Positions 1-48,092 of a stretch of 48,092 bases of DNA are shown here, in pieces. The notes under the pieces are model-generated. The model had not been told where the DNA came from. It worked only from the letters and a program-made list of their open reading frames with translations, and did no database searches. Position numbers and translations under genes: made by a program. Within the stretch, counting starts at the first letter, position 1; every line of letters begins with the position of its first letter. The stretch lies in NCBI GenBank assembly GCA_020058285.1, contig JAGVEL010000009.1:1-48092 (forward strand), read 5' to 3'. Source of the DNA: Candidatus Omnitrophota bacterium (GTDB taxonomy: Bacteria > Omnitrophota > Gorgyraeia > JAHJTE01).

Positions 1-192
1 ACCGAATTAAAGGCTAATTCCGGCACTCAATTTGACCCTAAAATAGTGCCGGTTTTTATTGAATTGATTAACAAGGAAAAATATATTTAAATAAGTTTCC
101 CTTCAATTGACAGGGTAATTAAATTATGTTAATATTAAAAAACTTATAACCTTGTCAATATTAACCAATTGCAATTATCAAAGGAAGGGAAA

Positions 193-378
193 ATGAAATA
201 TAAATGCCAGATTTGCGACCGCGAAATTGATGATTTTGTTGCTTTGTCTCACATAAAGACCGAAGAATATTTAATGAAGTTGATCCTTAAGGATCATCCA
301 GAATGGCATGAAAAAAACCCTACTTGTTTGAAATGCATTACTTATTATAGAAAGCTGATTAACGACAGCGAAGTTTAA
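193..378 (+). CDS. small CxxC...CxxC putative zinc-binding protein
   Basis: ORF 169-378; ATG at 193 follows an AAGGAAGGG SD-like sequence; motifs CQIC and CLKC. Confidence 0.6.
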   Translation: MKYKCQICDREIDDFVALSHIKTEEYLMKLILKDHPEWHEKNPTCLKCITYYRKLINDSEV

Positions 379-454
379 GTAACCTTGTAAGTAAACAGAA
401 TTTCGGGTATACTTTAAGAAGCCGATAAAGGTAAACCTAGAGAAATCTAGGGAC

Positions 455-496
455 CCAGGCAAAGTTTTAAGTGTTTTTGTCTTAAACTTCGTCTGG
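455..496. repeat. palindromic element copy 1 (inverted orientation), inside riboswitch
   Basis: CCAG...CTGG hairpin with AAGTTTTAAG/CTTAAACTT arms; reverse complement aligns with 497-537. Confidence 0.55.
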
Positions 497-537
497 CCCG
501 GCGAAGTCAAACACGATAAGTATTTTACGAAGCCGGG
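497..537. repeat. 41-bp palindromic element copy 2, inside riboswitch
   Basis: CCCGGCGAAGTCAAACACGATAAGTATTTTACGAAGCCGGG; aligns without gaps to 724-764. Confidence 0.7.
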
Positions 538-659
538 GCAAAGCCGCAAACCTGTAGCTGCGAGGCCCGAAATCCCGATTTTATCGGGAGAAGGCATGCA
601 GTATGGTGGTTGGGCTGCCGAATGGCGAAACGCTCGCCTTTATCGGCTTTCTTATTTAG

Positions 660-687
660 ACGCTCAAGATGCTTTGAGCGTTTTTTT
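660..687 (+). terminator. Rho-independent terminator
   Basis: ACGCTCAA-GATGCT-TTGAGCGT stem-loop followed by a T-tract. Confidence 0.88.
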
Positions 688-723
688 ATTCGCCCAAAAC
701 ATCTAAATTCTGTCAGCGAATAA

Positions 724-764
724 CCCGCCGAAGCTAAACGCGAAAGCAATTTAGCGAAGGCGGG
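724..764. repeat. 41-bp palindromic element copy 3
   Basis: CCCGCCGAAGCTAAACGCGAAAGCAATTTAGCGAAGGCGGG; same nested-stem layout as 497-537. Confidence 0.7.
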
Positions 765-831
765 TAATTCAGTGGTTAATTTTCAATTGTATATTGCCAA
801 GATTAATTACAGATGGTAGAATGACTTCACT

Positions 832-2226
832 ATGAGCAAATACGATGTGGCAATAATTGGTTCAGGTCCAGCAGGTTATGTTGCCGGCATAAGACTAAGC
901 CAATTAGGTAAAACTGTTTGCGTCCTGGAGACGTCCCAAGAGCGCTTAGGCGGCGTTTGCCTTAACGAAGGCTGCATTCCTACCAAATCTTTAATCAATA
1001 CTGCTGAGATTGTTGATATTGCGAAAGCTTCTGGAAAATCAGGCCTTGATTTAGAACTGAAATCCCTGGATTTTAATAAAATGGTTGCTGCTGCCCTTGG
1101 AAATAGTGCTAAGTTGCGTAGCGGTATAAGCTTTTTATTCAAAAAAAATAAAATTGACCTGATTATTGGTCAGGCTAGTTTTAAATCAGCAAAAACCTTA
1201 AATGTCATTAGCGACGGAAAGAATCAGGAGATTTGCGCTGACTATTTTTTAATTGCAACTGGTTCGCGGCCTAAAGTATTAACTGGTTTAGAGCCGGATG
1301 GAAAGAGGGTTCTAATCAGCCCGGATATTTTTAAGCTCAAAATTCTACCTAAAAATATACTTATAATCGGCGCTGGCGCTATTGGCGTTGAATTTGGCTG
1401 GTTATTTCAGACATTAGGCTCAAAAGTTACGCTTGTAGAAGTTACTAATCAAGTTTTGCCACTTGAAGATGCTGATATTGCTTTAGAAATTACTAAGTAC
1501 CTTAAAAAAAGAGGCGTGCAGATTTATACAGAAAGCAAAGTTGCTAAACTTGAGAAAAATGAAGATATCTGTAAGGTAGAAATAAAAACCGCAAATTCAG
1601 ATATAAAAAGAGAATTTGATTATTGTTTACTTTGTGTTGGACGAAGCGCTAATATAGAGAATCTTGGCTTAGAGCAACTTGGCGTTGAAATGGATAAGGG
1701 TTTTATTAAGGTTAATTCTCATATGCAGACAAGCCAGTCTCATATTTATGCAGCTGGGGATTGTATTAATTCACCAATGCTCGCCCATGTTGCTTCAGCT
1801 GAAGGCATAGTCGCGGCAGAGGCAATTTGCGGTAAAAATCCCCAAGCCTTGAATTATGATAATATACCTTCTGCGGTTTATTCAGCGTTTCAAGTCGGAA
1901 GAGTAGGCTTGACTGAAAAGGCAGCCAGGGAAAAGGGATTAGATATAGCTATTAGTAAGCATTTCTTCAAAGCCTGCGGCAAAGCAGTGCTTTTAGGTAA
2001 AGACGAAGGATTTGTTAAGATTATTGCAGAGAGAAATATTGGCCAGATTATCGGCGTTCATATTGTCGGGCCTGAAGCAAGTGAATTAATCCACGAGTTT
2101 GTGATTGCCAAGAACAATAATTTAAAAATTCAGGATATTGCTAACACAATTCATTCCCACCCAACACTTTCCGAAATAGCTGTTGATGCAGCAAAAGCAG
2201 TATTTGATAAACCGATTCATGGATAA
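832..2226 (+). CDS. lpdA: dihydrolipoyl dehydrogenase
   Basis: FAD GxGxxG N-terminus, GGVCLNEGCIPTKSL redox-active disulfide, C-terminal HSHPTLSE. Confidence 0.95.
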   Translation: MSKYDVAIIGSGPAGYVAGIRLSQLGKTVCVLETSQERLGGVCLNEGCIPTKSLINTAEIVDIAKASGKSGLDLELKSLDFNKMVAAALGNSAKLRSGISFLFKKNKIDLIIGQASFKSAKTLNVISDGKNQEICADYFLIATGSRPKVLTGLEPDGKRVLISPDIFKLKILPKNILIIGAGAIGVEFGWLFQTLGSKVTLVEVTNQVLPLEDADIALEITKYLKKRGVQIYTESKVAKLEKNEDICKVEIKTANSDIKREFDYCLLCVGRSANIENLGLEQLGVEMDKGFIKVNSHMQTSQSHIYAAGDCINSPMLAHVASAEGIVAAEAICGKNPQALNYDNIPSAVYSAFQVGRVGLTEKAAREKGLDIAISKHFFKACGKAVLLGKDEGFVKIIAERNIGQIIGVHIVGPEASELIHEFVIAKNNNLKIQDIANTIHSHPTLSEIAVDAAKAVFDKPIHG

Positions 2227-3094
2227 TCTACGTCCCGCTTGGTTAAAGACTAAGTTTCCACCAAATAGCACTTTTAATAGAATAAAACAGCTGAATAAGA
2301 AGTTAAATTTAAACACAGTTTGCGAACAGGCTGCTTGTCCGAATCTGGGCACTTGTTGGTTGCAATCAGACCTTACCTATATATTATTAGGTAAGGACTG
2401 CACGCGCAGCTGCAAATTCTGCAATGTCAGAAAAAACGCCCCCCAACAGCTAGATGATAAAGAGCCAGAGGCAATAGCCAGGGCAATTAAAGAACTTGGT
2501 ACTGATTTTGTGGTCTTAACCTCAGTTACCCGTGATGATCTGACGGATAAAGGCTTGGAGGCTTTTTTAAAGACAATAAACTCAATAAACCAGCAATGTC
2601 CGCATACAAATATTGAAATTTTAATCCCTGATTTTGGCAACGTAGATGAATTATTGAAACGCATTGCCAATTCTAATGTTGCAGTCATCGGCCATAATAT
2701 TGAGACTGTAAAAAAACTTTATCCGCAAATAAGGCCGGATTCGGATTACGAACGCTCTTTAGAAGTACTTAGCTCTATAAAGAAGTATAATCCGGCAATG
2801 CTTACAAAAAGTGCGATTTTACTTGGTTTCGGGGAAGATGAGCTAGATTTAACCCAAACTATTGAAGATTTAAACAAAGCCAGGGCAGATATACTTTACT
2901 TAGGCCAATACTTATCGCCCTCAAAAGATCATTGGCCGGTTAAAAAATTCTATACGCCTGATGATTTCGTCAGAATTAGAGACTTTGCTTTAACTTTAGG
3001 ATTTAGAACTGTAGTTTCCGAACCTTTAGCCAGGAGCTCCTGGCAAGCTAAGAAAGCATTCGAAGAGGCGCTATGGACGTGTATAAAACAATAA
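2219..3094 (+). CDS. lipA: lipoyl synthase (radical SAM)
   Basis: CEQAACPNLGTCW and CTRSCKFCNV cysteine motifs; ATG 2219 overlaps the lpdA stop. Confidence 0.92.
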   Translation: MDNLRPAWLKTKFPPNSTFNRIKQLNKKLNLNTVCEQAACPNLGTCWLQSDLTYILLGKDCTRSCKFCNVRKNAPQQLDDKEPEAIARAIKELGTDFVVLTSVTRDDLTDKGLEAFLKTINSINQQCPHTNIEILIPDFGNVDELLKRIANSNVAVIGHNIETVKKLYPQIRPDSDYERSLEVLSSIKKYNPAMLTKSAILLGFGEDELDLTQTIEDLNKARADILYLGQYLSPSKDHWPVKKFYTPDDFVRIRDFALTLGFRTVVSEPLARSSWQAKKAFEEALWTCIKQ

Positions 3095-3648
3095 TTTCTC
3101 GTCGGACAATAAGAAAATTTAAGCAAAAGCCCATTCCAGAGAAGCTTCTGAATAGGATTTTAGAAAGCGCCAGGCTTGGTGCCAGTGCAGGTAATTTGCA
3201 GCCTTGCGAATTTATTGTGGTTAATGAACTAAAGGCAAAAGAAGCTTTATTTCCTGCCTTAAAGTGGGCTTTTTCTATTGCTCCTAGGGGCAACCCGGAA
3301 AAAGACGAAAGGCCGGTTACCTATATTATAACTATTGTTAATACTAAGATAAGTCCGTCCTGGGGCTTGGTAGATGCTAGTATTGCTATGGAAAATATGA
3401 TTCTTACTGCCTGGAGCGAGGGTGTTGCTTCTTGCTGGCTGGGTGCGATTGATAAAGAAAATATCAGGCAAATTTTTCACATTCCCCAGAACTATAATAT
3501 TGAGTTTGTGCTTGCCTTGGGTTATCCTAAGGAGAAATCCGTGGTAGAAGATTACAAGGGAGATGTTAAGTATTGGAAGGATACTAAAGGCAAATATCAC
3601 ATTCCCAAGCGAGCCCTCCGAGATATAGTCCACTTCGATATTTATTAA
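3073..3648 (+). CDS. nitroreductase family protein
   Basis: SRRTIRKFKQKPIPEKLLNRILESARLGASAGNLQPCEFIVV signature. Confidence 0.9.
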   Translation: MDVYKTIISRRTIRKFKQKPIPEKLLNRILESARLGASAGNLQPCEFIVVNELKAKEALFPALKWAFSIAPRGNPEKDERPVTYIITIVNTKISPSWGLVDASIAMENMILTAWSEGVASCWLGAIDKENIRQIFHIPQNYNIEFVLALGYPKEKSVVEDYKGDVKYWKDTKGKYHIPKRALRDIVHFDIY

Positions 3649-3709
3649 ATTTCCATTATTTCTATTACAATAAATTAACAAATATGTTAACAAAAGATAA
3701 TATAACCTC

Positions 3710-3738
3710 TTGACAAACTAACTTAAATCTAGTATGCT
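3710..3738 (+). promoter_or_regulatory. sigma70-type promoter for AbiE-like operon
   Basis: TTGACA-17 bp-TATGCT. Confidence 0.65.
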
Positions 3739-3780
3739 TATTTCTGTAGATAATCATTTTTGATTATATAAGGAAATACA

Positions 3781-4416
3781 ATGAATTATACAGATTTTCG
3801 TAATAAATTCCAGCATTTGCCTATTATTGCCAGTAAAGATGTGGTTAGGCTTGAAAAAGGCAAACAGGCTATGCGCAATCAGTTTAATCGCTGGCAGAAT
3901 AAAGGCTTGCTTATTCAATTAAAACGCGGTTTATATGCGCTTAATGAAAATGACCGAAAAGTAGGCCTGAATTTTCATTCTATTGCTAATAATCTGTATG
4001 CTCCTTCGTATATCAGTTTAGAGACAGCATTAAATTTTTATGGCCTTATTCCGGAAAGGACAGTTGACTTGACCTCTGTAACTACTAAAAAAACCGCAAT
4101 TTTTAAAAATAAATTAGGAACTTTTATCTACCAGCATATTAAGCCCGGCGTGTTTAGGGGTTTTAAGGAGGTTAAGGATAATTCCGGTTATTCATTTTTT
4201 ATCGCTGAGCCTGAAAAAGCGGTTGTTGATTTTCTTTATTTGAACTTGAGCAAATTTAAAACAGAAGACCAGGATATTTTCGAAATCTCTTATCGTTTTC
4301 AAAATGTTGAAGGGTTGAAGGCCTTGAGGATTTTAGAGCAAGCTGATTTGTTTAACAACTCAAAACTTGTAAAGGTATGCCAGAATTTCTGCAAATTTAT
4401 TAAGGAAGGTGCATAA
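3781..4416 (+). CDS. AbiEi-type antitoxin / transcriptional regulator
   Basis: N-terminal winged-helix (LKRGLYALN), YISLETALNFYGLIPE motif; adjacent AbiEii-type gene. Confidence 0.85.
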   Translation: MNYTDFRNKFQHLPIIASKDVVRLEKGKQAMRNQFNRWQNKGLLIQLKRGLYALNENDRKVGLNFHSIANNLYAPSYISLETALNFYGLIPERTVDLTSVTTKKTAIFKNKLGTFIYQHIKPGVFRGFKEVKDNSGYSFFIAEPEKAVVDFLYLNLSKFKTEDQDIFEISYRFQNVEGLKALRILEQADLFNNSKLVKVCQNFCKFIKEGA

Positions 4417-4417
4417 A

Positions 4418-5218
4418 ATGATTGAAGTTTTTAAGCAACAGTTTACGCCAAATATGCCAACAGAGGAGAAGATTAATAAGGTACGCGAGCTTCTGCAGAT
4501 TATGGCTTTAAAAATTATCTATGATAAAGATTATTTTAATAATCTCGCTTTTGTTGGAGGCACTGCCTTAAGGTTTTTATATAATTTAAGGCGTTTTTCT
4601 GAAGATCTTGATTTTTCACTCATTTATAAAAATAACTATAATTTTAAGAAAATTAATTCTGAGATTATTGATGGGTTTAGCGGTTTTGGCCTAGACATAG
4701 AAACAAAACCCAATGATCAGAAAAATGTCCACAGTACAATGATGAAATTCAAAGGTTTATTAAAGGCGCTTGAGCTTTCTAATTTAGGGGAACAAAAGCT
4801 TTCTATTAAACTCGAGATAGATACAAATCCGCCAGAAGGCTGGAATACTGAAACTAGCATCGTTAATAAGACATATCTTTTGAATATTGTTCACTTTGAT
4901 TTGCACTCTTCTTTTGCTACCAAATTACATGCATGTTTTTATCGTAAGTTTGTTAAGGGTAGGGATTTTTATGACCTCATTTGGTATCTGGGCAAAAAAA
5001 TCAGTCCAAATTTTGTATTATTAAATAATGCCATTACGCAAACCGAGGGCAAAAATCCCGGCATAGATGAAGATAACTTTAAAAGTTTCCTCTTGGAAAA
5101 TTTGAAGCAAATTGACCTTAGTAAAGCAAAGAGTGATGTTGAAAGGTTTTTGGAGGATAAAAGCGAGCTTAAATTTTTTAATTTTGAGGCAATCAAAAAT
5201 TCAATTGAATCATCTTAA
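4418..5218 (+). CDS. AbiEii/AbiGii-type nucleotidyltransferase toxin
   Basis: FVGGTALRFLYNLRRFSEDLDFSL and KGRDFYDLIW motifs; ATG 4418 likely start. Confidence 0.88.
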   Translation: MIEVFKQQFTPNMPTEEKINKVRELLQIMALKIIYDKDYFNNLAFVGGTALRFLYNLRRFSEDLDFSLIYKNNYNFKKINSEIIDGFSGFGLDIETKPNDQKNVHSTMMKFKGLLKALELSNLGEQKLSIKLEIDTNPPEGWNTETSIVNKTYLLNIVHFDLHSSFATKLHACFYRKFVKGRDFYDLIWYLGKKISPNFVLLNNAITQTEGKNPGIDEDNFKSFLLENLKQIDLSKAKSDVERFLEDKSELKFFNFEAIKNSIESS

Positions 5219-5230
5219 GGGGAGATTAAA

Positions 5231-5527
5231 ATGGATAAAAAGACATTAGAAAAAAAACTACACAAACAGCTTAAGGAATGGCAGCCAATCATTGAACAAT
5301 TCAAAGCCCAGGCAATTAAAACCTCTGATGAGGTGAGGGAGGCATTTTTGGCACTCTTGGATGATTATAAAGCAAAGGAAAAGGAATTGTTGGATAAATT
5401 AGAGGTTATTAAGCATGAATCCGAAGGGGCGTTTAAAGACTTACAAGTAGGTTTAAAAAAAGTTTCAAAGGACATGGCTAAGACGTTTGAAAAAATGAGT
5501 TCACACTTTAGTAATAAGGTTACATAA
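5231..5527 (+). CDS. coiled-coil protein, sll1863-stress-protein-like
   Basis: KKLHKQLKEWQPIIEQFKAQA heptad-rich; starts 12 nt after AbiEii stop. Confidence 0.6.
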   Translation: MDKKTLEKKLHKQLKEWQPIIEQFKAQAIKTSDEVREAFLALLDDYKAKEKELLDKLEVIKHESEGAFKDLQVGLKKVSKDMAKTFEKMSSHFSNKVT

Positions 5528-5605
5528 TGTATGACAACCGTATGACATTTGTCATAGAGTAGACAGTTTATGGCATCCGAGATCAGCGCGGTTTCGAGAA
5601 TGAAC

Positions 5606-5634
5606 TTGACAAATTATGCCCAATAAGTTATACT
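5606..5634 (+). promoter_or_regulatory. sigma70-type promoter
   Basis: TTGACA-17 bp-TATACT upstream of 5680 ORF. Confidence 0.65.
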
Positions 5635-5679
5635 TAAATAGGTAAAAACATATAATTATGCTTAATAATAATAAAAATA

Positions 5680-6963
5680 ATGAGCAAAAATGAGCTTTTG
5701 AAGATTCTTCAAGACTGGAACTTCTGGGAAAGCGCTCCTCAAACTGGAATACTGCGCCCGGAATATACCGGCCACATTCGTTCTTGCCTTAATGAAGGGC
5801 AGGTAGTGGTGATTACCGGCCCAAGGCGAAGCGGTAAGTCGTATCTCATGCGTCAGGCAGCCAGCGAGCTGATTGCCGCGGGAAAAGAGCGCAAAGAGAT
5901 ATTTTTTGTTAATTTTGAGGATCCCCGCTTTGTCCGACTGGACACGCAGCTGCTTGATGAGCTTTTTTCCGCCTATAACGAATTTTTAGCGCCTAAAGGT
6001 GCTCCGGTGCTTTTTCTTGATGAAGTTCAGGAAGTAGAGGGATGGGAGCGCTGGGTGCGTTCTTTTCATGAGCTGCGCAAGGGGAAGATTTGTATCTCCG
6101 GCTCTAATGCCAAATTGTTGAGCCGGGAGCTAGGAACTATGCTTAGCGGCAGGCACCTTGACGTGTCGGTATCGCCGCTTTCCTGGGATGAATTCTTGTT
6201 ATTTAAAGGCAGGGATGCCACGGCTGAGCCGCTTTTGAGAGAGTATCTTGAATTCGGTGGGTTCCCTGAGGTGGTATTATCCGGGCGCAAACAGGAATTG
6301 CTTCTTACGTATTTTGAAGATATCTTGACTAAGGATTTGATCCGTCGTTTTCGCGTGCGCAAGGCTGAGCAGATGAAATCGCTTGCCAAATATTATTTCA
6401 GCAATATTGCCGCGCTTGCTACATTCAATTCTTTGGAAAAATCCCTTGGAATCAACGCCGCTACGATTGAGAAATTCTCCGGTTATTTTGAGGATGCGTA
6501 TCTTTTATCATTCGTGAAGCGTTTTTCCTGGAAAGTCCGCGAGCAGGAAAAGAGCCCGCGTAAAGTCTATAGCGTAGATACCGGTCTTGCCAATGCCGTG
6601 GGATTTCGCTTTAGCCAAAATAGCGGAGCGCTGGCTGAGAACCTGGTTTTTAGCCAGTTAAAACGCCGCCAGGCGGCTGATGCTTCTTTAGAGATTTATT
6701 ACTGGAAGGACGCCCAACACAGAGAAACCGATTTTGTGATTAAGCAAGGCAAAACCGCGATTCAGGCAATTCAGGTATGTTGGGATCTGCGGGATGAGCG
6801 CGTGCGTCAGCGCGAAATTAAATCTCTGCGCCTTGCCATGGATGATTTAGGGCTAAAAAATGGGCTGGTTATTACTGATGAGCATGAAGAAGAGCTGGTA
6901 GCCGCAGGTAAGACTATACGATTCATCTCACTTATGAACTTTTTGCGGGGAGTGGGGATATGA
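5680..6963 (+). CDS. ATP-binding protein, AAA_14/DUF4143 type
   Basis: GPRRSGKSYLMRQ Walker A, LFLDEVQEVEGWERWVRSFHE Walker B, C-terminal DUF4143-like region. Confidence 0.88.
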   Translation: MSKNELLKILQDWNFWESAPQTGILRPEYTGHIRSCLNEGQVVVITGPRRSGKSYLMRQAASELIAAGKERKEIFFVNFEDPRFVRLDTQLLDELFSAYNEFLAPKGAPVLFLDEVQEVEGWERWVRSFHELRKGKICISGSNAKLLSRELGTMLSGRHLDVSVSPLSWDEFLLFKGRDATAEPLLREYLEFGGFPEVVLSGRKQELLLTYFEDILTKDLIRRFRVRKAEQMKSLAKYYFSNIAALATFNSLEKSLGINAATIEKFSGYFEDAYLLSFVKRFSWKVREQEKSPRKVYSVDTGLANAVGFRFSQNSGALAENLVFSQLKRRQAADASLEIYYWKDAQHRETDFVIKQGKTAIQAIQVCWDLRDERVRQREIKSLRLAMDDLGLKNGLVITDEHEEELVAAGKTIRFISLMNFLRGVGI

Positions 6964-7014
6964 AACATAAGTAACATTAAGTAACCTTTAGCGTTATAAA
7001 TCCAGTTGAGTATT

Positions 7015-7365
7015 ATGTCAAATCTTAGTGTAGAGGATTTAAAAAAAGACGTCAAAGTAATATTCTACAAAAGCAGCGGGCCGGGCGGTCAAAGAAAGAA
7101 TAAGAGAGAGACAGCAGTCCGGCTTCATCATATTCCTACGGGCGTTACTGCTATCGCCACAGAGCATCGCTACCAATCAGCTAATTTAGAGTTAGCTTTT
7201 AATCGCTTAAGGGAGAAGTTAAGACAATTAAACAAGAAGCGCAAGCGACGCATTCCCACCTCAACAAAAATTTCAGCAATAGAGACGAGATTGCAACATA
7301 AAAAGCTCCATTCCCAAAGAAAATCCCTCAGAAGAAAAGTCGATCCCTCAGAAGAAATATTCTAA
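7015..7365 (+). CDS. peptide chain release factor-like protein (RF-1 domain)
   Basis: SSGPGGQRKNKRETAVRLHHIPTGV GGQ motif, basic C-terminus. Confidence 0.88.
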   Translation: MSNLSVEDLKKDVKVIFYKSSGPGGQRKNKRETAVRLHHIPTGVTAIATEHRYQSANLELAFNRLREKLRQLNKKRKRRIPTSTKISAIETRLQHKKLHSQRKSLRRKVDPSEEIF

Positions 7366-7639
7366 AAGGCCTAAAGTTTCCTTAAATCTACTATGGTGTT
7401 TTTTAAAATATTTGTTTATTTCCGCCCGCATTTTATTATAACTTATTGTAAATAAATAGGTTATAATCTTAGTTATTTTGAAGGCCACTGGCAGTTTTCC
7501 ATACGACGTTTAATTTAATAAACAACCTGCCAATTATCCATCTAATTTTTAAAATATTTCCAAAAAACCTCTAGTTCTAAACACTTGAAAATAAATATGT
7601 TACAGTTAATTAATTAAATTTCTAGCTTATTTTGAATGA

Positions 7640-7662
7640 TGGCATAGAAAATGCTTATATTA
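7640..7662 (+). promoter_or_regulatory. sigma54-type (-24/-12) promoter
   Basis: TGGCATAGAAAATGCTTATATTA; GG-GC spacing matches TGGCAYRN4TTGCW; exact copy at 29560. Confidence 0.8.
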
Positions 7663-7717
7663 GTTATATATAGACATAGTAGGTAATACTAGGACATACC
7701 AGGACAAAATATAACAA

Positions 7718-7945
7718 ATGGAGGGTATCTTGAACAATCACAGGATGACAATAACCGATGTCGCGGAGCGAATTGGCGTCACTCCCAAGACTATTGTCCG
7801 CTGGGAGAAGTCAAAAAAGGTCACCGTGCCTAAACGAGATTGGCGCGGTTGGCGGGTTTACGACAAAAATGACTTAAAGAGATTAAAGGACTTTAAAGAA
7901 ACGATAATTTATTTCGAGGAGGATGGCAATGGACAAGATAGTTAG
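7718..7945 (+). CDS. MerR-like HTH DNA-binding protein
   Basis: MTITDVAERIGVTPKTIVRWEKSKKVTVPKRDWRGWRVYDKNDLKRL; alternative TTG start at 7730 after GGAGGG. Confidence 0.8.
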   Translation: MEGILNNHRMTITDVAERIGVTPKTIVRWEKSKKVTVPKRDWRGWRVYDKNDLKRLKDFKETIIYFEEDGNGQDS

Positions 7946-8759
7946 ATTCTGCGTATTTATTTTAATGTTTTTATTAGTTTTTAATTGCGCCTGGGCAGCT
8001 GAAGAAAACCTGCCAAAGCAAAACTTTAACCTGCCAGAAGCTGGTGATAATCCTCAGCAAAGCGCTGAATCAACAGCTGGGCAAGCAGGGCCATCTCCGG
8101 ATCAACTGCTGGAGGTCGCTAAAGAAAGCGTAATAAATTTTACAGATATGACCAATTACACCCTAGGGGCAGAAGATGTCATACAAGTAGATGTCCAGCG
8201 CCATCCGGAGTTTAGCGGAATATTTCCCGTAAACTTAGATGGAAAGATTCAATATAAATTCGCCGGCGACATTGAAGTTACAGGCCTAAATAAAAAAGAA
8301 TTGGAAGATAAGATAAAGAATACGATTTCCGTTTATATAATTAATCCCGATGTTACTGTTACTATTTTGGATTATAAAAGCAAAGTAATCTACGTTTTAG
8401 GTGAAGTTGGCCAGCCTGGCAAATATTTTATGCGCGCCGAATCAATGCCGGTAAGAGAGGCAGCTGTTCTGGCAGGGCTTCCAACATTGTCCGCTGCAAT
8501 GCGCCGTTGCCAACTCATAACACCGGATAAATCCGGCAAAGCGAAAATAAAATATGTAGATTTGTATTCCTTATTATACGGTGGCGATTTGACTAAGAAC
8601 ATAGATATGCATGCCGGAGATGTGTTATACGTGCCGGCAACTGTAATGGCTAAAGTAATGCGGATCATCAGCCCTGTTACACAGCCTGTAATTCAAGCTG
8701 GCTCTGCAGCAACCGGAACAACTTCTACCAAGGCAGCTATAAATGCTTTACCTAGATAA
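7923..8759 (+). CDS. polysaccharide export outer membrane protein (Wza/EpsE-like)
   Basis: signal peptide, YTLGAEDVIQVDVQRHPEFSGIFPVNLDGKIQYKFAG poly_export motif, SLBB-like domain. Confidence 0.88.
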   Translation: MAMDKIVRFCVFILMFLLVFNCAWAAEENLPKQNFNLPEAGDNPQQSAESTAGQAGPSPDQLLEVAKESVINFTDMTNYTLGAEDVIQVDVQRHPEFSGIFPVNLDGKIQYKFAGDIEVTGLNKKELEDKIKNTISVYIINPDVTVTILDYKSKVIYVLGEVGQPGKYFMRAESMPVREAAVLAGLPTLSAAMRRCQLITPDKSGKAKIKYVDLYSLLYGGDLTKNIDMHAGDVLYVPATVMAKVMRIISPVTQPVIQAGSAATGTTSTKAAINALPR

Positions 8760-8793
8760 TAAACGATTATGCGCTTAACCGGAGATAAATGAG

Positions 8794-10098
8794 ATGGAAA
8801 TTAAAGAGTTCATTAAGAAACGCAATCCGTTAGACTATCTAAAAATTTTCTTCAGGAGAAAATGGCTATTCATAACTCCTGTATTTATCGGGCTTGTTTT
8901 AAGTATTATGGCAGCATTCTTATTGCCGCCAACTTTTCAATCTTCTACGGTAATCCTGGTAGAAGAGGAAAAGTCCATAAATCCCCTAATGGAAGGCTTA
9001 GCCGTTGCCACCACGACTGTCCAGAGAATGATTAATATAAGAGAACAAATCTTGGGATGGGAAAGCCTGGTAGAATTGACCAAAAAATTGAATTTAGGCA
9101 ATGATGTCCGGACCCAACATGATTTTGAGCAACTTATCCTGGGACTAAGGAGAAATATCGTTGTTGGCATGCGTGGTCCGAACATTATACAGATTTCCTA
9201 CTTCGGCAAAGACCCAAAAACTACTCAGCAGGTTGCCCAGACTCTGACCGACATCTTGATTGAGCAGAATATGCGTTCTCAAACCAAAGAAACCGACGTA
9301 GCAATACAGTTTATAAATGAACAATTAAAAGTCTATAAAAGAAAAATTGAAGAATCTGAAATCGCCAAGATGGAAGACCAATTGAAAAACTTGCTTGTTG
9401 ACTCAACAGAAGAACATCCGCTGGTTAAGGATTTACGCGCTAGGATTGCTGCTGCCAGAAAAGAACTCGGGCCGGCTGACGAAGATTTTGCAACCGAAAA
9501 ACCCATTGCCAACCCGGTTTACCAAAAACTTCAAAAGGAATTGGACCAGATAGTTCAAGAGCAGGTCGCTACTACAGAAGGCTCAGCGCTTGCTGCAGAA
9601 GATATAGGCGTTAATGATCCTAATGCCAAAATATATAAATTAATGCTGATGGATAAATTGGATTCTGTGCTAGCAAGGGATATGCGTGTAAATGAAAATA
9701 TTTACAATATGTTGTTACAAAAACTAGAAACTGCAAAGATTACGCAGCGTTTACAAACTTCAAAAGAAGGCACTCGCTATGAAATTATTGATCCGCCGAG
9801 ATTACCCTTAAGTCCTTCAAAGCCAAATAAACTTTTAGTAATTTTCTTAGGGTTATTTTTTGGGAGCTGCTCTGGAGTGGGCTTAGTCTTTGGAAAAGAA
9901 TTTATGGATAATTCATTTCTAGATATTGAGGATGCTAAGTCTAACCTGGAATTGCCGGTTTTAGGCGCAATCTCGCGCATTACTACTCAAGAAGAGATTG
10001 AAAAGGAAAAATCTCGGCAGAGAAAAATTTTTATTATCACAATAGTAGTTGGTGGAACGCTTATTCTGATTACGATGTTTGTGTCGTTTTTCAGGTAA
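8794..10098 (+). CDS. Wzz/GumC-like chain-length determinant
   Basis: two TM ends, coiled-coil centre, PPRLPLSPSKPNKLLVIFLGLFFG. Confidence 0.88.
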   Translation: MEIKEFIKKRNPLDYLKIFFRRKWLFITPVFIGLVLSIMAAFLLPPTFQSSTVILVEEEKSINPLMEGLAVATTTVQRMINIREQILGWESLVELTKKLNLGNDVRTQHDFEQLILGLRRNIVVGMRGPNIIQISYFGKDPKTTQQVAQTLTDILIEQNMRSQTKETDVAIQFINEQLKVYKRKIEESEIAKMEDQLKNLLVDSTEEHPLVKDLRARIAAARKELGPADEDFATEKPIANPVYQKLQKELDQIVQEQVATTEGSALAAEDIGVNDPNAKIYKLMLMDKLDSVLARDMRVNENIYNMLLQKLETAKITQRLQTSKEGTRYEIIDPPRLPLSPSKPNKLLVIFLGLFFGSCSGVGLVFGKEFMDNSFLDIEDAKSNLELPVLGAISRITTQEEIEKEKSRQRKIFIITIVVGGTLILITMFVSFFR

Positions 10099-10131
10099 TC
10101 TGTGTAAAGTAAAAAAAAGAGGGACAAGACA

Positions 10132-11130
10132 ATGTACGAAAAATTCTATCAGTTAACAGAGAAACCATTCAACACTACTCCGGATTCAAAGTTTTTTTAT
10201 CCCAGCCCGAAACACACAGAGGCATTAAACAGCCTTATTTATGCGATTAATGAAAGAAAAGGGTTTGTGGTGATAACCGGAGAAATTGGCGTGGGCAAGA
10301 CTACTGTTTGGAGAACCTTGATGAATAAGCTCGAGCCAAACACTAAAGTCGCGATTATAACCAATACCCATCTTACTTGTAAAGAGCTCATTGCTGAAAT
10401 TTTGGAAGAGTTTGAGGTTGAATATAAGCCAGGCACAAAGCAGAAATTGCTTTCCCAGCTGAATAAATTTCTTATTAGCCAGCTTGCTTCAGATATAAAT
10501 ATAGTGTTGATCATTGATGAAGCCCAGAATTTGAGCCCGAAGGTATTAGAAGAAGTAAGAATGCTTTCAAATTTGGAAACTGAGACTGAAAAGCTAATCC
10601 AGATTATACTTATTGGCCAGCCGCAACTAAAAGCAAAACTGGAAAATCCGCGCTTAGAGCAATTCAAACAGAGGATAGCGGTTTATTATCATATGTCTGG
10701 TTTAAGCCGCGAACAGACTGAAAATTATATTTTTCATCGTTTAAAATTGGCTAGTTCTAATGGCATTGATATATTTACCCCAAAGGCAGTAGATTTGATT
10801 CACAACTATTCCCGGGGCATACCCAGAGTTATAAATCTTGTTTGTGACAGCGCGCTCTTATCAGGCTATATCTACGACACCAAGAAGATAACCGAAAATA
10901 TTGTTAGTGAAGTAATAAAGGAAAGAGATTTTAATAATTTACCTGCTGAAGAAGTATCTATATTAAATCCACAGGAAATTAAAATCTTTTGCTGCAGGGA
11001 TTGTGAACATTATACCCGCTGCGATATAAAATGGAATAAAGGTACTCATGGCGAAGAACAGCTATGTTGTTCAAAATGCGCAGACTATTCCCGCTGTGTA
11101 GCAAATGTCAGAAAAGTCAAACTTAATTAG
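10132..11130 (+). CDS. ExeA-like AAA ATPase of exosortase/PEP-CTERM loci, with Cys-rich C-terminal tail
   Basis: MYEKFYQLTEKPFNTTPDSKFFYPSPKHTEAL, GEIGVGKTT, LIIDEAQNL. Confidence 0.88.
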   Translation: MYEKFYQLTEKPFNTTPDSKFFYPSPKHTEALNSLIYAINERKGFVVITGEIGVGKTTVWRTLMNKLEPNTKVAIITNTHLTCKELIAEILEEFEVEYKPGTKQKLLSQLNKFLISQLASDINIVLIIDEAQNLSPKVLEEVRMLSNLETETEKLIQIILIGQPQLKAKLENPRLEQFKQRIAVYYHMSGLSREQTENYIFHRLKLASSNGIDIFTPKAVDLIHNYSRGIPRVINLVCDSALLSGYIYDTKKITENIVSEVIKERDFNNLPAEEVSILNPQEIKIFCCRDCEHYTRCDIKWNKGTHGEEQLCCSKCADYSRCVANVRKVKLN

Positions 11131-11148
11131 TTCATAAGGAGCGAAATA

Positions 11149-11937
11149 ATGGGTAAAATAACTGAGGCGTTAAAGAAAGCAGCGCGAGAAAAATTATCGC
11201 GTTTAGAGAAATTAGAAGACAAAGCTCAAGTGAAGTATGAGTTCATTGCTAAAAAAACCGTGGAGTCTAAAATCGATCCCCGGGTTGTTTCGTTTCATGA
11301 CCCTAAATCTACAGTTGCCGAGCAATACAAGATATTGCGCACCAATATCCAGGCCATAAATTCTAAAACTCCCATAAAATTGATTACCCTCACTAGCTCA
11401 ACTCATTCAGAAGGTAAAACCATAACTTCTATTAATTTAGCCATCTCTATGGCTCATGATTTAGGCAAAAAGAATATTTTACTGGTGGATGCTGACCTGC
11501 GCCGGGCAAGTATTAGCAGATATTTAGGTATTAAGTCTGAAAATGGCCTGGCGGATTTAATTGCCGATGGAGCCAATATAGATGATACGCTACTCAACAT
11601 AGGTATAGATAACCTTACGTTCTTACCTGCAGGCAAAATTCCTCATAATCCGGCTGAACTACTAGGATCAACCAAATTAAAAAGTATCTTAAATCAACTC
11701 AAAGAAAAGTATGATTACATAATTTTAGATACCCCGCCAATTATACCCGTAACTGATGCTGGCGTGTTAGGCGCACAGACCGATGGTGTAATAATGGTAA
11801 TTCAGGCCAACCGGACTCAGCAGGGAGTTGTTAAACATGCAGAGCACTTGCTGAAGCAGGCGCACGCTAAACTCTTAGGCTATATCTTAACTAACATTCA
11901 GTATCACATCCCAGCGTACATCTACCGCTATTTGTGA
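11149..11937 (+). CDS. polysaccharide biosynthesis tyrosine autokinase (CpsD/CapB)
   Basis: TSSTHSEGKTITSINLA Walker A', LLVDADLRR, YDYIILDTPP. Confidence 0.9.
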   Translation: MGKITEALKKAAREKLSRLEKLEDKAQVKYEFIAKKTVESKIDPRVVSFHDPKSTVAEQYKILRTNIQAINSKTPIKLITLTSSTHSEGKTITSINLAISMAHDLGKKNILLVDADLRRASISRYLGIKSENGLADLIADGANIDDTLLNIGIDNLTFLPAGKIPHNPAELLGSTKLKSILNQLKEKYDYIILDTPPIIPVTDAGVLGAQTDGVIMVIQANRTQQGVVKHAEHLLKQAHAKLLGYILTNIQYHIPAYIYRYL

Positions 11938-11980
11938 GTTTAGTAGTGAGAAGCGGTATCACGGATAGTTATAGCACATA

Positions 11981-12020
11981 GTCATAAATAGTAAAAAATT
12001 GTCATAAATAGTCAAATAAT
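11981..12020. repeat. 20-bp tandem direct repeat (GTCATAAATAGT[A/C]AAA)
   Basis: GTCATAAATAGTAAAAAATT (11981) and GTCATAAATAGTCAAATAAT (12001). Confidence 0.75.
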
Positions 12021-12034
12021 TGTAGAGAGGAGTA

Positions 12035-12409
12035 ATGATTAAAGATTTTGATGATTTAGAAATTTATCAGTTATCCTTAGACTTAGCAGATCGGATATAT
12101 GATTTGACAGCTGATTTTCCTGCTGAAGAAAAATTCAATGTAATTTCTCAGCTAAGAAGAGCATCAACTTCAATAGGGGCGAATATTGCCGAAGGTTTTG
12201 GCCGGTTTCATTATAAAGAAAATATCCAATTTTGTAGGCAGGCAAGAGGCTCTTTATCAGAAACAAAACACTTTATGATTTTCAGCAAAAAACGTAAGTA
12301 TATTCCTGAAGAGATTTATGAACAATTTACAGCTAATTACAAAAAATTACAAATAAAAATAAACAACTATATTAACTCTATTGGTAAAAAGCATACTGAC
12401 AACATATGA
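12035..12409 (+). CDS. four-helix bundle protein (S23 / IVS family)
   Basis: DFDDLEIYQLSLDLADRIYDLTADFPAEEKFNVISQLRRASTSIGANIAEGFGR. Confidence 0.93.
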   Translation: MIKDFDDLEIYQLSLDLADRIYDLTADFPAEEKFNVISQLRRASTSIGANIAEGFGRFHYKENIQFCRQARGSLSETKHFMIFSKKRKYIPEEIYEQFTANYKKLQIKINNYINSIGKKHTDNI

Positions 12410-12444
12410 CAATTATGTGACAACAATATGACAACTTATGACCC
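12397..12444. repeat. about 11-bp tandem repeat with TGACAA core
   Basis: TGACAA/TGACCC at 12397, 12407, 12418, 12429, 12439. Confidence 0.65.
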
Positions 12445-12468
12445 CATGTCATTCTAAGGAGAGATTAA

Positions 12469-12945
12469 ATGAGTAGAACAATTGATAATTTAAAAAAACT
12501 TCAGGAAAGAAAAATAAACGGTTATACTGAAACTTCAAGCAAGCAAGAGGAAAGTAGTCCACAGTACAATTCCACACATGGCCATTTTGCTTTTAAGCCT
12601 TCTTTAATTTTTGCTTCTATTTTTGTTGTAATTACCTTATCTTTATTTGCCTTTAATATTAAATTGTTATTCTTTGTAAAAGATATGAGCTTAGAAAGAG
12701 CAGGTACAGTTACCAAGCTAGGCAAGTTAGAGGCTTTATTAAACGAAAATAAGAAAGAGATGGCTACGATTTTCTCTGGTATAGAGCAGATTCAGAATAA
12801 AATTTCCCAAGTAGAAAAAGATAAAGATTCTCAAAAATTTGCAGTTGAAACCTTAACCAAGGCAAAAGAAACCCTGTTTAAGCGGATGAATGAGTTAGAG
12901 GGGCAGCTAGACAAGATTAAGCTTAACGCTAACGGCCAAAAGTAG
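12469..12945 (+). CDS. single-TM coiled-coil protein of unknown function
   Basis: one TM segment followed by heptad-rich region. Confidence 0.7.
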   Translation: MSRTIDNLKKLQERKINGYTETSSKQEESSPQYNSTHGHFAFKPSLIFASIFVVITLSLFAFNIKLLFFVKDMSLERAGTVTKLGKLEALLNENKKEMATIFSGIEQIQNKISQVEKDKDSQKFAVETLTKAKETLFKRMNELEGQLDKIKLNANGQK

Positions 12946-12966
12946 GATAGATTCTCAAAAGAAAAC

Positions 12967-13050
12967 ATGTTTAAAGAACTTTTCAAATACCGTGATCTAT
13001 TATTAATGCTTACCCTGCGAGAGATACTAATAAGCTAAAAGTAAACAATC
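12967..13050 (+). pseudogene. N-terminal remnant of ABC-2 type polysaccharide export permease
   Basis: MFKELFKYRDLLLMLTLREILIS*K*TI, compare the family pattern ..YRDLLLMLTLRDIKIRYKQT(I/V)LG. Confidence 0.65.
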
Positions 13051-13055
13051 GAAAA

Positions 13056-14195
13056 ATGAAAAAAAAGGTATTAGTGTTAGCTTCTAAAATCGCTTATCAA
13101 AATAATAGGTATTTATTGGAACATCTTGAGCAAAATGGTTTGGACTTAATTGTTCAGATAGTCCCTACTTATAAAATCTTGAAGTACTTTGCTCTGATTT
13201 TTAGTTTCAGGCTTGGAAAAAGTATAAATGAATGGAGGAATAAAGCTGTTATTTACTATGAGAAAATGCATAAAAGTCCATGGATTTATTCTAAAAGAAC
13301 GAAATTCTGTAAAAAAATCATTAAACAAATGAAAGGCAAAATTGATTTAATCTTTCAATTTTATGGTATGTTTATGCCAACAGATGATTTTAAAAATTTA
13401 AATATTCCGTATGTAGTATTTTTAGATTATACCATGAAATTGGCAGAGAAATATCATCCCTGGTTACCCTTTCGTTCTCAGTTAAAAGGATGGTATGAAT
13501 TGGAGACATCCTTGTATAAAAATGCAGTTTTTAATTTTACCTGGAGTGAAAATACGCGCTTATCTTTGATGAATAATTATGGTGTTGGTGAAGATAAAGT
13601 TATTGCATTGGGGCGTGGAGTGCCTCTTGATAGATTGCCAAATAAAGAAAAAAAAATTGAGGATAAGACGGTCTTATTTGTCGGAATCGATTTTGAGAGA
13701 AAAGGCGGTTTTGTATTATTGGAGGCTTTTGACAAAGTTAAAAAAGAGATCAAAGATGCAAAGCTCATTATTGTTGGTCCTAGAAAAGAAGCCCTAAAAA
13801 TAAAAAATGCGGGAGTGGTTATGCTAGGTAGGGTAATTGACAGGGAAGAACTGGGAAGTTTATATGAAAAGGCTTCAGTTTTTGTTATGCCATCATTATG
13901 TGAACCGTTTGCCAGGGTTTTTTTAGAAGCTATGGCATATAAATTACCCTGTATTGGAACTACAACTGACTCCATACCTGAAATCATCGAAGACGGCAAG
14001 ACAGGTTTTCTTGTGGCGCCAAATAATTCAGAAGCCTTGGCGGAGAGAATGTGCTTTTTATTAAGTAGGCCTGAAGTAATGAAAGAAATGGGCGAGGCCG
14101 GGTATGTACGCTTAAAGGAAAAATACAATTGGAATGAGGTAGCTGAAGAAATAAAGCACAATTTACTGATTACTTTGGGAGATACTTTAAAGTGA
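13056..14195 (+). CDS. GT4 glycosyltransferase
   Basis: VMPSLCEPFARVFLEAMAYKLPCIGTTTDSIPEIIEDGKTGFLV. Confidence 0.9.
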   Translation: MKKKVLVLASKIAYQNNRYLLEHLEQNGLDLIVQIVPTYKILKYFALIFSFRLGKSINEWRNKAVIYYEKMHKSPWIYSKRTKFCKKIIKQMKGKIDLIFQFYGMFMPTDDFKNLNIPYVVFLDYTMKLAEKYHPWLPFRSQLKGWYELETSLYKNAVFNFTWSENTRLSLMNNYGVGEDKVIALGRGVPLDRLPNKEKKIEDKTVLFVGIDFERKGGFVLLEAFDKVKKEIKDAKLIIVGPRKEALKIKNAGVVMLGRVIDREELGSLYEKASVFVMPSLCEPFARVFLEAMAYKLPCIGTTTDSIPEIIEDGKTGFLVAPNNSEALAERMCFLLSRPEVMKEMGEAGYVRLKEKYNWNEVAEEIKHNLLITLGDTLK

Positions 14196-15634
14196 GTTTA
14201 AAAAAACAAACAGTGTCAGGTGTAAAATGGCTAGTAGGTTCTAGTTTTATCCAAAAAGCAATTTCATTTTTAACTACCGTGGTTTTAGCGCGTATTTTTA
14301 ATCCATCAATTTTTGGTTTATTTGCGTTAGCTTTTGTAGCCGTTGATGCTCTGGGGTTATTTAAAAGCATGGGGTTCGATTCAGCATTAATAAGAAGAAA
14401 AGATAACATTGAAAAGGCGGCGAACACCGCTTTTTTTATTATTCCACTATTGGGATTTATAATTTATCTAATTTTAGCCATTTCTGCACCATTTATTGGT
14501 AAATTTTTGAATAGTAAAGACGTTGTTGGAGTCCTTAGATTCTTAGGTATTATTTTTATTTTTAATTGTTTTGGAAGAATTCCCGCCGCTCTTTTAGAAA
14601 AAAATATGCAGTTTAAGAAAATATCTATAATGGAGATTAGCTCAGGTGTAGTCTATTCAATAACAGCGATAATTCTTGCTTTGTTTGGATTTGGAATCTG
14701 GAGTCTAGTTTTTGGCTATATCATAAAGGTTTTGATACAAAACTCCATGGCATGGTATTTTAGTAATTGGCACCCTAAATTTGAATTTGATAGAGAAATC
14801 GCTTGGGAAATGTTTCACTTTGGAAAATTCATTTTTTTGGCAGCGCTTGCATGGTTTTTGAGAATGAATTTAGATAATATTTTAGTTGGCAAATTACTAG
14901 GAGTTGCAGCATTAGGCTTATATGCAGTTGCTTTTGGAATATCAAATTTTGGAGCAGACTATTTTAGTGGAAAAATTTACAGAGTTACATTTCCCGCGTA
15001 TTCAAAATTGCATGAAGATTTAGATAATTTGAGAAAAGCATTTCTTAAGGTCCTTAAACACATAAGTTTGGTTGCTTTTCCGTTAGGCATCATTCTATTT
15101 TTACTGTCAAAAGAGTTCTTAATAACAGTTTATGGTGAAAAATGGGTTGGGGCAGTTGATGTATTGAAAATTTTAGCAAGTTTAGGAATATTTAATACCC
15201 TACTTAGCGGTTTTGTAAGTATTTTTTCAGCTTGTGGTAAGCCGAGAATATACTTCTATATAAATTTAATACAGGTTTTAATATTTGTTATCTTCATTTC
15301 ACCAATGGCGAAACTTTTTGGAATAAATGGTGTTGGAATAGTGGTTGGGTTGTCCAGTTTTGTGGCTTTTATAGTTGCTTTAATTTTAGCGAAACGATTT
15401 TTGTTTTTAACATCAAAACAAATATTTCATAGTTTCAGGACGCCCTTGCTTTCCTCTATCTATATGACTATAGTTATGGTATTGTTTAAAAAGTCAATAT
15501 TACAGTTCATGTTTATTCCTATTCAGTTTAAATTTGTTATTTTGTTATTATTAGCTATAGGTGTTTATAGCTATTCTTTATTTAAAATTGATAAATCATT
15601 TGTTAAGGAAATAAAATCATTAATCTTTATTTAG
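14192..15634 (+). CDS. lipopolysaccharide/oligosaccharide flippase (Wzx-like, MATE/MOP)
   Basis: SLKKQTVSGVKWLVGSSFIQKAISFLTTVVLARIFNPSIFGLFALA, multiple TM. Confidence 0.9.
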   Translation: MSLKKQTVSGVKWLVGSSFIQKAISFLTTVVLARIFNPSIFGLFALAFVAVDALGLFKSMGFDSALIRRKDNIEKAANTAFFIIPLLGFIIYLILAISAPFIGKFLNSKDVVGVLRFLGIIFIFNCFGRIPAALLEKNMQFKKISIMEISSGVVYSITAIILALFGFGIWSLVFGYIIKVLIQNSMAWYFSNWHPKFEFDREIAWEMFHFGKFIFLAALAWFLRMNLDNILVGKLLGVAALGLYAVAFGISNFGADYFSGKIYRVTFPAYSKLHEDLDNLRKAFLKVLKHISLVAFPLGIILFLLSKEFLITVYGEKWVGAVDVLKILASLGIFNTLLSGFVSIFSACGKPRIYFYINLIQVLIFVIFISPMAKLFGINGVGIVVGLSSFVAFIVALILAKRFLFLTSKQIFHSFRTPLLSSIYMTIVMVLFKKSILQFMFIPIQFKFVILLLLAIGVYSYSLFKIDKSFVKEIKSLIFI

Positions 15635-15645
15635 ACGATAAATAA

Positions 15646-16989
15646 ATGCACACAAATAACCATTTTAAAGTTGTTTATATTGGAGGCTTTAGGGGCGAAA
15701 ATAATCTGGGTGATTCCGCCATGGCACTTAATATGATTGAGCGTTTAAGTGAGAAGGTAACCAATATGAAGATTTTGATTTTATTAAATAATTTCAATAA
15801 TCAATTAAAAATACGCAACGCATCCTACTTATATTCTTTTTTTCAGCATAACGCTAAATTTATGGACACTATTGATTCAATTTGGCTTGGAAAAACATTT
15901 AAGAATTTCTGTCAACTAATTAAATGTATTTATATATTGCTAAACGGGTTATTCTATAAATATTTTAATTTTTTCCTACCTATTAAATCTACGATTCGCG
16001 ATAATTTAATCGCTTTATCAGAGTGCGATTTATTATGGTTTGGCGGCGGTGGAGTCATAAATGATATTGCAACAATTTCCGGGGTTTACAATACAGCATT
16101 GCTTTGTCTCTTAGCTGAGATTTTTAGAAAAAAAATAATTATGACTGGCCAAGGATTTGGGCCTTTAAGGAATTTTTTCAACATTAAAATACTCTCTTTC
16201 GTTTTGCCTAAAATAGAATTTATCGCGGTTAGAGATTATTCTTACTCTAAAAATTTACTTTTAAATCTTGGTGTACCCGAATCAAATATTATTTTAACCG
16301 GGGATGATGCCGCGTCTTTAAAAACAATTAGTGATGAAGAAATTAAAAAGATACTTATTAGCGAGAAGATTTCTAATGTTAAACCCATGATTGGTGTAAA
16401 TTTTAGACCGTCAAATTTTATAAGGGAGTATAAGGACAAGGAGAGGGCAGCTTTTGCTCAAAAGGAAGAGATTGATAAATTTGCTAAACTCTTGGATTAT
16501 ATTTCTGAGGTTTTTAGTGCAAACATTATTTTTATTCCCACAGTCTATAGAGACTTGCTCGATGATAGAGAATCAGTGTTTAAAGTTTATTTGAAAATGA
16601 AATATAAAGAAAACGCTAGTTTTTTAACAAATGAATACAATCCTTTTGAGATTAAAAGTATTATTGGGAAAATGGATTATTTTTTGGGTTTTTCCTATCA
16701 TTCTTTGCTTTTTGCGTTAACTCAAAATGTTCCAGCAATAGGATTTTATAATAATGATTACTATAGTTTAAAACATAAAGGCCTTTTTGAATGGTTTGGG
16801 TTACCAGAACATGCGAAATATTTTAGAAATTCTGACCTTGATGGCTTAAAAGCCGCCATAAAAAATATGATCTTAAACCATGATTTAATCCAAGAAAAAT
16901 TAAAGTATGGGGCTATTGAAATGAAATCAAGATTGGAATCATTAATCGTGCGTATGCAAGATACAATACCCAATAAAGAGTTTAAATGA
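15646..16989 (+). CDS. polysaccharide pyruvyl transferase family protein
   Basis: GGFRGENNLGDSAMALNM, GGGGVIND, MTGQGFGPL, FSYHSLLFALTQNVPAIGFYN. Confidence 0.88.
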   Translation: MHTNNHFKVVYIGGFRGENNLGDSAMALNMIERLSEKVTNMKILILLNNFNNQLKIRNASYLYSFFQHNAKFMDTIDSIWLGKTFKNFCQLIKCIYILLNGLFYKYFNFFLPIKSTIRDNLIALSECDLLWFGGGGVINDIATISGVYNTALLCLLAEIFRKKIIMTGQGFGPLRNFFNIKILSFVLPKIEFIAVRDYSYSKNLLLNLGVPESNIILTGDDAASLKTISDEEIKKILISEKISNVKPMIGVNFRPSNFIREYKDKERAAFAQKEEIDKFAKLLDYISEVFSANIIFIPTVYRDLLDDRESVFKVYLKMKYKENASFLTNEYNPFEIKSIIGKMDYFLGFSYHSLLFALTQNVPAIGFYNNDYYSLKHKGLFEWFGLPEHAKYFRNSDLDGLKAAIKNMILNHDLIQEKLKYGAIEMKSRLESLIVRMQDTIPNKEFK

Positions 16990-17055
16990 AATGATTTTAA
17001 ACGTTTATTCTTAATTTTGGTTATGATTAATGAGAACTAAAGAGGAAGATAAGCA

Positions 17056-19107
17056 ATGGCGAAGGTAAGCGTTATTATTTCGACTTATAATCGAGAAAAA
17101 TATTTACCAGAATCAGTTCAAAGTGTTTTAAATCAAACTTTTAGGGATTTTGAGCTTATCGTTATTGATGACGGATCTATAGATGATACAAAAAATATCG
17201 TTATTAATTTTAGCAAGATGTGCCCTGATAAGATCAAATATTTTAATCAGGAACACAAAGGTCAAGCAGCTGCTTTAAATAGGGGGATAAAAGAGGCAAA
17301 AGGGGAATACGTTGCATTTTTAGATAGCGACGATATCTGGTTACCCAACAAATTAGAAGTTTATTTAAATTATTTTAACTCAAATTATGAAATTGCTCTA
17401 ATTGGAAGTCGTATGGGGGTAATAGACGACCAAGGGAAAAAAATAGATAAGCTGAAGCCGATGTCTTCTCCGGGTAGTGATTTTAAAAGTTTGATTGAGA
17501 GAGGCGGGTGCTCAACATCATCTCTGATGGTTAGGAAAATTATCTTGGAAAATTTATCTTTTAATGAACAATTGCGTAAGCATACGGACTTAGATATTTG
17601 CCTGAAAGTTTCTGATCAATATAAAATACAGACATTAGATCAGGTTTTAGCCTTGTATAGAGAACACGATGAAAGTACGACTTCAAATAAGATTAGCTCA
17701 TACCAGGGCCAAATTGAATTTTGGCTTGACGTTATCTCACGTTATAAGCTAAATATTGACGTTAAATTTTGCAGAAAAAAAATATCATATTTATATTATT
17801 TATTAGGGAGAGAATATTCAATAATTAAAGATTATAAAAATAGCGTAAAAAATATTGCTTCCGGGCTCAAATATAATTTATTTCTTGGTAAGGAATTTTG
17901 GAAAAAGGGAGACTTGGAGGGATTAAAATTTATCAAACTCATTAAACCAGATGTTCTATTTTTTGTCAATATTTTTAAATCCATGTTTCTTGTTGATAAT
18001 AATAGAAATGAAGTGAGGATACTTTTTTATGAGTCATCTTCTGGATTTGGTGGTTCTTCCAGAGCAGTTAGTTATATCATTGATTACTTGGATTATAATA
18101 AATTCCATCCATTTCTTGTAATTAAAAATTATGGTCCACAATTTGATAAAATAAAGAAAGTTGTGCCTATTAAACTTAAGTCTTATAGAGGCCATTTAAA
18201 TATTATTTCGGAAGTTTTAAATTTGCTTCGCTTGATTACATCTAAAAAAATTTCGATAGTCCACATCAATACTAATATATCCACAGGTATTCCAGCGATT
18301 CTTGCTGCTAAATTAACAGGAGTGTTTAGTGTTTGCCATATTAGGGAGACGAGGGCTTTAATAAAAAGAGAAAGAATTTTTAGTCATTTGGTAGATAAAT
18401 TTATTATTTTGAACAAAGATGCGTTATTGATATACAATCGGGATATTAAAAAAGATAAGTTGAGTATTATTTATGATGGTTTGGATTTGGAAGAATTTAA
18501 AGATGTAGAAAGTAATTTTCGACAGGAGTTTAACCTCGATTCACATCCGATTGTAGCTGTTTTAGGCAGGATAGTCGAGGGAAAGGGGCAAAAAGAATTT
18601 GTCTTAGCCTGCAGGGAAGCTATCAGAATCATCCCAAGGGCAAAATTTCTCATTATCGGAGAAGCTAAAGGTGCCGAAGATGCCTATTATAATGATTTAA
18701 TTGAATTGGTTTATAGGGAAGGGCTAGATAAAAATGTAATTTTTACAGGCTGGAGAAATGATATTGCGAATGTGATCTCGAGTTTAGATGTGCTTGTATT
18801 GCCTTCTACTACTTATAAAGAGGGATTGCCTAATAGCATAATTGAAGCAATGGCGTTAAGTAAGCCAGTTGTCGCCACGGATATTGCCGGGCCTTCTGAT
18901 ATTGTAGCTGATGGCGAAACCGGATTTTTAGTGCCTGCCGGAGATATTAAGGCAATGGCTGAAAAAATTGTCTATTTGCTTAATAATCCTGATATAGCTA
19001 AAAGAATGGGCGAAGTCGGCAGGAAAAGAGCGCAAGAGTTGTTTGATATAAAGAAGCAAGTTAAAAAAATTGAAGCGATTTACGAAGAGGTTCTTAGTCA
19101 CAGATGA
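17056..19107 (+). CDS. fused GT2-GT4 glycosyltransferase
   Basis: N-term VSVIISTYNREKYLPESVQSVLNQTFRDFELIVIDDGS; C-term LPSTTYKEGLPNSIIEAMALSKPVVATDIAGPSDIV. Confidence 0.9.
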   Translation: MAKVSVIISTYNREKYLPESVQSVLNQTFRDFELIVIDDGSIDDTKNIVINFSKMCPDKIKYFNQEHKGQAAALNRGIKEAKGEYVAFLDSDDIWLPNKLEVYLNYFNSNYEIALIGSRMGVIDDQGKKIDKLKPMSSPGSDFKSLIERGGCSTSSLMVRKIILENLSFNEQLRKHTDLDICLKVSDQYKIQTLDQVLALYREHDESTTSNKISSYQGQIEFWLDVISRYKLNIDVKFCRKKISYLYYLLGREYSIIKDYKNSVKNIASGLKYNLFLGKEFWKKGDLEGLKFIKLIKPDVLFFVNIFKSMFLVDNNRNEVRILFYESSSGFGGSSRAVSYIIDYLDYNKFHPFLVIKNYGPQFDKIKKVVPIKLKSYRGHLNIISEVLNLLRLITSKKISIVHINTNISTGIPAILAAKLTGVFSVCHIRETRALIKRERIFSHLVDKFIILNKDALLIYNRDIKKDKLSIIYDGLDLEEFKDVESNFRQEFNLDSHPIVAVLGRIVEGKGQKEFVLACREAIRIIPRAKFLIIGEAKGAEDAYYNDLIELVYREGLDKNVIFTGWRNDIANVISSLDVLVLPSTTYKEGLPNSIIEAMALSKPVVATDIAGPSDIVADGETGFLVPAGDIKAMAEKIVYLLNNPDIAKRMGEVGRKRAQELFDIKKQVKKIEAIYEEVLSHR

Positions 19108-19123
19108 TCGCCGATAAAAAATC

Positions 19124-21430
19124 ATGAATAAAATTTGTTTTATAATTGATAATTTAAAGATAGCGGGGACGCAGAAGCATCTCCTAAGGCTAGTTGATGG
19201 CTTGGCCAGCAAGGGATATTCTACAGAGATTATTTCACTGGGAGTTAATGATGGGAATTTAATTAAAGACATAGATGCGCCAATTACCTATTTTAAAATG
19301 GATTATATTTGGCAACCGCGTTTTTGGCTGGATTTCGTCCGTTTAGTTAGATTTCTTTCAAAAAATAAACCTTACATAGTTCACACTTATCTTAATACTT
19401 CCAATGTTTTTGGGGTTTTAGCAGCAAAAATAGCCCAAATATCTATAATTATTAGCTCAAGGCGTGATTTAGGCCAATTTCGCTCCAATTTCATCGGAGA
19501 GATTGAGTCCTTCACGGCCAGATTAAGCAATAAAGTTATATGTGCTTCTGAGGCCATTAGACAAAATGTAGCCTTAAGAGAGCGTGTAGATTTAAAAAAA
19601 ATCTCCATTATTAATAATGGAGTTGCATCGCAACTGCCGCTAGATTATAAGACTTCAGAATTGCTAATAAAAGAGACATTGGGTATTAGTCATAAAGATA
19701 GCGTAGTTGGAATAATAGGAAGTTTATTCTGCATAAAAGGGCACGGTGACTTCATTGAGGCAGCAAGGTTAGTTCTAAATGAAATTCCGGATGTGAAGTT
19801 TCTCATCGTGGGAGCAGGGCCACTTAGAAACAGTCTAGAATCCGTAGTCCATAACCAACAGTTAGAAGAAAAAATAGAGTTCTTGGGTCAGAGGAACGAT
19901 ATATCTGAGTTGTTATCTATAATGGATGTGTCGGCGAATGCTTCTTATTCAGAAGGAATGTCTAATACAATTTTAGAGTCGATGGCAGTTGGCGTACCGG
20001 TTGTGGCTACTGCAGTAGATGGTAATCTTGAGACAGTGGTAAATGGTGAAACAGGTCTTTTAGTTCCGCCAAGGAATCCTCAAGCAATGGCAAAGGCGAT
20101 TATCAGAATACTTAAGGATAAAGACTTAGCCGTTAAAATGGGTCAGAACGCCAGAAAGCTAGTTGAGGAAAAATTCAGCCTTGAGCGAATGACTCAAAAT
20201 TATTCAATCCTTTATGATAAGTTAATTAATCCTAAAAGGGTTGGTTATGTTGTATCTCTTTTTCCCTGTTGGTCTGAGACTTTTATATTAAATGAAATTA
20301 TAGAGCTGGAGAAAAGAGGTTTTGATATAACCATTTTTTCTATAAGAAAAGATTTGGAAGAATTTACTCAAGATAAGGCCAAACAGTTACTAAAAAATAC
20401 AAGATATGTTTATTCATCAAAAGTCATAGTTGCTTCATTATACTGGTTACTAAAGCGGCCGTTAGTTTTTATTTCGCTTATTTTTATTGTTTTAAATCAA
20501 AGATACTCACTTATTAGAGAAGCGTTAAAAAATATCTATGTTTTTTTTAGCGGTTGTTATTTTGCTTCTATTGTCAAAAACGAACGCTTAACCCATATAC
20601 ATGCGCATTTTGCCACATATCCGGCTTTGGCAGCATTGGTTATGTCCAAACTAACCAATATTCCATTTACCTTTACTGCGCACGCTCATGACATATTTTT
20701 AGAAAAAACTTTATTAAAAGAGAAGGCCAGAGCCGCAAAGGCTATTATAGCTATTTCAGATTATAATAAGCGCTATGTCAGCGATTATTGCCAGAATGGC
20801 ATTTATTCAAAAATGAAGGTAATCCATTGTGGTTTGGATTTACCTGAATTTGTCAACTTCAACGGAAAACCTAAGGAAAATTTAATTTTAAGTATTGGTA
20901 GATTAACAAAAATGAAAGGTTTTGAATATTTGATTAAAGCTTGTAGTCGGCTTAAAAATCAGATACCAATTCAATGTCGCATAATTGGTGACGGGCCTTT
21001 GCGTGATGAGCTGGAAAGATTAATCATTAATTTAGGAGTAAGAGGCTGTGTAAGATTAGAAGGAGTAATGGACAACAATAAAATAAAACAATTACTACAG
21101 AGTAGTAGCGCTTTTGTTTTGCCCAGTGTTTGGGATGAACAAGATGGCCAGGATGGCATTCCTGTTGTTCTTATGGAGGCAATGGCATCAGGCATTCCTG
21201 TTGTTTCTTCTAATATTTCCGGTATTCCGGAGTTGGTAGAAGATGGCAAGACCGGGCTGTTGGCTGAGCCTAGTAACGTTGAACAACTGTCGCAGAAAAT
21301 ATTGCAGTTATTGAGTGATAAAGAGTTACAAACACGCCTAGCTGAGGCCGGCAGGCGTAAAGTCGAAGAAGAGTTTGATGTTGTTAAAAGTGTTGAGAAG
21401 CTTGTTGGGGTGTTTAGCGATGCGAATTAA
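19124..21430 (+). CDS. fused GT4-GT4 glycosyltransferase
   Basis: two GT4 cores: YSEGMSNTILESMAVGVPVVAT and DGIPVVLMEAMASGIPVVSSNISGIPELVEDGKTGLL. Confidence 0.9.
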   Translation: MNKICFIIDNLKIAGTQKHLLRLVDGLASKGYSTEIISLGVNDGNLIKDIDAPITYFKMDYIWQPRFWLDFVRLVRFLSKNKPYIVHTYLNTSNVFGVLAAKIAQISIIISSRRDLGQFRSNFIGEIESFTARLSNKVICASEAIRQNVALRERVDLKKISIINNGVASQLPLDYKTSELLIKETLGISHKDSVVGIIGSLFCIKGHGDFIEAARLVLNEIPDVKFLIVGAGPLRNSLESVVHNQQLEEKIEFLGQRNDISELLSIMDVSANASYSEGMSNTILESMAVGVPVVATAVDGNLETVVNGETGLLVPPRNPQAMAKAIIRILKDKDLAVKMGQNARKLVEEKFSLERMTQNYSILYDKLINPKRVGYVVSLFPCWSETFILNEIIELEKRGFDITIFSIRKDLEEFTQDKAKQLLKNTRYVYSSKVIVASLYWLLKRPLVFISLIFIVLNQRYSLIREALKNIYVFFSGCYFASIVKNERLTHIHAHFATYPALAALVMSKLTNIPFTFTAHAHDIFLEKTLLKEKARAAKAIIAISDYNKRYVSDYCQNGIYSKMKVIHCGLDLPEFVNFNGKPKENLILSIGRLTKMKGFEYLIKACSRLKNQIPIQCRIIGDGPLRDELERLIINLGVRGCVRLEGVMDNNKIKQLLQSSSAFVLPSVWDEQDGQDGIPVVLMEAMASGIPVVSSNISGIPELVEDGKTGLLAEPSNVEQLSQKILQLLSDKELQTRLAEAGRRKVEEEFDVVKSVEKLVGVFSDAN

Positions 21431-22529
21431 CGTTCTACATATAATCTGGTCCCTGGAAAAAGGAGGAGCCGAGCGCTTTCTGGTTTCCTTGGTAAAACAT
21501 TTTGATCAGACTCGTTTTAATTCCATCGTTTGCTGTTTAAATTGGAAAGGGGAATGGGCGAAGGAACTGGAAGATAATGGCATCAAAGTAATAGCTTTAA
21601 ACAAAAAAGGAAAGTTTGATATCTCTGTAATCTTTAAATTAATCTCTGTAATCAAGCAATACGATATTAGTATTGTCAATACTCATCTTTGGGCAGCTGA
21701 TACCCTGGGTAGACTAGCTGCAATTATAGCCAGTGTACCTGTAATTATTAGCAATGTTCAGAATGTTGATATCTGGAAACAACCCTGGCATAGGTTTATT
21801 GACAAGCTGCTTTCTTATAAAACCATTAAATTTATTGCGGTTTCGCAAGCAGTAAAGCAGTTTTTAATTGGAACAGAAAGCATCCCGGAAGATAAAATTG
21901 AGGTAATCTATAACGGCATCGATATTTCTATGGACCATAGACCATCGACTATTGACTTGAAGCAGCAGTTCGGCATTAGGGTTGATGATATTGTTCTGAC
22001 GGTAGTTGGAAGATTGGTTGAGCAGAAGGGGCATAAATATTTATTTGAAGCACTAAGTATGCTGAATGGTAAATACAGCCTAAAGCTGCTGGTGGTGGGA
22101 GAAGGGCCGCTTAGAAACAGTCTACAGTCCATGGTCAATAGTCTACAGTTGAATGATAAAATTAAATTCTTAGGGCAAAGAAATGATATAGCACAGATAT
22201 TAGAGATTTCTGATTGCTTAGTATTGTCTTCGCTTTATGAGGGTTTGCCTGTATGCGTTTTAGAGGCAATGGCAGCGGGTAAACCGGTTATTGCTACAAA
22301 AGTTGGCGGAATACCGGAATTAGTAAAAGACGGCAAGACAGGTTTTATTGTAGAGCCCAAGAATTCTGAAGTTTTATTACAGGCAATTGATAAGTTGACA
22401 AATTTACCTGATATAGGAAAAGAGATGGGGGCTAGAGGTAGAGAGATAGCAAATAATAATTTCTCTATTATATCAATTGCTAAACATACCAAAGAATTGT
22501 TCCTTGAGTTGTTAGAAAACCATGGATAA
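21420..22529 (+). CDS. GT4 glycosyltransferase
   Basis: LYEGLPVCVLEAMAAGKPVIATKVGGIPELVKDGKTGFIV; ATG 21420 overlaps the preceding stop. Confidence 0.9.
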   Translation: MRINVLHIIWSLEKGGAERFLVSLVKHFDQTRFNSIVCCLNWKGEWAKELEDNGIKVIALNKKGKFDISVIFKLISVIKQYDISIVNTHLWAADTLGRLAAIIASVPVIISNVQNVDIWKQPWHRFIDKLLSYKTIKFIAVSQAVKQFLIGTESIPEDKIEVIYNGIDISMDHRPSTIDLKQQFGIRVDDIVLTVVGRLVEQKGHKYLFEALSMLNGKYSLKLLVVGEGPLRNSLQSMVNSLQLNDKIKFLGQRNDIAQILEISDCLVLSSLYEGLPVCVLEAMAAGKPVIATKVGGIPELVKDGKTGFIVEPKNSEVLLQAIDKLTNLPDIGKEMGARGREIANNNFSIISIAKHTKELFLELLENHG

Positions 22530-22541
22530 GTAAAATTAAAA

Positions 22542-23750
22542 ATGAAAAAATTTATCTTAGCAGCTTTTATTTTATATTTGCCTTTTCAATTAAGACTGCC
22601 AAATATCCCGTTTTTCAATATTATAAATATTTTTTTAGTAATTTTATTTATAGTTTTTCTTTTTGCCAGATCTCCAAACCCTTATGCGAGAAGTATTGAT
22701 ATTCCACTCTTGTTATTTTTAATTATTTGGTTAGCTTCTTTTGCGCACACCATGTTTTATCCCCCCGGGGTTTGGAAATATGCAGTAACTGTTGATTTTA
22801 AGCGGCTTATTTCTCTTGTTTTAGCATATTTTGTTTTTAGCCGTTGCATAAAAGACAAAAAAGATATGAAATTTTTATTTTATGTAAGCTTGCTCAGTTT
22901 AGTATTAGTCGCCTTGCATACGTGGAGAGGCGGGGTATTAGCTGGGCCACATTTTGCAGATTTTAAACGCTCATCTGGTCCATTTGCTCAAGATTGGAAA
23001 GGTTCTGATATTGCCGGAGGATTTTTAGCAACTTTTACACCCTTTTTGTTAGCTTTTACTTTATTGACTAATAAAAAGATTTTAAAATTAGCTGGTTTTG
23101 GAGGATTAGTAGTGTGTAGTTTGGGTCTATTTGCAACTTACTCCAGGGGTTCGATTTTAGCCTTAGGAATAGCCTCTATTATATGTATTTTACTTTCAGT
23201 AAAACAAATTTTAAAGACTTCAAAAATAACCTCTATTATAATTTTTGTAGCATTTATAGGCATAGGTTTAAACTGGGAAAAATGGGTTCCGAAGTCGATT
23301 GTCCATAGAGTGCAAGGAACAACTGTTCAAGAGGAAACATATAGCGGGGAGTTATACCTAGATGAAAGTTCGCAAAGCCGAATGAAAAAATGGGAAGCAG
23401 GATTAGAAATATTTAAAATGAACCCCTTATTTGGGGTTGGTTATAGAATACCAGAATTTATAATGACTGCAGATACTCATAATTCCTTTATTCAAATTGC
23501 TGCTGAGATGGGGATTTTTGGATTTTTAATATTTATTTGGTTTCTTATAAGTATTTTAATAAAAGCAAAATCACTACTAAAAACCGAATTTGACTGGCTT
23601 GGAATAGGTTTTATCGGGTGTGTAATTTCATTTATATTGGTAAATATGTTTTATAGTAATTTTTTTAGAGATACAGTTGTGGGGACTTTTTGGGTATTAC
23701 TGGGTATGTTAGCATCAGCTAAAAAATTTACAATTGAAACAGCAAAATAA
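22542..23750 (+). CDS. O-antigen ligase/polymerase-like (Wzy_C) membrane protein
   Basis: multi-TM; FATYSRGSILALGIASI and NPLFGVGYRIPEF..ADTHNSFIQIAAEMGIFGFLIFI. Confidence 0.88.
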   Translation: MKKFILAAFILYLPFQLRLPNIPFFNIINIFLVILFIVFLFARSPNPYARSIDIPLLLFLIIWLASFAHTMFYPPGVWKYAVTVDFKRLISLVLAYFVFSRCIKDKKDMKFLFYVSLLSLVLVALHTWRGGVLAGPHFADFKRSSGPFAQDWKGSDIAGGFLATFTPFLLAFTLLTNKKILKLAGFGGLVVCSLGLFATYSRGSILALGIASIICILLSVKQILKTSKITSIIIFVAFIGIGLNWEKWVPKSIVHRVQGTTVQEETYSGELYLDESSQSRMKKWEAGLEIFKMNPLFGVGYRIPEFIMTADTHNSFIQIAAEMGIFGFLIFIWFLISILIKAKSLLKTEFDWLGIGFIGCVISFILVNMFYSNFFRDTVVGTFWVLLGMLASAKKFTIETAK

Positions 23751-23763
23751 ACGGGGGTGTAGA

Positions 23764-25992
23764 ATGAAAAGAGGAAATATTTTTAGCGCTTATTTATTGA
23801 TTGTTTTGTTATTGGGCGTAGCCATTGTGTTTATTAGAACACAGACTAATACTGCTGTTAGAATACCTGCGGTTGATGAAAAGGGTATCACTATTGTTAA
23901 GACTACGCAACCTAATGCTCAAGTTAATAGCGCCGCTGGAGCTTATTTGCTTACTCCGTTTGAAACTGAACTTGCTTTGCGTTCTGCCCCGCTTAGCCGG
24001 AAAGGCAACACCGCTGTTAAGGTTGAGCCAGGCAGCACCCAAAGTAACATTGTTAGCAAGGCTTCTGCGGTTAACCTAGCCAGTGCGCAGACTAGTACAG
24101 CGGCAGCAACTCCTACGATTAGTACTGGTTCGGTTAGTACTGGTACAACGCAAACTAAGAAAGCTGGCAAAGGTTCTGGTGGTAGCGTTCGAACTGAGGC
24201 TGCTACTAAGACAACTACCGAAACTCCACCGGCTGCTACTAGCGGCAAGACTCAAGAAAATAAACCTGTTAAGACTGTTCCCGAAGCTAAGGCTAATAAA
24301 GAAACAGCTACTGCAGAAAAGACTAGCAATGTCGTGACAACTCCACCAGTTATTACCTCTCTTCCTGAAGTTCCAGTTGAAGTTCCAAAAAAAACCATAG
24401 AAAGTGCTTTGGTCACTAGTAGTATGAGAACCCTTTATGTAGATGGTTTAAACGGCAACGATGCAACGGCGAACGGTTCTTCTGCAAAACCCTGGAAAAC
24501 TATAAAAAAAGCCTTAGGCTATCTCAAACCCGGTGATGTTCTCTCTATTATGGGAGGAGTGTATAAAGAACGCTTTACTATCAAGAAAAGCGGGACGCCG
24601 GATAGTAGAATTATTATTGGCGCTTTCGGCAACGGAGAAGTTATTATTGATGGTTCACCGGCAATCGGAGAATGGGCACTTGCTACGGACACTGTAGTCA
24701 AAGGTATTTATAAAGCAACTAGTTCTTTTACTCCTAGAGCTATTGTAGTAAATGAACAGCCAATATTCCCGGCTTTTTCTCTTGTAGATATAAAGGAGGG
24801 TGAATGGTATTATGATAAGGTACAAACTACTATTTATTTACTTCCTCCCGCAGGCGTTAAGCCATCTCGGGACAATATTGGAGTAATTTCTGATAACCAA
24901 TATAACGATGCAGTACTTATTAGTGCTGCTAACTACGTTACTTTATATGGCTTGACGGTGAAGTATGCCGGAGGTAGGGGAATTTCTATATTAGGTAGCC
25001 ACAATGAGATCATAAGATGTAATGTTAAATTTAATGGTGGCATCGGAATTAACATGTTTAATACTAAAACATTGCTTTCAACTGATAATATAGTATCATG
25101 GAACCATATTTACCATAACTTTTTAAGGAATTGGCCTCGCGGTCTCTATAAGTGGGGTGGCTGGGGAGGTGGGTCGATAAGCCATGGTACTTCAAATCCA
25201 AAATTCGTAGGTAATGTGGTTCATAAAAATGGAGGCGAAGGATTAGTGGCTTATGATAATAAAGGCGCTTCATTTGAAAATAACATAAGCTACGACAATT
25301 GGAGTGTAAATATTTACGTATCCAGTGAAACTGATTCAGTTATTGACAATAATTTAGTTTTTTCTAGCGAGCCCGATCAAAGGGATTTATATCACAATGG
25401 AGATTCCGCTCCAAATGACAATAGAAACTTTAGGAGATTAAGGCCAGAGGGAATTATGACTGCAGACGAAAGTGCGCCAGCTAGGTTAAATAATATCAAA
25501 ATTACTAATAATAATATAGTTGGCTGCCGCAGAGGAATAAATCATTATGGCAAGGCAACAGGTTCGGGTTTAAAGAATGTTCTTGTGTCTAATAATACAA
25601 TTATTGTTCCTGATGCTGCGGGGGCAGGAGAAAGTTTCGTAGGATTGCAGGTGCCGTATAACAACGGTAATAACAAAAATGTAGTTTTTGAGGATAATCT
25701 CATCTATGCCACCAATGCCAGTACCTACTTGCTATATTTAGGAACTGATCCTACGTTACTTCCGACTATAGAGTTTTCTAATATCACTTTTAAAGGGAAT
25801 ACCTGGTATCACGCCGCTAATCCAAAGCCGTTTCATATAGGACCGGATTATCATACAATTTATGATGTTGTTTTTAATAAGTGGCACACAATATGCGCAG
25901 CTAATTGCTTTGCGGATTCGTATAGCAATATTACGGCAAAAATTAAACCAATATTAGATAAAATTGCCTCAATCAAAGCAACTTATAAATAA
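23764..25992 (+). CDS. membrane-anchored right-handed parallel beta-helix protein with Thr/Ala/Lys-rich linker
   Basis: N-terminal TM, low-complexity linker, YVDGLNGNDATANGSSAKPWKTIKKALGYLKPGDVLSIMGGVYKE, NxI/NNI repeats. Confidence 0.85.
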   Translation: MKRGNIFSAYLLIVLLLGVAIVFIRTQTNTAVRIPAVDEKGITIVKTTQPNAQVNSAAGAYLLTPFETELALRSAPLSRKGNTAVKVEPGSTQSNIVSKASAVNLASAQTSTAAATPTISTGSVSTGTTQTKKAGKGSGGSVRTEAATKTTTETPPAATSGKTQENKPVKTVPEAKANKETATAEKTSNVVTTPPVITSLPEVPVEVPKKTIESALVTSSMRTLYVDGLNGNDATANGSSAKPWKTIKKALGYLKPGDVLSIMGGVYKERFTIKKSGTPDSRIIIGAFGNGEVIIDGSPAIGEWALATDTVVKGIYKATSSFTPRAIVVNEQPIFPAFSLVDIKEGEWYYDKVQTTIYLLPPAGVKPSRDNIGVISDNQYNDAVLISAANYVTLYGLTVKYAGGRGISILGSHNEIIRCNVKFNGGIGINMFNTKTLLSTDNIVSWNHIYHNFLRNWPRGLYKWGGWGGGSISHGTSNPKFVGNVVHKNGGEGLVAYDNKGASFENNISYDNWSVNIYVSSETDSVIDNNLVFSSEPDQRDLYHNGDSAPNDNRNFRRLRPEGIMTADESAPARLNNIKITNNNIVGCRRGINHYGKATGSGLKNVLVSNNTIIVPDAAGAGESFVGLQVPYNNGNNKNVVFEDNLIYATNASTYLLYLGTDPTLLPTIEFSNITFKGNTWYHAANPKPFHIGPDYHTIYDVVFNKWHTICAANCFADSYSNITAKIKPILDKIASIKATYK

Positions 25993-25995
25993 AAG

Positions 25996-26706
25996 ATGCA
26001 AAAAATTTTAATTTATCACTCGATAGGTTTGCAAGTCAGTAGCGAAGCCGGTGCGCAGCTTTATACTGTAACTGAAGAGAAGTTTAGGGAGCAAATGGGG
26101 TATATCGTCCACGGTCCACAGTCCACGGTCCACAGTGAAGTCGCTATTACTTTTGACGATGGGGATATAACTAATTACACGACTGCTTTTCCGATTCTCA
26201 AAGAGTTTGGCCTTAAGGCGTATTTCTTTGTGCTTGCCGGAAAATTAGATCATCCTGATTATCTTAACTCGCAGCAACTTAAAGAAATGAAGGATGCGGG
26301 GATGATTATCGGTTCTCACGGTATGCATCATAAATTTTTGACAGAATTAAGCGATATAGAGCTTGATTACGAATTAAGAGAATCTAAGCAGATTCTTGAA
26401 CAGACTTTAGGTTGCGAAGTCGAATATCTTTCAATTCCCAGGGGATTTTGCAATAATCGCATTATTAGTAAGGCTAAAGAAATAGGCTATAATGCAATTT
26501 TTGCGTCATATCAGGAAAACTTAGATGGTTTTGTTTTTGGTCGCATTTCGGTTAAGTACAACTGGAACCTAGCTCATTTTAAAAATATCCTGAACAATGG
26601 GTTATCTTACAAGGAGAGACTGGAAGAGGCTGTCAAGACTGTAAGCAAGAAAATCCTCGGACCCAGGGTTTACGATAAGATAAGGACGGCGATTTTAAAT
26701 AAATGA
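25996..26706 (+). CDS. polysaccharide deacetylase family protein
   Basis: AITFDDGDITNYTTAFPILKEFGLKAYFFV, GSHGMHHKFL. Confidence 0.9.
   Translation: MQKILIYHSIGLQVSSEAGAQLYTVTEEKFREQMGYIVHGPQSTVHSEVAITFDDGDITNYTTAFPILKEFGLKAYFFVLAGKLDHPDYLNSQQLKEMKDAGMIIGSHGMHHKFLTELSDIELDYELRESKQILEQTLGCEVEYLSIPRGFCNNRIISKAKEIGYNAIFASYQENLDGFVFGRISVKYNWNLAHFKNILNNGLSYKERLEEAVKTVSKKILGPRVYDKIRTAILNK
26107..26134 (+). repeat. in-frame 4x heptamer GTCCAC(G/A)
   Basis: GTCCACG GTCCACA GTCCACG GTCCACA. Confidence 0.9.
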
Positions 26707-27818
26707 AATTTATTTTCTGGGCTTCTTTAATCATAATCGTCTATACGTACATCGTCTATCCGGCTTTGGTTTATTTATTGAGTCTGTTTTTCAGAAAGCT
26801 GGTTAAGAAGCAAGAGATTTATCCGACTGTTTCAATTTTGATTGCCGCGTATAACGAAGAAAAAAATATTGAAGGTAAGATTAAATCTATACTTGAACTT
26901 GATTATCCAAAAGAAAAAATTGAAGTCTTAATTGGCTCAGATGGCTCAACTGACAAGACTGACGAGTTAGTTTCAAAGTTTACAAATGAGCGCTTCAGCC
27001 TTCTGAGGCTGCTAGTGAGAGAAGGTAAGCCTGCAGTGCTTAATTCGTTGGCAAAACAGGCAAAAAACGAAATCCTGGTATTTACTGACGCGCGGCAAAA
27101 ATTAGAAAGAAGTTCACTTAAAGAGTTAGTAGGTAATTTTGCGGATAAGACAATCGGCTCTGTCAGCGCACAGTTAGTTTTTGAAGATGGTACCGGAAAC
27201 AAGGGGGTTGGCGTTTATTGGAATTATGAGAAATTTATAAGAATCAGCGAATCAAAAATCGGTTCAATGCTGGGAGCTACAGGCGCGATGTATGCGATCA
27301 GGAAGAATTTATTTTCCAATTTGCCGAATGATTTAATCCTTGACGATGTTTTTGTTCCTTTGAAAATAGTCGCAGTCGGATTTCGGGCAATTTTTGAACC
27401 AAAGGCAATTATTTTTGATTCTATTACTCGGGACGCAGGCCAGGAATTCCAGAGAAAGACGAGAACTTTGGCTGGAAATTTTCAAATATTCGGGCTTTTT
27501 AAAAGCCTGTTTAATCCGGTTAAGAGCCCGGTAGCAATTCAGCTATTTTCTCATAAATTTTTGCGGCTTCTGGTTCCGTTTTTGATGATTATTATCTTTA
27601 TTGCTAATATTGCAATGCTTGATAAAAATACTTACTTGTTAATTTTTGCCTTACAAGTTTTATTTTATTTTGTTGCTTTTTTAGGCTCTATGCTTAAAAA
27701 GAATAACAGGATGTTTGATATTCCTCATATGTTTTGCGTAATGAATTCTGCAGCAGTTATTGGGCTTTACAGATTTTTATTTAATAAACAGGCAGTAACG
27801 TGGGAAAAGACTGCTTGA
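26703..27818 (+). CDS. membrane GT2 glycosyltransferase
   Basis: VSILIAAYNEEKNIEGKIKSILELDYPKEKIEVLIGSDGSTDKTDEL, TM segments at both ends. Confidence 0.9.
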   Translation: MKFIFWASLIIIVYTYIVYPALVYLLSLFFRKLVKKQEIYPTVSILIAAYNEEKNIEGKIKSILELDYPKEKIEVLIGSDGSTDKTDELVSKFTNERFSLLRLLVREGKPAVLNSLAKQAKNEILVFTDARQKLERSSLKELVGNFADKTIGSVSAQLVFEDGTGNKGVGVYWNYEKFIRISESKIGSMLGATGAMYAIRKNLFSNLPNDLILDDVFVPLKIVAVGFRAIFEPKAIIFDSITRDAGQEFQRKTRTLAGNFQIFGLFKSLFNPVKSPVAIQLFSHKFLRLLVPFLMIIIFIANIAMLDKNTYLLIFALQVLFYFVAFLGSMLKKNNRMFDIPHMFCVMNSAAVIGLYRFLFNKQAVTWEKTA

Positions 27819-27833
27819 TATCAAGGAGAATCC

Positions 27834-28646
27834 ATGAAAAAACAGGACTTAATTAAGTTGTCAACGTTGGTTGGCCTTACGCTACTCGCCTACACACCAA
27901 CCTTTATCTGGATGTTTGACCGGTGGAATGCTAAGGATACTTATTATAGCCATGGGATATTAGTTCCTTTTATCTCAATTTTTATAATTTGGCTAAAACG
28001 GGAAACATTAGGCAAGATTGCAAAGAAGCCGACAAATTGGGGATGGGTATTTTTTATTATCGGCATTTTAATTCATGCGATAAGCGCGCTTTTGCGGGTG
28101 TATTTCTCATCGGCATTTTCGTTAATCCTTGTCATAATCGGCTTAGTATTATTATTCTTAGGGAAAAAATTCCTGAAAGAATTAATATTTCCCATACTCT
28201 TCTTAATTTTTATGATTCCGTTGCCCTTGGTGGCAATTGCCAACCTAAGCTTTAAATTAAAGATTTTCGCAGCACATATCTCTACAATAATAATCAATAA
28301 ATTAGGTATTCCGGCGGTTAGAGAGGGCAGCATTATAAAAACTCTGCATTCTTATATAGTTGTTGAAGATCCTTGTTCTGGAATTCGTTCATTAATTTCT
28401 TTAATTGCCTTAGGCGCATTAATGGCATATTTTAGTAATATCTCCAGGATAAAGAAGGCAATTCTTTTTATGTCTTCAATACCGATTGCAATAGCTACAA
28501 ACGTAATCAGGATAGTTGCTTTATCCTTAGTCAGTGAGATGTATGGGTCAAAGCTTGCAACCGGCACATTTCATACGATAATGGGTGTGTTGGTGTTTGT
28601 GTTTGCTTTTGCGGGATTAGCCTTAGTCGGAAAAATGTTGGAATGA
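27834..28646 (+). CDS. xrt: exosortase (EpsH/XrtA family)
   Basis: multi-TM; catalytic Cys in EDPCSGIRSL, Arg in ATNVIRI, His in FHTIMG. Confidence 0.93.
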   Translation: MKKQDLIKLSTLVGLTLLAYTPTFIWMFDRWNAKDTYYSHGILVPFISIFIIWLKRETLGKIAKKPTNWGWVFFIIGILIHAISALLRVYFSSAFSLILVIIGLVLLFLGKKFLKELIFPILFLIFMIPLPLVAIANLSFKLKIFAAHISTIIINKLGIPAVREGSIIKTLHSYIVVEDPCSGIRSLISLIALGALMAYFSNISRIKKAILFMSSIPIAIATNVIRIVALSLVSEMYGSKLATGTFHTIMGVLVFVFAFAGLALVGKMLE

Positions 28647-28656
28647 AGGAGACGTT

Positions 28657-29277
28657 ATGAACAATAAAACATTCTATATAGTTTTATCTATTTTGCTGGT
28701 GATTGCGTCTATCAGTCTTGCATCCTACTTGCCAGCGCGAAGTGACGTAGCTTTAAAAATTAAAGTCACTGATTTTCCGTTAAAAATTGGAGAATGGCAG
28801 GGGAAAGATATACCAATTCCAGAACGTGATTACGAAATTTTAGAAACAAGGAATCTATTTGTCCGAGAGTATAAAAACAGAAAGAATGAATCGGTTTATT
28901 TATACTTGATCTATTCCGAAGATAATCGCAAAGTAAGCCATCCGCCAGAAGTCTGTTTCCTGGGCAGCGGAATGACAATAACCGATAAATCGCCGATAAA
29001 AATTCTAAATTCAATAAATGCGATAAAAATGTTAGTTGAAAAACAGAATGTTAGAGAAATGGTCGTATATTGGTTTAAGGCCGGAAGACTCTATACGGAT
29101 AATTATCTAAAGCAGCAAATTAAGATAGTCATTGATAGGATTTTTGGCAAACGAACTGCTGGTGCGTTGATTAGGTTGTCGGCGGTGATTAAAGATGATG
29201 ATACAGAAGGAGCGGTGAGGTTGATTACGTCTTTTACTGAGAGCTTTACTCCTCTTTTAGCTAAATATGTTCCGTAG
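28657..29277 (+). CDS. epsI: EpsI family protein (exosortase-associated)
   Basis: FPLKIGEWQGKDIPI, SHPPEVCFLGSGMTI, location after exosortase. Confidence 0.88.
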   Translation: MNNKTFYIVLSILLVIASISLASYLPARSDVALKIKVTDFPLKIGEWQGKDIPIPERDYEILETRNLFVREYKNRKNESVYLYLIYSEDNRKVSHPPEVCFLGSGMTITDKSPIKILNSINAIKMLVEKQNVREMVVYWFKAGRLYTDNYLKQQIKIVIDRIFGKRTAGALIRLSAVIKDDDTEGAVRLITSFTESFTPLLAKYVP

Positions 29278-29559
29278 TTAGGCGAGATACCTACCCAGTT
29301 CTTCTTTAGTACCACCCCAAATGTTTCGCAAACCTCAAAAACTGTTTATTTAAATTAAGACTGTAACTTACTTATTTAAAATAGGTTATGGAAAAATGCG
29401 CCAGCCTATGTTAAAAGTGTTGTTTTTTATGAACAAAGCCGAGTAATTAAGTACGTTCAATATTATTACAATTTTTTTCATTAAAAGTTCCCCATTATAA
29501 CTAATTGATATTAAAGAAGTTAAGGAATAACAAAAATTACCTGAATATAATTAACATTT

Positions 29560-29582
29560 TGGCATAGAAAATGCTTATATTA
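29560..29582 (+). promoter_or_regulatory. sigma54-type (-24/-12) promoter
   Basis: TGGCATAGAAAATGCTTATATTA, identical to 7640-7662. Confidence 0.8.
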
Positions 29583-29614
29583 TAGTGATGTTAAATTTTC
29601 ACCCCTTTTTCAAA

Positions 29615-30508
29615 ATGTACTCAATGTTCATCAGAAGTCCTAAAAAAATCGTAATTACCAGCAAAAGAGTTAGTATTATTCTGCTAGTTCTATTGGGTTT
29701 ATTATTATTTGAACCCAGCTTAAGGGATGCCTTAACTTTTGCAGTTCCCTACATTGACTCTCCGCAAGTTTCTACAGCCAACATCAGAATTACCCCACAA
29801 ATCAACAAGGATACTTCTCATTCAACACCAGCCAGACAAAAAGCTCACGCACCGGAATTTAGCAGCTTATTTTTACTCTTAAGCGGCATAACCGGTATTA
29901 TTGTTCGATTTGTCCGTAAGAGCTTTGACCGGCTAAAGAGAGCAATGGATATCTTAATATCCCTGATTGGCTTGACTATGTGTTCACCTATACTGCTTTT
30001 GACCGGTTTATTGATTCAATTAACGTCAAGAGGCCCGGTAATCTATAAGCAGGAGAGGGTCGGAAAGTTTGGTAAGGTATTCAAGATTTATAAATTGAGA
30101 ACAATGTGCATTGATGCTGAAAAAAACACTGGCGCAGTTTGGGCTAAAAAAGACGATCCGCGAGTAACGCCGCTTGGCAGGATATTGAGAAAAACACATA
30201 TTGATGAAATCCCGCAATTATTAAACGTCTTAAAAGGCGAAATGAGTATTGTCGGGCCAAGGCCAGAGCGGCCAGAGCTGGTGAGAGATTTAAAAACATT
30301 AATTTGCGATTACGAAAAGCGTTTAATAATAAAGCCGGGCATTACTGGCCTGGCCCAGGTTTGGCATAAATATGATGAAACAATCTGTGATGTTAAAAAG
30401 AAGATTAAATATGACTTACTTTATATCCGCAAGATGTGCTTAATGGTTGATTTAAGAATTCTTTTTAGGACTTTTGTAGTGGTGTTTTCAGGTAGGCAGG
30501 CGCAATGA
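29615..30508 (+). CDS. undecaprenyl-phosphate sugar transferase (WcaJ/PssY-like)
   Basis: KRAMDILISLIGLTMCSPILLL, KIYKLRTM, GEMSIVGPRPERPE, ITGLAQV; start inferred downstream of predicted TSS (track start is 29585). Confidence 0.88.
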   Translation: MYSMFIRSPKKIVITSKRVSIILLVLLGLLLFEPSLRDALTFAVPYIDSPQVSTANIRITPQINKDTSHSTPARQKAHAPEFSSLFLLLSGITGIIVRFVRKSFDRLKRAMDILISLIGLTMCSPILLLTGLLIQLTSRGPVIYKQERVGKFGKVFKIYKLRTMCIDAEKNTGAVWAKKDDPRVTPLGRILRKTHIDEIPQLLNVLKGEMSIVGPRPERPELVRDLKTLICDYEKRLIIKPGITGLAQVWHKYDETICDVKKKIKYDLLYIRKMCLMVDLRILFRTFVVVFSGRQAQ

Positions 30509-30570
30509 AAAAGATAATTAAAAAATTAATGGCTTTACTTGGTTTTATTGGGATTATTTTAAAATTTTAA
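30505..30570 (+). CDS. 21-aa cationic/hydrophobic micro-ORF
   Basis: MKKIIKKLMALLGFIGIILKF*; ATGA overlap with preceding stop. Confidence 0.4.
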   Translation: MKKIIKKLMALLGFIGIILKF

Positions 30571-30572
30571 TT

Positions 30573-31184
30573 ATGACTAAAAAAATTATACTGATAACTT
30601 TATTTTTTTTAGGTGTGTCTTGGGTTAATATTTGTCAGGCCACGCCGCCAACTCCTACTTTCTTAGACTTTATCAATTTATCTGGGTCGTATTCGGCGCT
30701 GGGAGGCGGAACCTACCAATATTTGTATACCCTAAGTGCGGGTCCGCAATTCGGGACACCGGGTTCAGGATTAAGCCATTGGTGGATTGAACTTTTAGAA
30801 GAAAAAATTCCCACCTTAAGTAATTTTAATCCGGATGATCCAAATTCTTCTGATGATGTAGAGACATATTTTAATGAAAATCACGGCCCTGTTGGAATTT
30901 ATACCACTTTAGGAAACTTATTTAATATCCACCATTACGGCGTGAAATGGAATTACGATGATTTAATCACTTATTCTTTTATCAGTACCCATGGACCGGT
31001 TTTAGACGAAAACGGAAATGTAGATTTTGGGGCATATTCCTGGATGGCTAAGGGTGGTCAGTACTACGATTACGGCACAACCTTAGGCCCAAATGGTCAT
31101 GATATAGTCCCTGAACCAGCCACAATGTCGCTTTTAGGTTTGGGTTTGATTGGGTTATTGGGGCTAAAAAAGAGGAGAGGCTAA
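30573..31184 (+). CDS. PEP-CTERM sorting domain protein 1
   Basis: signal peptide; C-term VPEPATMSLLGLGLIGLLGLKKRRG. Confidence 0.93.
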   Translation: MTKKIILITLFFLGVSWVNICQATPPTPTFLDFINLSGSYSALGGGTYQYLYTLSAGPQFGTPGSGLSHWWIELLEEKIPTLSNFNPDDPNSSDDVETYFNENHGPVGIYTTLGNLFNIHHYGVKWNYDDLITYSFISTHGPVLDENGNVDFGAYSWMAKGGQYYDYGTTLGPNGHDIVPEPATMSLLGLGLIGLLGLKKRRG

Positions 31185-31928
31185 ATGAAGAAAATTATAT
31201 TTTTGACTTTTATTGTTTTTCTTATCGGATTTTCCCAGCCGGCATTTGCGTATTTTGTTGGTTCTGAAATACCTACTTTGAATGGTATATACGGCCTGTC
31301 TTGGGATGGGGCAAGCAATGAATTATGGCGCGTCTTATCTAATAACGGTTATGGCGCCTTGGCCAATGATGTCCAGACTGACGTGTCAGGGGGAACGCCG
31401 TCTTCAAGTTATCACGTTTACAGGGACACTTTTTGGAAATCTTCCGATTATGCATTTTTAATGATTGATGAGGTGGCTGGATATTCTGGCAACAACCGTT
31501 TTGGCTGGTATGAGAATAATCACTCTGGTGACGTAGGAGACATTACTAAATCTACCTGGGGCCAGCTTTTCGCAGGAGCAGCTTCCCAGGGTTCAACCGC
31601 AAGCCTTTTAAATCCAAATGAATTAGGCTTCTGGATCAATCCAGATGGAATACCCGGCAGTTATTATTTTAGTGATAGCAGCCTTAATGGCGGAGATTTG
31701 CAAGCTTTAATATTTTCTTTAGAAGGCTATGAGGGTTTTGGCAAGGATTATCTAATTTGCTTAGAAGACTTGAAGTATTCAGGAACCACGGATAGAGATT
31801 TTCAGGATATGATTATTAGAATTCGTACCGCAACAGTTCCTGAACCGGCAACGATGTCTTTATTAGGTTTAGGATTACTGGGAATATTAGGACGCAAGAT
31901 ACGAAGGACGAAGCAGGAAGGACGATAG
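31185..31928 (+). CDS. PEP-CTERM protein 2, DUF4114-like
   Basis: CLEDLKYSGTTDRDFQDMIIRI; VPEPATMSLLGLGLLGILGRKIRRTKQEGR. Confidence 0.92.
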   Translation: MKKIIFLTFIVFLIGFSQPAFAYFVGSEIPTLNGIYGLSWDGASNELWRVLSNNGYGALANDVQTDVSGGTPSSSYHVYRDTFWKSSDYAFLMIDEVAGYSGNNRFGWYENNHSGDVGDITKSTWGQLFAGAASQGSTASLLNPNELGFWINPDGIPGSYYFSDSSLNGGDLQALIFSLEGYEGFGKDYLICLEDLKYSGTTDRDFQDMIIRIRTATVPEPATMSLLGLGLLGILGRKIRRTKQEGR

Positions 31929-31935
31929 ACGAAAG
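31901..31935 (+). repeat. 5x degenerate heptamer ACGAAGG spanning the stop codon
   Basis: ACGAAGG ACGAAGC AGGAAGG ACGATAG ACGAAAG. Confidence 0.85.
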
Positions 31936-31944
31936 GAAAAGAGG

Positions 31945-32574
31945 ATGAAGAAGTTATTGGTATTATTAGGCGTTATCGGAATACTTCTATTTTCAAATCA
32001 GGCGCAGGCTATTACTATTGTTGAAACCGGAGAATCTGCAAGTGATTGGGGTGGTCCTGTTCTTGGGGGAGGTCAATGGTTAGCGGCTCGTTTTGACCTC
32101 AGTCAACCATACACCATAACGGATATCTATGGCTGGATTAAAGGCGGCTCAGGATCATCTTATGATGGGATTATTACGCTCGCGATTTATCCGGATTTGG
32201 GCGGTTTGCCAAATGGTTCTCAACAACTATTTGCAGATACCTTCAGCACTTACAATCCTGTTGATGCGCTTGGCTGGCATGGTTTGTCAGGTCTTGATTG
32301 GTCTTTAGGTACTGGACAATACTGGGCTGCTTTTGAAGTAAGAGATCAGGGTGGTTATTCGGGGTATATGACTCCCGTAGTAAATCCATTGGGCTCTCTT
32401 GATTATGCCTATTCATCAGCTTCCCAGACTTGGAATTATTGGGAAAATGGTAATTATGGGATAAAAATTTATGCTGAACAAGGCGGTTCGGTAGTTCCTG
32501 AACCTGCAACATTGTCGCTTTTGGGTTTAGGTTTATTAGGATTAGCAGGATTAAAAAGAAAGGAGAAAAAATAA
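31945..32574 (+). CDS. PEP-CTERM protein 3
   Basis: signal peptide; VPEPATLSLLGLGLLGLAGLKRKEKK. Confidence 0.93.
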   Translation: MKKLLVLLGVIGILLFSNQAQAITIVETGESASDWGGPVLGGGQWLAARFDLSQPYTITDIYGWIKGGSGSSYDGIITLAIYPDLGGLPNGSQQLFADTFSTYNPVDALGWHGLSGLDWSLGTGQYWAAFEVRDQGGYSGYMTPVVNPLGSLDYAYSSASQTWNYWENGNYGIKIYAEQGGSVVPEPATLSLLGLGLLGLAGLKRKEKK

Positions 32575-33293
32575 TGAAAAAGTTTCTTTTAGTTATCGCG
32601 GCGATTGTTTTTTGTGGAAGTTTTATAACTCCCAAATCAGCCGAAGCAGTGTTTTACCCAATTTCTGATATAGATTTTAATAATTCTACTATTTTTGGCC
32701 CAACACAATTTTCTCCTCAGTCTAATCAAGTCGGCATACCCATAACCGCCGTGAAAGCTAATCAGTGGGGCTCGGTTTCTTTCGGAGGCGGAGAAAGTGC
32801 CAGTTATGCGCAAGGTAATACAAATCAGCCGATAGGTATTTATGGAGCAGGTGTTCCGCTTGCGCCCTTAGCAGCAATTGTTGGGTACACTCCTTATGGC
32901 TATAATGTAGAGTTTGATGTTAAATTTAAAACATATGATAGTTCCAGCTATGATAGGTTCATGGCGGTTATTACAAAGGGAAATTATTATTGGGCAGGCG
33001 GTGAAGTAATGGGCCTATATAGTTGGGGAGGGCTTAATGAAACGGGTTTAGAATACTATAACGATGTTAATACTATAACACATTTAACAACTTTGGTTAC
33101 TCCCGGTTCAGATTACTATCTTAATTGCATATTAGAGACAACTAGCGATCAACAATATCCTTCTTGGGGTAGATTTAGTCACTTTGGAGTAGAACCAATA
33201 GTTCCTGAACCAGCAACTTTGTCACTTTTAGGTTTTGGTTTATTAGGTTTAGCAGGTCGCAAGATACGAAGGACGAAGCAGGAAGGACGATAG
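32574..33293 (+). CDS. PEP-CTERM protein 4
   Basis: signal peptide; VPEPATLSLLGFGLLGLAGRKIRRTKQEGR. Confidence 0.93.
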   Translation: MKKFLLVIAAIVFCGSFITPKSAEAVFYPISDIDFNNSTIFGPTQFSPQSNQVGIPITAVKANQWGSVSFGGGESASYAQGNTNQPIGIYGAGVPLAPLAAIVGYTPYGYNVEFDVKFKTYDSSSYDRFMAVITKGNYYWAGGEVMGLYSWGGLNETGLEYYNDVNTITHLTTLVTPGSDYYLNCILETTSDQQYPSWGRFSHFGVEPIVPEPATLSLLGFGLLGLAGRKIRRTKQEGR

Positions 33294-33300
33294 GCGAAAG
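33266..33300 (+). repeat. 5x degenerate heptamer ACGAAGG spanning the stop codon, near-copy of 31901-31935
   Basis: ACGAAGG ACGAAGC AGGAAGG ACGATAG GCGAAAG. Confidence 0.85.
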
Positions 33301-33310
33301 GGGCAAAAGC

Positions 33311-33946
33311 ATGAAGAAAGTATTAACAGTATTGAGTATAGTAAGCATGATATTAATCGCTTCAAGCCAGGCACAAGCCGTTGCTTTGTTTACTGACCGG
33401 ACAGCGTTCCTCGCTGCGACCACGGGCATGACAAACATCGATTTTGAAGAGAATTCATATGGTGCCTTTACTTACTATCCATCTGGAGCGACGTTTAGTG
33501 GCGTCAATTTCGTAGGATCTGGTTACCTTTATACAATAGACCCCGCTCTTGCTACAAGTATTTATGATTGGGATTCTGGAGATATTTTATCAGACCAATA
33601 TGAAACCGGCCCTATCAATGTTGCACTCCCGGGAGGAGGATTCACAGCAGTTGGTAGTGACATTATGAGTTTTGACCCATATGCATCTGATTTTATAATT
33701 ACCCTTTCTACAGGTGATGTGTTTACGGTCAGTTCAGCGAATTATCCAACTCGGGCGTTTGTTGGCTTTACCTCAAATGTACCTATTTCCTGGCTTACCT
33801 TTGACGCAACCTCGAGCGTGTACGCTAACTTAGATAATTTCGTCTTCGGTAGTGCGGGTATCACCCCTATTCCTGAACCCGCAACTTTGTCACTTTTAGG
33901 TTTTGGTTTATTAGGGTTAGCGGGTTTGAGGAAAAAGAGGAGTTAA
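33311..33946 (+). CDS. PEP-CTERM protein 5
   Basis: signal peptide; IPEPATLSLLGFGLLGLAGLRKKRS. Confidence 0.93.
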   Translation: MKKVLTVLSIVSMILIASSQAQAVALFTDRTAFLAATTGMTNIDFEENSYGAFTYYPSGATFSGVNFVGSGYLYTIDPALATSIYDWDSGDILSDQYETGPINVALPGGGFTAVGSDIMSFDPYASDFIITLSTGDVFTVSSANYPTRAFVGFTSNVPISWLTFDATSSVYANLDNFVFGSAGITPIPEPATLSLLGFGLLGLAGLRKKRS

Positions 33947-33961
33947 TTATTAACGAGTTTT

Positions 33962-33989
33962 CGCCGTAGGCGGATCAGCCTCCGGCTGA
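33962..33989. repeat. intergenic double palindrome
   Basis: CGCC-GTA-GGCG and TCAGCC-TCC-GGCTGA. Confidence 0.6.
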
Positions 33990-34008
33990 AACAAGAAAGG
34001 GGGATGTA

Positions 34009-34650
34009 GTGAAGAAATTAGTTATATTAATCGCAGTTGTAGTAATGATGTTAGGTTTATCAATGCCAGCCCACGCGTTTTTTCTTAATTTTGAAAATGG
34101 GTATGGTCGTAATGGACAAACAATTAACGATATTCCCGGGGTTTCTTTTATAGTGACTGGTGGCTATCCTTGGATTTATGGAGATTCATCAACAAATCTT
34201 TATAATACTAGATCCATTGATCTTGGGACTAGTTGGAATCAGCATCTTTACCAGCATTATGGAAATGTTTTTGCTTATTTGAGTACTGCTTCAAGCGCTA
34301 ATCAAGGCAAAATAGACTTTACAAATAATGATGGCACATTGTTTAGAACCGGCTACACTAGCTCTAGCAATTTCTATTTAGAAGGTTATGACACCAACGG
34401 GATAATGATTGCGTCTGCTTCCGGCGGTGGCAATCTTTCTCAAACTGATATGGGTTGGTTAACTATTAATGCACCAACTGGCCAGTATTTTGATTATGTG
34501 ATGATTCACGATACCGGTAACTACTTTTTAGTGGATAATATGAGTGGTGATGCAACAGGTGTAGGTGACGTAATTCCTGAACCAGCAACTTTGTCACTTT
34601 TAGGTTTTGGTTTATTGGGTTTAGCAGGGTTAAGGAAGAAAAGAAGTTAA
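34009..34650 (+). CDS. PEP-CTERM protein 6
   Basis: signal peptide; same 25-residue tail as protein 5; GTG start. Confidence 0.92.
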   Translation: MKKLVILIAVVVMMLGLSMPAHAFFLNFENGYGRNGQTINDIPGVSFIVTGGYPWIYGDSSTNLYNTRSIDLGTSWNQHLYQHYGNVFAYLSTASSANQGKIDFTNNDGTLFRTGYTSSSNFYLEGYDTNGIMIASASGGGNLSQTDMGWLTINAPTGQYFDYVMIHDTGNYFLVDNMSGDATGVGDVIPEPATLSLLGFGLLGLAGLRKKRS

Positions 34651-34659
34651 GGAAGTAAC

Positions 34660-34710
34660 ATCCGCCATAAAGCTTTGGCGGATTTAATTCCCCGCCACTA
34701 ATTTGGCGGG
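34660..34710. repeat. intergenic double palindrome
   Basis: ATCCGCC..GGCGGAT and CCCGCC..GGCGGG. Confidence 0.65.
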
Positions 34711-34744
34711 TCAGTAAAAAATCTTAAGAAAGGAGGACAAAATT

Positions 34745-35341
34745 ATGAAGAAGTTATTAATAGTAGTGTTGTTTGTGGGAATGGTTTTAGTTACTAGCCA
34801 AGCTCACGCTATGCTTACCGCTGATTTAGGTTCATACGGAACGCTGCTACCCCTATCCTTAACTCCACCAACAATTATTGATGTGGATGCGTTTGGTGGT
34901 GGGTTAGCAACACAGGGCAGCGTTGATTTTGCAGTGTTGTATGATTCTTCAGCTTCGATTTATTCGTATTTCTATCAAGTTGAGAACCTCGGCGGCGGAT
35001 TAGGTGACGTGCTTGGCAGAATCACCATCGATAATCCGTGGGGCATTTCGTTATTAGGCAGTGGCATTATGCCTGATAGTTTGGCTGATGTTGTGCTCTA
35101 TTCAAACCCGTCAACTTTCGGCGCAAATCCTGTAGCAGGAGACAGTTGGGCGGTAGGTGAAAAGACGAACCGTTTCTTTTTCCAATTCAGTGTTCCGCCA
35201 GGAAGCACTTATGCATATTTGATTGACGGAGGCATTGGAGAGGGACAAGTACCTGGTCCGGTAGTTCCTGAACCGGCAACATTGTCGTTATTAGGAATGG
35301 GTATTTTAGGATTATTTGGTTTAAGAAGGAAAAATGCCTAG
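34745..35341 (+). CDS. PEP-CTERM protein 7
   Basis: signal peptide; VPEPATLSLLGMGILGLFGLRRKNA. Confidence 0.93.
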   Translation: MKKLLIVVLFVGMVLVTSQAHAMLTADLGSYGTLLPLSLTPPTIIDVDAFGGGLATQGSVDFAVLYDSSASIYSYFYQVENLGGGLGDVLGRITIDNPWGISLLGSGIMPDSLADVVLYSNPSTFGANPVAGDSWAVGEKTNRFFFQFSVPPGSTYAYLIDGGIGEGQVPGPVVPEPATLSLLGMGILGLFGLRRKNA

Positions 35342-35368
35342 GTTTTTCTTTTTAAAATAATCCGGGAT

Positions 35369-35434
35369 GCCCCCTAGTGGTGCATTTTCGAAATTGCATA
35401 GGAAAAGGGGGCAAGCCGATAAACGGTTTGCCCC
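35369..35434 (+). promoter_or_regulatory. putative bistable structured RNA leader
   Basis: GCCCCCT (35369) can pair AGGGGGC (35406); overlapping GGGGCAAGCCG (35408) pairs CGGTTTGCCCC (35424). Confidence 0.5.
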
Positions 35435-35457
35435 GTAACACCAAATTTTAAAAATTT

Positions 35458-35745
35458 ATGAAAAGAAAAACAATTAGTTTAATCGGAAATTTATTTTTAA
35501 TGTCTTTTGTTATCCTAACCTTAGCTGGTTGTTTAGGCGGAGGCGGAGGTGGGTCAGGCAGCTCTTTTGGCGGAAGTGGTAGCAGCAGTTCCTTTGCCAG
35601 CTCAGGTTCTGGTAGCAGCGGTTCAGGTTCTGGTGCGGGTAGTGATGTTGCCACAACCCACAACCCTGAACCAGCTAGCATCCTACTTCTTAGCAGCGGC
35701 CTTCTAGGTTTGGCACTTCGTTACAGAAAAAGACATAAAAAATAA
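35458..35745 (+). CDS. Gly/Ser-rich small PEP-CTERM protein with lipobox
   Basis: LTLAGC lipobox, GGGGGGSGSS..., NPEPASILLLSSGLLGLALRYRKRHKK. Confidence 0.85.
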   Translation: MKRKTISLIGNLFLMSFVILTLAGCLGGGGGGSGSSFGGSGSSSSFASSGSGSSGSGSGAGSDVATTHNPEPASILLLSSGLLGLALRYRKRHKK

Positions 35746-35759
35746 AGTTTAAATTTATC

Positions 35760-35802
35760 AACAAAATTACGTAACTTGAGTAAAAACAAGTAATTTTGTT
35801 CT
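35760..35802 (+). terminator. putative stem-loop terminator at the end of the PEP-CTERM array
   Basis: ACAAAATTA(CGTAA)CTTG-AGTAAAAA-CAAGTAATTTTGT. Confidence 0.5.
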
Positions 35803-35828
35803 TGATAGAAAAAGTCTGCATTTTTTGC

Positions 35829-35857
35829 TTGACACAAAGCCGGTAAATTGATAAAAT
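35829..35857 (+). promoter_or_regulatory. sigma70-type promoter
   Basis: TTGACA-17 bp-TAAAAT upstream of 35900 ORF. Confidence 0.65.
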
Positions 35858-35899
35858 TAAACACTCTAAATAATCAAATCCAACCCTTAAACCCTGAGA

Positions 35900-36781
35900 G
35901 TGATGAGTTCCAGAGAATCCGGCATTTCCTTAGTAAAAAAGTCCTACAAAACCACGATTGAGTCCCTCAAGGACCATCCTTCAATTTTTTTCCCTTTCAT
36001 AATTTTCGCAATATTTGAATTCTTAGCCCTGATGTTAATTTATCTTGCTCCGCGAATGCCTTTAAAAATCATATTTGGCCCGCCAATTAGGACTTTCTGG
36101 GGAGAGATTTTCTTGCATTATCCGGCAAATTTCCTTTTAATCCCTAAATTAACCAATCTGGCGAGGATGGGTTTGTCCATACTGCTTGGTTCAGTATTAA
36201 CCGGTATGGCTGTAACCTTAATTTATGATATTTACACTAAGAAGAAGGTAAGCTTAGACACAGCGTTTCTTACAGCAGTTAAAAAATATCTGTCATTATT
36301 CACAGTTGTCTTTTTATTAACTGCTTTATTTTATTTTATTGAGAAATTTCTCACCATAAGTTTAATAAAGTATTTCCGCGCTGGCCATATTAAGTTATTG
36401 TTTTTGAATAAAGGCTTATGGCTTGGGCCGATATTGATTTGCTTAAATTCACTTATGGCGATTATTATTCAGGCAGCGTTTATTTATGCCATACCTATTT
36501 TAATGATTGAAAAGGAGAAGACATTTAAAGCAATAATCCGATCTTTCGTTCTATTCAAAAAGTTAGCCGTTCCAACCATTATCTTAGTCGGCCTGCCAAT
36601 GCTTTTTTATATCCCGATACTTGTGCTTAGTTATAATTCAGCATTCTTAATTGATAAGATTTTTCCGGAATTTGTTATTCTTGTTTCGTTTTTAGGCATT
36701 TTAATCAGCTCTTTGGTCATAGATATTTTAGTTACTGTTTCAACCACAAATTTATATTTAATAAATAAAGGAAATCAATGA
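35900..36781 (+). CDS. multi-TM membrane protein of unknown function
   Basis: long hydrophobic segments. Confidence 0.75.
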   Translation: MMSSRESGISLVKKSYKTTIESLKDHPSIFFPFIIFAIFEFLALMLIYLAPRMPLKIIFGPPIRTFWGEIFLHYPANFLLIPKLTNLARMGLSILLGSVLTGMAVTLIYDIYTKKKVSLDTAFLTAVKKYLSLFTVVFLLTALFYFIEKFLTISLIKYFRAGHIKLLFLNKGLWLGPILICLNSLMAIIIQAAFIYAIPILMIEKEKTFKAIIRSFVLFKKLAVPTIILVGLPMLFYIPILVLSYNSAFLIDKIFPEFVILVSFLGILISSLVIDILVTVSTTNLYLINKGNQ

Positions 36782-37614
36782 AAAAAAATATCTGTCTTAT
36801 ATTTATTGTTGTTTCATTTTTTTTCCTTTCTGGCTGCGGCTCTGACCAGTATGCAATTGAACAACAATATTGGAAAGCGCAAAGGCGCGCAGAAAAGATC
36901 TTTAATAATCCAGATGCCTCTCCGCCAAGAGAATTAGCAAAAGTTGTTTCCTTATTTCAAAACTTCTCCAAAAGAAATTCTACTGATAAATTAGCCATTG
37001 AAGCTGATTTTAATATTGCCCGCCTTTATTTAGTAAAAGATGAATACGAACTTGCCCGGACGCAATTAAAAGCAATAATGAATAAATATGTCAAGTCGGA
37101 TGCAGTTTGTGCTGAGGCAACTTTTATGGTTGGTAATTCCTACGAAATGGAAGATAATTGGGCTGCTGCCTTAGGTCAATACAAAAAAATAATTAGAGAT
37201 TATCCATTGACTGTCCGGGGTCTAAGCGTTCCGGTATATATTGCCCAGCATTATAAAGTTAAATATCAGCCGGATAAGATGATTGCGGCATATCAAGAAG
37301 CAATAGCCCATTATCGGCAATTATCCGATAAATATCCGGCTACACCGCTTGCGTTTAATGTTGACTTGTTAGTAGCGAATTGTTATTCGGCAATCAAGGA
37401 GTGGCACAGCGCAATAGACACTTTGAATAGTATAATTACCAAATATAAGGGGAAGATTAAAATGGATGCCATATTTTTGAATATGGCTTTAATCTATAAT
37501 AAAGAGTTAAAAGATAACAAAAGTGCAAAGGAAATTTTGAATAAATTGATTCAGGATTATCCGGATAGCCGAATAATTCCGGCAGCAAAAAAATTATTAA
37601 AAGAGATTAAATGA
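36778..37614 (+). CDS. TPR lipoprotein (BamD/YbgF-like)
   Basis: FFLSGCGS lipobox; repeated FNIARLYL/QYKKIIRDYP TPR-like units. Confidence 0.8.
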   Translation: MKKNICLIFIVVSFFFLSGCGSDQYAIEQQYWKAQRRAEKIFNNPDASPPRELAKVVSLFQNFSKRNSTDKLAIEADFNIARLYLVKDEYELARTQLKAIMNKYVKSDAVCAEATFMVGNSYEMEDNWAAALGQYKKIIRDYPLTVRGLSVPVYIAQHYKVKYQPDKMIAAYQEAIAHYRQLSDKYPATPLAFNVDLLVANCYSAIKEWHSAIDTLNSIITKYKGKIKMDAIFLNMALIYNKELKDNKSAKEILNKLIQDYPDSRIIPAAKKLLKEIK

Positions 37615-37638
37615 GGCAAAAGTTACGGAGCGTATAAA

Positions 37639-38856
37639 ATGGAAAAGCAAATTTTAGTATCAGAAGAAAAAATGTGGAGCGTTTCATTCCAGAACTTCCT
37701 TAACACTATGCTTAAGGATATCATGTCGATGCTTGGCGCGGAATGTGGCTCATTATTTTTATTTGATTCAGAGAATAAAGAGCTTGTGCTTGATTCATTT
37801 TATAATTCAAAGAATATAGAGATAAGAGGGCTAAAGCGTAAAATTGGCGAAGGCATATCCGGAAAAGTTGCTGATAAAAAATTGCCGGTTTTAGTTAAGG
37901 ATATTGGCAATGATTCGCGTTTCAATCAAAACGGCTTTAAGCATTACCGCACAAGTTCGTTTATTTCTCTGCCGCTGGTTATTTCTGAAGGCTTAATCGG
38001 CCTGGTAAACGTGGCTGATAAATCTTCTGGTGAGTCTTTTTCTGAAAAAGATTTGCAGAATACAATTACAATTGCAAAATACACCTGCCTGATTATAGAC
38101 ATCTCTAATAAAAACCTAATTCTGAAGAAGGAGAGAGAGGCAGTTATTAATCAGAAGGCCTTATTAGAAAAATACGCCTCAGTTGGCAAGCTTGCAGCTA
38201 ACGTGGTCCATGAGGTTAATAATCCCCTTGATGGTATAATTCGCTACAATAATATGGCTCTTTTCCTTCTTGAGCAGATGGAAGGAGCTAGTGTTGCAAA
38301 GGAATATCTACTTGAGGTAAAAGGCGGCCTTAGCCGTATAGCCAAGATTACAAAATCATTGGTTGAATTCTCACAATTGGTTAATTCCAAAGCAAATGAT
38401 TTAAGGAAAATGAGCGAAGCGCATAGCTTGCTAGATGAATCCCTGTTACATCTAAAAGAAAAAATTCATTCCGGGATTATTGTGCGCAAAAATTATCACA
38501 AGGATGAAGTAAGGATTCACGACATAGGGCTTTCGCATATTTTTGTGAATATTATGAAAAATGCCTTAGAGGCAATGCCGGAAAAAGGCAGTTTAGAGAT
38601 TTCTACGAGATTAGATGATTCTGACTTTGAAGTAAGTTTTAAAGATACCGGCTCAGGAATTCCTGCGGATATTCAGCACTTTATATTTGAGCCGTTTTTT
38701 ACCACCAAGGGCAAGAGCGAAGGTATGGGTTTAGGCCTGGCAATTTGCAAGGAAATAATAAATAGATATCAAGGCCAGATTAACGTGGTTAGCTGTTTTG
38801 AACGGGGAAGTATTTTTACGATAAAGATTCCAAAGAGATTTTTAGAAAATGGCTAA
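37639..38856 (+). CDS. soluble GAF-domain sensor histidine kinase
   Basis: GAF region; VVHEVNNPLDGI H-box; NALEAMPEKG, DTGSGIPADIQHFIFEPFFTTKGKSEGMGLGLAICKEI. Confidence 0.9.
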   Translation: MEKQILVSEEKMWSVSFQNFLNTMLKDIMSMLGAECGSLFLFDSENKELVLDSFYNSKNIEIRGLKRKIGEGISGKVADKKLPVLVKDIGNDSRFNQNGFKHYRTSSFISLPLVISEGLIGLVNVADKSSGESFSEKDLQNTITIAKYTCLIIDISNKNLILKKEREAVINQKALLEKYASVGKLAANVVHEVNNPLDGIIRYNNMALFLLEQMEGASVAKEYLLEVKGGLSRIAKITKSLVEFSQLVNSKANDLRKMSEAHSLLDESLLHLKEKIHSGIIVRKNYHKDEVRIHDIGLSHIFVNIMKNALEAMPEKGSLEISTRLDDSDFEVSFKDTGSGIPADIQHFIFEPFFTTKGKSEGMGLGLAICKEIINRYQGQINVVSCFERGSIFTIKIPKRFLENG

Positions 38857-40273
38857 ATTTAACGCTAAACTTAACGGACACGCGCACATCTTAATAGTTG
38901 ATGACGAACCCTTGATAACTCGTTCGTTAAGCGAGGTATTGGCGCTTTCCGGCTACAGCGTAACAACTGCTTGTGACGGTAAAGAAGCCCTGGAATTATT
39001 AAAGAAGTATATGATGGATATTGTAATTACAGATATCCGCATGCCGGATATAGATGGCATCAGTTTATTAAAAAATATTAAGATTACCTCTCCGGAAACT
39101 CCGGTTATCCTGATGACCGGCTACGGCAGCATTGAAAGCGCAGTCGAAGCAATGAGATACGGCGCTTATGATTATATTACAAAGCCGATACAGGATAATG
39201 AAATTAAGATTGTTATTGAGCGCATAATGCAGGCGCGTAAGCTCCTAGATGAGAATAAATTATTAAAGGAACAGCTTTGCGCAAGTAGCAAAGAGCGGTT
39301 TTTAGACATTGTTGGTAAAAGTTTGAGTATGCAGAAGATTTATACGCTTATTGAAGCTATTGCCACTACCCGGGCCACAGTTTTGATTCACGGCGAAAGC
39401 GGAACAGGCAAGCGCATGATTGCGCACGCTATACATAAATGCAATGAATTTGAGCGCGATAAACCATTTGTTGAGGTTAGCTGCGGCGCTTTGACCGAAA
39501 CCTTGCTTGAGAGTGAACTTTTTGGTCACGTAAAAGGCGCTTATACCGGAGCAATTAAAGACAGGATCGGCAGATTTGAGTTGGCAGACGGCGGAAGTAT
39601 TTTCCTGGATGAGATTGATGCTTTTTCGCCGGCTTTGCAGGTTAAATTATTAAGAGTTTTACAGGAAGGCGAATTTGAGCGGGTTGGCGATACTAAAACA
39701 GTCAAGGTTGATGTAAGAGTGATTGCTGCAACAAACCAGGATTTACAGCACTTGATTAGCAATGGAAAATTCCGCAAGGATTTATATTACCGCCTGAATA
39801 TTATTTCCATTGAACTTCCGCAATTAAAGCAAAGAAAAGAAGATATTCCGATTCTTGTTGATGAATTTTTAAAAAAACACTCGCAACATTTAAAGAAGAA
39901 AATCGAAGGTTTGTCTAAGCAGGCCCTAGAGATTTTAATGGATTATAACTGGCCGGGTAATGTGCGGGAGTTAGAGAACGTTATTGAGCGTTCTGTAATT
40001 TTATCTAAAGGCACGACAATTATCCCTGAAGACTTTCCGGAGTTTTTGCAAAACACTGCTTGCGCTAACCTGGGTATTGATTCACTTAACCTTAATTTGA
40101 GGCAGGCGCTGCAGGATCCGGAAAAAGATATAATTATTAACGCGCTCAATACCACTAGCGGGAACAGAAACGAAGCTGCAAGAATCTTAGGCATAAACCG
40201 GACTACACTTTACAAGAAAATGTGTAAGTTCGGACTATTAAAAAACGGTGCAGAAGCAATTAAACGAAGATAG
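38849..40273 (+). CDS. NtrC-family sigma54-dependent response regulator
   Basis: receiver DDEP/DIRMPDIDG; GESGTGKRMIAHAIH, ELFGHVKGAYTGA (GAFTGA), FIS-like HTH. Confidence 0.95.
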   Translation: MAKFNAKLNGHAHILIVDDEPLITRSLSEVLALSGYSVTTACDGKEALELLKKYMMDIVITDIRMPDIDGISLLKNIKITSPETPVILMTGYGSIESAVEAMRYGAYDYITKPIQDNEIKIVIERIMQARKLLDENKLLKEQLCASSKERFLDIVGKSLSMQKIYTLIEAIATTRATVLIHGESGTGKRMIAHAIHKCNEFERDKPFVEVSCGALTETLLESELFGHVKGAYTGAIKDRIGRFELADGGSIFLDEIDAFSPALQVKLLRVLQEGEFERVGDTKTVKVDVRVIAATNQDLQHLISNGKFRKDLYYRLNIISIELPQLKQRKEDIPILVDEFLKKHSQHLKKKIEGLSKQALEILMDYNWPGNVRELENVIERSVILSKGTTIIPEDFPEFLQNTACANLGIDSLNLNLRQALQDPEKDIIINALNTTSGNRNEAARILGINRTTLYKKMCKFGLLKNGAEAIKRR

Positions 40274-40283
40274 GCAGCCCTAA

Positions 40284-41309
40284 GTGATAAACCGGCAATT
40301 AAATTTAGCAGATCTTATAAATGTAAAAGATTGGCAGGAAATTCAGGATAATTTTTCCTTAGTTACCGGAGCCAGTCTGCGTATCGTTGATGAGCAAGGT
40401 GAGTTAATTACTTCTCCTAGCGGCCAATCCCGCCTTTGCCGCGAATTAATTCAAGAATCCCCTTTTAAAGATGCTATCTGCGGAAAATGCCTGCCGACTT
40501 TTTTAGGCGGCAAACAAGTCTTAAACAGAAATCTGGATTTTGAATGTTTGCCAGGTGTGCATAATTTTATAAGCCCCTTAGGAGTTGAATCCGGCAAGGT
40601 TTTAGGCTATCTTATTGTTGGCCCGGTTTTTTTAGTCACGCGCCAGCCAAAACAAGCATACCAAAGAGTTGCTGAGGAATTCAAGATTGATTTAGATGAA
40701 TTTTGGGCAGGTTTGCTTGAGATAAAGGTAATTTCTTATCAGGGCGCTCAGTCTTTGGTAGAGTTAGTCCGGGATGTTGCCGAGTATATTTTAAAATGCG
40801 CTTATCAGAGTGTTAATCAACAAAAACAGGCAGCGTTATTTGTCAGCCAGCCGGAATTAAAGAGGGTTTTAGAGGTATTATTAGATGTGGCTTTCCAGGT
40901 AAGCGGTGCAGATATTGGTTCAATAATGTTTTTTGAGAAAGACAGAGATTATCTGACTATCCAGGCATCAAGAGGAATTCCTGATGATATTGCTAGAGAC
41001 GCAAGGGTCCGCCTCGGCGAAGGTATATCTGGTATTGCCGCAAAGGAAAACAGGGCGCTTTTAATCAATGATAATATAAAAGATAACAGGATAAAATCAC
41101 TGCTTTCCCGGCCGCAAATTAAATCTTCAATGGTCCTGCCGATAAATGCTCAAAGTAAGACTAAGGGTGTGATGAATTTGGGGGTTATGAGAAGCTCGCC
41201 GTTTAGCTTTAATGAGGATAATGTAGGTTTGGTGAATAAGCTTATTGACTTGGCAACAATTACAATGTCTTCAGGCAAGTCAAAAAACCTTTCTAGCGTT
41301 CCCGCCTAA
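40284..41309 (+). CDS. PocR-GAF domain sensory protein
   Basis: N-term PocR-like Cys motif (CRELI..AICGKC..FECLPGVHNFISPL), C-term GAF. Confidence 0.82.
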   Translation: MINRQLNLADLINVKDWQEIQDNFSLVTGASLRIVDEQGELITSPSGQSRLCRELIQESPFKDAICGKCLPTFLGGKQVLNRNLDFECLPGVHNFISPLGVESGKVLGYLIVGPVFLVTRQPKQAYQRVAEEFKIDLDEFWAGLLEIKVISYQGAQSLVELVRDVAEYILKCAYQSVNQQKQAALFVSQPELKRVLEVLLDVAFQVSGADIGSIMFFEKDRDYLTIQASRGIPDDIARDARVRLGEGISGIAAKENRALLINDNIKDNRIKSLLSRPQIKSSMVLPINAQSKTKGVMNLGVMRSSPFSFNEDNVGLVNKLIDLATITMSSGKSKNLSSVPA

Positions 41310-42663
41310 ACGAAGTTGAAAGTATCTTGAGTTCTTCCCGGTATTTAGCTACTGTCCTGCGCGACAACTTCAGGTTATTTTGTTTGCTGATAATCTCGCA
41401 GATATCCTTATCAGTTAAGGGTTTTTTCTTATCTTCTTTTTCTATCAAAGTTTTAATGATTTTTTTAACAAAACTTGACGATACGCATTGGCCGTTAGTA
41501 TTAGAGATAGAAGAGGGAAAGAAGTTTTTTAAAGCAACAACTCCTGAAGGGATTTTAACATATTTATTCATTATTGCCCGGCAAACCGTGGTTTCGTGAA
41601 TATCAAGAATACTTGACACATCATGAAAATTAAGCGGCTTTAAAAGAGACAAGTCTTTTTTTATTGCCTCTTGTTGGATATCCGCAACTGTTTCAATAAT
41701 CCTGCGTAATGTTGACTGGCGGCGCGTAATTGAGCGCAGTAATTCTATAGCGCTGCTAAGTTTCTGCATTAAAAATTCTCTTGCTTTTTGATCCAGATTT
41801 TGATTTTTAAGCATATTTCGGTAATTGCGGCTGATATGTAATGTCGGGAGGTCTTCATTGTTTATGGTAATTTTTAATTCATCCCCATCAAGGTCAATGA
41901 TGATATCCGGGATAATATGTTGCGGATGTTCCTGGCTGTAGTTGCGGCCGGGTTTTGGGTCAAACTTTAGGACATCTTTAATTAAAGGCTCAATTAACTC
42001 CAAGGGCTGTTTTAAAGATTTGGCTATTATTTGAAACCTTTTTTTCGCCACATCTTCTAAGTGGTTCTCCATGATTAATTTTATTAGCGGGTTTTGTTCA
42101 TTGGATTGGCTTAATTGGATAAGCAGGCATTCAGAAATAGACCTGGCGCCAACACCGCTTGGCTCAAATTGCTGGATTAATTTTAGGGTGTTTTCAATTG
42201 GTTTATTTGGCAATCCCAGGGTCTTAGCAATTTCCTCAATTGAAGCCTTTAGGTAGCCGTTATCATCAATATTACCGATTATTTCCTCACCAATTTTCAG
42301 CTGTTCATCATCACAAGCCATTATACTTAACTGCCTTAATAAGACTTCCTGGAGGTTCATTTTTCGGCTTACCAGGGTAGCGTGTAGAGTGATATTAGAG
42401 GCTTCTTTTTGGCCAAGGTATTTGTCAGGGTAGTAGCTATCTGAGTCTTCAAGGATAGAGAGGAGTTCAGAGGTTTTGTCAGAAACACCTGCTTTTACAA
42501 CTACGGTGTCTTTTACAACAGACTCTTCTAATAGAGGATTGTTTTCCAGCTCCTGGTTTACAAGGTCTTTTAGTTCTGGCAAAGGCAAGGCCAGAATCTT
42601 TAAAGATTGCTGCATTTGCGGAGCCAGAAGTCTTCTTAGTTCTAATCGTTGCTTTATCTGCAT
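41293..42663 (-). CDS. rpoN: RNA polymerase sigma-54 factor
   Basis: QRLELRRLLAPQMQQSLKILALPLPEL; RpoN box SRRTVAKYREELKI. Confidence 0.95.
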   Translation of the reverse strand: MQIKQRLELRRLLAPQMQQSLKILALPLPELKDLVNQELENNPLLEESVVKDTVVVKAGVSDKTSELLSILEDSDSYYPDKYLGQKEASNITLHATLVSRKMNLQEVLLRQLSIMACDDEQLKIGEEIIGNIDDNGYLKASIEEIAKTLGLPNKPIENTLKLIQQFEPSGVGARSISECLLIQLSQSNEQNPLIKLIMENHLEDVAKKRFQIIAKSLKQPLELIEPLIKDVLKFDPKPGRNYSQEHPQHIIPDIIIDLDGDELKITINNEDLPTLHISRNYRNMLKNQNLDQKAREFLMQKLSSAIELLRSITRRQSTLRRIIETVADIQQEAIKKDLSLLKPLNFHDVSSILDIHETTVCRAIMNKYVKIPSGVVALKNFFPSSISNTNGQCVSSSFVKKIIKTLIEKEDKKKPLTDKDICEIISKQNNLKLSRRTVAKYREELKILSTSFRRER

Positions 42664-42709
42664 AAGTGACTAAATTATAACATATAAATTAAAAACTGGA
42701 TAGTTTTTA

Positions 42710-42737
42710 TTGACTTAGCCTTTAAGTCGTGTATACT
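42710..42737 (+). promoter_or_regulatory. sigma70-type promoter
   Basis: TTGACT-16 bp-TATACT. Confidence 0.55.
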
Positions 42738-42741
42738 ATTA

Positions 42742-42757
42742 ATGAGTACATACTCAT
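42742..42757. promoter_or_regulatory. operator-like inverted repeat
   Basis: ATGAGTA-CA-TACTCAT immediately 3' of the -10 box. Confidence 0.5.
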
Positions 42758-42781
42758 AATAACTATGGGGTTAGTTTTCAC

Positions 42782-43108
42782 ATGAAAAATCGTGGTCGTC
42801 CCAAGAAAATCAAGGTTATAGAAAAAGCCCCGGAAATCAGCAGCTTTAGCCCACGTGGCAAGCCTGGTAGGCCGGATGAGGTAGAGATAAGCCTGGAGGA
42901 GTTTGAAGCCTTAAGGTTGTCAGACTATTTAGGCCAAAGCCAGACCCAGGCTAGCGCAAGTATGGCTATAAGTCAGCAGACCTTTAGCCGGATCATTAAA
43001 AAAGCCAGGAAAGCAGTGGCAGAAGCATTGGTCAGGGGTAAAAGAATAATGATTCACGGAGGTAGTTTTTATTTGACCAAAGACCAGCCAAACCCGCCAA
43101 AGAAATAA
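42782..43108 (+). CDS. DUF134/UPF0251 family HTH protein
   Basis: RGRPKK, VEISLEEFEALRLSDYLGQSQTQASASMAISQQTFSRIIKKARKAVAEAL. Confidence 0.9.
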   Translation: MKNRGRPKKIKVIEKAPEISSFSPRGKPGRPDEVEISLEEFEALRLSDYLGQSQTQASASMAISQQTFSRIIKKARKAVAEALVRGKRIMIHGGSFYLTKDQPNPPKK

Positions 43109-43391
43109 TCCGTTCAATATTTCATCCAAATCTTAGCTATACTTACAACCCAAAGCCTTATAAACCTAAATAATAGCCTAAATAGGGTTACTGCGCAACT
43201 TCCTATAATATATCTTATGTTAACTTCGCCATATATGAGGATATTGGCACAACATATTGGTATATAATGATTTGCATAATTTTCAAAATAAGCTGTGGAA
43301 AACCGAGTTCAAACTTACCGGGACTTACTTGGATTTATGGCTGGTTATTGTTTAAGGAGCTTTGTGGTATTAGTTGGTATTTTGAATGGTG

Positions 43392-44363
43392 TTACGGAGT
43401 GATATTCGGCTTGATATTTGTGCCTATAAACCTGTCTAAACCCAGGTCATCCTGGACCCAGCCGTTTATAAGGTTATTACTAGTCATTTCTTGCCTAGCC
43501 TGGTCATACTCTTCCTTGGTTATCCTGCGTGCCAACAGAGGCTCATCAGAGGCCTTAAAACAAGGAAAATACTGGCTCATCAAAGCAACATGCACATTTT
43601 CAGAGACTTCTTGTGATAGGAACTTCATAATTGCGGAGGTTCCGGAAAGGTTGTTTGGTAGGACTAAATGCCTTATTATTAACCCTTTTACAATTACGCC
43701 ATTTTCATCAAAGAGGCAATCCGGGGTTTGTCTGTACATTTCTTTTATAGCCTGGCGGTTGTAAACCGGGTAGTTTTTAGCCCCGGAATATTGCTGGGCT
43801 ATTTGCTCATTATCATAGCGCATATCCGGTAGGTATATATCAATGATTCCATCAAATAACTGCAGGGTTTCTAAACTGTCATAACCTCCGGTATTATAAA
43901 TGAGCGGAATCTTTAAACCCTTAGGAATTGCCAGAAAAATAGCCTTTAAGATTTGAGCGGCTACGTGGGTTGGGCTGACAAAATTGATATTGTGGCATCC
44001 GCGGTCCTGGAGTTCGAGCATTATGTTAACCAATGCTTCTAATGTGATTTCTTTGCCGTTTTCAAGCTGGCTAAATTCATAGTTTTGGCAATATATACAG
44101 TTCATATTGCAGTTTGAGAAAAATATGGTTCCAGAGCCTTTTGTACCTGAAATCGGAGGTTCTTCACCATGATGAGCTAGCCAGCTATATACCTTAGGTA
44201 GGCTGCCGGTTTTGCACACCCCCCTCTTATCCTTAATTCGGTTTACGCGGCAGTTATGAGGGCAAATAGTACAGGATTCCAGGATCTTATAGGCCCGGTC
44301 AATCCTAGCTTGGAAGTCTTTAGGGTCGGTTTCGTAAAGATTAATATAAGATGGTTTAAACAT
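43392..44363 (-). CDS. radical SAM protein, pyruvate formate-lyase activase-like (COG1313)
   Basis: CTICPHNCRVNRIKDKRGVCKTG; FSNCNMNCIYCQNYEFSQ. Confidence 0.9.
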   Translation of the reverse strand: MFKPSYINLYETDPKDFQARIDRAYKILESCTICPHNCRVNRIKDKRGVCKTGSLPKVYSWLAHHGEEPPISGTKGSGTIFFSNCNMNCIYCQNYEFSQLENGKEITLEALVNIMLELQDRGCHNINFVSPTHVAAQILKAIFLAIPKGLKIPLIYNTGGYDSLETLQLFDGIIDIYLPDMRYDNEQIAQQYSGAKNYPVYNRQAIKEMYRQTPDCLFDENGVIVKGLIIRHLVLPNNLSGTSAIMKFLSQEVSENVHVALMSQYFPCFKASDEPLLARRITKEEYDQARQEMTSNNLINGWVQDDLGLDRFIGTNIKPNITP

Positions 44364-44450
44364 GTAAAATTAGTAGATAATCAATGCCTAATGTTCAATG
44401 ACTAATTAATTAGGAATTTAATAATTAAAAAATTAATTCGGCATTCGGGT

Positions 44451-44478
44451 TTAGCCTGCCTGTCGGTAGGCAGGCTAA
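44451..44478. repeat. intergenic palindrome
   Basis: TTAGCCTGCC-TGTCGGTA-GGCAGGCTAA, 10-bp stem. Confidence 0.75.
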
Positions 44479-44528
44479 TTAGACATTTAATAGAAGCTAA
44501 TGGGTACTCGTTAGTGGAGGCATTTTAC

Positions 44529-45887
44529 TTATCGGTTACTCAGTAAAGACCTTTCAGCGTGCTCACGAATATCTTTAAAAGGGTTATTTTTTGCTGCGTG
44601 TTTTAGCGCCCCAATTGCTTGAGGCGTATTAATAGCAGCAAGTAAACTAACTGCGCTAAAAGAGGCCTTCCAGCGGCCCCTTTCAAGAGATTGGATAATT
44701 ATATTAACATTCTCATTGATTAGTTTTTTTGATTCCGGTTGGCCATACATATACAATACATATAAAGCATCGATAGTTTCACCTTCTTGTCTTTCACCTA
44801 TTTTTTTGTTTTTAAGAAGATTCAGGAGTGGCTCGGTAGCAACAAATTTATGGCTTTGGCCAAGGGCGTAAGCAGCTTCGCTTTTTACTTCTTCATCAGG
44901 ATCGCCTAGCATCTTTATTATTTGAGGAATTATTTTATCAGCCTTCTGGAGCCTAAACCATGTAATCATGCTTCTAATTGCTGCATCCCTAACTCTGGGG
45001 TTTTCATCCTCAAGCAGGTTCTTAAGTGTTTCTTTGGTCTCTTGACGCCGGCTATTGCTTAGGTCTATACAAGCCCTGACTCTTATTCTTTCATCCTGAT
45101 TATTCTCTTTATTCGTTAAATCGATTAAAGCTTTCACTGATTCTGGAGTATCGTATTGGGCAAGGGCCAAACTCGCATTATTAACCAGACGGGAATCATT
45201 ACTTTTAGTCGCCTCAATGATTAAAGGAATTATCTTTTCATCATTTATAAATTGTAAGCCGGAAAGGGCTGCAGCGCGGATATCATTTTCCTTATTTTTT
45301 AATAAGGCGACAAGGGCATCTTTATAGTTTTCTCTAAGTTTACTGGAAGAAATCCTAGTAGCAATGCAATTGAGGGATTCGGATTTTAATACCGGATTTG
45401 AATTTGTGGCTAGGTTTAACATTGCGTTAATCTTTGCAGCCTCATTTAAAGGCGCTATTTTAACAAGTTGTTTTATTGCCTCTATTGAATCTTTTTTATC
45501 TGAAATGCCAGTTTTGAGCTCACGTATGCCTTGCCCATTTTCAATGACAGTAAATATACCAGTTTCACCCTTGTTTAAGAATAATCCTATTTCATGATTG
45601 ATTTGAACATTTACAAAACTTCCTACACAGCCTTGTACGGTTATTGGAGATATTAATATTGTTTTTCCAGTTATTCTGCCTTTTAGTACCTGTTCTATTT
45701 CTATTAATGCTGTTTTTGTTCTGATTTCTTGGACTTTGCCAATAACGATAAAATTACTCTGTTCAGCAAGTTCTAGGATACTAAAATATTTCATATCTGC
45801 AGAGGTAAGTTCAGGCGTAATGAAAATTATCAAAAATGTTAGAGATATTATAAATCTAGTGATGTGAACTAACCGCCTTGTATTCAT
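44529..45887 (-). CDS. secreted HEAT-repeat protein
   Basis: signal peptide; repeated DEEVKSEAAYALGQ / NPRVRDAAIRSM units. Confidence 0.85.
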   Translation of the reverse strand: MNTRRLVHITRFIISLTFLIIFITPELTSADMKYFSILELAEQSNFIVIGKVQEIRTKTALIEIEQVLKGRITGKTILISPITVQGCVGSFVNVQINHEIGLFLNKGETGIFTVIENGQGIRELKTGISDKKDSIEAIKQLVKIAPLNEAAKINAMLNLATNSNPVLKSESLNCIATRISSSKLRENYKDALVALLKNKENDIRAAALSGLQFINDEKIIPLIIEATKSNDSRLVNNASLALAQYDTPESVKALIDLTNKENNQDERIRVRACIDLSNSRRQETKETLKNLLEDENPRVRDAAIRSMITWFRLQKADKIIPQIIKMLGDPDEEVKSEAAYALGQSHKFVATEPLLNLLKNKKIGERQEGETIDALYVLYMYGQPESKKLINENVNIIIQSLERGRWKASFSAVSLLAAINTPQAIGALKHAAKNNPFKDIREHAERSLLSNR

Positions 45888-45899
45888 TATGCCTCCTTT

Positions 45900-46676
45900 T
45901 TATTTTTCCAACCGAGCTGGTTCAAAAAAACTCCCGGGAATAAGTTTGTACCCTGTTGGTATTTCCGGAAACTCATCAGGTGCAAAATTTTTAAGTTCTT
46001 CTACAGTCAAAGAATGAGACATCGTCGCCTTCATTTTTTCCGGGTCATGATTATTTATAAAGTCTTGTCTAACTGACCAGCTTGACTTAAGCTGTAAAAT
46101 TTTATCCAGTATTTTTAGGGTATTTTCTTCTTCTTGAGTAAACAGGTTACCTGTACTGATATTAAAAGAAAGCGTCCTGTTATCATTAGTTTGAACATCG
46201 AAGGCATAATCATCAGCACCTAACCAGCGAAATCCGATAATTTTCTCGAAAACAGTGTAATGGGAAACACTACTACTGACGTTGTTTTCTTTCCCAGCAA
46301 TGTCCAAGGTTGAATATTCTTTAAGCAACTTGCCATCTTTGTAAAAGGCTATTGCTAAATGATTTGCACTGGCTTTGCGGCCGCGCTGCCAAGGTCCTAA
46401 GCGGACCAATCCCCGGTAATCCATTAAATAAATTTGCTTAGAAAACCAATCATAAGTAGCAATAAGTTGTTCTGAGCCGTCTTTAGGGTTTATACTGTAA
46501 ACCAAAGTCTTGCCTTTAGGGCCGTAAGATTCATCAGGAATACATTTGGCAAAACTAGTGCCATATTCAGAAGATTTAACATAAGCACGATTTGATGCTT
46601 CATCATCAGCAAGAACATTGCTGCTTAAAATTAAGATTATTGCAAAAATTAGCAAAAAGAATAGCTTTTTATTCAT
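45900..46676 (-). CDS. secreted protein of unknown function
   Basis: signal peptide MNKKLFFLLIFAIILILSSNVLADD; start 46676 chosen over track start 46712. Confidence 0.75.
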   Translation of the reverse strand: MNKKLFFLLIFAIILILSSNVLADDEASNRAYVKSSEYGTSFAKCIPDESYGPKGKTLVYSINPKDGSEQLIATYDWFSKQIYLMDYRGLVRLGPWQRGRKASANHLAIAFYKDGKLLKEYSTLDIAGKENNVSSSVSHYTVFEKIIGFRWLGADDYAFDVQTNDNRTLSFNISTGNLFTQEEENTLKILDKILQLKSSWSVRQDFINNHDPEKMKATMSHSLTVEELKNFAPDEFPEIPTGYKLIPGSFFEPARLEK

Positions 46677-46689
46677 TATGTCTCCCTTT

Positions 46690-47412
46690 TTAGGCTTTAA
46701 TGTGAGACTCAATTGTCTTATATACAGTATCTCTCAGAGTAGTGAAATCAGCAGGTTTTAGATCTGCTGTTTCAATCGGAGCAAGAACAGTTAACTTGCC
46801 AAACACCTTAGTACTAAAAACCCAGCTTCCTTTAGGGATAGCATCTTTGGTTCCTTCTATTGCAATGGGAAGTATTGGTTTTTTTTCTTTTATCGCCAGC
46901 TTGAATGCGCCATTCTGAAAATTATCCATATCTCCGGTTTTGCTCCGGGTGCCTTCCGGAAAAAATAATACTGACATATTGTTCTTGAGCCAATATTCCG
47001 CCTGTCTATAGGCCTTTTTTATACTTGAAAGTTTTCCCCGCGATAGTTTTATGTGTTTGGTTAGTGATAGGCACCAGCCAATAAACGGTACCATAAACAG
47101 GCTATCTTTTGCTACCCATTTAAACTGCATATGAGTTTTGTATAAAATCACGATGTCCCCAAGGCTTTGATGGTTGGCGACTATTACATATGTCCTGGAC
47201 TTGTCAATATTCTCTAAGCCACTTGCCTCTATATGCCAAAATGGGTTAGAACCAATTACAGCGTTTGCCCACCAGAAGCATTGAGCGTGAATGATTTTTC
47301 TTTGTTTATCAAATGGGAAAAGGATTATTACCAGGATTAATTCCACAAAAAATAACAAAATTGTAAGAATTGTAATAATCAACCATATCCCAATAGAAAC
47401 TATTGAGTTCAT
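46690..47412 (-). CDS. 1-acyl-sn-glycerol-3-phosphate acyltransferase family (PlsC)
   Basis: VIVANHQSLGDIV (HX4D variant NHQSxxD), FFPEGTRSKTG, PILPIAIEGT. Confidence 0.92.
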   Translation of the reverse strand: MNSIVSIGIWLIITILTILLFFVELILVIILFPFDKQRKIIHAQCFWWANAVIGSNPFWHIEASGLENIDKSRTYVIVANHQSLGDIVILYKTHMQFKWVAKDSLFMVPFIGWCLSLTKHIKLSRGKLSSIKKAYRQAEYWLKNNMSVLFFPEGTRSKTGDMDNFQNGAFKLAIKEKKPILPIAIEGTKDAIPKGSWVFSTKVFGKLTVLAPIETADLKPADFTTLRDTVYKTIESHIKA

Positions 47413-47783
47413 TAATATACTCCTAAATCTTCAAGGCGTTCATCAGATATTCCGAAATGGTGTGCGATTTCATGCTGGATAATATGTTTTACTTCTTGGC
47501 GGATGTCCAATCCTTCTGCTTCACATTCGCGTTCGATATTTTGCTTATAGAGAGTAATCTTATCCGGTAGCACCATGCCGTAATAGTGAGTCCTGTCTTC
47601 TAGGGGCACACCTTTGTAAAGTCCTAAGAGTCGGCCTCGGGCACCCAGGTTAAGTGTCTTTACTGTGTCCATATCAAGATTTTCTTCTATAACTATACCT
47701 ACATTTTGCAGTTTATCTTTAAACTCTTTTGGAAGTTCTTTTAGAGCCTTTTTGACTATTTTTTCAAATTCTTTGCGCGTCAT
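47412..47783 (-). CDS. metallopeptidase family protein (zincin-like)
   Basis: HIIQHEIAHHFGISDERL = HExxHH. Confidence 0.88.
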   Translation of the reverse strand: MTRKEFEKIVKKALKELPKEFKDKLQNVGIVIEENLDMDTVKTLNLGARGRLLGLYKGVPLEDRTHYYGMVLPDKITLYKQNIERECEAEGLDIRQEVKHIIQHEIAHHFGISDERLEDLGVY

Positions 47784-47801
47784 ATTTTAATCTTGCGTTT
47801 C

Positions 47802-48092
47802 TTAACGATAGTTGCAAAAACTAAGCGGTAATGGGAAATCAATTTTCCTTAGATGAGCGATAACCAGTTGCAAATCATCTTTTTTAGGCGAACTAACCTT
47901 TATTTTTTCGCCTTCAATCTGGGTTTGGACTTTTAAGCCGAGTTTTTTTATAATGCCTGTTAACTCTTTTGCCTTTTCCTTTTCAATGCCCATACAGATT
48001 TCAACTATTTGGCGTAAATACCCCTGAAAAGCTTTTTCCGGAGGATTAAATTTAAGTGATTTTAATGAGATGCTTCTTTTTGCCATACGCAG
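47802..48092 (-). CDS. YajQ family nucleotide-binding protein, partial at window edge
   Basis: GIIKKLGLKVQTQIEGEKIKVSSPKKDDLQLVIAHLRKIDFPLPLSFCNYR = YajQ C-terminus; frame stays open to window end. Confidence 0.85.
   Translation of the reverse strand: MRMAKRSISLKSLKFNPPEKAFQGYLRQIVEICMGIEKEKAKELTGIIKKLGLKVQTQIEGEKIKVSSPKKDDLQLVIAHLRKIDFPLPLSFCNYR

Follow-up and report, generated by a model that had tools for sequence, protein, structure and literature searches.

An Omnitrophota contig (the window, a stretch of 48,092 nucleotides) carries a riboswitch-like sequence ahead of lpdA and lipA, which raises the question of what a c-di-GMP-binding RNA would do at this position. Riboswitches are usually defined as cis leaders, and the original prediction for this locus was a c-di-GMP-I (GEMM-I) riboswitch placed before lpdA-lipA as its regulatory target. 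A ligand pocket kept under strict selection while the neighbouring genes change would, by comparison, represent an RNA receptor for a second messenger that is independent of any one gene.

The c-di-GMP-I motifs proposed for the leader were all present where they had been placed, and the aptamer assignment was borne out for positions 420-623 by matches to RF03167 and RF01051 and by the pocket bases. An Rfam scan of the whole window returned no family at its gathering score. A permissive scan of 380-840 gave c-di-GMP-I-GGC (RF03167) as the best family (421-623, 24.4 bits, E 0.0014), and RF01051 split its match into two, scoring 24.9 bits over 420-464 and 22.8 bits over 521-622. The score most likely falls below the gathering value because of an 83-nt insert, whose predicted limits of 455-537 proved exact: it sits precisely between GGGAC and GCAAAGCC, beside the ligand pocket, and its omission joins the two. 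Several relatives without the insert exceed the gathering score, and the window RNA illustrates how an aptamer expanded by hairpins beside its pocket escapes Rfam. The class-specific covariance model R1 recovered the RNA from its source genome, with a score (Table 1) that is not independent because the window sequence was among the 11 used to build the model. The fold of 415-690 has a predicted energy of -114 kcal/mol (z = -7.3), equalled by none of 200 shuffles. The alignments to RF03167 and R1 show the secondary structure of the c-di-GMP-I aptamer, namely P2 with its GAAA loop, an internal loop and P3. The ligand-contacting bases G20, A47 and C92 correspond to G430, A540 and C618. Riboswitches for cGAMP (GEMM-Ib) have A instead of G at position 20, so G430, the equivalent of G20 in Vc2, predicts c-di-GMP rather than cGAMP as the ligand; across the family the position is G in 72 of 73 rows. 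The identities of the contact bases follow PMC9049102 and PMC11218506, and their mapping onto the alignment is our own. Judged by sequence and predicted fold, the window RNA is a real c-di-GMP-I aptamer of the riboswitch type.

Table 1. Features of the closed RNA and its immediate surroundings, in window coordinates.
Feature	Positions	Strand	Basis
RNA promoter (predicted), TTGTAA-17-TATACT, ending 6 nt upstream of the RNA's first base	385-413	+	
P0 5' strand AAGCCGATAAAGG, containing J1/2 and the G20-equivalent G430	419-431	+	complementarity, covariation
Closed c-di-GMP RNA, whole unit	420-649	+	R1, 86.1 bits, E 2e-21
P2 hairpin, GAAA tetraloop at 442-445, then GAC at 452-454	436-451	+	alignments to RF03167 and R1
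J2/3 insertion, two hairpins: 455-496 (CCAG..CTGG) and 497-537 (CCCGGC..GCCGGG)	455-537	+	
GCAAAGCC; G538-C539 closes P2, A540 is the A47 equivalent	538-545	+	A in 75/75 rows
P3 and distal extension; tetraloop receptor-like CCTGTAG (551-557) and TATGG (602-606)	542-616	+	
GCCGAA; C618 is the C92 equivalent	617-622	+	C in 75/75 rows
P4 hairpin GGCGAAACGCTCGCC, linking the aptamer to the P0 3' strand	624-638	+	read from sequence
P0 3' strand CCTTTATCGGCTT	637-649	+	complementarity to 419-431, covariation
Intrinsic terminator of the RNA	658-687	+	11 pairs, T-run
Separate lpdA promoter (predicted), TTGCCA-17-TAGAAT, TG before the second hexamer	794-822	+	10/12 matches
lpdA-type dihydrolipoamide dehydrogenase, neighbour	832-2226	+	Pfam Pyr_redox_2, Pyr_redox_dim

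Two kinds of feature absent from the original prediction alter the picture of the locus. The first is a helix, P0: positions 419-431 are completely complementary to 637-649, and within them 421-430 (GCCGATAAAG) to 637-646, so that the two ends of the RNA are joined and the G that contacts the ligand is buried. Because J1/2 and the G20 equivalent lie within P0, formation of the helix and ligand binding by the aptamer would be mutually exclusive. The second is a pair of separate predicted promoters, one for the RNA and one ending 10 nt before the lpdA ATG. With the strong terminator, which was already part of the original prediction, the RNA has its own promoter-like and terminator-like signals, as expected of an independent transcript, although they are predictions from sequence and an ordinary riboswitch of the terminator type would show promoter, aptamer and terminator in the same order.

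Evidence for P0 comes from relatives of the window RNA. Over 75 aligned rows, 96% of cells held a P0 pair and 7 of its 11 base pairs had compensatory, two-sided changes (for example GACCGATAAAG/CTTTATCGGTC and AGCCCGAAAAGG/CTTTTCGGGGCT), a level of pairing and covariation reached by none of 500 shuffles. Because this alignment had been fitted to R1, P0 was also checked in records selected on their 5' half alone. There the 3' complement, counted as present at a complementarity of at least 9/10, occurred in 57 of 62 Omnitrophota-type records versus none of 18 others with the same 5' sequence (Firmicutes, Chloroflexi, Calditrichota, Spirochaetota and others), the groups being assigned by record title; one of the 57 is titled Elulimicrobium, which NCBI places elsewhere, and two of the five Omnitrophota-type records lacking P0 are truncated because their stretch ends there. 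The helix belongs to the minimum-energy fold of 120 of the 123 family loci, and freeing J1/2 from it costs a median of 8.1 kcal/mol in silico. The aptamer Kd of 0.011 nM (11 pM) quoted in PMC9049102 corresponds, by our own conversion, to roughly 15 kcal/mol, and the modelled cost of opening P0 would thus lie within reach of c-di-GMP binding by such an aptamer. The pocket bases are nearly invariant across the family, the G20 equivalent being kept in 72 of 73 rows and those of A47 and C92 in all 75. Together, P0 and a near-invariant pocket are what a two-state sensor predicts.

The family was assembled from a class-wide search for the 3' signature, with matches read by eye. The first pattern, TGCCGAAN{5,34}TTATCGGC, gave a mixed set with many matches inside genes, yet it yielded the first members, 11 of which were used for R1 (variable P3 tips trimmed; P2 one pair shorter in three). 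R1 matched in 241 of 292 genomes of the class, a count that includes ordinary c-di-GMP-I elements, the high scores being mostly of the closed, P0-bearing type; in a phylum-wide sample, 53 of the 55 genomes with R1 matches at E below 1e-15 belonged to this same class. Pooling R1 and pattern matches left 123 distinct loci, which are drawn from related genomes and clades and are not independent of one another. At 86 of these a -10 hexamer ends 5-8 nt upstream of where P0 begins, and 109 have a -10 box within 22 nt; among the class's ordinary c-di-GMP-I loci, 16 of 72 do. We take the window RNA, on this comparative evidence, to be a member of a class-wide Omnitrophota family of putatively self-closing c-di-GMP-sensing RNAs, which offers a testable function in a candidate phylum; in the literature library searched, no paper mentioned riboswitches together with Omnitrophota. 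Four of the ordinary, control loci have a P0-like helix, and at least one of them, L286, is really a closed-family member. Another of the four, L011 (G019:C106:18922-19010), looks like an ordinary cis c-di-GMP-I riboswitch with a same-strand downstream gene and bears the P0-like helix CTCGAAAAAGG / CCTTTTTCGAG; an evolutionary link is possible.

The source genome itself holds a second expanded RNA (L009, C9:16.1-16.4 kb) that shares the ends of the window RNA (GCCGATAAAG and TTTATCGGC), hairpins at the J2/3 position and a terminator, and the layout in the window is therefore no accident. Its neighbours are a purB-like gene, which is divergent, and a pilin gene, which is convergent; no same-strand gene lies directly behind it. 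Two extra hairpins interrupt its J1/2 between ATAAAG and GGGCAAAC, at the ligand site itself, and this copy may not bind the ligand.

Genes downstream of the family are diverse. At 117 loci, where downstream genes were called by a crude longest-ORF rule, the encoded proteins fell into 58 clusters with 45 singletons, and the window was the one locus with lpdA downstream. Where family members follow the same trpF gene, the genes behind them belong to about nine clusters, and some of these genes are on the opposite strand. Overall the downstream gene lies on the other strand at 29 of 117 family loci versus 10 of 69 ordinary c-di-GMP-I loci (p = 0.13); where the gene upstream is itself reversed, so is the downstream one at 17 of 28 versus 4 of 16 (p = 0.03). 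Gene orientation was set aside as strong proof of autonomy, the difference being weak overall and clearer in this subset. Some clades keep one downstream gene, a GH1 gene in 16 loci and a zinc-ribbon-like protein in 12. Five of the GH1 loci (L066, L107, L130, L131 and L149) have a second terminator, TCCCAAC..GTTGGGA, before GH1, and several have a TATAAT-like box between that terminator and the gene. At L116 and 10 related loci, all of one clade, the 3' end of the RNA abuts a convergent gene whose receiver-GGDEF-MshEN product is predicted to be a c-di-GMP enzyme or receptor.

For the window, the RNA belongs to a class-wide family with its own promoter, a lock helix and usually a terminator, and control of lpdA or lipoate metabolism therefore lacks good grounds. 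The aptamer half of the original prediction stands; its regulatory half, with an intervening terminator, a separate predicted lpdA promoter and lpdA unique to this locus, is unsupported, if not wrong. We favour an effect exerted by the RNA over control of lpdA-lipA, and on balance we think that the window RNA is a self-contained c-di-GMP RNA with two states, P0 closing it in the absence of ligand and binding leaving it open. Transcription would start at the first base of P0 from the promoter-like site, and the aptamer would be made first. Co-transcriptional binding of c-di-GMP would lock the 5' strand within the aptamer, so that P0 could not form; with no ligand, P0 would close the RNA over a buried pocket. 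Such an RNA would act as a two-state reporter of c-di-GMP with its own transcription unit. Its effect probably comes from the RNA molecule as such, through RNA stability or through exposure of the CCUUUAUCGGC strand in trans; at some loci read-through or antisense action may be alternatives. More tentatively, and at somewhat less than even odds in our estimate, the whole class may possess free-standing, end-locked c-di-GMP RNAs working in trans, or as stable RNAs gated by the ligand, and not as gene leaders. To our knowledge, this would be the first such use of the c-di-GMP-I aptamer.

Among the alternatives, an ordinary cis-acting c-di-GMP-I ON switch on an unusual platform survives best, though we regard it as unlikely. 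P0 and a following U-tract would then form the ligand-free terminator, and binding would give read-through into the downstream gene, here lpdA-lipA. About three quarters of downstream genes are indeed on the same strand, a U-rich tail, with 7 or more U in 12 nt, comes after P0 at 80 of 123 loci, and the GH1 and zinc-ribbon clades do retain their downstream gene. A precedent exists in Bc1 of Bacillus, a c-di-GMP-I switch whose two terminators are separated by 28 bp (PMC11218506). Against read-through, however, the window has a second strong terminator followed by the predicted lpdA promoter, and a second terminator hairpin follows P0 at 61 of 123 loci, where shuffles predict 2.4. Moreover, -10-like hexamers are in excess in the gap to a same-strand gene (34 of 41 versus 19 expected), 29 of 117 downstream genes are reversed, and the downstream gene varies while the RNA stays behind trpF.

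Convergent neighbours suggest a different possibility, in which ligand-bound read-through would generate an antisense RNA to the facing gene and thereby c-di-GMP feedback. Antisense-acting c-di-GMP-I riboswitches have already been proposed (PMC9943018), L009 faces a pilin gene, and at the 11 loci of the receiver-GGDEF-MshEN clade no more than about 80 nt (mostly <30) separate the end of the RNA from the convergent gene, so that feedback of this type is possible there. As a general account it is improbable: a convergent gene is present at just 29 of 117 loci, outside this clade most such genes show no obvious connection with c-di-GMP, and the window, where the next gene is on the same strand, falls outside its reach.

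The insert at 455-537 bears on whether the window RNA is functional at all. Unrelated hairpin inserts of 32-110 nt occupy the same J2/3 spot in about 10 of 74 family loci, and the window insert has no second copy elsewhere in the source genome, which rules it out as a dispersed mobile repeat. With different hairpins at one spot and an unrepeated insert in the window, the junction next to A47 seems permissive, and the insert hairpins would appear to be expansions there and not proof of inactivation. That the RNA is a decaying relic, a c-di-GMP riboswitch broken by repeat insertion, is very improbable: the insert does split the Rfam match and adjoin the pocket, and a palindrome with similar arms lies at 718-770, but promoter, P0, pocket bases and terminator are all intact, the inserted sequence is unique in the genome and the junction accepts other hairpins, while the second copy and the class-wide family rule out a one-off relic. 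The palindrome, GAATAACCCGCCGAAGC..GCGAAGGCGGGTAATTC, lies between the terminator and the lpdA promoter and has arms similar to 497-537; it is possibly a short palindromic element.

Compared with known systems, the two-state RNA retains the core of the c-di-GMP-I aptamer (GEMM-I; RF01051, RF03167), including the P2 GAAA loop, the P3 receptor and the equivalents of G20, A47 and C92. The family adds P0 over J1/2, a promoter directly at the 5' end, a long P3 extension and, in some members, J2/3 hairpin inserts, and it lacks a conserved target gene. The trans-acting riboswitch RNAs SreA/SreB and Rli55/EutX have SAM and B12 as ligands. They carry an aptamer on a terminated RNA able to act off-locus (trans-acting examples noted in PMC7266159), as the Omnitrophota RNA may do, but their ligands differ and trans action of the Omnitrophota RNA is something we infer. 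ModT, the raiA motif RNA, was likewise first taken for a cis riboswitch and acts in trans (PMC11706538); the likeness lies in a conserved, structured RNA with uninformative synteny, whereas its structure is unrelated and its ligand is unknown. Bc1 of the Bacillus cereus group shares the c-di-GMP-I aptamer, a long platform and two terminators, the second of which masks its ligand response, but the gene downstream of it is always mcpE, and no helix like P0 joining its ends has been described (PMC11218506).

Beyond the two expanded RNAs, the source genome encodes six GGDEF proteins and four ordinary c-di-GMP-I elements, three on contig C25 and one on C53. By our reading of the sequences, two of the three C25 elements lie among prepilin or pilus-assembly-like genes and the C53 element precedes a gene for a secreted surface-like protein. 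Elsewhere in the window, an AbiEii nucleotidyltransferase toxin gene (3781-5218) is preceded by an ORF named AbiEi-like antitoxin by resemblance, with no Pfam match, and polysaccharide export (Poly_export) and Wzz/GNVR chain-length genes at 7923-10098 make up a surface polysaccharide locus.

Follow-up and report, generated by a model that had tools for sequence, protein, structure and literature searches.

We analysed a 48,092-nt stretch of DNA (hereafter, the window) from a Candidatus Omnitrophota bacterium, which represents one entire contig (C43) of a 1.24 Mb genome in 70 contigs. A class I c-di-GMP (GEMM-I) aptamer occupies positions 421–623 near its beginning, between a small open reading frame (ORF) ending at 378 and lpdA (832–2226); lpdA is followed by genes for a lipoyl synthase (Radical_SAM and LIAS_N) and then a nitroreductase (Pfam Nitroreductase). 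The features of the locus are detailed in Table 1. The small ORF (193–378) is cysteine-rich, with CxxC pairs, had no Pfam match, and also adjoins the RNA in G001, a related genome described below.

Table 1 Features of the aptamer locus in the window, with the basis of each assignment
Feature	Position	Strand	Basis
Promoter-like TTGTAA-17-TATACT; start expected at ~420, just 5' of the aptamer	385..413	+	Scan; consensus match
5' strand GCCGATAAAGG, P1 and J1/2; G430 = G20, ligand contact	421..431	+	Sequence; PMC3764141 numbering
Upper stem of P2 (6 bp), capped by the GAAA tetraloop at 442-445	436..451	+	Rfam alignment; fold
GAC after P2; C454 = C44	452..454	+	Sequence; C44 role from PMC3764141
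First inserted hairpin (HP1)	455..496	+	Fold; shuffle test; slot of the orthologue differs in sequence
Second inserted hairpin (HP2), directly abutting HP1 and 538	497..537	+	Fold; shuffles; orthologue; insert collection
GCAAAGCC; G538 = G45, pairs with U432 = position 22; A540 = A47, stacks between ligand guanines; A542 = A49	538..545	+	Sequence; PMC3764141 numbering
P3 and J3/1, ending GGGCTGCC; C618 = likely C92 ligand contact	546..619	+	Rfam alignment; excised-form profile
CCTTTATCGGC (637-647), complementary to 421-431, then U-rich run	637..656	+	Alternative pairing, window and relatives
Intrinsic-terminator-like hairpin with U tract	658..690	+	Scan
Third copy of the HP2 palindrome, outside the aptamer	724..764	+	33/42 identical to 497-537
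Promoter-like TTGCCA-17-TAGAAT (extended -10) of the next gene	794..822	+	Scan; orthologue
lpdA, dihydrolipoamide dehydrogenase-type flavoprotein	832..2226	+	Pfam Pyr_redox_2 / Pyr_redox_dim

The aptamer upstream of lpdA and its 83-nt insert

The GEMM-I consensus contains GGGACGCAAAGCC as a contiguous element, as the initial annotation noted, and this is indeed the majority form in related genomes. In the window the element is split by an 83-nt extension: position 454 is the last of GGGAC and position 538 the first of GCAAAGCC, the very coordinates given in that annotation. The intervening bases fold into two adjacent hairpins that leave no base unassigned. Each hairpin has six uninterrupted pairs counted from the insert ends, a property matched by 0.14% of 5000 dinucleotide shuffles, so that the description of two adjoining hairpins with nothing left over held under both folding and the shuffle control.

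We aligned the flanking sequence to the numbering of the Vc2 aptamer (PMC3764141), in which C44 makes an inter-helix pair with G83 of P3, and G45 pairs with position 22 to form the floor of the ligand pocket. The insert lies between the equivalents of C44 and G45. The ligand-contact residues G20, A47, and C92 are present as G430, A540, and C618, and P2 carries its GAAA tetraloop, the equivalent of C44, and the 22–45 pair as U432–G538. P3 and J3/1 are covered both by the profile match of the excised form, which extends to position 87, and by an RF03167 alignment extending to 623; the P3 tetraloop receptor was recognised by eye only.

No match in the window attained an Rfam gathering score. The c-di-GMP-I-GGC family (RF03167) aligned to 421–623 with a large insert and 24.4 bits against a gathering score of 59, and RF01051 matched as two halves, 420–464 and 521–622 (24.9 and 22.8 bits). 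Comparison with the excised form attributes these low scores to the insert. Against a profile built from canonical GEMM-I aptamers, the intact window gave two partial matches (15.1 and 10.8 bits), while the insert-free window scored 40.6 bits across positions 5–87; chance matches in coding regions reach 16–24 bits with this profile, and around the anchor only. Since the deleted form scores as GEMM-I and its contact residues are canonical, the flanks constitute a complete aptamer, in line with the initial impression that they are well conserved.

The top-scoring Rfam family for the window and for several relatives is RF03167, the GGC variant, and the RNA could accordingly be a variant that binds another ligand and is no longer a c-di-GMP aptamer. 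We take this variant to be defined by a G at position 47, where the family consensus is printed with G; the window has A540 there, within GCAAAG, and on this basis we reject a c-di-GMP-I-GGC identity. G20 and the C92 region are canonical as well. The genome encodes seven GGDEF proteins and four ordinary GEMM-I aptamers above the cut-off, indicating that c-di-GMP signalling exists in this organism, and c-di-GMP-type target genes follow the aptamer in relatives. We thus regard a change of ligand as very unlikely and infer that the two-hairpin RNA would bind c-di-GMP.

Two-hairpin inserts across the Omnitrophota

The first comparable cases came from a pattern search of 198 relatives. At spacings of 0–30 nt the site was empty about 110 times and held 1–2 nt seven times, and the four longer spacings found besides the window were all two-hairpin inserts containing a chance GCAAAG. 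In a search of 392 genomes (insert lengths of 25–55 nt), 21 of 21 inserts of at least 33 nt were double hairpins, the shortest of which (33 nt) consists of GGGCAGTAAATGCCC followed by TTCTGAGAACAATCAGAA. Neither the 198 relatives nor the 392-genome search yielded a single-hairpin insert.

A scan of one genome per species, covering 85,488 species, returned 59 loci. Almost all of its two-hairpin loci belong to Omnitrophota; the records labelled otherwise are L067 (Elusimicrobia) and L094 ('PVC group'), both placed by record label only. According to class and phylum searches, the two-hairpin form occurs in at least 15 family groups of two classes of Omnitrophota. The genomes surveyed are mostly metagenome-assembled. 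Because the search patterns fixed GGYAAAC, GNRA, GGAC, and GCAAAG, these letters are conserved partly by construction; the patterns placed no constraint on P3 or the C92 region. Altogether we collected 54 distinct inserts of 33–83 nt (median 59), nearly all from Omnitrophota. Apparent chance matches in coding regions (L082, L098, L108, and L112) were excluded from the collection, and L051, L054, and L055 are mere pattern matches.

By an automatic rule, 52 of the 54 inserts form two linker-free hairpins with at least three end-anchored pairs per stem; in the remaining two, L123 and the C9 copy listed under L008, terminal mismatches break the rule, but inspection by eye shows the same plan. Across the 52 inserts, the first three pairs of each hairpin show five to six of the six standard pair types per position, standard pairing at these positions being guaranteed by the rule itself. 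The boundary between the hairpins was set in this tally to maximise pairing, and the shuffle control was handled likewise. Both stems have at least 4 bp in 35 of 44 inserts, compared with shuffle means of 1.1–2.4 (real and shuffled sequences treated alike), and three of the nine inserts falling short are chance matches in coding regions. HP2 is closed by a C-G pair in 38 of the 52. The arms range from 12 to 64 nt and do not align between species, and we saw no conserved sequence or loop within them.

The two-hairpin extension is thus common to 54 distinct sequences, nearly all from Omnitrophota, which makes it a variant of the GEMM-I family. Like Vc2 of Vibrio cholerae and other c-di-GMP-I aptamers (RF01051), these RNAs have P1, P2, and P3, G20, A47, the C92 region, C44, the GNRA loop, and GCAAAGCC, and the relatives of the window RNA likewise precede c-di-GMP-type genes; unlike RF01051, the Omnitrophota variant adds 33–83 nt as two linker-free hairpins at C44/G45. 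It is a lineage-specific structural variant, a family member by its residues and layout and new by its architecture. That so many Omnitrophota species share back-to-back hairpins at this spot suggests a structural form of the aptamer that is conserved and has so far gone undescribed. In the literature we searched, mostly outside subscription journals, we found no two-hairpin GEMM-I extension, although a prior description is possible, nor any work linking Omnitrophota with riboswitches. The majority of the two-hairpin loci searched fall under Rfam's gathering score, and the c-di-GMP regulons of this large and poorly studied phylum are therefore probably under-annotated.

Several other arrangements were encountered in these searches. 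Matches in Bipolaricaulota, Clostridia, and Armatimonadetes were set aside: these proved to be canonical aptamers arranged in tandem or nested, or other settings where the 'insert' starts with GCAAAGC. Nested c-di-GMP-I aptamers, mostly in Bipolaricaulota/Acetothermia records, were seen at L069, L071, L072, L083, L089, L096, L105, L106, L113, and L118; a second complete GEMM-I apparently resides inside P3 of the first, and in L071 the outer P1 strands CATCTA and TAGATG enclose both. Five loci (L053, on C9 of the window's own genome, L049, L048, L067, and L103) have a second linker-free hairpin pair 5' of GGCAAAC, between J1/2 and P2, giving two double-hairpin extensions; the automatic test for such pairs has a random background of 176/2000, and these are the clearest five. 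In the genome of L048, a canonical GEMM-I aptamer (2844–2939) is found about 650 nt 3' of the two-hairpin one.

Origin of the inserted hairpins and the proposed junction

The initial annotation considered the two palindromes to be an interruption of the aptamer in this genome, possibly leaving a dead switch. An orthologous leader speaks to this directly. In G001, a genome of the same family and another genus, the small ORF, the aptamer, and lpdA occur in the same order (lpdA is 63% identical), and at the identical point of the aptamer we found AUCUUUCAGGGAUUAUUUCCUUGAGGGAU followed by CCUGAGCAAUUCGUUCAGG, which form two perfect hairpins, 29 and 19 nt long, set back to back and unrelated in sequence to those of the window. 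The neighbouring 22–45 pair, U-G in the window, is U-A in G001. With the extension kept in unrelated sequence, its architecture shared by dozens of other leaders, and the flanks intact, neither an event confined to this genome nor a dead switch agrees with the data. The annotation named a shared extension in orthologues as evidence against its reading, and such a shared extension is what we observed; the other refuting outcome it named, a deleted form that no longer scores as GEMM-I, did not occur. The alternative raised in the same annotation, a tolerated or tuned stem-stack insertion, does fit the architecture seen across Omnitrophota leaders.

The annotation further suggested that the two hairpins are a head-to-head pair of one element. 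This resemblance is real yet modest: the reverse complement of 455–496 and 497–537 are identical at 25 of 42 positions (p=0.0005 against shuffled hairpins). HP2 is closer to the palindrome at 724–764 than to the reverse complement of HP1 (see Table 1), and HP1 resembles that palindrome in reverse; the palindrome at 724–764 has symmetrical CGAAG/CGAAG internal loops. Half-sites of the repeat match 10 times in the genome, compared with none for a control pattern. Such a pattern recalls REP/REPIN elements, which are paired palindromes of ~40 nt that occur in many near-identical copies together with a RAYT (Y1) transposase, and a recent insertion of paired, REP-like mobile repeats, probably killing the aptamer, would explain it. 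The window shares with these elements the paired palindromes of ~40 nt, but no Y1_Tnp (REP-associated, RAYT) match was found in the genome, and exact half-sites number only four in 1.24 Mb, three of them within the window leader; around the six one-mismatch half-sites and the exact half-site on C59 there was no comparable hairpin. The orthologue and dozens of other species fill the slot with unrelated hairpins, and the aptamer flanks are undamaged. A recent insertion of this kind is consequently very improbable, and the orthologue's filling, the few copies, and the lack of a Y1 transposase refute a mobile-element origin of the architecture as such. As a source of the arm sequence in this one genome, mobile repeats are possible. 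The recurrence of an HP-related palindrome at 724–764 suggests that the slot is old and conserved while its present filling may be local, derived from the nearby palindrome. What stands of the head-to-head claim is hence the kinship of the sequences; the slot that holds them is conserved.

Our preferred reading, to which we assign a probability of roughly 85%, is that a class I c-di-GMP aptamer was inherited here with an extended architecture, 455–537 being that extension rather than an invading element. Two linker-free hairpins between the C44 and G45 equivalents would turn P2 into a four-way junction, whose arms would be the 2-bp base of P2, HP1, HP2, and the upper stem of P2 with its GNRA loop. 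HP1 and HP2 may stack on each other, with both parts of P2 remaining in line, and we infer that this stacking would preserve the ligand pocket, the C44–G83 pair, and the docking of the tetraloop into its receptor. A single hairpin would instead give a three-way junction and a kink. Stacking that leaves the canonical aptamer undisturbed would explain why two hairpins are found, or none.

Should this model be correct, a well-studied ligand-binding RNA core naturally accepts a whole four-way junction beside its pocket, and a simple rule, under which stacked hairpins come as a pair or not at all, predicts a specific fold and marks an insertion point for the engineering of c-di-GMP sensors. The Mn2+-responsive yybP-ykoY riboswitch (PMC6754395) is a natural four-way-junction RNA whose helices likewise meet so as to bring two arms side by side. 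The hairpin ribozyme is another such RNA. Neither is related in sequence to ours, and in the Omnitrophota RNAs, in contrast, the junction would be an optional extra on an aptamer that also functions in its absence.

The arms could alternatively be a second functional module, such as a protein site, a site for a second ligand, or a control of folding rate, with a tuning or gating effect on the aptamer that goes beyond a stack that is simply tolerated. Across families the architecture persists despite turnover in sequence, always as two hairpins, and the C-G closure of HP2 in 38 of 52 inserts would also agree with a selected module. However, the range of arm lengths and the absence of a conserved arm sequence or loop speak against a specific binding site. 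Moreover, the extension is dispensable: ordinary GEMM-I aptamers coexist with it in the same genome, and one GH1 gene family lies 3' of an empty-site aptamer (L172) as well as of two-hairpin aptamers (L080, L084, and L087), so that a single gene family is preceded by aptamers with and without it. We consider a second module doubtful, though far from negligible. Of fairly low probability, and speculative, is a wider version of the inherited extension, according to which the Omnitrophota have evolved a class of aptamers where a selected linker-free four-way junction next to the ligand pocket would govern how fast the RNA folds or how it responds to ligand. Some members, including that of the window, would then be free-standing c-di-GMP-sensing transcripts with a promoter and terminator of their own, and not leaders of the gene that follows.

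Target genes, proposed switching and putative transcript boundaries

In relatives, the genes 3' of two-hairpin members include those for GspE/PilB with MshEN, a PilT-like T2SSE ATPase, secretin, and prepilins, and further a response regulator, a lytic transglycolase, LapG-like transglutaminase-fold proteins, and GH1 glycosidases. Those of the type IV pilus, secretin, GspE/MshEN, and LapG-like groups are usual c-di-GMP targets.

We identified a potential switching element in the leader. The 5' strand of the aptamer, GCCGATAAAGG (421–431), is complementary to CCTTTATCGGC (637–647) in the window, and the same holds in the orthologue; the alternative helix can also be drawn in leaders L080, L084, L087, L094, L172, and L192, and a U-rich run follows it in most of the window, orthologue, and relatives. 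Formation of this helix would remove G20 and G21 from the aptamer. As G20 would thereby be excluded from the pocket, ligand binding is expected to favour read-through: by protecting 421–431 from pairing with 637–647 ahead of the U tract, the ligand would make the RNA an ON switch.

Both the window RNA and its orthologue are framed by a promoter-like site and a terminator. In G001, TTGAAT-17-TATACT takes the place of 385–413, such that the TATACT box and the 17-nt spacing are conserved, and a different terminator takes the place of 658–690. The promoter-like boxes of lpdA, TTGCCA-17-TAGAAT, are identical and equally spaced in the two genomes; lpdA would thus appear to possess a separate promoter, placed after a terminator. 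A candidate promoter and terminator of its own, together with the separate promoter-like site of lpdA, tentatively suggest that the window RNA may be transcribed on its own and not as the leader of lpdA, a reading based on matches to promoter and terminator consensus that are shared by just two species. A similar promoter/terminator frame surrounds L172.

The genome of the window (G000) carries a second two-hairpin GEMM-I RNA at C9:16119–16342 (L008, L053), with an orthologue in G001 at C1:191280 (L049). No sizeable ORF lies shortly 3' of it on the same strand, and it is possibly another free-standing RNA.
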